A program made the position numbers and the translations under genes. A stretch of DNA of 40,123 nucleotides from Gemmatimonadota bacterium. Lineage in GTDB: Bacteria; Gemmatimonadota; Gemmatimonadetes; Gemmatimonadales; GWC2-71-9. Shown piece by piece: positions 1 to 40,123 of the stretch; within the stretch, counting starts at the first letter, position 1; every line of letters begins with the position of its first letter. Location of the stretch: contig QHUT01000071.1 in the NCBI GenBank assembly GCA_003222055.1, positions 1 through 40,123 of the forward strand. Direction: 5' to 3'. Under the pieces are notes generated by a model. The model was not told where the DNA came from, ran no database searches, and was given only the letters and a program-made list of their open reading frames with translations.

Positions 1-163
1 GGACGAACGCGTCCTGCAGCGCCTCCTCGGCGTCTTCGCGATTGCCGAGCATGTGCACGGCGTAGCGGGCCAGGCGGTCGCGGTACCGTGCGACGAGCGT
101 CGCATATGCCTCGGTGTCGCCGCCGAGCACTCGGCGCACCGCTTCCACGTCGCTCGTCCCCAC
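1..163 (-). CDS. ECF-type RNA polymerase sigma factor, N-terminal part only
   Basis: The first 54 codons of a gene that runs off the left edge. The translation has the opening helices of a sigma-70 region 2, with the motif EDAEEALQDAF near the edge, which corresponds to the region 2.2 core-binding helix of ECF sigma factors. A short N-terminus (VEAVRRVLGGDTEAYATLV) before region 2 is typical of ECF proteins without an extra domain. I chose the GTG at 163; another in-frame GTG lies 15 nt upstream. The gene is divergent from a lipoprotein gene with 132 bp between the starts, so they may share control. In Gemmatimonadota-like genomes such sigma factors often sit beside an anti-sigma or zinc-finger gene, which here would lie outside the window. 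The family call is good, the exact start is uncertain, and the regulon is unknown. Confidence 0.8.
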   Translation of the reverse strand, partial: MGTSDVEAVRRVLGGDTEAYATLVARYRDRLARYAVHMLGNREDAEEALQDAFV

Positions 164-191
164 GCTGTGTATACCCACCCGCGCCCCCGGT

Positions 192-228
192 GCGTCACAT
201 CCTCGTTCGACCACGGCGCATGTGACGC
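192..228. promoter_or_regulatory. Perfect 9-bp inverted repeat in the divergent sigma factor/lipoprotein spacer
   Basis: GCGTCACAT (192-200) is followed after 19 bp by its exact reverse complement ATGTGACGC (220-228). It is centred between the two divergent genes and ends 68 nt before the lipoprotein start codon. It could be a two-half-site operator or a stem in the lipoprotein 5' leader. The arm orientation (TCACAT...ATGTGA) is the reverse of a CRP site. No regulator is assigned. Confidence 0.4.
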
Positions 229-295
229 CGCGGTCCCGAGCAGAGGTATCTCTCACGCAGGCCACCTGCAAGTCTGCTGCCACAGGAGCTGGTCA

Positions 296-2254
296 ATGTC
301 GAAACGTGCCACACTCGCCGGATGCCTGGCGCTCGCGCTCTCCCTGGCCGCGTGCTATCAGGACGACACCACGCCGAACTCCCCACCGGTCCTGCGGCCG
401 CGGATTACGGTGCGGCTCACCGACGCTCCGTTCCCGTATGACTCGCTCCACAGCGTCAACATCTACGTGGTGCGGATCGAGGCCAACACGGCGCAGGACA
501 CGAGCGTGGACGGCCAGTGGGTGCTTATTACGCAGCCCCGGAAGAGCTTTGACCTGCTCGCCTTGCAGCAGGGGACCACGGCCCTCCTGGGCGAGGGCGA
601 AATGCCCGCCGGCCAGTATCACGCCGTCCGGATGACGATCGACACGACCCAGTCCTTGATCACGTGGAACGATTCGGCCCAAACCCCGGCGCAGGTGAAC
701 TGGCACGGGTGGTCGACGATCTACGCGTTCGTGGAGTATCCCGTGAGCGTCGCGACTCAGGGCGCCGACGTCGTGCTCGATTTCGACGTCGGCCGGAGTC
801 TCCGGTACAAGTACTACGGAAAAAACGAGTTCGATTTCACGCCGAACCTGCGAGCCATCGATGCGGCGGCGGCCGGCGCGATCGCTGGGACCGTGACGCA
901 GAGTTCCCAGGGGACGACCAGTCCGGTCCCGAACGCCCAGGTCTCCGTATACACTCCGTATCCCGGGCAGCCGGACAGCATGAGTGACAACCTCGAGGCG
1001 ACGGGCCGCAGCGATCAGGCGGGGCATTACAAGCTGGGGTTTCTTCCCCCGGGCCGCTACTTCGTGAGAATCGAAGAGCCCTTCATGCCTTCCCTCGAGG
1101 CGGTCGTCACCCCGAACGTCCAGGTGTCGGCAGGGCAAACCACACCCTTGTCGGTGTCCCTCCCCCAGGCCGGCGGTGGCCACGCTTACATCCACATCAG
1201 CGGGCCGACCCAGGTCGGGGTGGGCGGGATCATCTCCCTGTACGCGGCCGTCGGGGATGCGAGCGGTCATCCCGTCTACCCTGCGATCACATGGACGAGC
1301 AGTGACCCGGTGGTCGCGAGTGTCAGTGCTCCGAACGATACAGGCGCGGCGATGGTCACGGGGCGTCAGGCGGGGGTCGCAACGATCCACGCTTCTACGA
1401 CCGGTGGGCTGACGGACTCGCTCATCGTCCACGTGGTGGTGTTGGGATCGGCCGCCACGGTGAGCATCGTGCCGGCGAGCGCCACAGTGGCGGTGGGGGA
1501 TAGTGGGGTGTTCCTCGAGGCAGTGGTCCGCGACTCGGCCGGGCACGTGCTCGACGCCGGGGCGTCCTGGTCCAGCTCCGACACGACTGTGGTCTTCGTG
1601 TACCCGTGCGGATCATGCAGCGGCGATCGAGCGCTCGGCCGCGCTTCCGGGATGGCTACCGTGTTCGCGACCAGTCAGGGCAAGACGGGCCAGGCCACGA
1701 TCACCGTCGCCCCGTCAGCTCCGGTCGCCACGGTCACCGTCGTCCCTGGCAGCGCCACTCTCACCGGCGGGGACAACGCTACCTTCACGGCGCAGCTCCG
1801 CGACGCGGCCGGGAACAGCCTGAGTAACCGGTCCGTGTCGTGGTCCAGCACGGACAACTCGGTGGTGACGATCACGAGCGCCAACGGCCCCTCGGCCACT
1901 ATCCTCGCCCAAGCGGCGGGACTCGCCTCGCTGCGCGCGACCAGTGAGGGAAAGATCGGCGAGGCGAGCATCAGCGTCGCCGCCCCGGCTCCCGTGGCTA
2001 CGGTTACCGTCGTGCCCGACACGGCAACCCTCGCGGTAGGAGACAGCGCAAGATTCTTCCGCGCAGACCTGCGCGACGCCGCGGGCAATTTGCTGCGGAA
2101 CCGGACCGTCTCCTGGTCCACCAGCGACCCCTCGGTCATCAGTGTCAGCAGCTCCGGTGCACAGGCGCTCGTCCAGCCTCGGGCTGTCGGTAGTGCCTTC
2201 TTGCGCGCCACGAGCGAAGGCAAGACAGGCCAGGCGACGATCACGGTGCACTGA
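296..2254 (+). CDS. Lipoprotein with DUF4382-like domain, carboxypeptidase-regulatory-like domain and four BIG2-type Ig repeats
   Basis: A 652-residue exported lipoprotein. The signal peptide (MSKRATLAGCLALALSLAAC) ends in the lipobox LAAC with the lipidated Cys at 20. Residues about 35-185 resemble DUF4382: a beta-rich region containing LTDAPFP and an LLALQQGTTALLG-like segment. About 195-290 is a carboxypeptidase-regulatory-like beta sandwich (GAIAGTV ... LPPGRYFVRI). Then come four tandem repeats of about 90 residues starting near 296, 385, 475 and 565, each with the BIG2 pattern xVxVxPxxAxLxVGDxxxFxAxxxDAxG ... WSSxDxxVVxV ... GxAxxxATSEGKTGxAxIxV. The last two repeats are closest to each other. 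The ATG at 296 is preceded by AGGAG at the right distance; reading open further upstream lacks a signal peptide. Likely role: a surface structural or adhesive protein, possibly under the divergent ECF sigma factor. The partner is unknown. Confidence 0.85.
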   Translation: MSKRATLAGCLALALSLAACYQDDTTPNSPPVLRPRITVRLTDAPFPYDSLHSVNIYVVRIEANTAQDTSVDGQWVLITQPRKSFDLLALQQGTTALLGEGEMPAGQYHAVRMTIDTTQSLITWNDSAQTPAQVNWHGWSTIYAFVEYPVSVATQGADVVLDFDVGRSLRYKYYGKNEFDFTPNLRAIDAAAAGAIAGTVTQSSQGTTSPVPNAQVSVYTPYPGQPDSMSDNLEATGRSDQAGHYKLGFLPPGRYFVRIEEPFMPSLEAVVTPNVQVSAGQTTPLSVSLPQAGGGHAYIHISGPTQVGVGGIISLYAAVGDASGHPVYPAITWTSSDPVVASVSAPNDTGAAMVTGRQAGVATIHASTTGGLTDSLIVHVVVLGSAATVSIVPASATVAVGDSGVFLEAVVRDSAGHVLDAGASWSSSDTTVVFVYPCGSCSGDRALGRASGMATVFATSQGKTGQATITVAPSAPVATVTVVPGSATLTGGDNATFTAQLRDAAGNSLSNRSVSWSSTDNSVVTITSANGPSATILAQAAGLASLRATSEGKIGEASISVAAPAPVATVTVVPDTATLAVGDSARFFRADLRDAAGNLLRNRTVSWSTSDPSVISVSSSGAQALVQPRAVGSAFLRATSEGKTGQATITVH

Positions 2255-2257
2255 CGC

Positions 2258-2280
2258 GGGGGGCTCGCCGCGCGCCCCCC
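2258..2280 (+). terminator. Possible GC-rich terminator hairpin after the BIG2 lipoprotein gene
   Basis: GGGGGGC (2258-2264) pairs with GCCCCCC (2274-2280) around a 9-nt loop, starting 3 nt after the stop codon. There is no T-tract, so termination may be inefficient, or the hairpin may only stabilise the transcript. Confidence 0.4.
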
Positions 2281-2325
2281 CGGCCGGTAGTTTGCGGGTT
2301 CCCCGTGCCCTTGTCGGGAGGACTC

Positions 2326-3813
2326 GTGCGCTGCACTCCCCTGTTGGCCCTGGTCGTCGCCGCCGCCGCCTGCGCCCGGCCGCCGCAGGCCATCGCTCCG
2401 CCCCAGCCCGGCATGTTCGGCCCGTCCAGTCAGCCGGTGCTCTTGCCCCCGCGATTCGGTGAGCCCGGCCTCCCGCGCACGGATGGCGACTGGCGCGCCG
2501 TCGGCCGGGAGGCCGCGGCGCTCTTGTCGCAGTACGTCGCGATCAACACCACCAACCCTCCGGGCAACGAGCTCAAGACGGCCGAGTGGCTCAAGGCGGT
2601 GCTCGCGCGCGAGGGAATCGGCGCGCAAATCTTCGAGCCTAAGCCCGGAAAGGCGAACCTGTACGCGCGCCTCGCCGGAGACGGCAGCGCCCGGCCGCTC
2701 ATCCTGTTGAACCACATGGACGTCGTGCTCGCGAGCCCGGAATACTGGAAGGTCGACCCCTTCGCCGGGGCGGTGCAGGACGGCTATCTGTGGGGCCGTG
2801 GGGCACTCGACATGAAGGGCGAGGCGATTACGCAGCTCATGACACTGCTCACCCTCAAGCGCGCCGGCGTGGCGCTCAAGCGGGACGTCATCTTCCTCGC
2901 GACGGCGGACGAGGAAGTGGGCGCCGGCGTGGGGGCGGGTTGGATGGTCGAGCATCATCCGGAGCTGGTGCAGGGCGCCGAGTTCCTCCTCAACGAAGGG
3001 GGCACGATCCGCGCCGGCCCGACCGGGCGGATCGAGTACTACGGCGTGGGGACCACCGAGAAGTCGCCCTTCTGGCTCGAGGTCACCGCCCATGGCACGG
3101 CGGGACACGGCTCGCGCCCCACCGCCGACAACCCCGTGCACCGGCTGGTGCGGGCGCTGTACCGGATCGCCGGTTATCAGACGCCGCTCGTGGTGACGCC
3201 GGCGGTGGAACGTTACCTGCGCGATCTCTCGGCCATCGAACCCGACCCGGTGCGGCGGGCCTGGCTCGCGGACGTGCGCGCGGCGCTCAAGGATTCAGCG
3301 GCCGTCCGCGCGCTCACCGGAGACCTCACCTATAACGCGCTGCTCCGCAACACGATTTCGATCACGGGACTCACAGGCAGCGACAAGACCAACGTGATCC
3401 CGCCGGTGGCCCGGGCCGGGCTCGACGTGCGGCTGTTGCCGGGGCAGGACCCGGACGCGTTCCTGGCCGAGCTCGTGCGCGTGGTCGGGGACACGGCCGT
3501 CGCGATCACGCCGCTCGGCCCCAGCTGGCCGGCGACCGAGAGTCCGACCGACACGGAGCTGTTTCGCTCCATCGTGGCCGCGGCGCGCGAGCGAACGCCG
3601 AACGCCCTGGTTACCACGCCGCCGCTCACCGGGTTCACCGACAGCCATTACTTCCGGCAGCTCGGCATCGTGAGCTATGGGCTGTCGCCGTTTCCGCTCA
3701 ACCAGACCGAGTCCCGCGGCGTCCACGGGAACGACGAGCGGGTGAGTCTCGACGACATCGCATTCGGCGTGCACTTCGTGTACGACATCGTCTCGCGCGT
3801 CGTCGCGAAGTGA
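2326..3813 (+). CDS. M20 family metallopeptidase, lipoprotein form
   Basis: A 495-residue zinc carboxypeptidase or amidohydrolase of the M20/ArgE/PM20D group, expected to trim peptides or N-acyl amino acids outside the cytoplasmic membrane. The metal site is complete: HMD (His130, Asp132), the bridging Asp162 in GALDMKG, and Asp195-Glu196-Glu197 in ADEEVG. LNEGG, GTAGHGSRP, GFTDSHYF and GVHGNDERV are all recognisable M20 segments. A dimerisation domain separates the two catalytic halves. The start is taken at the GTG at 2326: GGGAGG lies 4 nt upstream, a TAGTTT -10-like element lies at 2288-2293, and the product then opens with a clean signal peptide ending in AAAAC (lipid Cys near 16). A GTG at 2305 is the alternative. 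The stop overlaps the next gene's start by 4 nt, so the two are translationally coupled. Confidence 0.9.
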   Translation: MRCTPLLALVVAAAACARPPQAIAPPQPGMFGPSSQPVLLPPRFGEPGLPRTDGDWRAVGREAAALLSQYVAINTTNPPGNELKTAEWLKAVLAREGIGAQIFEPKPGKANLYARLAGDGSARPLILLNHMDVVLASPEYWKVDPFAGAVQDGYLWGRGALDMKGEAITQLMTLLTLKRAGVALKRDVIFLATADEEVGAGVGAGWMVEHHPELVQGAEFLLNEGGTIRAGPTGRIEYYGVGTTEKSPFWLEVTAHGTAGHGSRPTADNPVHRLVRALYRIAGYQTPLVVTPAVERYLRDLSAIEPDPVRRAWLADVRAALKDSAAVRALTGDLTYNALLRNTISITGLTGSDKTNVIPPVARAGLDVRLLPGQDPDAFLAELVRVVGDTAVAITPLGPSWPATESPTDTELFRSIVAAARERTPNALVTTPPLTGFTDSHYFRQLGIVSYGLSPFPLNQTESRGVHGNDERVSLDDIAFGVHFVYDIVSRVVAK

Positions 3814-4688
3814 TCGGGTTCTTCCTGCATCCGCGCCGCCACCCGCCGGCGCGGGAGCGGCGTCCGCCGGTGTTCGAGCGACTCACCAAGGCCCGGGTGG
3901 GCTGGGTGGTGGAGCGCCTCGCCGCCCCGTTTTCGCGTTGGGAGAGTGCGCGGCTCGAGAGTCCCGAGATCGCCCTCCCGGTGCGCGACCTGGACCCGCG
4001 GCTCGTGGGCTACCGCATCGCCCTCGTGACGGATCTGCATCACGGGCCCGCCGTCCCCGAGCGCTGGTTCGCGAGCGTGGCGGATCGCGTGGCCGACTTG
4101 GCACCCGATCTCGTCGCCCTGGGGGGGGACTTCGTGAGCCACGCCCGCCGCGATCTCGACGGCCTGGACGCCATCATCGCGCGGTTCCACGCCCGCGACG
4201 GCAGCGTGGCCGTGCTCGGCAATCACGACCACTGGGTCGATCCCGACCTGGTGAGCCGGATCGTCGAGCGCGCCGGCGCGCGCCTGCTCACGAACCGGCA
4301 CGAGCTGATCCGCCGCGGGGCAGCGGCGCTCGCCGTCGCCGGCGTCGACGACTTCAGCCATGGTGCAGTTCGGCCGGACGACGCCCTCGCCGGCGTTCCA
4401 CCCCACGTGCCACGGGTGCTGCTATCGCACAATCCCGATCTCATCGAGTATCTCCCCGCCGGGCTGCGCGTGGACGTGATGCTCTCGGGGCACACGCACA
4501 ACGGCCAGGCACACCTGCCATTGGTCGGACCGATCATTGCGCCGTCGCAGTTCGGCCGGAAATACCTGCACGGACTGAAGCGCGCCGGGGAAACGTGGCT
4601 CTACGTGTCGGCGGGGGTCGGAAGCGCGGCGCTTCCCCGGTGGCGCAATCCGCCGGAGCTGCCCGTGCTCCGGCTGACGGCCGCGTAA
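3810..4688 (+). CDS. Metallophosphoesterase (YkuE/YaeI-like)
   Basis: A 292-residue calcineurin-type phosphoesterase. All signature motifs are present in order: TDLHHGP (Asp75, His77), GGDFV (Asp107), GNHDHW (Asn138, His139), LLSHNPD, and GHTHNGQ (His228, His230). They give a dinuclear metal site. The N-terminal segment before the core (about residues 1-65, with FERLTKARVGWVVERLAAPF) could be an amphipathic membrane-associating helix, and the family includes membrane-associated lipid or nucleotide phosphodiesterases. The GTG start overlaps the preceding peptidase stop (GTGA). The gene ends 4 nt before a convergent gene. The substrate cannot be told from sequence. Confidence 0.88.
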   Translation: MIGFFLHPRRHPPARERRPPVFERLTKARVGWVVERLAAPFSRWESARLESPEIALPVRDLDPRLVGYRIALVTDLHHGPAVPERWFASVADRVADLAPDLVALGGDFVSHARRDLDGLDAIIARFHARDGSVAVLGNHDHWVDPDLVSRIVERAGARLLTNRHELIRRGAAALAVAGVDDFSHGAVRPDDALAGVPPHVPRVLLSHNPDLIEYLPAGLRVDVMLSGHTHNGQAHLPLVGPIIAPSQFGRKYLHGLKRAGETWLYVSAGVGSAALPRWRNPPELPVLRLTAA

Positions 4689-4692
4689 CGCG

Positions 4693-4977
4693 CTACTTGA
4701 GGGAGACGACGAACCTGACGATCACGGTCTCCGCCGTCTGCGGCGCCACCGTACAGAAGCATTCTGCGCCGATCAAACGCTTGACGCCCAATACCTCCGC
4801 CTCTGCGATCCCCGGCACGTCGCGGTACGCGATCTCGAGCATGGTGCCGTCGATGATGCGGTAGGCCACGGGGCGCCCGTACAGACGATGGTGTGGATCG
4901 ATCTTCGCGAGGCCGTTGCTCAGCCGCTGCCGGATCGCGCTGGCCTGCTCGGACAGCGCGACGGGGAGATCGGTCAC
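4693..4977 (-). CDS. Unrecognised small protein, last gene of the queG operon
   Basis: A 94-residue protein I do not recognise. The sequence opens with a helical stretch (TDLPVALSEQASAIRQRLSNG) and then looks like an alpha-beta domain with two Cys residues close together (ECFC). There is no signal peptide or membrane segment. The start is the GTG at 4977, whose GTGA overlaps the queG stop by 4 nt; a longer reading frame upstream merely overlaps queG in another frame. The tight coupling argues for real expression with queG. Role unknown. Confidence 0.65.
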   Translation of the reverse strand: MTDLPVALSEQASAIRQRLSNGLAKIDPHHRLYGRPVAYRIIDGTMLEIAYRDVPGIAEAEVLGVKRLIGAECFCTVAPQTAETVIVRFVVSLK

Positions 4978-5966
4978 GGGGCCGCCCGAGCGCGGTTCGC
5001 CGACACGGCGGCGGCATTGCGCCGCAGGCCGGCGGCACCCGGGCGCTCGAACGGCGTGTCGCCGAAGCGACGCGCGAACTCGTCGGGCGTCACGGCGAGC
5101 AGCTCCGCCAGCTCCGGCGCGGCCACCTCGGGACGCACCGCGAGCTCGGGGTCGGATGTCGTCTCCGCGAACGTGATGTTCCAGGGGCACACATCCTGAC
5201 ACACGTCGCACCCGAAGAGCCAGTCACCCACCAGCGGACGCTCGTCGTCGCGGAACGGTGCGGCATGCTCGATCGTGAGATAGGAGATGCAGCGCCGCGC
5301 GTCGAGCGTTCGAGACTCGACGAAGGCATCGGTAGGACAGGCCTCGAGGCAGCGGCGGCACGTGCCACAGCGGTCGGCCTGGAAGGGGAGGTCGGCAACC
5401 AGCTCCGCATCCGTGAAGATCACGCCGATGAACGTGAACGAGCCGATAGTCGGATTGATCAGCATCGTGTTCTTCCCGATCCAGCCCAGCCCGGCGCGCT
5501 GCGCCAGCTCGCGCTCCGGGACCGGACCCGCGTCCACGTAGCAGCGCGTCCTCGCGCCGGGCACGATGTCCCGCACGGCGGTGGCCAGCAGCTCGAGGCG
5601 GCGGCCGATGACCGCGTGGTAGTCGGTAGACCAGGCGTACTGGGCTACTCTCCCGGAGGCTGTACTGACGCCGGGCGCAAGCCCGGGGTGAGCCGAGCCA
5701 TGGAAGTAATTGGTCAGCGTCACCACCGCCACCTGTGCGTCTGGCATGATGCGGGCAGGGTGTTTGCGTTTCTCCGCCTGGCGATGCAGGTAGGCCATCG
5801 TGCCCGCGTAACCGGCGGCGAGCCACTGATCGAGCTCGTCCGCGTGCGCGTTCGGTTCGAGACTCGCCACGCCGACCGCGTCGAACCCCAGCTCGAGCGC
5901 TCGACGCTTCACCGCGACGGTGTCGCGTGACGTCTTTGCGTGACGGTTTTGCGTGACGTCGCTCAT
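4974..5966 (-). CDS. queG: Epoxyqueuosine reductase
   Basis: A cobalamin-dependent iron-sulfur enzyme that reduces epoxyqueuosine to queuosine in tRNA anticodons. The 330-residue product carries two [4Fe-4S] binding sets: Cys200, Cys203, Cys206 and Cys210 (CGTCRRCLEACPTDA), then Cys226 (RRCISYLTIE) and Cys253, Cys256 and Cys260 (CDVCQDVCPWN). The proposed proton donor Asp145 sits in YVDAGPVPERELAQRAGLGW. The protein is shorter than forms carrying a C-terminal HEAT-like repeat and seems to lack that extension. I chose the ATG at 5966 because it overlaps the upstream stop as ATGA; an ATG at 5990 would add eight residues. It is the middle gene of a three-gene overlapping operon. No other queuosine gene is in the window. 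Confidence 0.95.
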   Translation of the reverse strand: MSDVTQNRHAKTSRDTVAVKRRALELGFDAVGVASLEPNAHADELDQWLAAGYAGTMAYLHRQAEKRKHPARIMPDAQVAVVTLTNYFHGSAHPGLAPGVSTASGRVAQYAWSTDYHAVIGRRLELLATAVRDIVPGARTRCYVDAGPVPERELAQRAGLGWIGKNTMLINPTIGSFTFIGVIFTDAELVADLPFQADRCGTCRRCLEACPTDAFVESRTLDARRCISYLTIEHAAPFRDDERPLVGDWLFGCDVCQDVCPWNITFAETTSDPELAVRPEVAAPELAELLAVTPDEFARRFGDTPFERPGAAGLRRNAAAVSANRARAAP

Positions 5967-6229
5967 AAGTGCATAGTCTCGCGACGCCATCTTGCGAACC
6001 GTACAACGTCTTCGAGCGGTGGCGTAGCGTCTTCGTCGCCGTAGGCGGTGAACATCCGCCAGCGCACGTACTCACGCGGCGGCAACGGCAGGAACGGCGC
6101 CCGGCGGTACCAATCGCGCGCCCGGTAGCTCCAGGCGAGTCGGACGAGGTCGAGTGCCAGGCGCGGGTTCACGAGCGCCCGCAGGGCGAGGCGCACGGTG
6201 AGCGCCGGCCAACCGGCGCGCGGCTGCAT
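5963..6229 (-). CDS. Unrecognised small basic protein, first gene of the queG operon
   Basis: An 88-residue Arg- and Trp-rich protein with no assigned function. The N-terminal half is a hydrophobic/basic helix (LRALVNPRLALDLVRLAW). It is followed by a Trp/Pro-rich segment (YRRAPFLPLPPREYVRWRM) and the motif TAYGDEDATPP near the C-terminus. From memory, proteins with this FLPLPP ... YxxWRxxTAYGD pattern recur in GC-rich soil bacteria, but I know no characterised member. The ATG at 6229 is preferred over a TTG at 6238 because a TAAATT -10 element lies exactly 7 nt upstream of it. The stop overlaps the queG start (ATGA). Confidence 0.7.
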   Translation of the reverse strand: MQPRAGWPALTVRLALRALVNPRLALDLVRLAWSYRARDWYRRAPFLPLPPREYVRWRMFTAYGDEDATPPLEDVVRFARWRRETMHL

Positions 6230-6236
6230 GAGAGAC

Positions 6237-6242
6237 AATTTA
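6237..6242 (-). promoter_or_regulatory. -10 element for a leaderless queG-operon transcript
   Basis: TAAATT on the minus strand is followed by 7 nt and then ATG at 6229. A start site 6-7 nt downstream of the hexamer would coincide with the start codon. No Shine-Dalgarno sequence is present. Confidence 0.5.
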
Positions 6243-6276
6243 CTCGCGAGGTGTGCCCGGCGCGCTTTTCCTCCTG

Positions 6277-6282
6277 TATATT
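6277..6282 (+). promoter_or_regulatory. -10 element for a leaderless aminotransferase transcript
   Basis: TATATT is followed by 8 nt and then ATG at 6291. The expected transcription start falls at or next to the start codon. A GC-poor stretch surrounds it. No convincing TTGACA-like -35 is visible. Confidence 0.55.
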
Positions 6283-6290
6283 GACCGCCT

Positions 6291-7469
6291 ATGACGCTCG
6301 CCGGCCGTCACACCGCCACCACTGCCGGGACTCAGGTGCTCGCCCGTTACCGCAGCGAGTTCCCGATCTTTCGGGATGGCATCTATTTGAACACGTGCTC
6401 GCTGGGCGCCCTCGGCGAGCGCAGCCGTCGGCGCGTCGTCGAATTCCTCGATGTCTGGCAGCGGCGGGGGGCGTCCGCCTGGTACGACGTCTGGTGGGCG
6501 GCGCTGGGTGAGCTGCGCGCCCGCTACGGGGGAGTCGTGAACGCCGCGCCGACGGAAATCGCGCTCGCGCCGAGCATCTCGGTCGCGCTCTCGGCCGTGG
6601 CGGAGGCGCTCGACTACACGCGCCGCCCCCGCGTGGTCGTCACGTCACTCGATTTCCCGACCGTCGCGTACCAGTGGCTGGCCAAGCGCCCCCGCGGCGT
6701 GGAGCTCGTCGTCGTCGAGAGCCCTGACGGGGTTTCGGTGCCGGTCGAGGCGATTGCGCAGGCGGTGGACGAGCGGACGGCGCTGGTCGCCACCTCCCAC
6801 GTGTACTTCACGAGCGGCGCCATTCAGGACATCAAGGCGGTCGCCGCCGCCGCGCGCCGCCGCGGCGCGCTGACGCTCGTCGACGCCTACCAAGCCGTCG
6901 GACAGATCCCCGTGGACGTGAACGCCTTGGGCGTGGACTTCCTGACCGCCGGCGGGCTCAAGTGGCTGCTGGGTGGGCCGGGGATCGTGTTTCTGTATGC
7001 GCGCGAGGAGCTGACGCGGAGCCTCGCGCCGCAGATCGCCGGCTGGTTCAGCCACAAGAACCAATTCGCGTTCGACCCGCGCGCCCTCGAGCTCCACGAG
7101 GACGCGCGCCGCTTCGAGCTCGGCACCCCGTCGCTGGCGGCGGTGTACGCCCAGCTCGGCGGCCTCGAGTACATCGAGGAGATCGGCGTCCCGGCGATCC
7201 GGCGGGCGACCGCCGCGCTCTCCGAAGACCTGATCGGGCGGGCGCGCGAGCTCGGCTTCCGGCCCAGGGTCGCGCCGCGCGCCGAGGACCGCTCGGCGAT
7301 CGTCATGCTGCCGGCGGCCGATCCGGCCGCGGGCGTCCGACGCCTCGCCGCCGCCGGCATCGTCGCCGACGCGCGCCCGGGGCACGTGCGCCTCTCCCCT
7401 TTCTTCTATAACGTGCAGGACGACCATGTCGCAGCGCTCGAGCAGCTCGCCACGGACGGCGATCACTGA
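6291..7469 (+). CDS. Class V aminotransferase (PLP-dependent, cysteine desulfurase/kynureninase-like fold)
   Basis: A 392-residue fold-type I PLP enzyme. The N-terminal YLNTCSLGALG segment resembles the YLxxxxxG opening of class V enzymes. Asp198 (LVDAYQAVGQIPVD) should hold the pyridine nitrogen, and Lys224 in TAGGLKWLLGGPG is the Schiff-base lysine. There is no cysteine-desulfurase active-site loop that I can recognise, so an isopenicillin-epimerase-like, kynureninase-like or other transaminase/lyase role is more likely than IscS. The substrate is not predictable from sequence. The gene starts a plus-strand run; its 3' end overlaps the LOG-family gene by 44 nt, suggesting co-expression. Leaderless transcription is likely. 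Confidence 0.88.
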   Translation: MTLAGRHTATTAGTQVLARYRSEFPIFRDGIYLNTCSLGALGERSRRRVVEFLDVWQRRGASAWYDVWWAALGELRARYGGVVNAAPTEIALAPSISVALSAVAEALDYTRRPRVVVTSLDFPTVAYQWLAKRPRGVELVVVESPDGVSVPVEAIAQAVDERTALVATSHVYFTSGAIQDIKAVAAAARRRGALTLVDAYQAVGQIPVDVNALGVDFLTAGGLKWLLGGPGIVFLYAREELTRSLAPQIAGWFSHKNQFAFDPRALELHEDARRFELGTPSLAAVYAQLGGLEYIEEIGVPAIRRATAALSEDLIGRARELGFRPRVAPRAEDRSAIVMLPAADPAAGVRRLAAAGIVADARPGHVRLSPFFYNVQDDHVAALEQLATDGDH

Positions 7470-8178
7470 GGACGAACGACTCCTCTCCCAGGTTCCCCGC
7501 GAGCGCCGCGCCTTCACGAAGACGGACTCGTGGCGCGTACTCCGGATCATGGGCGAATTCGTCGAGGGGTTCGACACGCTCTCGGACGTCTACAGCGCCG
7601 TCACGGTGTTCGGGTCGGCGCGCACCCAGACTGACGATCCCTACTACGAGAAGGCCGTCGAGACCGCGCGGCTGCTCGCCCAGGAGGGCTTCCCGGTCAT
7701 CACGGGCGGCGGACCCGGGATCATGGAAGCGGCCAACCGCGGCTGCCAGGAGGGGAACGGCCTGTCGATCGGGTGCAACATCGAGCTGCCGTTCGAGCAG
7801 GGGCTCAACCCCTACGTCGAGCGAGCCATCAACTTCCGCTACTTCTTCGTCCGCAAGACGATGTTCGTGAAGTACTCCACGGGGTTCATCGTCTTCCCCG
7901 GCGGGTACGGCACCATGGACGAGCTGTTCGAGGCGCTGACGCTGATCCAGACCGGGAAGGTGAAGCACTTCCCCGTGATCCTGTTCGGGGAGGCGTACTG
8001 GCAGGGGCTCGCGGAGTGGTTGCGGGACCGCGTCGCCGGCGAGGGCAAGATCACCACGACCGACCTGCAGCTCTTCACCATCACCGACAGCCCGCGGGAG
8101 GCGGTGGCGATCGTGCGGCAGGCGCGCGAGCGCCGCACGCAGTCGCTCCCGACGGCGGCAGCCGACGGCGACGTCTAG
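7426..8178 (+). CDS. LOG-family Rossmann-fold protein (TIGR00730 type)
   Basis: A 250-residue member of the LOG (Lonely Guy) phosphoribohydrolase family. The two defining motifs are present: GGGPGIMEA (94-102) and PGGYGTMDE (158-166), with the conserved Arg143-Lys144 between them. Characterised members release a base from nucleoside 5'-monophosphates, including cytokinin ribotides; other bacterial members act on AMP-like substrates. The first 55 residues form an extra N-terminal helical segment ([20 protein letters not shown]), as in longer bacterial subgroups. The ATG at 7426 lies inside the upstream gene. The next gene starts 16 nt after the stop. Whether it makes a cytokinin-like molecule here is unknown. 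Confidence 0.88.
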
Positions 8179-8194
8179 CGATTGGGGACGCACG

Positions 8195-9331
8195 ATGACT
8201 CGCAAGGACTTTCTGCGCGGCCAGCGCATCGACCCGAAGCCGATCAGCGGCCGGGAGACGATCCCGGAGCTGGTGGACAACGCGTTCCTCGCCTACAACG
8301 CGGGCCGCCTGGCGGAGGGGTGCCGGCTGTTCGCCGGGCGGATGCTCGAGGACGACGTCACCGTCGGGATGAGCCTGACGGGGGCGATGACGCCCGCCGG
8401 GCTCGGGATGTCCACGATCATCCCGCTCGTCGAGGCGGGGTTCCTCGACTGGATCGTTTCCACCGGGGCGAACCTCTACCACGACGCGCATTTCGGGCTG
8501 GGGCTGGCGATGCATCGTGGGACGCCGTTCGCAGACGACGTGGAGCTGCGCGAAGAGGGGGTGGTGCGCATCTACGACATCTTCTTCGACTATGAAGTCC
8601 TGCTCTCCACCGACGCCTTCATCCGAGAGGTGTCGGCGGCGCCCGAGTTCCAGCGGCCCATGAGCACGGCCGAGTACCACTATCTCCTGGGCGGATACAT
8701 CCTGGAGCGGGAGAAGGCGCTGGGCCTGTCCCGAAAATCCCTGCTCGGGGTGGCCCATCAGTGCGGCGTGCCGGTCTACACGTCGTCGCCCGGCGATTCA
8801 TCGATCGGCATGAACGTCGCCGAGCAGGCGCTCACGGGCTCCCAGCTGCGCTTCGATCCGAGCGCCGACGTGAACGAAACGTCCGCGATCGTGTTCGACG
8901 CCAAGACGCACGGCGGCAAGAGCGGCGTCCTCATCATCGGGGGCGGCAGCCCCAAGAATTTCGTGCTGCAGACGGAGCCGCAGATCCAGGAGGTCCTGGG
9001 CATCAGCGAGAAGGGCCACGATTACTACCTGCAGATCACCGATGCCCGCCCCGACACCGGCGGCCTGTCGGGGGCGACACCCGCCGAGGCGGTGAGCTGG
9101 GGCAAGGTCGACCCCGACCAGCTCCCGGGCACCGTGGTTTGTTACGTGGATAACACGGTCGGCTTCCCGATTGTCGCCGCGTACGCCCTCGCCAAGCGCA
9201 AGAAGCGGCGGCTCAGACGCCTGTACGATCGGCGCGACCAGCTGATGCGCCAGCTCACCGAGGCATACCGCGAGGCGAAGGGGGACCGCGACGCCCGCGC
9301 GGAGGCGACGACTGTCGACCGCAGACCCTGA
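8195..9331 (+). CDS. Deoxyhypusine-synthase-like protein (probable homospermidine-type synthase)
   Basis: A 378-residue NAD-dependent enzyme of the deoxyhypusine synthase fold. The catalytic lysine is conserved as Lys304 in EAVSWGKV, preceded by the glycine-rich LSGATPAEA. Bacteria have no eIF5A, so the classical reaction is unlikely. The KHH segment that contributes His288 in the human enzyme is replaced here by GGGSPKNF (249-256), the form I associate with bacterial and cyanobacterial proteins annotated as homospermidine biosynthesis. The inferred role is aminobutyl transfer between polyamines. It follows the LOG-family gene by 16 nt, and its last 20 nt overlap the start of the MFS transporter gene, so product export is a possibility. 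Family call firm; substrate is inference. Confidence 0.9.
9301..9305 (+). promoter_or_regulatory. Shine-Dalgarno that fixes a CTG start for the MFS gene
   Basis: GGAGG is spaced 6 nt before CTG at 9312. The reading frame has a stop at 9243 and no ATG, GTG or TTG until inside the first membrane helix, so this site decides the start. Confidence 0.7.
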
Positions 9332-10826
9332 GCTCGCGGCTCCCGCGGCCACGTCCCGGGCGTACGCGGCGTATGCCCTGGGGCTGCTCACGCTCATCAA
9401 CCTCCTCAACTACACCGACCGCAACGTCGTCTTCGCCCTGTTCGAGCCGATCAAGCGGGAGCTCGCCGTCTCCGACCAGCAGCTGGGGTGGCTGGGATCC
9501 GCGTACGTCGTCGTGCTGTCGCTGTTCGCCTTGCCGCTCGGCGTGGTGGGAGACCTGAAGTCGCGACGCGCGGTAATCGCATTCGGCGTGGGTCTCTGGA
9601 GCGCCTGTACCGCCCTGGGTGCCGCCGTGGGCCGCTTCTGGCAGCTGCTCTTGTGCCGGGCGCTGGTGGGCGTGGGGGAGGCGGGCTACGGACCCGCGGC
9701 GCAGGCCCTGATCGCCGAGTTCTTCCGCGGCCGCCGCCGCGCCTTCGCCATCGGCATCTACTCCGTCGGCATGGCGTTCGGCGGCGTGCTCGGCATCTGG
9801 CTGGGCGGGCTGCTCGCCGAGCGCCACGGGTGGCGAGCGGCCTTCGTCGCACTCGGCGTCCCGGGATTCGTGCTGGCGCTGCTCGCGTCGCGGCTGCGGG
9901 AGCCGCGGCGTCGTCCACCCGCGACGATCCGCGCCACCGTGGAAGGGTGGTACGCCCGCGGTCGCGCCCGGGCGCGACAGGCCCTGCGTCTCGGAAAGCC
10001 GTTGATCTGGTTCACGCTCGTGGGAGCGGCGCTCTCCGGCGGGCTCGACGTTTTCCAGGGGCTTCCGCCCGGGCTCGACACGGCGGTGTTCGCCGCGTGC
10101 GTGAGCATCGGCGTGGTGTGGACGGTGGTGCGACTCGTCCCGGTCGCCGTACGCGGCACCAGCGAGGCGACCGGGGTCGCGGCCACGGTGTTCGGCGATT
10201 TCCTCCAGGCTTCGGGCACCGTGCTGCGAACGCCGACGCTGATCTGGATGTTCGTCGGCGGTGCGCTGGTCACGTTTGCCGTGAACGGGCTCATCGCGTG
10301 GGCCCCGAGCTTTCTCGAGCGCACGCACGGGCTGTCGGTCGCGACCATCGGGCGGCAGTTCGGTGTGTGGGGGCTCGCGGGCGGCGCGCTGGGCGCGTTG
10401 TTCGGCGGCCGAACGGGAGACTGGCTGCTGGCGCGTTGGAGCGGAGGTCGGGTCGTCGTGTCGGGCGCCGGATTCGTGCTGGGGGGTCCGGTGTGTGCCG
10501 CCCTGCTCCTGATCGATGAGCTGCGGCTGTTCGTACCGCTCCTGTTCGGGACGTTCTTCCTCTACTCGTGGTACAACGGGCCGCTCTCGGCCGTCATTCT
10601 CGATGTGGTGCCCGCCGCCGTCCGGGCGTCGGTGCTGGGCGCCTTCGTACTGTTCTCGCATCTGGCCGGGGACGCGATCGCCCCGCCCCTGATCGGCTAC
10701 CTCTCCGACCGGTTCGGCCTGCGGGCGGCGATGCTGCTGCTGCCGACGGCGGGTGCCGTGGGAGGATTGGTGATCTTGATCGCGCTGACGACCGTGGGGC
10801 GGGACATGCAGCGGGTGAAAGCATGA
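9312..10826 (+). CDS. MFS transporter, Spinster-like, with apparent CTG start
   Basis: A 504-residue major facilitator protein. The first helix contains [20 protein letters not shown], followed by LSDxQLG-like spacing and the motif-A region [25 protein letters not shown] is the Spinster/lysophospholipid-type signature. Two additional hydrophobic segments lie in the long central region (about 220-290), so the count may be 14 helices rather than 12. Cytoplasmic-membrane export or uptake of an amphipathic or cationic small molecule is plausible but unproven. The start is CTG: starting at the first GTG (9513) would delete helix 1 and motif A. The gene overlaps the deoxyhypusine-synthase-like gene by 20 nt and is followed by a heptad-repeat palindrome. 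Confidence 0.88.
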
Positions 10827-10927
10827 TTGCGGATTTCGGAATGCGGAATGCGGAGTGTCGGTACGATCGTCGTGGCGCGATTGACCTCCCATTGCAATTC
10901 CGCAATCCGCATTCCGCATTCCGCAAT
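10826..10927. repeat. Heptad-repeat inverted pair (ATGCGGA units)
   Basis: The left arm (10826-10856) and right arm (10891-10927) are each built from about four copies of a 7-nt unit close to ATGCGGA, in opposite orientation, separated by roughly 34 nt. The arms pair imperfectly into a long hairpin. The element fills the gap between the MFS stop and the ATP-grasp start. Similar ATTCCGCATTCCGC strings occur scattered through many soil-bacterial assemblies in my recollection, which suggests a dispersed REP-like element. It could act as a transcription attenuator or mRNA stabiliser between the two genes. Confidence 0.7.
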
Positions 10928-10947
10928 GGGTCGGGAGGGGCGGGGCT

Positions 10948-11952
10948 GTGAAAGTTGCCGTCGTGTTCGACACGCTGCACCCCGACTGGGAGGACACCGA
11001 CTACAAGAAGGAAGTCGAAGCGAAGGTCGAGGAGGCGGAGTACGACGTGGCCCGGGCCCTGATGGCCCTGGCGCACGAGGTGCTCATGGTCGGCGTGGCC
11101 GAGCAGCTGGCGCCGGTGCTCGAGCGGCTCGCCGCCTTCGAGCCGAAGCTCGTCTTCAACGGCTGCGAATCGTTTCGCGGACGGGCGCGGCACGAGTACG
11201 CCCTGGCGACCGTGCTCGAGATGCACGGCTATCGCTACACCGGCTCGTCGCCGACCGGGTTGCTTGTGGCTCGCAACAAGTCGCTCACCAAGAAAATCCT
11301 GGCTCACCATGGCATCCGCGTGCCGGCGTTCGCCGAGTTCCGGCCCGGGGAGAAGCCGGTGCGCCCGTCGGAGCTGCGCTTCCCGCTGATCGTGAAGCCG
11401 CTGCTCGAAGATGCGTCCGTGGGGATCTCGCAGGCGTCTGTCGTGGAGGACGACGCGGATCTCACCGCCCGGGTGAAGTTCATCCACGAGAAGTTTCACC
11501 AGGCCGCCATCGTCGAGGAGCTCATCGAGGGACGGGAGCTGTACGTCGGTCTGGTGGGGAACCAGACGCTTCAGGTGCTCCCCGTCGTCGAGCTCACCTT
11601 CGGGGAATCAGATGGTGAGCACCGCATCGCCACCTACAAGGCCAAGTGGGACGAGGAATACCGCAAGCGCAAGAAGATCAAGAATGTCTTCGCCAAGGGG
11701 CTGTCGGACGAGGTGGGCGCGAAGATCGGGGACATCTGCACCACGGCGTTTCACGCGCTGTGGCTGCAGGACTACGGCCGGGTGGACCTGCGGCTGACCC
11801 ACGACGACGAGTTGTACGTGCTCGAGGTGAATCCCAACCCGTTTCTCGCCGCCGAAAACGAGATGGCCGACGCGGCGGAGAAGGCCGGCATGGGCTACAC
11901 CGACTTCATCCAGCGAATCGTGGACGAGGCGATGGCGCGTGACTCCGCGTAG
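10948..11952 (+). CDS. ATP-grasp ligase related to D-alanine-D-alanine ligase
   Basis: A 334-residue carboxylate-amine ligase fold. The N-terminal third is a Ddl-like substrate domain (MKVAVVFDTL, LVFNGCESFRGRARHEYA). The ATP-grasp core has Lys150 in PLIVKPLLEDASVGI, the hinge EELIEGREL, Asp280 in GRVDLRL, and Glu293 and Asn295 in LEVNPNPFL. The usual Ddl ending (EINTLPGFT-like) is replaced by EVNPNPFLAAENEMADAAEKAG, so the second substrate may not be D-alanine. Such Ddl paralogues can make dipeptides or modify peptides. The GTG start has GGGAGGGG upstream. The 3' end overlaps the zinc-ribbon peptidase gene by 14 nt, implying a joint function. There is no mur or ddl context in the window. Confidence 0.87.
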   Translation: MKVAVVFDTLHPDWEDTDYKKEVEAKVEEAEYDVARALMALAHEVLMVGVAEQLAPVLERLAAFEPKLVFNGCESFRGRARHEYALATVLEMHGYRYTGSSPTGLLVARNKSLTKKILAHHGIRVPAFAEFRPGEKPVRPSELRFPLIVKPLLEDASVGISQASVVEDDADLTARVKFIHEKFHQAAIVEELIEGRELYVGLVGNQTLQVLPVVELTFGESDGEHRIATYKAKWDEEYRKRKKIKNVFAKGLSDEVGAKIGDICTTAFHALWLQDYGRVDLRLTHDDELYVLEVNPNPFLAAENEMADAAEKAGMGYTDFIQRIVDEAMARDSA

Positions 11953-12937
11953 GCGCGAAGTGCCGACGCCCGAGCTGCGCTGCCCCACCTGCGCGGCGGA
12001 GATCGCGCGCTTCTGGGCGCACTGCTCGAACTGCGGGCGCCGGCTCGAATGGCGCGACACCACGAAGCAGACGGGCGCGGAGTGCTACTACTGCGGCTGG
12101 GTCGTGTCCGACAGCTTCTCGTATTGCCCCTGGTGCGGGCGCGAGATCGCCGACACGGACTCGAGCCCCGAGCCCCTCAAGGCGCCCAAGGGATTCCTGT
12201 ATCACCGCCGCTGCCGCTGGGGCTGCGGCGGCGGAGTGATGTACCCGATGCGGTTCTGCCCCTGGTGCGGTCGCCCGCAGCGGTGGCACTATCGAGAATT
12301 CCAGAACGTCTGCCCACACTGCAACAAGGGGGTGAACGACTGGATGGAGGTCTGCCCCTGGTGCGGGGAGGACGCCACCGGACGCGACCTGGTCCGCCAG
12401 GCCCTGCGCCGGGTCCGCCAGCTGCTCGTCGTGGGGCGCCTCAAGGACTGGAACTACCGCGTGCTGCTGCGGCCCGGTGTCTCCGGGGTGACGCACCGCA
12501 CCCCCAAGATCATCGAGATCGAGCGCCGCTACGTCACCGGCAAGCGGCGTCGCGACGAGATCTCGTGGAACATGCTCACCGGACTGATTCTGCACGAGCT
12601 CGGACACTCGTTCCTGTATCACAATTGGGCGTTCACCCGGACCGGACGCTTCCGTCGCGCCTTCGGCGAGGTGCGCAAGGCGTACCGGGTGGCCGACTCC
12701 AAGTGGGTGGACTTCGAGCGGCGCGGTGTGACGACCACGCTCCCCAATTACGTGACCGCCTATGCGGCGACGCACCCCCAGGAGGATTTTGCAGAAACGT
12801 TCCGGTTCTACGTCGCGCGGCGGGGCCGCCTGCGCGAACTGTTCGCGGAGTTCGGCCGGAAGCGCAAGGGTGTGCCGGTGTTCGAGAAGTTCCTGGTGCT
12901 GCACGACTTGATCCGCAGCCTCAGGGGATGGCGCTGA
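11939..12937 (+). CDS. Four-zinc-ribbon protein with a putative HExxH metallopeptidase domain
   Basis: A 332-residue protein with eight CxxC-type knuckles forming four zinc ribbons: Cys15/18/29/32, Cys49/52/63/66, Cys92/96/107/110 and Cys125/128/139/142. The C-terminal half carries HELGH (219-223) inside GLILHELGHSF. A downstream YVTAYAATHPQEDFAETF may supply the third metal ligand (Glu282, Asp283 or Glu286). This tail resembles the putative zinc peptidase family Peptidase_Mx (AYAxxHPxEDxAE), although I recall only one N-terminal ribbon in that family. There is no signal peptide, so it is probably cytoplasmic. The GTG start lies inside the ATP-grasp gene. A ligase/peptidase pair suggests processing of a peptide, a protein tag or a small amide. 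Substrate unknown. Confidence 0.8.
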   Translation: MTPRRREVPTPELRCPTCAAEIARFWAHCSNCGRRLEWRDTTKQTGAECYYCGWVVSDSFSYCPWCGREIADTDSSPEPLKAPKGFLYHRRCRWGCGGGVMYPMRFCPWCGRPQRWHYREFQNVCPHCNKGVNDWMEVCPWCGEDATGRDLVRQALRRVRQLLVVGRLKDWNYRVLLRPGVSGVTHRTPKIIEIERRYVTGKRRRDEISWNMLTGLILHELGHSFLYHNWAFTRTGRFRRAFGEVRKAYRVADSKWVDFERRGVTTTLPNYVTAYAATHPQEDFAETFRFYVARRGRLRELFAEFGRKRKGVPVFEKFLVLHDLIRSLRGWR

Positions 12938-12980
12938 ATTAGATTACATCGCTCGACGGTACATCATCTCAAGGAGTCCC

Positions 12981-13733
12981 ATGGCTCTGATGCGCACTTC
13001 CAACCCGGCGTTGAACGCCCGCACCTTCGCCGACCTGCGGCGCGATCCGACAGCGCCGCCCATGACGCTCGAAGGCACGGTCAACAAGGCGGCGTTCCTC
13101 CTCTTTCTGGTGGTCGTGCCCGCGGCCTGGGTCTGGAGCCAGGTCCGCGCCGCCCTCAACCCTGCGGTGGCGGCCCCCTGGATCATGCTCGGGGCGATAG
13201 GCGGCCTCGTGGTCGCCTTCGCAACGGTCTTCAAGAAGGAATGGTCGCCGATCACGGCGCCGGTCTACGCCGCGCTCGAAGGCCTCGCGCTCGGCGGGCT
13301 CTCGGCGCTGCTCGAGACCAAGTACCCCGGCATCGTGATGCAGTCGGTGGGCCTGACGTTCGCGACCCTGGCCGCGATGCTCGTGGCCTACCGCACCGGG
13401 CTGATCAAGGCGACCGAGAAATTCAAGCTCGGCGTGATCGCGGCGACCGGTGCGATCGTGCTGTACTACATCGTCGGTTGGGTCCTCTCGTGGTTCCACG
13501 TCGCTATGCCGTTCCTGCAAGGGAACAGCACCGCGAGTATCGTGGTGAGTGGCGTGATCGTCGTCGTCGCGGCGCTGAACCTGATCCTCGACTTCGATTT
13601 CATCGAGACCGGTGTGGCCGGCGGCGCGCCAAAGTACATGGAGTGGTACGGCGCGTTCGGTCTGATGGTCACGCTGATCTGGCTCTACCTGGAGATCCTG
13701 CGGCTCCTGGCCAAGACGCGCGGCCGGCGATAG
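12981..13733 (+). CDS. Bax inhibitor-1/YccA family membrane protein
   Basis: A 250-residue multi-spanning protein with about seven hydrophobic helices. The last part contains LNLILDFDFIETGVAGGAP and EWYGAFGLMVTLIWLYLEILRLL, which match the bacterial YccA/BI-1 subgroup. Members are calcium-leak or stress-related membrane proteins that can interact with the FtsH protease. AAGGAGT-like AAGGAG sits just before the ATG. A TAGATT element at 12940-12945 may be the -10 for a short leader. The gene stands alone after the metallopeptidase gene and is followed by a palindrome shared with a convergent gene. Confidence 0.88.
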   Translation: MALMRTSNPALNARTFADLRRDPTAPPMTLEGTVNKAAFLLFLVVVPAAWVWSQVRAALNPAVAAPWIMLGAIGGLVVAFATVFKKEWSPITAPVYAALEGLALGGLSALLETKYPGIVMQSVGLTFATLAAMLVAYRTGLIKATEKFKLGVIAATGAIVLYYIVGWVLSWFHVAMPFLQGNSTASIVVSGVIVVVAALNLILDFDFIETGVAGGAPKYMEWYGAFGLMVTLIWLYLEILRLLAKTRGRR

Positions 13734-13755
13734 CCATCCGTGAGGGCGGAGCGGG

Positions 13756-13779
13756 AGGGGCGCAGCATGCCGCGCCCCT
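13756..13779. terminator. 24-nt near-perfect palindrome between convergent genes
   Basis: AGGGGCGC (13756-13763) pairs with GCGCCCCT (13772-13779). The inner GCATGC is itself a palindrome, so only one base pair of the whole 24 nt is mismatched. It lies between the stops of the BI-1 gene (plus) and the Tat-exported protein (minus). There is no T-run. It may be a bidirectional terminator or a copy of a dispersed palindromic repeat. Confidence 0.5.
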
Positions 13780-13796
13780 ACCGCACGTCGATTGTC

Positions 13797-14489
13797 TCAC
13801 CCCGCGAAGCAGTAGGCGCAGCCCTTTTCCTGCGAGCGGTTGACGGCGATGACCCCGGACGGCACCACCTGCACGCCCGGGAGCAGGTTCGCGACCCACT
13901 CCTTCTTGATCGCCTCGGCCTGCATCCCCATCTGGCTCGCGAACTTCGAGCTGTAGATCGTCAGCGCGATGTTGCACACGCCGATCAGGACACCCTTGGC
14001 GAGCAACTCGTCTGCGCCCATGCCCGGAATCGGCGCGTCGCCCGGTTTGAGCCGGAGCAGTGGATGGCGGACGGCGGGCCCCTTCGTGGCGGGATCGGCG
14101 ATCTTGAACCCCTCCCCGAGCTTGTACTTCGCCCACATCGCGCTCTCCATCGCGTAGGGGATGCCGGAGTGGCGCAGCACGATCACCACCGAGTTGTCTC
14201 CGTCCGTCGTGCCGTAGGTCTCGTTGGTCGTGTTGAGGAAGACGCGCGCCCACGCGAACGCGAATCCGTCGTTCGGCTCGGGGACGTCGTAGATCATCTT
14301 GTGCTTCCCCGTGATCTTGTTGAGCCACGCCTCGAACTCGGGGTTGGCGGAGACGTCGCGCGCGGACCGCGGTCGTGGGGCGGCGTCCAGCGGGGCGACC
14401 CAGCCGCCCAAGCCGAGCGCGGCGGCGCCCGCGGCGATCCGCCCCAAGAATCCGCGGCGGTGCGTGGTGAGGTTGGCGATCTCCGGCAT
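13797..14489 (-). CDS. Tat-exported protein, possible DsrE-like fold, with C-terminal CxxC
   Basis: A 230-residue protein with a twin-arginine signal (HRRGFLGR, then the hydrophobic stretch IAAGAAALGLGGWVA and cleavage near DAAP). The mature part shows the features of a DsrE/DsrF-type alpha-beta fold: VVIVLRHSGIPYA, DELLAKGVLIGVCNIALTIYSS and LLPGVQVVPSGVIAVNRSQE. It ends in GCAYCFAG, a CxxC that may be redox-active. I am fairly sure of export, less so of the fold, and do not know the reaction. It is transcribed directly after a TsdA-like cytochrome (10-nt gap), suggesting a periplasmic sulfur-handling pair. TATCGGAGG-type purines (AGGAGGG) lie just before the ATG. Confidence 0.7.
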   Translation of the reverse strand: MPEIANLTTHRRGFLGRIAAGAAALGLGGWVAPLDAAPRPRSARDVSANPEFEAWLNKITGKHKMIYDVPEPNDGFAFAWARVFLNTTNETYGTTDGDNSVVIVLRHSGIPYAMESAMWAKYKLGEGFKIADPATKGPAVRHPLLRLKPGDAPIPGMGADELLAKGVLIGVCNIALTIYSSKFASQMGMQAEAIKKEWVANLLPGVQVVPSGVIAVNRSQEKGCAYCFAG

Positions 14490-14499
14490 ACAGACCCTC

Positions 14500-15348
14500 C
14501 TATCGGGTGGTGGAACGGTGATGTCGAGCGGCGTCCGTGGGATAGGCGACGTCCGGGGGCGCGTCGCCGTTCGGCCAATCGTGGACCTTGTCGGGAAAAT
14601 CGGGGCGGGTGTGCACGTTCACGTAGGCGGCCACGTCGAGCGCCTGCTGGTCGGTCAGCGTGCCCGGCTGGTCGAACGGCATGTTGTCGCTGATGAAGGC
14701 CGCGGCGGTGCGAACGCGCGCCATCCCCGCACCGATGTTGTACGAGTGCGCCCCCCACACCGGCGGCGCCACCGCCGTGCCCTCGCCCCCCTCGCCGTGG
14801 CACTTGACGCAGCCGGTTGCGTACACGCGGGCGCCGGCCGCCGTGTCGGCGGTGAGGGCCGCCCATTTCGCCAGCCGGTTGGACATGGGCGCCGGGGCGA
14901 CCGGCACCTCGCGGGACAGGAACCACAGGTATGCGACGATGTCCCGCATGTCCGGGCCGTCGGTCGCGAGCGGCAGGCCGTTCATGCTGCGACGGAAGCA
15001 GTCGTTGATGCGGTATTGGAGCGTCTCGACGGTGGCGCTGCGTGCCCGGTACTGCGGGTAGCGTGCGAACACGCCGACCCAGGAACCGCTCGAGCGGCGG
15101 CCCCCGTCCAGGTGACAACTCACGCACCGCAGCTTGTTGCCGACGTGCGCCGGAAGGCTCTCGGCGGTGGCGAGGAGCAGCGCGCGGCCGCGACGGACGG
15201 CCGTGCCGAGCGGACCGTCGGGAATGAGGGAGTCGGCAGGACCCTGCAAGGCGGCCGGGCGCGCGTCGCCGCTGGGTGGCCCGACACGGCGGCCGCACGC
15301 CATCGCGAGCGCGGCGGCGACCAGGCCCACACCGGGAGGGACGCGCAT
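14500..15348 (-). CDS. Dihaem cytochrome c, TsdA (thiosulfate dehydrogenase)-like lipoprotein
   Basis: A 282-residue exported cytochrome. The signal peptide ends in LAMAC with lipid Cys18. Two haem-binding motifs are visible: C75-VSC-H79 and C180-VKC-H184. Between them is NDCFRRSMNG, with Cys117 at the place where TsdA enzymes use cysteine as the axial ligand of the active-site haem. Met223 in DNMPF is a likely ligand of the second haem. TsdA interconverts thiosulfate and tetrathionate in the periplasm. I chose the ATG at 15348 because it gives a clean signal peptide; an upstream frame would run into the end of glpD. No strong Shine-Dalgarno is visible. It lies 16 nt after glpD and 10 nt before the Tat protein. 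Confidence 0.82.
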   Translation of the reverse strand: MRVPPGVGLVAAALAMACGRRVGPPSGDARPAALQGPADSLIPDGPLGTAVRRGRALLLATAESLPAHVGNKLRCVSCHLDGGRRSSGSWVGVFARYPQYRARSATVETLQYRINDCFRRSMNGLPLATDGPDMRDIVAYLWFLSREVPVAPAPMSNRLAKWAALTADTAAGARVYATGCVKCHGEGGEGTAVAPPVWGAHSYNIGAGMARVRTAAAFISDNMPFDQPGTLTDQQALDVAAYVNVHTRPDFPDKVHDWPNGDAPPDVAYPTDAARHHRSTTR

Positions 15349-15364
15349 CAAGGGGGAGATACTA

Positions 15365-17077
15365 TCACGGATTGGTGAGACCCGCCACTTCTTCCGCGAA
15401 CGCACGCGATCGCTCGACCTGCGCCCGGTACTCGGCCACCTCGGCGGCCCGCCGCGTCGTGTCCCAGCCGAGCGCCTCCGCCATCCGGTCCGCCACGGCG
15501 CCCGCGGCCGAGACCGCCTGGTCGCGCGTCGCGTAGAAGAGATGCAGCCGCCGGATGAGCACGTCGGAGAGCCGGAGTGCCATCTCCCGCTCCACCGCGT
15601 GCGTCACCTCCGCCCAGACCTCCGGTCGCCCGGCCACGATCGGCTGCCCGAGGGCGCGGTCCCGCTCCACGAGGTTGAGCACCGCCGCGGCCTCGCTCCC
15701 GTAGGCTCCCACCAGGTAGCGCGCCGTCGACTCGCGAGCGCTCCGCACCGTCGCCGCCTTCACGAGGCCCTCCAGGTCCGCCGTCTCGCCTCCGGGGAGC
15801 GGCAGCCGGTCGGTCGGGGGTCGGGCGGCGCGCGGACGACCGTCCAGCGCGCGCAGCCGGGCGGCGACACGGTCGACCACATCGCGCGCCATGAGGCGGT
15901 AGGTGGTGAGCTTGCCGCCCGCGATCGTGAGCAACCCGCCCGGGCCCTCGACCACGCGGTGCTCCCGTGAGGCGTCCGACGGCGCGACGTCGCGCCCCCC
16001 CGCTCCTCCCCCCGTTCCCCCCGCCCCCGTTGCGCGCAGCAGCGGGCGCAGGCCCGCCCAAGTCGCCACGACATCTCGGGGCGAGAGGCGTGCCGTGGGG
16101 AAGAACCAGTTGGCGGAGCGCAGCAGGTAGATCACGTCCTCGCCCGTGGCGCGCACGTCTTCGGGCGGGGTGTCGTCGTCGGTGTCGGTCGTGCCGATGT
16201 AGCTGAGATCGCCCCACGGCAGCACGAACATCACGCGCCCGTCGAGCGGCGAGGTGAGGGTCATCGCGCGGACGTGGCCCAAGCGGTGGCGCGGCACGGC
16301 GACGTGCGCGCCCTTGGTCAGACGCAGCACCGGCTCCGCCTCCGGATCCTCCAACCGGCGCAGCTCGTCCGCCCACGGTCCCGTCGCGTTTACCACGACG
16401 AGCGCGCGTACGCTGTACTCGTGTCCGCTCAGCACGTCGCGCACGGCGGCGCCGCGAATCCGTCCGTCCGGCTTGAGCAACGCGGTGACGTCCGCGTGGC
16501 TCGCCACCAGAGCGCCCGCGTGCGCAGCGGCACGCATCGTGGCGAGCGTGAGCCGTGCGTCGTCCGTCTGCGCGTCGAAGTAGAGCGCCGCGCCCTTCAA
16601 GTCCTTGTCGCGCAGCCCGGGCTCGAGCCGGAGCGTCGCCTTGCGTCCCAGCCAGCGATGCAGCCCCACGTTGCGGAAGCCGGCGAGCAGGTCGTACAGC
16701 CACAGGCCGGCGCGCAGCCGCCACGCCGGCACGCGCGCGCCCCGGTACGATGGCAACACGAACGGCAGCGGGCGAACGAGATGCGGCGCCACGGTGAGCA
16801 GGACCCGGCGCTCGTGCGATGCCTCGCGTACCAGGTGGAACTCGTATTGCTCGAGATATCGGAGTCCGCCGTGGATCAAGCGGGACGAATGCGACGACGT
16901 ACCGCTCGCGAAGTCGCCCTTGTCCACCACCGCCGTGCGAAAGCCGCGCAGCGCCGCGTCGCGCGCGATCCCGGCGCCGGTAATCCCTCCGCCGACGACG
17001 AGCACGTCCACCGGCTCGGCCGCCATCGCCGCGAGGGCCTTGGCGCGCGTGCGGTGTGAAAATTCCGTTTCGTTCGT
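15365..17077 (-). CDS. glpD: Glycerol-3-phosphate dehydrogenase (FAD-dependent, aerobic)
   Basis: A membrane-associated flavoenzyme that oxidises sn-glycerol 3-phosphate to dihydroxyacetone phosphate and feeds electrons to quinone. The N-terminal FAD motif VDVLVVGGGITGAG is followed by DFASGTSSHSSRLIHGGLRYLEQ, and TIAGGKLTTYRLMARD lies before the C-terminal helical domain. A Gly-rich insertion (TGAGGTGGGAGG), encoded by a G-run tract, sits between WAGLRPLL and SREH. The start is unclear. The first ATG (17026) would give 553 residues but lose FSHRTRAKAL, which matches the conserved FSxRTR helix of homologues. That helix is in frame from an ACG at 17077, 7 nt after GGAGG (17085-17089). It is divergent from the thiolase gene. 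Confidence 0.9.
   Translation of the reverse strand, partial: TNETEFSHRTRAKALAAMAAEPVDVLVVGGGITGAGIARDAALRGFRTAVVDKGDFASGTSSHSSRLIHGGLRYLEQYEFHLVREASHERRVLLTVAPHLVRPLPFVLPSYRGARVPAWRLRAGLWLYDLLAGFRNVGLHRWLGRKATLRLEPGLRDKDLKGAALYFDAQTDDARLTLATMRAAAHAGALVASHADVTALLKPDGRIRGAAVRDVLSGHEYSVRALVVVNATGPWADELRRLEDPEAEPVLRLTKGAHVAVPRHRLGHVRAMTLTSPLDGRVMFVLPWGDLSYIGTTDTDDDTPPEDVRATGEDVIYLLRSANWFFPTARLSPRDVVATWAGLRPLLRATGAGGTGGGAGGRDVAPSDASREHRVVEGPGGLLTIAGGKLTTYRLMARDVVDRVAARLRALDGRPRAARPPTDRLPLPGGETADLEGLVKAATVRSARESTARYLVGAYGSEAAAVLNLVERDRALGQPIVAGRPEVWAEVTHAVEREMALRLSDVLIRRLHLFYATRDQAVSAAGAVADRMAEALGWDTTRRAAEVAEYRAQVERSRAFAEEVAGLTNP
15995..16028 (-). other. G-quadruplex-type tract in the glpD coding strand
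   Basis: On the minus (mRNA-sense) strand four runs of 5-7 G are separated by loops of 1, 3 and 6 nt: complements of 16024-16028, 16017-16022, 16008-16013 and 15995-16001. This satisfies the canonical G3+N1-7 rule. It encodes a glycine-rich loop of the enzyme. Confidence 0.65.
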
Positions 17078-17116
17078 CGGCGTTCCTCCGGCTTGGCCCG
17101 CGCGCCGGGACGGTGG

Positions 17117-17122
17117 TAGGTT
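17117..17122 (+). promoter_or_regulatory. Possible -10 element of the fad-putA-rsgA operon
   Basis: TAGGTT is 7 nt before an in-frame GTG at 17130 and 28 nt before the ATG at 17151. It fits the TAnnnT pattern seen before other genes here. It may drive either a leaderless GTG start or a short-leader ATG start. Confidence 0.4.
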
Positions 17123-17150
17123 TCGTTGCGTGAGCGCGGAGAAGAATGTA

Positions 17151-18410
17151 ATGCCCGCTGGAAACGGACGGCGCGTCGCGATCGTGGCGGGCTGCCGGAC
17201 GCCCTTCTGCCGATCCGGCACGGCGCTCAAGGACGTCCGGGCCGTGGATCTGGCCCGCTTCGTGGCGCGCGAGCTGCTGGAGCGCACCGACCTGGCCGGC
17301 GCCGAGGTGGACGCCGTGATCTTCGGGCAGGTGGTAGCGTCGGCGCTGGTGCCGAACGTGGCCCGCGAAGTGAGCCTCCTCCCCCAGTTTCCCAAGGAGA
17401 TCCCCGCCTACTCGTTGAACCGTGCCTGCGCCTCCTCCGGTCAGGCCGTCGCCAACGCGCACGACGAAATCGTCTCCGGTCACGCCGACGTCGTGCTGGC
17501 GGGCGGGGTCGAGTCGCTCTCCGACATTCCGATCCTCGCCTCCCGCCGCCTCGCCGACATTCTGGTCGAGGCGAGCAAGGCGAAGTCGCTCGGGGCCAGG
17601 TTGCGCGCCTTCAGCCGCATCCGGATGCGTGACCTCGTGCCCGTCTCGCCCGCCATCGCCGAGCCGTCCACCGGCGAATCGATGGGGCAATCGGCCGAGA
17701 AAATGGCGAAGGAGAACCGCATCTCGCGCGAGGCGCAGGACCGCTGGGCGCTGCGCAGCCACCAGCTCGCCGCCCGCGGAACGGACGATCACCGGCTGAC
17801 GGCTGAGATTGTCCCCTGGTTCCCGCAGCGGCCCGGCGACCCGGTCGTGACCGCGGACAACGGCATCCGCCGCGACACCTCGCTCGAGCAGATGGCGAAG
17901 CTCAAGCCCGTCTTCGACCGCCGTTACGGCAGCGTCACCGCGGCGAACTCGTCTCCCCTCACCGACGGGGCAGCGGCGGTCCTGCTCATGAGCGACGCGG
18001 CGGCGCGCGCGCTCGGCTACACGCCGTTGGCCTACATCCGATCCTACGCCGTCGCGGCGGTCGATCCCGGCTGGCAGCTGCTCCAGGCGCCGATCTTCGC
18101 GGTTCCCCAGGCGCTCGACCGCGCCGGGATCGGGTGGCGGGATCTGGGCGTGATCGAGGTGCACGAGGCATTCGCGGCGCAGGTGCTCTCGAATATCCAG
18201 GGGTGGGCGGCGAAGGGATGGGAGATCAACGAGGACGTGGTCAACGTGATGGGCGGCTCGATCGCCATCGGCCATCCGTTCGGTGCGACGGGCGCCCGCC
18301 TCGTCACGACCCTCGCGAACGAGATGGCCCGCCGCAACGCGCAGTTCGGCCTGCTGTCGATCTGCGCGCAGGGCGGCATGGGCTTCGCCATGGTTCTGGA
18401 GCGCCGCTGA
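17151..18410 (+). CDS. Thiolase (acetyl-CoA acyltransferase, FadI-like)
   Basis: A 419-residue beta-oxidation thiolase that splits 3-ketoacyl-CoA with CoA. The active-site residues are Cys93 (NRACASSGQAV), His338 (EVHEAFAAQ), His375 (GGSIAIGHPFGATGAR) and Cys405 (CAQGGMG). The pairing with a FadJ-type gene directly downstream suggests the beta subunit of a trifunctional complex. The ATG at 17151 has GGAG 9 nt upstream; a GTG at 17130, 7 nt behind a TAGGTT -10 element, is a possible alternative adding seven residues. The stop and the next start share one base (TGATG). First gene of a five-gene operon. Confidence 0.93.
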   Translation: MPAGNGRRVAIVAGCRTPFCRSGTALKDVRAVDLARFVARELLERTDLAGAEVDAVIFGQVVASALVPNVAREVSLLPQFPKEIPAYSLNRACASSGQAVANAHDEIVSGHADVVLAGGVESLSDIPILASRRLADILVEASKAKSLGARLRAFSRIRMRDLVPVSPAIAEPSTGESMGQSAEKMAKENRISREAQDRWALRSHQLAARGTDDHRLTAEIVPWFPQRPGDPVVTADNGIRRDTSLEQMAKLKPVFDRRYGSVTAANSSPLTDGAAAVLLMSDAAARALGYTPLAYIRSYAVAAVDPGWQLLQAPIFAVPQALDRAGIGWRDLGVIEVHEAFAAQVLSNIQGWAAKGWEINEDVVNVMGGSIAIGHPFGATGARLVTTLANEMARRNAQFGLLSICAQGGMGFAMVLERR

Positions 18411-20557
18411 TGCCGCCGGGGCCGGCCGTACGCGCGGCGCTCACCTGGGAGCTCGCCGACGGCGCGGTGGCCGTCGTCACGTTCGACCTCCAGAACGAGT
18501 CGGTCAACAAGATCTCCCGGACCGTGAAGGACGACGTGCTCGCGACCCTGGCGGCGCTCGAAGGCGACCGCGCCGTGCAGGCGGTCGCGTTCTTCTCGGG
18601 CAAGCGCGACAATTTCATCGCCGGCGCGGACATCGAAGAGTTCGTCCGCCTCACCACCGCCGCCGAAGCCGAACGACTCTCTGCCGACGGGCAGGAGCTG
18701 CTCGAGCGTGTGGCGCGCTTCCCCAAGCCGATCGCCGTGGGCATTCACGGGGCGTGCCTCGGCGGCGGGCTCGAGTTCGCCCTGGCGTGCCACTACCGCG
18801 TCGCGTCCGACCACGCCAAGACCCAGCTCGGCCTCCCCGAAGTGCAGCTCGGGATTCTGCCCGGCGCGGGCGGCTGCCAGCGGCTGCCCCGGCTGATCGG
18901 CGCGCGCGCGGCGCTCGACATCATCCTCGCCGGCAAGGTCGAGCCCGCCCAGAAGGCGTTCCGGGTGGGGATCGTGGACGAGCTGGTCCACCCGGCCATC
19001 CTGCGGGACGTCACCCTCGACGCCGCGCGGCGGCTGGCGGGCGGCTGGCGGCCCAGACGCAAACGTCCTGGTGGCGTCGTGGCGTGGCTGCTCGACGGCA
19101 ACCCGCTCGGCCGCCGCGTGGTGTTCCGCGCGGCACGCAAGCAGGTGTTGCGGCAGACGCGAGGGCATTATCCCGCTCCGCTCGCGGCGCTCGAAGCGGT
19201 GGAGCACGGCCTGCGGCACGGCATCCGTGCCGGTCTGAAGCGCGAGGCCCAGTTGTTCGCGCAGCTCGCGGTATCGGACGTATCCCGCAAGCTCGTCCAG
19301 ATCTTCTTCGCCACCACGGCGCTCAAGAAGGATTTCGGGATTCCGAACCCCCCGGCGCCCGGCGAAGTGCGACGCCTCGGAGTCGTGGGCGCGGGGTTCA
19401 TGGGATCGGGCATCGCGGGCACCGCCATCGCGCAGGCGGGGGTCGACGTCCGCATGAAGGACGCCGACCTGCCGCGCGTCGCCAAGGGACTGGCGGCCGC
19501 GCGCGAGATCCTGGACGACCGGCTCAAGCGACGGCGCATCACGAAGTACGAGCACGCGCGGCTCGTCGCGCTGCTTTCGGGCGGCGCCGACTACGCGGGA
19601 TTCGGCGGCGCGGAACTCGTGATCGAGGCCGTGTTCGAGGACCTGGCGGTGAAACAGCAGGTGCTGCGGGAGGTGGAGGAGACGACGCGCCCGGGTTTGG
19701 TGTTCGCGTCCAATACCTCGACCATTCCCATCCACCGGATCGCCGAGGTCGCCGCCCGGCCGGAGCGTGTGATCGGGATGCATTTCTTCTCTCCCGTCGC
19801 CCGCATGCCCCTGCTCGAGGTGATCCCATCGGCGCGAACCAGTCCGGGGGTGGTGAGCACGGCCGTCGCGTTCGGCCGTCGCATGGGGAAGACGGCGATC
19901 GTCGTCAAGGACAGCCCGGGGTTCTGGATCAACCGGATTCTCACCCCCTACATGAACGAGGCTGGCTACCTCCTCGCCGAAGGCGTCGCGATCGAGGAGC
20001 TGGACGGTCTGATGGCGGAATGGGGGTTTCCCGTCGGGCCGATCACGCTGCTCGACGAGGTCGGGATGGATGTCGCCGAGAAGGTGGCCGGCGTGATGCA
20101 CGCCGCCTTCGGCGAGCGGCTCGCCCCGGCGCCGGCGTTCGCCGCGATGGTGAAGAGCGGCCGGCTGGGGCGCAAGGCGGGCAAGGGATTCTACAAGTAC
20201 GCGGGGGGCAAGAAGGCCGCGGTGGACGCGGGCGTGTACGACCTGATCGGCGTGCACCCCAACGGGGGCACGCGGCCGGCGGAAATCATCCAGCGGCTGG
20301 TGCTCATGATGCTGAACGAAGCGGCACGGGCCGTGGCGGAGGGGATCGTCCGCACGCCCCGCGACGGCGACATCGGGGCCATCTTCGGCTTCGGGTTCCC
20401 GCCGTTTCGCGGCGGGCCGCTGCGACACGCCGACGACCTCGGTGCGGCGCGGATCGTCGGGGAGCTGGAGCGCCTCGCCGAGCGCTACGGCCCCCGCTTC
20501 GCACCGAGCGAGGCCTTGCGCGACCGGGCGGCCGATGGCGGCAAGTTCTATCCCTGA
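18410..20557 (+). CDS. fadJ: Multifunctional fatty-acid oxidation enzyme, FadJ-type (enoyl-CoA hydratase / 3-hydroxyacyl-CoA dehydrogenase)
   Basis: A 715-residue alpha subunit of the beta-oxidation complex. Residues about 1-300 are an enoyl-CoA hydratase/isomerase domain with the catalytic glutamates Glu122 (GGGLEFALACHYR) and Glu144 (GLPEVQLGILPGAGG). From about 322 a Rossmann NAD domain begins (GVVGAGFMGSG, with G327-x-G329-xx-G332), followed by SNTSTIPIHRIAE, MHFFSPV and KDSPGFWINRI. The dehydrogenase C-terminal domains end with FGFGFPPFRGGPLRHAD. ATG overlaps the thiolase stop by one base and TGATG also links it to the next gene, so all three are translationally coupled. Between FadJ and FadB I prefer FadJ because the thiolase is FadI-like and upstream. 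Confidence 0.93.
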   Translation: MPPGPAVRAALTWELADGAVAVVTFDLQNESVNKISRTVKDDVLATLAALEGDRAVQAVAFFSGKRDNFIAGADIEEFVRLTTAAEAERLSADGQELLERVARFPKPIAVGIHGACLGGGLEFALACHYRVASDHAKTQLGLPEVQLGILPGAGGCQRLPRLIGARAALDIILAGKVEPAQKAFRVGIVDELVHPAILRDVTLDAARRLAGGWRPRRKRPGGVVAWLLDGNPLGRRVVFRAARKQVLRQTRGHYPAPLAALEAVEHGLRHGIRAGLKREAQLFAQLAVSDVSRKLVQIFFATTALKKDFGIPNPPAPGEVRRLGVVGAGFMGSGIAGTAIAQAGVDVRMKDADLPRVAKGLAAAREILDDRLKRRRITKYEHARLVALLSGGADYAGFGGAELVIEAVFEDLAVKQQVLREVEETTRPGLVFASNTSTIPIHRIAEVAARPERVIGMHFFSPVARMPLLEVIPSARTSPGVVSTAVAFGRRMGKTAIVVKDSPGFWINRILTPYMNEAGYLLAEGVAIEELDGLMAEWGFPVGPITLLDEVGMDVAEKVAGVMHAAFGERLAPAPAFAAMVKSGRLGRKAGKGFYKYAGGKKAAVDAGVYDLIGVHPNGGTRPAEIIQRLVLMMLNEAARAVAEGIVRTPRDGDIGAIFGFGFPPFRGGPLRHADDLGAARIVGELERLAERYGPRFAPSEALRDRAADGGKFYP

Positions 20558-21489
20558 TGCTGCGGACCGGTCTCCTGTGGCTCAGCGAGCAGCCCCGGAT
20601 TTTCCGCTTTATCCGGGGGAACGGGCTGGCGCGCCGCTTCGCGTCGCGCTTCGTCGCGGGCGAGACCGTGGACTCGGGCGTCGCCGCCCTCAAGGACCTG
20701 AACGCGGCGGGGATCACGGCGAGCCTCGACGTGCTGGGCGAGTCGGTGCACACCGCCGCCGAGTCGCACGCGGCGCGCGACACGTATCTCGAGACGCTCG
20801 ACCGCATCAGGGCCGCCGGAGCGGACGCCAACGTCTCGCTGAAGCTCACGCAGATGGGGCTCGACCTCGCGGAAGGGCTGTGCATCGAAAACCTGCGCGC
20901 CATCATCGGGAAGGCCCGCGCACAGAGCTCGTTCGTGCGGATCGACATGGAGCAGTCCGAGTACGCCGAGCGGACGCTCCAGCTCTTCAAGCGCACGTTC
21001 CACACGGAGTTCGGGAACACGGTGGGGGTGGTGCTGCAATCGTACCTGCGCCGCACCGAGCAGGACGTGGACCAGATGATCGCCCTCGGGGCGCGGGTGC
21101 GGCTGTGCAAGGGCGCCTACCAGGAGCCCGCCACGGTCGCCTTTCCCGACAAGCGCGACGTGGATGCGACCTACGTGCGCTGCATGGAACGGTTGCTGCT
21201 GCGGGGCACCTATCCCGGCATCGCCACCCACGACGCGCGCATCATCGAGCATGCGAAGACCTTCGCGCGCGACAAAGGGATCGCCCCCGCCCGTTTCGAG
21301 TTCCAGATGTTGTACGGCGTGCGGCGCGACCTGCAGCTCGCGCTGCGGCGCCAGGGCTACAACGTCCGCGTGTACGTGCCGTTCGGCACGCAATGGTATC
21401 CCTACCTCATGCGCCGCCTCGCCGAGCGGCCCGCCAACGTGACATTCTTGCTCGGCAACGTGCTGCGGGAGTCTCTACGGCGGAGCTGA
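20557..21489 (+). CDS. putA: Proline dehydrogenase (monofunctional)
   Basis: A 310-residue FAD enzyme that oxidises proline to pyrroline-5-carboxylate. It has the TIM-barrel signatures SLKLTQMGLDL (Lys96), VRLCKGAYQEP, FEFQMLYGVR and VRVYVPFG followed by WYPYLMRRLAERPAN, where the two Arg residues bind the substrate carboxylate. Its length matches the short monofunctional PRODH type rather than bifunctional PutA. No pyrroline-5-carboxylate dehydrogenase is in the window. The start overlaps the FadJ stop (TGATG). Its position inside a fatty-acid operon suggests shared induction of carbon-catabolic flavin and NAD enzymes. Confidence 0.92.
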   Translation: MLRTGLLWLSEQPRIFRFIRGNGLARRFASRFVAGETVDSGVAALKDLNAAGITASLDVLGESVHTAAESHAARDTYLETLDRIRAAGADANVSLKLTQMGLDLAEGLCIENLRAIIGKARAQSSFVRIDMEQSEYAERTLQLFKRTFHTEFGNTVGVVLQSYLRRTEQDVDQMIALGARVRLCKGAYQEPATVAFPDKRDVDATYVRCMERLLLRGTYPGIATHDARIIEHAKTFARDKGIAPARFEFQMLYGVRRDLQLALRRQGYNVRVYVPFGTQWYPYLMRRLAERPANVTFLLGNVLRESLRRS

Positions 21490-21797
21490 CGGACGACACG
21501 CTCGGCGGCTACTGGCGCGTACACGAGCGCGCCCCGGCGTTCGGCGGCGCGGACGGGCGGGCGTACTCGGTGGGCACGTTCGTGGACGAGACCCCGGATG
21601 CGGCGGGCCGCTACGGCGCCGCGCTGCTGTTCGTGCGGTGGTCGGACTCGGGCGACCGGCCCGTCGGGCATCTCGAGACGGAGTACCTGGCCTCCGGCGC
21701 CACGCCGGCGGAAGCGCTCGCGCCGTTGCTCGCGCTCACGCTGCACGAGCTGAAGCAGCATCTCGATCGCTGCATCGACCAGCAGGGACACGCGTGA
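21486..21797 (+). CDS. Unrecognised small protein with a probable non-standard start
   Basis: A protein of about 103 residues. Its core YWRVHERAPAFGGADGRAYSVG, LLFVRWSD and [17 protein letters not shown] looks like a compact alpha-beta domain, ending in the helix LALTLHELKQHLDRCI. I do not know its function. No ATG, GTG or TTG lies in frame near the N-terminus. The best candidates are CTG at 21486, which overlaps the proline dehydrogenase stop as CTGA, or ACG at 21477, 5 nt after GGGAG (21467-21471). A GTG farther in would remove the conserved-looking YWRVHE region. Its stop overlaps the rsgA start (GTGA), so it sits as a coupled gene in the operon. Confidence 0.6.
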   Translation: MTDDTLGGYWRVHERAPAFGGADGRAYSVGTFVDETPDAAGRYGAALLFVRWSDSGDRPVGHLETEYLASGATPAEALAPLLALTLHELKQHLDRCIDQQGHA

Positions 21798-22726
21798 CCA
21801 GCGGCGTGGTCCTGGCCCGCACCGGCTCGAGCTACCGCGTGCACACCGACCTGGGCGAAGTCACGGCCACGCTGCGTGGCAAGCTCAAGCACAGGGACGA
21901 CGACCGCGTCGTGGCGGGTGATGTGGTGGAGCTGGAGGTGCGCGCCGACCGCACCGCGACCATCTCCCGCGTCCGGCCCCGCCGCTCGGTGTTGGCGCGC
22001 CGCGTCGCCGCTGGAGACCGTGTCGGGCGGCGCCCGCAGCCGATCGCGGCCAACGTCGACCAGGTCGTCGTCGTGGCGGCGACACGCGACCCGGAGCCCA
22101 ATCCGCGCATGCTCGACCGGTTTCTCGTCATCGCGGAGGCGAATCGCCTGCCCGCCGTGATCGTCCTGAACAAGATCGATCTCGACGGCGCCGCGCTCGA
22201 GCGCCTGGTCGAACGCTATACGCCCGCCGGGTACCAGGTACTGGCCACCTCTGTCACGCAGCTGCTGGGCCTGCCCGCGCTGCGCGACCTGCTGCGGGGC
22301 CGCGAGTCGGTCCTGGCCGGCCAGTCGGGCGTGGGCAAGTCGAGCCTCCTGAACGCGATCTACCCCGGCCTGAACCTCCGCATCGGCGAGATCAGCGAGA
22401 AATGGGGGACCGGCAGGCACACCACGCGCGCCGCCCTGCTCGTGCCCCTATTGGGCGGCGGCTACGTGGTCGACACCCCCGGGCTGCGGGAGGTGGGAAC
22501 GTGGGGGATTGAGCCGGAGCTCCTCGCCCTGTGCTTCCCCGAGTTCCGCCCCTTCCTCGATCAATGTCGCTTCGACGACTGCCGCCATCTCGCCGAGCCG
22601 GGATGCGCGGTGCGCCAGGCCGTGGCGCAGCACGCCGTGGAGCCTGACCGCCTGGAATCGTACCAGCGGGTCTACGAGGAGATCAACGTTCCTTCCTGGT
22701 CCAGCGGTCGGCGTCGCGCGCGGTGA
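21794..22726 (+). CDS. rsgA: Ribosome small-subunit-dependent GTPase
   Basis: A 310-residue circularly permuted GTPase that assists late 30S maturation. An N-terminal OB-fold (about 1-85) is followed by the G motifs in permuted order: NKID (126-129), GQSGVGKSS (176-184) and DTPG (227-230). A C-terminal zinc knuckle has Cys258, Cys263, His265 and Cys271. The T-loop region GRHTTRAA is present. The GTG start overlaps the previous stop (GTGA), with AGGGA upstream. The last 44 nt overlap the convergent MazG-like gene. It closes the fad-putA operon. Confidence 0.95.
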   Translation: MTSGVVLARTGSSYRVHTDLGEVTATLRGKLKHRDDDRVVAGDVVELEVRADRTATISRVRPRRSVLARRVAAGDRVGRRPQPIAANVDQVVVVAATRDPEPNPRMLDRFLVIAEANRLPAVIVLNKIDLDGAALERLVERYTPAGYQVLATSVTQLLGLPALRDLLRGRESVLAGQSGVGKSSLLNAIYPGLNLRIGEISEKWGTGRHTTRAALLVPLLGGGYVVDTPGLREVGTWGIEPELLALCFPEFRPFLDQCRFDDCRHLAEPGCAVRQAVAQHAVEPDRLESYQRVYEEINVPSWSSGRRRAR

Positions 22727-23003
22727 GCTTCGCCATCATCTGGGCGAACGCGTCGTCCAGGTCGATGTGCTGGGAGTTGGCGATACAGATCACGACGAAT
22801 AGGATGTCCGCGAGCTCCATGGCCAGGGATCCCTCGGCTTCATCCGTCCTCTTGGTCTTCTCCCCGAACCGGTGGTTGATCTCGCGGGCCAGCTCTCCCA
22901 CCTCCTCCGCCAGCCGGGCCAGGTTGGTGAGCGGCGAGAAGTAGCCCTCCTTATATTGACCGATCCAGCGGTCGACCGTCTGCTGGACTTCGCGCAAGGA
23001 CAC
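22683..23003 (-). CDS. MazG-like nucleotide pyrophosphohydrolase
   Basis: A 106-residue all-alpha NTP pyrophosphatase domain. The magnesium-binding pattern is visible: Glu34 and Glu37 in RLAEEVGELAREI, then Glu63 and Asp66 in AMELADILFVV. The length fits the single-domain MazG-like/RS21-C6 type, which hydrolyses non-canonical or excess (d)NTPs. The GTG at 23003 has CGGAG 6 nt upstream. Its 3' end overlaps rsgA by 44 nt tail-to-tail, and its start is only 18 nt from the divergent DUF1015 start, so each gene's promoter must lie inside its neighbour. Confidence 0.88.
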   Translation of the reverse strand: MSLREVQQTVDRWIGQYKEGYFSPLTNLARLAEEVGELAREINHRFGEKTKRTDEAEGSLAMELADILFVVICIANSQHIDLDDAFAQMMAKLTARDADRWTRKER

Positions 23004-23021
23004 GAGAGACTCCGGGGAATC

Positions 23022-24275
23022 GTGAACGCCGAACTGCCGCCGCTCGTCGCGCCGTTTCGCGGTGAGCGGTACGCCGCCCGCGACCGCCTCAGCGCGCTGG
23101 TCGCACCCCCCTACGACGTGATCTCCAAAGAGGAGCGCGCGCGCTACGCCGCGCCGGACCCCCACAATATCGTCCACCTCATCCTGCCGGAAGCGCCGGC
23201 CGGCGGGGACCGCTATGCCCACGCCGCGAGTGAGCTCGCCGCGTGGCGCGAATCCGGCGTGCTGCGCGCCGACGCCGCGGAGTCGGTCTACGTCGTCGCG
23301 CAGGACTACGCGCTCCCCTCGGGGGAGCGGCGCACCCGCACCGGCATGTTCGCCGCGGTGCGCGCGGAGCCGTTTTCCACGCGTCGCGTGCGCCCGCACG
23401 AACAGACGCACTCCGCGCCCAAGGCGGACCGGCTCGCGTTGCTCCGCGCCACCCGGACCAGCCTCGAGTCCATCTTCCTGCTCGCCCCCGATCCGGATCG
23501 CGCCCTGGCGCGCGCCCTCGTGCAGGCGACGTCCGGCGCGCCCGCGGCACGGGCGGAGCTCGACGGCGTCGGGATCCGCCTGTGGGTGGTATCGGGAGAG
23601 AGAGCCGCGGAGCTGTCCCGCGTGGCGGGGCGCGCCCAACTGTATATCGCGGACGGCCACCACCGCTACGAGACGGCGGTCGCCTACGCGCAGGAAACGC
23701 CCGGCGCCGACCGCGTGCTGGCGTTCGTCGTGTCGGCGGGGGATCCCGGCCTCACCATCCTCCCGACGCACCGGATCATTTTCGGCTCCGGGCGGGACGC
23801 GCCCAAGCTGCTCGACAGTTGGCGCCGCTGGTTCGACGTGGGACGGGTGGCTCCCTGCATGGATCGGGTCGAGCGGCTGGCCGAGCTGGGACGGCAAGGG
23901 ACTGCATGTATCGTCGCATTCCCCGACGACTACGACGTGACCTTGGTCTTGAAGCGCGGTGTGTCGCTCGATGGCGTGCCCGGGCTCGGGAATGCTCCGT
24001 CGATCCGCGCGCTGGACGTGGCTCGTATCGAGGCGCTCGTGGTCCAGTACATTCTCGGCGCGGATCCGGCGACGCCGTCGCTCGCCTACACGCCCGATCC
24101 GCGCGCGGCGTTCGACGCGGTGCGCGCCGGCAAGGCCGCCGCGGCGGTCTTGCTCAATCCCACCAAAGTGGACGAGGTGTTCGCGGTCGCCGATGCCGGA
24201 GAGGTCATGCCACCCAAGTCGACGTACTTCGCGCCGAAGGTGCCGAGCGGCATCGTCCTGCGGCCGGTGACGTAG
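23022..24275 (+). CDS. DUF1015 family protein
   Basis: A 417-residue cytoplasmic protein of the DUF1015 family. Recognisable blocks are VAPPYDVIS near the N-terminus (RLSALVAPPYDVISKEE), RPHEQTHSAPKADRLALL, YIADGHHRYETAVAYA in the middle and LLNPTKVDEVFAVADAGEVMPPKSTYF at the C-terminus. The family is widespread but its function is not settled; it often neighbours serine-biosynthesis genes, which are not present here. The start is the GTG at 23022, placing the family N-terminus (LPPLVAPFRGERY) at residue 5; reading further upstream overlaps mazG in another frame. Confidence 0.88.
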   Translation: MNAELPPLVAPFRGERYAARDRLSALVAPPYDVISKEERARYAAPDPHNIVHLILPEAPAGGDRYAHAASELAAWRESGVLRADAAESVYVVAQDYALPSGERRTRTGMFAAVRAEPFSTRRVRPHEQTHSAPKADRLALLRATRTSLESIFLLAPDPDRALARALVQATSGAPAARAELDGVGIRLWVVSGERAAELSRVAGRAQLYIADGHHRYETAVAYAQETPGADRVLAFVVSAGDPGLTILPTHRIIFGSGRDAPKLLDSWRRWFDVGRVAPCMDRVERLAELGRQGTACIVAFPDDYDVTLVLKRGVSLDGVPGLGNAPSIRALDVARIEALVVQYILGADPATPSLAYTPDPRAAFDAVRAGKAAAAVLLNPTKVDEVFAVADAGEVMPPKSTYFAPKVPSGIVLRPVT

Positions 24276-24326
24276 CCGCGGCGCCACGCGATCCGCTGCT
24301 CGCGGGATGCGGCACGCTTTTTGACG

Positions 24327-25823
24327 ATGACTGGCGGCATGAGGCAAGTGCCCCACACGTCGTTCCTCACATTTCCCGCCCTGGGCCTGCTGCTGCTCGC
24401 GGTGTCGTGCAGCGATGGAGGGCGTGGACCGAGCGCCACGGCTCCGATCGAGACCGTCGTCGGCGCGACACCCGACGAGGTCCTCGTCGGTGCCGGCAAC
24501 ATCGCGACGTGCGGCGGCGACGGCGACGAAGCCACGGCGAACCTGCTGGATGCCATTCCGGGCACCGTCGTCACACTCGGGGACAACGCATTTCCGCACG
24601 GCACCTTGGCGGACTACACCAACTGCTACGACCCGAGCTGGGGGCGACACAAACCCCGCACCTACGGCGTGCTCGGCAACCATGACTACGACACGGGCAA
24701 CGCCACCGGCGCGTTCGATTACTTCGGAGACCGCGCGGGGCCGCGCGACCTCGGCTATTACAGCATCGACCTCGGCGCGTGGCACGTCATCGTGCTGAAC
24801 GACAACATCCCGTTCGGGCCGGGATCGGCGCAGGACCAGTGGCTCGTGAACGACCTGGCCGCGAACACCCAGCGTTGCACGCTCGCCATGTGGCACGTAC
24901 CGCTATTCCTGTCGTCCAATTTCGACGGGTACACGGTCAACGACGACCGCCGGCCGTTGTGGAATCGCCTCTACACCGCACACGTGGACCTCGTGCTCAA
25001 CGGGCACGTGCACCACTACGAGCGGTTTGCGCCGATGCAGCCCGACGGCACCCGCGACGACGCCACGGGGATCCGTGAGATCAACGTCGGCACCGGCGGC
25101 GAGAGCATGGACGAGGTCACCACGGTCGCGATCCATCCGAACAGCGAAGTGCGTGGGTTCACCTTCGGGGTCCTGAAGGTCACACTCGAGGACGGCGGGT
25201 ACGGCTGGGAGTTCGTCCCGGTGGCGGGCGAGACGTTCACCGACTCGGGCCACGGCGCCTGTCACGGTGCGGCAGGCGAGAATCACGCTCCCACCGCCAA
25301 CCCCGGCGGGCCGTATCGCTCGGAGGATCAAGTGAGCTTCGACGGGAGCGCGTCGTCCGATCCGGACGGAGACGCTCTCGCGTACGCGTGGGACTTCGGC
25401 GACGGGTCGAGCGGCACGGGCGCGCAGCCGACCCACACCTACGCGGCGGACGGCACGTACACCGTGTCGCTCACGGTCACCGATGCGCGGGGCTCGGCGA
25501 GCCCGTCCGTGCAAACGACCGCGACCATCGGCAACCTCCCCCCCACCGTGAACGCCGGTGGCGACGCGCGGACCGGCCCCGGGTTCTTCACGCTCCACGC
25601 GACGTTCAGCGACCCGGGCGCGAACGACGCGCCGTGGTCCTATGACATCAGCTGGGGGGACGGATTCTCGACCCAGGGGGCGACCTCGAGCCAATCGGAC
25701 GAGATCTCACCGTCTCATCTCTACGTGGTGCCCGGCACCTATCCCGTGCGGGTCACCGTCACGGACAAGGACGGCGGGCATGGGGCGGACCAGATCGCCC
25801 TGACGGTGACGCTGACGCCGTAG
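24327..25823 (+). CDS. Calcineurin-like phosphoesterase lipoprotein with two PKD domains
   Basis: A 498-residue exported protein. The signal peptide ends LAVSC with lipid Cys28. Residues about 50-300 form a purple-acid-phosphatase-like phosphoesterase: GDNAF (Asp86), GNHDYD (Asn118, His119), MWHVPLF (His190) and GHVHHYER (His227, His229). The first metal motif, normally GD near AGDIA, reads AGNIA (Asn58), an unusual change. Two PKD-type beta sandwiches follow (about 321-400 with YAWDFGDGSSG, and about 405-498 with DISWGDGFSTQG), probably for cell-surface or glycan attachment. Two Met codons are possible starts (24327, 24339); neither has a clear Shine-Dalgarno. The gene stands alone, 51 nt after DUF1015. 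A TTTTT run before the start could end a weak upstream terminator. Confidence 0.87.
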   Translation: MTGGMRQVPHTSFLTFPALGLLLLAVSCSDGGRGPSATAPIETVVGATPDEVLVGAGNIATCGGDGDEATANLLDAIPGTVVTLGDNAFPHGTLADYTNCYDPSWGRHKPRTYGVLGNHDYDTGNATGAFDYFGDRAGPRDLGYYSIDLGAWHVIVLNDNIPFGPGSAQDQWLVNDLAANTQRCTLAMWHVPLFLSSNFDGYTVNDDRRPLWNRLYTAHVDLVLNGHVHHYERFAPMQPDGTRDDATGIREINVGTGGESMDEVTTVAIHPNSEVRGFTFGVLKVTLEDGGYGWEFVPVAGETFTDSGHGACHGAAGENHAPTANPGGPYRSEDQVSFDGSASSDPDGDALAYAWDFGDGSSGTGAQPTHTYAADGTYTVSLTVTDARGSASPSVQTTATIGNLPPTVNAGGDARTGPGFFTLHATFSDPGANDAPWSYDISWGDGFSTQGATSSQSDEISPSHLYVVPGTYPVRVTVTDKDGGHGADQIALTVTLTP

Positions 25824-25848
25824 TCCTCCCGTAAGGCCGCGGGGGCTG

Positions 25849-25854
25849 TATTTT
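25849..25854 (+). promoter_or_regulatory. -10 element for a leaderless transcript of the small helical protein and amidohydrolase
   Basis: TATTTT is followed by exactly 7 nt (CCCCGAC) and then ATG at 25862. No Shine-Dalgarno is present. It fits the same TAnnnT-7-ATG layout as at 6237 and 6277. Confidence 0.5.
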
Positions 25855-25861
25855 CCCCGAC

Positions 25862-26122
25862 ATGCCGCGACCCCGCGACCGTGTCCTGCAAAATCTCGAC
25901 GCGATCTACCGCGACGCCTATGAGCGCGCCAAGGCCGCCGGCGACCAGGCCCGCATGGCCGATCTCGACGCCGCCTACCAGCGGGAGCAGCTGCTGCTCG
26001 AGGTCCTGCTGGACATCCGCGACGCGCTCACGGCCGGAGCGGCGCCCCGGGGCGACCAGGCGGCGGGGTCGGATCCGATCGCCGCGCTCGAAACCATTCA
26101 TCGCATCACCAAACTCCGCTGA
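25862..26122 (+). CDS. Small unrecognised helical protein
   Basis: An 86-residue, highly charged protein predicted to be almost entirely helical (NLDAIYRDAYERAKAAG, ARMADLDAAYQREQLLLEVL), consistent with a helical hairpin or short coiled coil. It has no Cys, no signal peptide and no motif I recognise. It lies 10 nt before an amidohydrolase lipoprotein gene and probably shares its transcript. The promoter layout supports it as a real gene. Confidence 0.65.
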   Translation: MPRPRDRVLQNLDAIYRDAYERAKAAGDQARMADLDAAYQREQLLLEVLLDIRDALTAGAAPRGDQAAGSDPIAALETIHRITKLR

Positions 26123-26132
26123 GGACTCGCCT

Positions 26133-27788
26133 ATGATCCGGAGCCTGGCCACGGGATTGCTGTGCGTTTACCTCGGCGCCTGCGGCGGCAAGGCCGACCT
26201 CGTGGTCACCGGCGGAGTGCTCTGGACGGGACTCTCGCGCGGCCGGCCTCGACCAGGCGCCGTCGCGATCGCGCGGGGGAAGATCCAGGCGGTGGGAGAC
26301 TCGTCCGCGGTGGCGCGGTACGTGGGCCGCCGCACGGCCGTGGTGCAGGCCCGCGGCGGGCTGGTCATGCCCGGCTTCACCGACGGCCACACCCACTTCA
26401 TCGACGGCGGGTTCCAACTCGCGTCCGTGGACCTGCGCGACGCGGCGACCCCCGCGGAGTTCATCCGTCGCATTCAGGCATACGCCAAGACCCTCAAGCC
26501 AGGTGAGTGGATTCTGGGCGGCGACTGGGATCACACCCTCTGGCCGGGACAGCGGCTGCCGCAGCATCAGTGGATCGACTCGGTGACGCCGGACAACCCC
26601 GTGTTCGTGAACCGCGTGGACGGGCACGAAGCGCTCGCCAACGCGGCCGCGATGCGCGCGGCGCGCGTCACCAAGGAGACCCCCACGCCTCCGGGCGGCG
26701 AGATCCTGCGGGACGCGCGCACGGGGGAGCCGACGGGAATCTTCAAGGACGGAGCGCTCGACGTCGTCGGACGGGCCGTTCCCGAGCCCGCGCCCGAGCG
26801 CCGCGACTCGGGGCTGGCGCGCGCATTGGCCCATGCCGCCCGTCTGGGGGTAACCGCCACCGCACACATGTCCGCGTCATGGGCGGACCTGGCCAGCTAC
26901 CGCCGGCTCGAGCGGGCGGGCCGGCTCACGCTGCGGGTGGCCCTGTACCTGCCCCTCGACGCGTGGCGCGTCGTGGCCGATAGCGCGCGGCGCGCCGGGA
27001 GCGGCGACGAGTGGGTGAAGATCGGCGGCGTCAAGGGCTTCATGGACGGCTCGGCGGGCTCGCGGACCGCGTACTTCTTCGAGCCCTACAGCGACTCGGC
27101 GGGATACCGCGGACTGCTGCAGCACCCCGAGGCGGACATGCGGAGCTGGATCGGCAACGCGGACTCCGCCGGGCTCCAGATCGCCGTGCACGCCATCGGA
27201 GATCGCGCCAACGCGATCCTCCTCTCGATTTACGACAGCCTCGCGCGGGCCCACGGCCGGCGCGATCGCCGCTTCCGCGTCGAGCATGCCCAACACCTGC
27301 GTCCCCAGGACATTCCCCAATTCGGGAACCTGGGCGTGATCGCGTCAATGCAGCCCTACCACGCCATCGACGACGGCCGCTGGGTGGAGCAGCGCATCGG
27401 GCCGGTGCGGATCAGGACCACGTACGCGTTCCGCACGCTGCTCGACACCGGCGCCCCCCTGGCGTTCGGCTCCGACTGGACCGTCGCGCCGCTCGACCCG
27501 TTGCTGGGCGTGTACGCGGCGGTGTCGCGGCGCACGCTCGACGGCAAGAACCCCAATGGCTGGATCCCGGAGCAGAAAATCGGTGTGGACGAGGCGCTCC
27601 GTGCCTATACGTGGGGCAACGCCTTCGCGACCTTCGACGAGCGCACGCGTGGCATCCTCGCCCCCGGCTACGACGCCGACGTCGTGGTGCTCGATCGCGA
27701 TCTCTTCAGGCTGCCGGCCGATTCGCTCGATCAGGCACGGGTGCGCTACACGATCGTCGGCGGCAAAGTCGTCTACGAGAGGCCCTGA
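26133..27788 (+). CDS. Amidohydrolase lipoprotein (YtcJ-like)
   Basis: A 551-residue metal-dependent hydrolase of the amidohydrolase_3 group. A short signal peptide ends LGAC with lipid Cys17, so it acts outside the cytoplasmic membrane. The metal-binding HxH is His86-x-His88 in FTDGHTHFIDGG. Further ligands lie in VHAIGDRAN, VEHAQHL and FGSDWTVAPLDP. The C-terminus returns to the beta domain (GYDADVVVLDRDLF ... VRYTIVGGKVVYE). The ATG is preceded by GAGGA at the right distance. The gene ends 32 nt from the convergent flavin reductase. Substrate unknown; amide- or ester-containing small molecules are typical. Confidence 0.9.
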   Translation: MIRSLATGLLCVYLGACGGKADLVVTGGVLWTGLSRGRPRPGAVAIARGKIQAVGDSSAVARYVGRRTAVVQARGGLVMPGFTDGHTHFIDGGFQLASVDLRDAATPAEFIRRIQAYAKTLKPGEWILGGDWDHTLWPGQRLPQHQWIDSVTPDNPVFVNRVDGHEALANAAAMRAARVTKETPTPPGGEILRDARTGEPTGIFKDGALDVVGRAVPEPAPERRDSGLARALAHAARLGVTATAHMSASWADLASYRRLERAGRLTLRVALYLPLDAWRVVADSARRAGSGDEWVKIGGVKGFMDGSAGSRTAYFFEPYSDSAGYRGLLQHPEADMRSWIGNADSAGLQIAVHAIGDRANAILLSIYDSLARAHGRRDRRFRVEHAQHLRPQDIPQFGNLGVIASMQPYHAIDDGRWVEQRIGPVRIRTTYAFRTLLDTGAPLAFGSDWTVAPLDPLLGVYAAVSRRTLDGKNPNGWIPEQKIGVDEALRAYTWGNAFATFDERTRGILAPGYDADVVVLDRDLFRLPADSLDQARVRYTIVGGKVVYERP

Positions 27789-27820
27789 ACGTCCGTCCCC
27801 GAGTCCCGAGCCCCGAACCC

Positions 27821-28303
27821 CTAGCTCCCGTACTCCAATCCCGCCTGCTGCGCCGTGAGCGGCTGGTCGCCGTCGTGCTCAACCCCCGCTTCGAGCACCT
27901 CTCCCAACACCAACGTGTGATCCCCGCTCGGCAGCGTGGCCACGACGCGGCATTCGACCCACCCCAGCGCGTCGGCCAGCACCGGGACGCCCGACGCGGG
28001 CGCCGGCTTGGTCCTGATTCCCTTGAGCGTGGGGGGCGCGCCGGCCGATGCCCGGCCGAGCTTCTCGGCCACGTCGTGCTGACCGGCGCGCAGCACGCTG
28101 AGCGCGAAGTGATGCGCGTCGCGGATCATGCCGATCGTCTTCGACCGGTTCTCCACCGCCACGACGACCATCGGTGGATGGAACGAGGCCTGGCTGACCC
28201 AGCTGGCGGTCACGCCGTGCTCCTCGCCGCCGTGCTTCACCGTCAAGGCATGCAGGCCGCGGGCAAAGTGCCCGAGGACGCGTTGCGTCGTCGCCTCGTT
28301 CAT
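27821..28303 (-). CDS. Flavin reductase domain protein (FMN-binding split barrel)
   Basis: A 160-residue flavin reductase-like protein. ALTVKHGGEEHGVTASWVSQASFHPPMVVVAVE is split over the conserved GxTxSxxxSxSxxPPxxxxxx pattern of the family. VLRAGQHDVAEKLG and a closing DHTLVLGEVLEAG also fit. Members reduce FMN or FAD with NAD(P)H for a partner oxygenase or act as haem/flavin oxidoreductases. No partner is adjacent. The ATG at 28303 has no Shine-Dalgarno; an AATATT element lies 7 nt upstream. It is divergent from the 2-oxoacid dehydrogenase gene across only 36 bp. Confidence 0.87.
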   Translation of the reverse strand: MNEATTQRVLGHFARGLHALTVKHGGEEHGVTASWVSQASFHPPMVVVAVENRSKTIGMIRDAHHFALSVLRAGQHDVAEKLGRASAGAPPTLKGIRTKPAPASGVPVLADALGWVECRVVATLPSGDHTLVLGEVLEAGVEHDGDQPLTAQQAGLEYGS

Positions 28304-28310
28304 GTCGGCA

Positions 28311-28316
28311 AATATT
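28311..28316 (-). promoter_or_regulatory. Possible -10 element for the flavin reductase gene
   Basis: AATATT on the minus strand ends 7 nt before ATG at 28303. It differs from the TAnnnT pattern at the first base, so it is weaker evidence for leaderless transcription than the other sites. Confidence 0.35.
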
Positions 28317-28327
28317 GCACGCGCGAC

Positions 28328-28333
28328 TATCTT
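28328..28333 (+). promoter_or_regulatory. -10 element for a leaderless 2-oxoacid dehydrogenase transcript
   Basis: TATCTT is followed by 6 nt (TGAGCC) and then ATG at 28340. No Shine-Dalgarno is present in the 36-bp divergent spacer. Confidence 0.5.
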
Positions 28334-28339
28334 TGAGCC

Positions 28340-30460
28340 ATGGCGACACGCACGCATCCCGGGCCCCGGGCCGCCAAGGCGCTGTCCAAGGCCGACCTGC
28401 TCGACATGTACCGGTTGATGCTCTTGTCGCGTCGCATCGACGACAAGGAGATCCAGCTCAAGCGCCAGAACAAGATCTACTTCCAGATTTCCGGGGCCGG
28501 GCACGAAGCCGTTCTCGTCGCCGCCGCCAGGGCGCTCCGCCCCGCCTATGACTGGTTCTATCCCTATTATCGCGACCGCGCGCTCTGCCTGGCGCTGGGC
28601 ATGACCCCCACCGAGATGCTGCTCTCCGCGGTCGGCGCCGCCGACGACCCCAACTCCGGCGGCCGGCAGATGCCGTCGCACTGGGGTCACAAGGCGCTGC
28701 ACATCGTGAGCCAATCGAGCCCCACCGGGACCCAGTTCCTGCAGGCCGTGGGCTGCGCGGAAGCGTGGCTCCGCTATGCGCGACTCGACACCATCGCCGA
28801 CAAGCCCACCCCCACCGACGATCTCGTGTACGTCTCGGCGGGCGACGGCACGACGAGCGAAGGGGAGTTCTGGGAAGCCCTGAACAGCGCTACCAACCTG
28901 AAGCTGCCGATCTTGTTCCTCATCGAGGACAACGGCTACGCGATTTCGGTGCCCGTCGAAGTTCAGACCGCCGGTGGCTCGGTGTCGCGGCTCGTGAAAG
29001 CGTTCCCCGGCCTCCTGGTGGAGGAGGTCGATGGCTGCGATCCGGTCGCGTCGTACGACGTGCTGCTGCGCGCCTCGGAGTACGCGCGCCAGCGCAAGGG
29101 CCCCGCGCTCGTGCACGCACACGTCATCCGCCCCTACTCGCACTCCCTCTCGGACGACGAAGTGCTCTACCGCCCGCCCAAGGAGCGCGACGACGACGCG
29201 CGCCGCGACGGCGTGCAGGCGTTCCCGAAGCGCCTCATCGCCGAGGGTGTCGCCACCGACGCGGAGATCGAGGGCATCAAGCGGCACGTCGAGGAGGAGA
29301 TCGCCGTCGCCGCGGACATGGCGCTGGCGTCGCCGCAGCCCAAGGCCGAGAGCGCGCTGCTGTACGTCTACTCGCCCGATGTGGATCCGACCTCGGAGCA
29401 GTTCGACACCGAGGACGACCCCCAGTTCGGCGGCGATCCGACGACCATGGTGGATCTCCTCAACACCTGTCTCAAAGACGAGATGGCGCGCGATCCCCGC
29501 ATCCTCGTGTTCGGCGAAGACGTGGCCGACGCCAGCCGCGAGCAGTACCTCGGACAGGTGAAGGGAAAGGGGGGCGTCTTCAAAGTCACGTGGGGGCTGC
29601 AGCGCCAGTTCGGGAGCGACCGCGTGTACAACTCCCCGCTCGCCGAGGCGAACATCGTGGGCCGGGCGATCGGGCTGGCGACCCGGGGCCTGAAGCCCGT
29701 CGTGGAGATCCAGTTCTTCGATTACATCTGGCCCGCCTACCATCAGCTCCGCAACGAGCTCGCCACGCTGCGCTGGCGCTCGAACAACGCTTTCAGTTGT
29801 CCCGCGGTCGTCCGGGTGACCTACGGCGGGTACCTGAAGGGAGGGTCGATCTATCATTCGCAGACGGGCGCCGTCGTCTTCACCGCCGTGCCGGGGCTGC
29901 GCGTGATCTGCCCCAGCTCCGCGCTCGACGCGAACGGCCTGCTGCGGACCGCGATCCGCTGCGACGATCCCGTGCTGTTCCTGGAGCACAAGCACCTGTA
30001 CCGCCAGACGTACAACAAGGCGCCCAACCCCGGCCCCAACTTCATGATCCCGTTCGGCAAGGCGAAGCGGGTGCGCGAGGGACGACACCTGACCGTCGTG
30101 ACCTACGGCGCCGTGGTGCAGCGCTCGCTGGTCGCGGCGAAGCAGCTCGAGGAGCAGGACGGCGTGAGCGTGGAAGTGATCGATCTGCGCAGCCTCTCCC
30201 CGGTGGACTGGGAGGCGATCGCGACGTCGGTCCGCAAGACCAGCAAAGTGCTGGTGGCGTACGAAGACTCGCTCTCGTGGGGCTATGGCGCGGAAATCGC
30301 CGCCCGGCTCGCCGACGAGTGTTTCTCCTGGCTCGACGCGCCCGTGAAGCGCGTGGCGTCGACCGACACGTTCGTGGGCTACGCCCCCGATCTCGAGGAT
30401 TTCATCCTGCCCCAGGTGGAGGATCTCGCGCGCGCGATGCGCGAACTGCATGCGTTCTAG
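28340..30460 (+). CDS. Fused E1 alpha-beta component of a branched-chain-type 2-oxoacid dehydrogenase
   Basis: A 706-residue thiamine-diphosphate enzyme in which the alpha and beta chains of E1 form one polypeptide. The alpha half (about 1-350) has [18 protein letters not shown], a [10 protein letters not shown] segment and the ThDP motif [15 protein letters not shown] beginning at residue 168 and ending with EDNGYAIS. The beta half starts near 370 ([13 protein letters not shown]) with [23 protein letters not shown], and a transketolase C-terminal domain ([14 protein letters not shown] ... [13 protein letters not shown]). It decarboxylates branched-chain 2-oxoacids for a lipoyl E2. No E2 or E3 gene is in the window. 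Its last 11 nt overlap the next gene. Confidence 0.92.
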
Positions 30461-33400
30461 CGCCACCCGCGCGTACAGCCTGCTGTTCCTTCTCTCCGGA
30501 GCCACCGGGCTCGTGTACGAGCTGCTCTGGGTTCGGCTCTTGTATCAGGCGTTCGGATCAACCATCCAGTCCGTGACGACCGTGGTCGCCGCCTACATGG
30601 GGGGCCTGGGTCTCGGCGCGTGGTGGCTCGGGCGCCGCGCGGACCGCCATCCGAACCCCGCCGCCCTGTACGGCCGCCTCGAGATCGCCATCGGCGTGTT
30701 CGGCCTGCTGTCGCCGCTCGTGCTGTCCCTCGCGCATCAGGTCTACGTCGCCTTGGCACGCAGCTTCGGCCTCGGCGGACCGGTGAGCCTGGCGCTCCGC
30801 TTCGGCCTCGCCGCCCTCGTGTTGCTCGTTCCCACGACGCTGATGGGCGGCACGCTCCCGGTCCTGACCCGAGCCTTCATGGGCGCCGAGCGCGAGCGGC
30901 TGCAGCGCGCCCTCGGTCGCCTGTACGGCCTCAACACCCTGGGCGCCGTGGCGGGCACAGCGCTCGCCGGATTCGTGCTCATCGAGCGGGTCGGGATCCG
31001 GCTCTCCCTGTGGGGCACGGCGGCGGTCAACCTCGCGCTCGGGCTCGCAGCCCTGGCGCTGGCCGCCCCCCCCGAGCCCAGTCCCGTCCCCCCGTCCCCG
31101 CTGCGGGTGGGAGGCGGTGGGGCCGTCCGGCGGGCGGCTCTGGCCCTCCTTGCGGTGACGGCGTTCGCCTCGCTGCTCGACGAGATCGCTTGGACGCGGG
31201 TGCTGGTGATGGTCGTCGGCGGGTCGACCTATGCCTTCACCCTGGTGCTGCTCGTGTTCTTGTTGGGCATCGGGCTCGGCAGTGCCTACGTGGCGCGGGG
31301 ACGTGCCGCGGGACCCGCCACGACCGCCGATGCGGCGCTGGCCCAGGGCATCACCGGCGCGGGTGCCGCCGGGCTGCTCGCCTTCTTCGCGGCGCTGCCG
31401 CTCTACATCGTCGCCGTCTTCCAACACCACGGCTTCGGGGCGACCACGCGCCTCGCCCTCATGGGCCTCGCGGTCGGCGCCGTCGTGCTGATCCCCGCCA
31501 TAGGAATGGGACTGAGCTTTCCGCTCCTGGCCGACCTCGCCGCGCCCCGCGACGCCGCCCGGGGCGCCGACGTGGGCACTGCCTACGCGCTCAACACGCT
31601 GGGCAGCATCGCGGGTGCTGTGCTCACGGGCTTCGTGCTGGTCGTTACACTCGGCACCGAGACCACTCTGCGCCTGGGCCTCGTGATCAACGGCGTGGCC
31701 GCCCTGGTGCTCGCGGCGCTCGCGGCTCGCGGCGTGGCGGAAGGGTCGGCCGAGCACCGCGCCTTGCGGCTCCGCGTGCTCGCCGCCGGTGGTCTTGCGA
31801 GCCTCGCCCTGGGCGCCGCGGTCGGCGCCCCCGCGTGGAGTTCACGCCTGATCGATCTCGGACCCACGATCTACGCACGCTACCCCATGAATGCCGCCGC
31901 GCGGCAAGCCTTCCTTGCACACCGCGGCGCGCGTCAGCTCGCGTTTCGCGAAGGCTGGAACGCGACCGTGAGCGTGTGGGAGGGGGCAACCGGCCGCACG
32001 TTGCGCGTCAACGGCAAGGTCGACGCGTCGGATCACGGCGACATGAACACGCAGATCATGCTCGCGCTCGCCCCCGCGGCCGCCCGACCCGAGCCCACGT
32101 CCGCCCTGGTGATCGGGTTCGGCAGCGGCGTCACGACCCGTGTGATCGCTCAGGTGCCCGGCATGCGGCGGGTGCGCGTCGTCGAGATCGAGCCCGCCGT
32201 GCTCGCGATGAGTGCGCTGTTCTCGAGTGTCAACGACTCGATCCTCGGGCGAGCCGGCGTCTCGGCCGTCGTGGACGACGCGCGCAGTGCCCTCCAGCTG
32301 CACGGCGACCGGTTCGATGTGATCGTGTCGGAGCCGTCCAATCCGTGGGTGGCGGGTGTCGCGACGCTGTATACGCCGGAGTTCTTCCGGATCGTGCGGT
32401 CCCGCCTTGCCGACGACGGTGTGTTCGGCCAGTGGGTCCAGCTGTACCAGCTGCCCCTTCCCGTCGTCGCCGGCGTCGTACGCAACATGCGAGCCGTGTT
32501 TCCCCACGTCGAGGTGTGGTTTTCGACGAACCTCGACATCATGGTTCTGGCCTCGGGTCGCCCCCTCCGCTACGACCGGAGCTGGCTGGGGCGGCTGCTG
32601 GCGCCGGATACTCCCGTGGGCGGGCTGGCCCGGGAGTGGTTGGGGATCGATTCCGTCGGCGATCATTTCGGCCGTCGGCTGCTCGGCGAGGCCGGTACCG
32701 CCCGCCTGGCCGACCGTGCGACGCTGTCGCACTCGGACGACCGCCCCGCGCTCGAGTTCGTGGCGGCGCGTCGCTTCCTCGACCCCCTGTGGGATCCGGC
32801 CGTGTTCGATTCTCTCATCGCCATCGGCGCGTCCGTCGGCGACGTCGCCGGAACGTCGCCGGTGCTGCTTGCACGAGCGATGACCGCCCCGCGTGTCCTC
32901 GCGACGCAGCTCGAGATCCTCGAGGCCGCGCACCGGGCGGTGCCGGCCGATCCCGTCTGGACCGTGCGATTCGCGCGGGCGCGCGCCTGGGCCGGCGACA
33001 CCGCGGTTGCGGACAGCCTGCTCCGCGCCGTGCTGACGCGCTCGCGGCACCCCGAGGCGTTGCTGTTCGCGGCCGCCTTGGCCGAGCGACGCGGCGACGA
33101 TCGCCGGCGGGCCGAGCTCCTCCGGGAGCTGTTGGCGCACGGCGGCGATACCGCGGAGGCGGACGCCGGTCTCGCCGCGCTGGCGGCCCAGGCTGGGCGC
33201 TGGCGCGAGACCGCCGCTCGCGTGCTCGACGTGCTCACCATCGGCGTGGGCACGTATCGCCACCCGTTCCCGGCGGACGTCCTGCGAGCCGCTCTCACCC
33301 CGCTGGCGCTCTCCGGCCCCGCGGCGCTCGCCGACAGCACACTGGCGGCAGCCGAACGAACCAGACCCGGGTGGGCCACCCTGTACGAGCTGCGCGCGGC

Positions 33401-33527
33401 CGCGCAGCTGCGAGACCTGCGCTGCGAGGATGCTGCGACGCAGTTCCTCGTGTTGGTAGAGTTCGGCATCGAAGTCGCCGACGCGCCCGAGCGCCTGCGG
33501 CGCTGCCGGCGGGGAGGGACGAGCTAG
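30450..33527 (+). CDS. Fused multispanning membrane/spermidine-synthase-like protein with helical-repeat tail
   Basis: A 1025-residue three-part protein. Residues about 1-450 contain many hydrophobic helices ([37 protein letters not shown]), split by a Pro/Gly-rich linker near residues 205-225. About 500-760 is a spermidine-synthase-type Rossmann domain with the AdoMet-type loop [11 protein letters not shown] (Gly556-Gly560), VVEIEPAV and [21 protein letters not shown]. The C-terminal about 250 residues are Ala-rich helices resembling TPR units. Fused proteins of this sort are common in GC-rich bacteria but uncharacterised; a true aminopropyltransferase function is not assured. It is coupled to the E1 gene by an 11-nt overlap. 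Its stop shares the palindrome CTAG with the convergent kinase stop. Confidence 0.88.
31066..31122. other. C-rich then G-rich linker-coding tract
   Basis: Five C-runs of 3-8 nt (31066-31099) are followed within 6 nt by several short G-runs (31105-31122). The first part encodes [11 protein letters not shown] and the second VGGGG, a flexible linker between membrane blocks. The C-runs make a quadruplex-type pattern on the minus strand, and the two halves could pair as a hairpin in the mRNA. Confidence 0.5.
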
Positions 33528-35365
33528 GCGCCCGGCTGCTCGCCCAGGGCCTGCTTGATCTCTCCGGCCGCCGCGATCACGTGGTCCACATCGCGCGATA
33601 GCGCGCGCGCCTGTTGGGTGGCGCGCGTCAAGTCGTCCAGCGCCACCGCCACGCCGGCCGAGCGCAGTCGCAGCAAGTCGAACCGGACGTTCTGCATGGC
33701 CAGGACGCACGACTCCAGCTGATCCCCCACCAGCTGGCGCCGGGTGAGCAGGTCGGTCAGCGTCTGGCGCTGGCGGTGGAGCAGGCTCACCTGCCGGTCG
33801 CGCTCGACCCCGTCCGGCTGGCGCTTGGTCGCCTCGATCTTCTCCTCCAGGCGCCTGAGTGCCCCCTGGTCCACGCTGCCGCTCATCGCCTGCAGCATGC
33901 GCGCCAGCTCCTCGGCTCGATTGAGCAGCGCGTCCGCCGTCATCACGATGTCGGGGAGCAGCTTCCGCTCCGACTTCGGCAGCCGATCCACGATCCGGAG
34001 GATCGCCTTGCGGTCGCTGCGCGCTTGCTGGATCGACTCCGCCTCGTGTCCGAACTCGTCCGTCGTGGCCCGCGGCAGCTCGACCGGGCGGCGGCCTCCG
34101 GCGGCGAGGCGCGCCTCGATCGCGTCCGGGGCGGGCGGCCGGGCGAGCACGTCGCGCCAGGAATACCCGGCGTGCCACAGCCGCACGACGCGTGGTAACA
34201 GGACCGTGCCCGCCCAGACACCCGCGACGAAGAGCGACCAGCTCGGCCGATGCGGCCCTGTCGCGACGTTGATCATGAAGAGCGAGCCACACACCGACGC
34301 CCACGTGACGAGCCGGCTCCGCAGCTCCCGCACGATCTCGGGCTCACCGCTCGGCGCGAGCTGCGGGCGCTCGCGCATGCGCTCGAGCCGCCGGGCCGCT
34401 CGGTCGGAGCCCGTTTGCCTCCCCGGCAGCGGCTCGCGCGCCGCCGGCGGACGCGGCCGCCCGGCCCGCGAGAGACTGGGGCGACGCGGCTGGTACATCG
34501 TGGCGCTGCGCGCCTCGAGCGCGCGCCGCAGCGCGTCCGCCGTGGGCCAGCGATCTTCCGGATCCTTCTCGAGCGACCGCATCACGCACGCGGCCAGGTC
34601 CTCGGGAACGTCCGGCCGCTTGTCGGTGACGAGCGGCGCCCGCTCCGTGATCTGCTTCACCAGGATCCCGGGCACCGTGGGGGCCTGGAATGGCAGCTCC
34701 CCCGCCAGCGTCTGAAATGCCACCACTCCCAGACTGTAGATGTCCGAGCGCCCGTCGATCTCGCGGTCGCCCGCCGCCTGCTCCGGGCTCATGTAGTGCG
34801 GCGTCCCGATGGCGACCCCCGTCGCCGTCAGGGTCGCGGAACCCGTCGTCGACGACAGGGCCTTCGCGATCCCGAAATCGGTGACCACGACGCGGCCGCG
34901 ACTGCCCTCCAGCAGGATGTTGTCGGGCTTCACGTCGCGGTGAATGATGCCCAGCGCGTGCGCGGCTCCGAGCGCGTCCGCCGTCTCCAGCATGATGCGA
35001 CGCGCCTCCTCCGGCGGCAGCCGCCCGCGTCGCTTGAGCTTCGCCCCGAGCGACTCTCCGTCCACATATGCCATCACGAAGTACACGAGCCCGTCCGGCC
35101 CCTCGCCGACGGAGTGGATCGGCACGATGTGGGGGTGGGACAAACGGGCCGCGGTCTCCGCCTCGCGCACGAAGCGCAACCGGATTTCCTCGCGGAACGC
35201 GAGTTCAGGGGGGAGCACCTTGACCGCGACGCGCCGCTTCAGCCGCTCGTCGCGGGCGTTGAAGACCACGCCCATCCCGCCCCGGCCGATTTCCCCTTCG
35301 AGGGTATAGGCGCTGCCGAGCGCCTGTGCCAGGCGGGCCGCGAGTGCCTTGTCTGCTTCGTTCAT
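33524..35365 (-). CDS. Membrane-anchored Ser/Thr protein kinase (PknB-type) with cytosolic coiled-coil tail
   Basis: A 613-residue Hanks-type kinase. The P-loop GRGGMGVV (28-35), Lys49 (VAVKVL), Glu68, the catalytic loop HRDVKPDN (Asp144) and DFG (Asp163) are intact, as are GTPHYMSPEQ and the DIYSLGV motif. A basic Pro-rich linker follows (about 290-345). Two hydrophobic helices (about 350-370 and 375-397) form a hairpin anchor. The remaining about 200 residues are charged heptad-like helices (LNRAEELARMLQAMSG, QGALRRLEEKIEATKRQ) predicted to be a coiled coil. With two membrane passes the tail stays in the cytoplasm, unlike PASTA kinases. It is divergent from lon with a 266-nt spacer and convergent with the fused membrane gene. 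Confidence 0.93.
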   Translation of the reverse strand: MNEADKALAARLAQALGSAYTLEGEIGRGGMGVVFNARDERLKRRVAVKVLPPELAFREEIRLRFVREAETAARLSHPHIVPIHSVGEGPDGLVYFVMAYVDGESLGAKLKRRGRLPPEEARRIMLETADALGAAHALGIIHRDVKPDNILLEGSRGRVVVTDFGIAKALSSTTGSATLTATGVAIGTPHYMSPEQAAGDREIDGRSDIYSLGVVAFQTLAGELPFQAPTVPGILVKQITERAPLVTDKRPDVPEDLAACVMRSLEKDPEDRWPTADALRRALEARSATMYQPRRPSLSRAGRPRPPAAREPLPGRQTGSDRAARRLERMRERPQLAPSGEPEIVRELRSRLVTWASVCGSLFMINVATGPHRPSWSLFVAGVWAGTVLLPRVVRLWHAGYSWRDVLARPPAPDAIEARLAAGGRRPVELPRATTDEFGHEAESIQQARSDRKAILRIVDRLPKSERKLLPDIVMTADALLNRAEELARMLQAMSGSVDQGALRRLEEKIEATKRQPDGVERDRQVSLLHRQRQTLTDLLTRRQLVGDQLESCVLAMQNVRFDLLRLRSAGVAVALDDLTRATQQARALSRDVDHVIAAAGEIKQALGEQPGA

Positions 35366-35395
35366 CCCAGTTCGCGTGAAGTGCGCGCGGATAGA

Positions 35396-35422
35396 TTAGC
35401 CCTCGCAGAGCAGGCGTGCAAC
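35396..35422. promoter_or_regulatory. Degenerate CIRCE-like (HrcA-type) operator in the kinase/lon spacer
   Basis: The half-sites TTAGCCCTC (35396-35404) and GCGTGCAAC (35414-35422), 9 nt apart, match the CIRCE consensus TTAGCACTC-N9-GAGTGCTAA at 8 of 9 and 6 of 9 positions. On both strands TAGATT/TAATCT -10-like hexamers overlap its left edge (35392-35398), which would allow control of the kinase (27 nt leader) or lon (about 230 nt leader). Confidence 0.4.
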
Positions 35423-35631
35423 CTGCAAGCCGCGCTTGACTTACGGGAGACGCCGCGCCAAGGCGACGGTACAACGCTCCCAATGGATGGCTATTCGGCA
35501 GCGTCTGCCTAATTGACCGCCGAGCGATGGAACGTGCGTGCTCAGTTCGACGTTTTTGCTTGGCATGAACGATGCTATCGACGGCTCGCGACATATGCAG
35601 CGACAAGACCCTGACACAGAGATCGATACCC

Positions 35632-38061
<2,430 letters not shown>

Positions 38062-38084
38062 GGCGGTCCGCCTTCCGACCTTCA

Positions 38085-38117
38085 AGCCCCCGGGGCATGG
38101 CCTCGGGGGCTGTTTGT
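38085..38117 (+). terminator. Intrinsic terminator of lon
   Basis: AGCCCCCG (38085-38092) pairs with CGGGGGCT (38104-38111), extended by GGGC against GGCCT with one wobble to a 12-bp stem and a 3-nt loop. It is followed directly by GTTTGT. It starts 23 nt after the lon stop. Confidence 0.88.
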
Positions 38118-38202
38118 CATGCCTTCGTCACGGCCGGAACCTGCCCAACCCTTTCACCGTAAGAGCTGTCTAATCGTCCGACCAGGTCCCGAGGCTCCCG
38201 TC

Positions 38203-40123
38203 ATGCCCGCTGTCGTCCTGCTCGCGATCGTGCTGCAATCCACCGCGTCGTCTTCCGGCGCCGGTGGCGCCGACCCATTGCCCGGTGCCAAGCGGGCGTC
38301 CGCCGTGCGGGCGACCAGCCCGGTGGCGATCGATGGCCGGGACGACGATGCCGTTTGGCGTGTGGCGCCGGCGATCACGCAGTTCCGCGAGTTCCAGCCG
38401 AAAGAGGACGGCGATCCCCGATACGCCACCGAGGCGAAGGTCGCGTACGACGACCGCAACCTCTACGTCTTCATCCGGGCGTTCGACCCTCATCCCGACA
38501 GCATCCTGAAGCTGCTCGCGCGCCGCGACGTCCGTGCCGCCACCGATCAGCTCAAGATCATGATCGATTCGTATCACGACCGGCGCAACGGCTTCGAGTT
38601 CGCCGTGAACCCCGCCGGCGTGAAACGCGACTACGCGATCTACAACGACAACCAGGAGGACGATGCCTGGGACGCGGTGTGGGACGCGGCCACGCAGGTC
38701 GACTCTCTCGGGTGGACCGCAGAGTTCCGGATCCCGCTTTCGCAGCTGCGCTACGTGCCGCGCGGGACCAACACGTTCGGGTTCGGGATCTGGCGCGACA
38801 TCCAGCGCTACACCGAGCGGGAAAGCTGGCCGCTGTACCGCAACTCGCAGGCGGGGATCTCGTCGCAGCTGGGCGAGCTGACCGGGCTGGTAGGTCTGCC
38901 CTCCCCGCGCCGGCCCGAGATTGCGCCCTACGTCGTGACCAAGAACGTCTCTGTCCCGACCGGCAGCGCCTTTGAACGGTCCCAGAAAGTCACCGGCGGT
39001 GCCGACCTGAAGTACGGGATCACGTCGAACCTCACGCTCGATGCCACGATCAACCCCGACTTCGGGCAGGTAGAGCAGGATCCCTCGGTGCTCAACCTCA
39101 CGGCATTCGAGACGTTCCTTCAGGAACGGCGGCCATTTTTCGTCCAGGGCGCGGGCATCTTCCGCTTTGATGTGAATTGCAGCCAGGTGAACTGCAACGG
39201 CGAGGGGCTGTTTTATTCTCGGCGCATCGGGCGCGCGCCCCAGCTCGAGTACGGCGAGCCGGGCTCTCCGACGGCTACCACGATCTATGGAGCCGCGAAG
39301 CTGACGGGCCGGCTGCCGGGTGGACAGAACGTCGGTATCCTCGATGCCGTTACGCAGCGCGCCGCGAGCCCACTCGACAAAACGATGGAGCCCACCACCA
39401 ACTACGCCGTGGTGCGGACCCAGCAGGATTTCCGCAATGGTGAGAGCGGCGTCGGCATGATGTTCACCGCCGTGAATCGCAACATCGACCAGTGGAGCCA
39501 GGACTCCCTGCGCCGGAGCGCTTACGTGGGCGCGGTCGACTTCCGGCACCGTTTTCTCCAGAGGCACTACCAGGTCTCGGGCTCGTTCGACCTGAGCCGG
39601 ATCGCGGGAACCGACTCGGCGATCGCCCTCACGCAACGGGATGCGGTTCACTTCTATCAGCGGCCCGGCGCCGGCGTGTCGTACGACCCCATCCGCACCA
39701 GCCTCTCCGGCAACGCCGAAGAACTCCTGTTCGGCAAGGTGGGCGGCGGCATTACCCGGTTCGAGACCAGCTACCTGCGTCGCTCCCAGGGGTTTGAGGC
39801 CAATGACCTCGGTTTCCTCCTGCAGGCGGACCAACAGAGTTGGAACACCTGGTTCGGCCTGCAGGCGCTGCATCCGTCTTCGATCTATCAGCAGGCGTTT
39901 TGGAACTTCAACTGGTGGCAATACTGGACGGCGGCCGGCACGCCCGTCGAGCGCGCCGCCAACACCAATGGCCATGTCATGCTGAAGAACCGCTGGTGGG
40001 TCCACGGCGGCGTCACCGTGGGCCAGCTCGGCACCACGTTCTGCGATCGCAACTGCTCGCGTGGGGGACCGGCCGTGCGGGTGGATCCGTATGTCGCCCC
40101 GTGGCTAGAGCTGGACGGCGACG
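38203..40123 (+). CDS. DUF5916 protein with CBM9-like N-terminal domain, C-terminus outside the window
   Basis: The first 640 residues of a large secreted or outer-membrane protein. A short signal peptide (MPAVVLLAIVLQSTASS) is followed by a carbohydrate-binding family 9-like sandwich (about 30-200: SPVAIDGRDDDAVWRVAPAI, VAYDDRNLYVFIRAFD, EFRIPLSQLRY). DUF5916 signatures then appear: LDATINPDFGQVEQDPSVLN and ERRPFFVQGAGIFRF with LFYSRRIGRAP. The later part alternates beta strands rich in aromatic residues, consistent with an outer-membrane barrel. Two Cys pairs are visible (NCSQVNC and CDRNC). GAGG lies 8 nt before the ATG. The gene follows the lon terminator and has its own 5' region of about 85 nt. 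Proteins of this kind are abundant in Gemmatimonadota and Bacteroidota; their substrate is unknown. Confidence 0.9.
   Translation, partial: MPAVVLLAIVLQSTASSSGAGGADPLPGAKRASAVRATSPVAIDGRDDDAVWRVAPAITQFREFQPKEDGDPRYATEAKVAYDDRNLYVFIRAFDPHPDSILKLLARRDVRAATDQLKIMIDSYHDRRNGFEFAVNPAGVKRDYAIYNDNQEDDAWDAVWDAATQVDSLGWTAEFRIPLSQLRYVPRGTNTFGFGIWRDIQRYTERESWPLYRNSQAGISSQLGELTGLVGLPSPRRPEIAPYVVTKNVSVPTGSAFERSQKVTGGADLKYGITSNLTLDATINPDFGQVEQDPSVLNLTAFETFLQERRPFFVQGAGIFRFDVNCSQVNCNGEGLFYSRRIGRAPQLEYGEPGSPTATTIYGAAKLTGRLPGGQNVGILDAVTQRAASPLDKTMEPTTNYAVVRTQQDFRNGESGVGMMFTAVNRNIDQWSQDSLRRSAYVGAVDFRHRFLQRHYQVSGSFDLSRIAGTDSAIALTQRDAVHFYQRPGAGVSYDPIRTSLSGNAEELLFGKVGGGITRFETSYLRRSQGFEANDLGFLLQADQQSWNTWFGLQALHPSSIYQQAFWNFNWWQYWTAAGTPVERAANTNGHVMLKNRWWVHGGVTVGQLGTTFCDRNCSRGGPAVRVDPYVAPWLELDGD

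Follow-up and report, generated by a model that had tools for sequence, protein, structure and literature searches.

Two overlapping genes in a genome of the phylum Gemmatimonadota raise the question of whether an ATP-grasp ligase, which would make an amide bond, and a zinc metallopeptidase, which could cut one, act on the same bond, and on what molecule they would do so. The window, i.e. the whole stretch of 40,123 nucleotides that was analysed (contig QHUT01000071.1 of assembly GCA_003222055.1, G000:C96 in our numbering), belongs to a 3.69-Mb genome in 173 contigs, G000. The upstream gene (positions 10948 to 11952, forward strand, GTG start) encodes a 334-residue ATP-grasp ligase of Ddl fold, here called type I, in which Pfam reports Dala_Dala_lig_C (7.2e-29). 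The downstream gene (positions 11939 to 12937, forward strand, GTG start) encodes a 332-residue zinc-ribbon metallopeptidase assigned to PF15887 (Peptidase_Mx; Pfam 3.5e-12, 46.7 bits against a cut-off of 27). Both reading frames were found where the initial annotation had placed them, as was their 14-nt overlap (positions 11939 to 11952, forward strand); at 21 loci, the distance between the parts of the two proteins that could be aligned ranges from an 11-nt overlap to a 30-nt gap. The further remark that peptidoglycan genes are missing from the neighbourhood agrees with Pfam, which reports no cell-wall ligase or synthase family in the 27 window frames scanned; these had been chosen for their length and codon bias, and they exclude the final 2 kb and a number of other frames.

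A ligase of Ddl fold from a non-Ddl branch

The AlphaFold model of the ligase has a pLDDT of 87.7, and Foldseek reports Ddl or D-Ala-D-Lac ligases throughout the 50 matches listed, with an E-value of 3.4e-26 to a Ddl. However, the protein passes neither the TIGR01205 cut-off (118.8 versus 245.65 bits) nor that of NF002378 (128.6 versus 243 bits), whereas the genome's own Ddl (G000:C171) passes both, with 281.4 and 306.3 bits, respectively. Alignment of the two proteins indicates that the ATP-grasp Lys, Arg, Asp, Glu, and Asn positions are kept in the window ligase. In contrast, the substrate signature of Ddl, which comprises GGxSxE, an active-site Tyr after a conserved Lys, and a loop with PGM and Ser-Leu, is absent or changed. 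GGxSxE is missing from the window ligase, Trp replaces the active-site Tyr in 22 of 22 type I ligases, and NPF or NPY stands in place of PGM, a position taken from the printed alignment. The Ser-Leu of Ddl, which contacts the second D-Ala, is replaced in all 22 by Asn or His followed by Glu or Asp. The acidic residue standing for the acceptor-side Leu is also found in 26 of 26 ligases of a sister type, type II, described below; we would guess from it that the acceptor might be a cationic amine. Concerning residues of the Ddl active site, Y216F is named in the title of structure 1iow.

The motif singled out as atypical in the initial annotation, EVNPNPFL (residues 293-300; positions 11824 to 11847, forward strand), corresponds in alignment to LEANTLPGM in the Ddl of the genome and combines the metal-ligand Glu and Asn (E293 and N295, unchanged in all 22 ligases compared) with the altered acceptor-side loop. 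The description of a Ddl-like ligase carrying this motif holds, but the motif is not peculiar to this protein: EVNPNP or a near form is also present in the type II ligases and in the second of the two tandem ATP-grasps at G000:C132, and it belongs to a wider non-Ddl branch. As far as its sequence tells, the window ligase is not a Ddl. A D-Ala-D-Ala ligase of peptidoglycan synthesis was rejected on the scores below curated cut-offs, the differing signature residues, and the separate true Ddl in the genome. Ligases of this branch should not be annotated as D-Ala-D-Ala ligases.

A zinc-ribbon peptidase of an uncharacterised family

PF15887 is an uncharacterised putative peptidase family, and the family name itself says "putative". 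No PF15887 match other than the window peptidase was found in the G000 genome; its match spans profile positions 83-165 of 236 only, and Pfam also reports DZR zinc ribbons. Four ribbons cover residues 15-142 (positions 11981 to 12364, forward strand), with cysteines at 15/18/29/32, 49/52/63/66, 92/96/107/110, and 125/128/139/142, the first ribbon lying near the start of the protein. HELGH covers residues 219-223 (positions 12593 to 12607, forward strand). The sixteen zinc-ribbon cysteines and the HELGH that had been read from the window are both confirmed and are invariant in 22 of 22 aligned homologues, so that the HELGH site is intact rather than degenerate in this group. The alignment (A1) comprises 22 type I peptidases, L012 from genome G005 being excluded because its peptidase gene is in two pieces.

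C-terminal to HELGH, YAATHPQED (residues 275-283; positions 12761 to 12787, forward strand) comprises the predicted catalytic Tyr and the predicted third zinc ligand, Glu282. The corresponding YxxxHPxED occurs in every protein aligned, namely 22 of type I, 20 of type II, and 3 classical members of PF15887; in all of them it stands C-terminal to HExxH with a Tyr-to-Glu spacing of 7. Within it, the segment E282-D-F-A-E286 begins, which is invariant in the 22 aligned type I homologues. We take the spacing to be identical in PPEP-type zincins, between Tyr178 (named in structure titles) and, presumably, Glu185. It is on this shared spacing that H219, H223, and E282 are predicted to be the zinc ligands, E220 the base, and Y275 the catalytic tyrosine.

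The structure model of the peptidase has a pLDDT of 58.3. With this model, Foldseek reports no match under 0.001 (best E-value 0.07), and VIA-align reports Z-scores of 6.8-7.5 for PPEP chains, with related zincins reaching 9.6, values to be read with the tool's own warning that a best Z of 7-8 is common even when there is no true match. The VIA-align rows are lethal-factor-type, Certhrax, and PPEP zincins, and they cover residues 145-331 only, so nothing is deduced from them about the ribbons. The model is also too weak for placing the ribbons. Structurally, the catalytic part shows weak matches to endopeptidases, which only hint at an M34-like (Pro-Pro-endopeptidase-like) zincin core. A PDB sequence search with the peptidase returns only 2k5c (E-value 0.017) and 9urd (E-value 0.76).

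Conservation of the pair

The two genes form a conserved, co-inherited two-gene unit with intact ATP-grasp and zincin motifs. Among 61 genomes (G000 and 60 relatives), the type I peptidase is found in 23, all of family f1 and including the split copy of G005, and the type I ligase in 22. The ligase adjoins the peptidase in the same order at 21 of these 23 peptidase loci (the window and L031-L052), the exceptions being G032 and G015. A scan of named records relied on two short motifs and therefore favours type I; of its 104 matches, the best 80 were retained, falling into 77 loci, and 61 of these were counted (L088-L147 and L151, with cut or split genes at L102, L105, L106, L133, and L144), leaving out the contig-edge fragments L148-L150 and the weak loci L152-L164. 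These named loci overlap in part with the genomes of the relative set. The ligase is directly upstream on the same strand in 55 of the 61 loci drawn from those best 80 matches, and the pair first seen in a single window is therefore a conserved one, as its interpretation in the initial annotation demanded. By label, 55 of the same 61 loci are Gemmatimonad-, and L124, L140, and L147 are Myxococcales or Kofleriaceae; the other labels are Bacterium HR33 (L115), uncultured bacterium (L139), and Candidatus Kutchimonas (L141).

The six named loci that lack an adjacent ligase are L114, L119, L121, L123, L129, and L135. A type I ligase is found elsewhere in three of the genomes concerned (G406, G408, and G409) and was not found in the genomes of the other three (G404, G405, and G407), where the peptidase may therefore work alone. 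The genome of L114 appears to be the same as G032, which is 67% complete. The flanks of the pair vary by clade, with an MFS and homospermidine-type cluster, a PurD-like and Nei-like cluster (identities read from protein starts), and others. In G033, the genes of the second cluster are present and the pair is missing, save for a 38-residue remnant of the peptidase end; therefore, the pair can be lost as a unit. The distances among type I ligases and among type I peptidases are correlated with r = 0.96 over 20 loci, a value that shared descent alone would also give.

A sister pair in other genomes

Type II ligases, found in other Gemmatimonadota, are ~38-46% identical to type I. Their partner is a ribbon-less PF15887-type peptidase, whose gene usually comes first and is sometimes convergent with that of the ligase. 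L060, one of six type II peptidases scanned, scores 25.1 against the PF15887 cut-off of 27, and hhalign reports the type I and type II peptidase sets as homologous (probability 97.8). Of 26 type II ligase matches, 24 were fetched (L054-L077), and a peptidase match lies alongside in 21 of these; none was seen alongside at L067, L073, and L077. The two matches left out, G048:C194 and G057:C117, have a type II peptidase alongside, as judged by coordinates. No ORF matches both profiles, as a gene fusion would, in the loci profile-scanned for type II pairs. The type II pair also occurs in records of Bdellovibrionales (L152 and L163) and Planctomycetota (L153 and L155), and is broken up in an Oligoflexales record (L164). 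Among the weak PF15887-type loci from the named scan, 13 in all, 5 come with a ligase of this branch alongside and 8 without, the neighbours of these 8 being scanned for L158 only.

The ligases of types I and II form one clade (support 94/97), apart from Ddl, the tandem ATP-grasps, and a third paralogue, and type I stands beside one type II lineage (99/97), in a tree whose outgroups are long branches and from which L057 and L058 were left out. Alignment A3 leaves out L057, L058, L065, L069, and L074. Across 395 genomes of the phylum, with at most five candidates scored per genome, type I is found in 54 (56 minus G033, which holds the remnant, and G048, where the match is in fact the type II protein of that genome), as against 98 for type II. 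By genus, type I is present in 26 of 138 and type II in 32 of 138, with one genus shared versus 6.0 expected if they were independent (P = 0.005, kinship ignored). Both types are found together in seven genomes, all of genus g14. This near-exclusive use of one type or the other suggests that both perform one shared job.

Possible roles of the pair

ATP-grasp peptide-ligase systems with a peptidase partner are already known, and the window pair is a variant of these. It had been called undescribed, which stands for the exact pair, not found in the open-licence literature (subscription papers could contain it), but not for the class. For graspetide (ATP-grasp RiPP) systems, PMC8939145 describes one group in which metallopeptidases accompany the ATP-grasp ligase at several loci. 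Unlike in these systems, no conserved precursor gene is seen beside the window pair. Stop-to-stop frames of at least 20 residues were compared over the 1.2-kb flanks of 41 loci, a search that would miss a very short or distant precursor, and no short frame is shared beyond groups of the same context (at most 17 loci). The largest of these groups corresponds to the place of the upstream MFS gene. The proposed maturation of a neighbouring precursor peptide thus receives no support from the flanks of the 41 loci, and a graspetide-like system was rejected on the same ground. No constant third gene accompanies the pair across clades, and no type I relative was found in viral contigs by a pattern-based scan or in plasmids by tblastn, which also led us to reject a mobile element. 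A defence system was rejected, there being no meaningful PADLOC match (the best, 0.0076, lies over the zinc-ribbon stretch).

We favour, with a probability of roughly 0.4, a self-contained cytosolic amide-bond module of two genes, the ligase writing and the peptidase erasing on a cytosolic protein. Going by its family, the ATP-grasp enzyme would activate a carboxylate as an acyl phosphate and join it to an amine, so that a peptide or isopeptide bond results; a bond of that kind would, likewise by family, be hydrolysed or trimmed by the PF15887 zinc enzyme. The two would act on one bond and, more tentatively, their target may be a cytosolic protein, to which the ligase would attach an amino acid or a short peptide as a tag, for the peptidase to erase or trim. 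Ligation followed by removal would be the most likely order. By analogy only, the four zinc ribbons of type I might dock the peptidase on its target. A cytosolic protein is suggested as the site of the bond by the module's apparent independence of any precursor, transporter, or biosynthetic partner and by the likely docking domains of the peptidase; tagging is favoured because neither a precursor nor a constant third gene was seen with the pair and because viral contigs and plasmids yielded no type I relative. A small-molecule product would be equally compatible with the missing third gene. The logic would be like that of tubulin tyrosine ligase and the MATCAP-type metallocarboxypeptidases, of which the ATP-grasp enzyme writes and the zinc peptidases erase a terminal residue; that system is eukaryotic, and the likeness is in logic only.

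A serious rival, although we hold it to be distinctly less probable, is that the ligase product is a free dipeptide or a conjugate of an amino acid (a storage compound, an osmolyte, or a signal), which the peptidase recycles. ATP-grasps of Ddl fold do make dipeptides, two genes without a constant third could be a closed cycle, and the acidic residue in place of the acceptor-side Leu may indicate that the acceptor is another small amine. However, across clades the pair is not accompanied by any transporter or biosynthetic gene, the peptidase resembles endopeptidases in its weak structural matches, and, to our knowledge, four zinc ribbons would be unusual for a dipeptidase. That endopeptidase resemblance would suit a one-way process in which the peptidase trims a protein first and thereby exposes a terminus for the ligase to extend, with which the pairing evidence is equally compatible. 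We nevertheless consider this order of events unlikely, since no acceptor protein was found encoded in the 1.2-kb flanks of the 41 loci and nothing in the sequence fixes the order of action.

The acceptor could also be a polyamine, an amino acid being attached to homospermidine or spermidine by the ligase and removed by the peptidase. Such a coupling has a precedent in glutathionylspermidine synthetase/amidase, in which an ATP-grasp ligase is coupled to an amidase that cuts its product, each with its own domain, although the ligase and hydrolase families are other than those of the window pair. A homospermidine-biosynthesis gene (NF001980, 547 bits over 450) lies two genes upstream of the pair, its cluster is present in 13 of 24 loci compared, and an acidic acceptor-loop residue would suit a cationic acceptor. 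However, the NF001980 gene does not track the pair: it is present in 44 of the 61 relatives, including G029 and G031, for which searches gave no pair, and it went undetected in several genomes that bear the pair (e.g. G036, G042, G046, G048, G059, and G060). Polyamine conjugation was therefore rejected as a general role, and we regard it as rather improbable. Less probable still is a second D-Ala-D-Ala (or D-Ala-D-X) ligase working with a cell-wall peptidase. The ligase fold and its best database matches are those of Ddl, but the TIGR01205 score of less than half the cut-off, the altered signature, the start of the peptidase almost at its first ribbon (Cys 15), and the lack of cell-wall genes among the window frames scanned all argue against it. 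Equally improbable, in our estimate, are unrelated roles for the two genes, whose proximity would then be due to chance or inherited synteny, as the six unpaired loci of 61, three of them with no ligase found elsewhere, might suggest. Chance adjacency was rejected on the varied arrangements: the pair recurs with unrelated flanks, in two lineages, and in several gene orders.

PF15887 beside other ATP-grasp enzymes

At L158, from Pseudomonadaceae, the genes that follow a classical PF15887 peptidase, itself equipped with a zinc-ribbon domain, encode a circularly permuted ATP-grasp and Alpha-E. Neither ATP-grasp nor Alpha-E neighbours were seen by eye at two other classical loci, L154 and L162, and the corresponding families PF14403 and PF04168 (CP_ATPgrasp and Alpha-E) have no match among the window frames scanned. 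From the type I, type II, and L158 contexts, PF15887 thus adjoins three kinds of ATP-grasp enzyme. That it recurs beside them across several phyla and with differing gene orders suggests a function linked to a bond made by an ATP-grasp enzyme. The peptidase family and the non-Ddl ligase branch thereby merge into one testable question, namely which ligase-made bond the peptidase cuts. It is possible, if on balance doubtful, that bacteria widely write and erase a protein tail in this manner, an amino acid being added to a cytosolic protein by an ATP-grasp derived from Ddl and taken off by a PF15887 peptidase guided by its zinc ribbons, with several phyla using interchangeable versions (type I, type II, and the circularly permuted ligase). 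The L158 system differs from the window pair in its circularly permuted ligase, its additional Alpha-E protein, and its single Zn_ribbon_DZR_6, as compared with a Ddl-type ligase and four ribbons in the window; it shares with the pair the peptidase family, a zinc-ribbon domain, an ATP-grasp neighbour, and the HExxH and YxxxHPxED motifs.

The ligase/peptidase pair can be lost while its surroundings persist. In genome G033, the genes that neighbor the pair are kept and the pair itself is absent, the peptidase being reduced to a remnant of approximately its last 38 residues; this segment (locus L053, positions 8001-8114) is a deletion scar of the pair. Downstream of the pair in the window, at 13797-15405, a SoxA/TsdA-type cytochrome c is adjoined by a 230-residue protein that returned no match in a Pfam scan, and the clusters of these two proteins are each found in 9 of the 24 compared loci.

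Directly 5' of the ligase gene lies a strong hairpin repeat (10826-10930), the arms of which are formed by GGAATGCGGAATGCGGA (10838-10854) and its inverse (10906-10922). Its folding z-score is -2.87, with 1 out of 200 shuffles equally good. This 17-mer occurs 17 times over the window's genome (7 forward and 10 reverse copies), versus none for the backwards-read control.

The window also encodes a homospermidine-biosynthesis protein (NF001980, 8195-9331) and a 1025-residue protein with a spermine-synthase domain (30450-33527).

Elsewhere in this genome, two non-Ddl ATP-grasp genes stand in tandem (locus L079, 3717-5833, contig C132) and form a Ddl-like family of their own, many relatives having adjoining matches. 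Regarding the type II pairs, which associate a related ligase with a ribbon-less peptidase, a DUF885 gene (2189-3778) adjoins the one at locus L066, and the type II ligase of locus L073 is adjoined by a frame with a similar motif.
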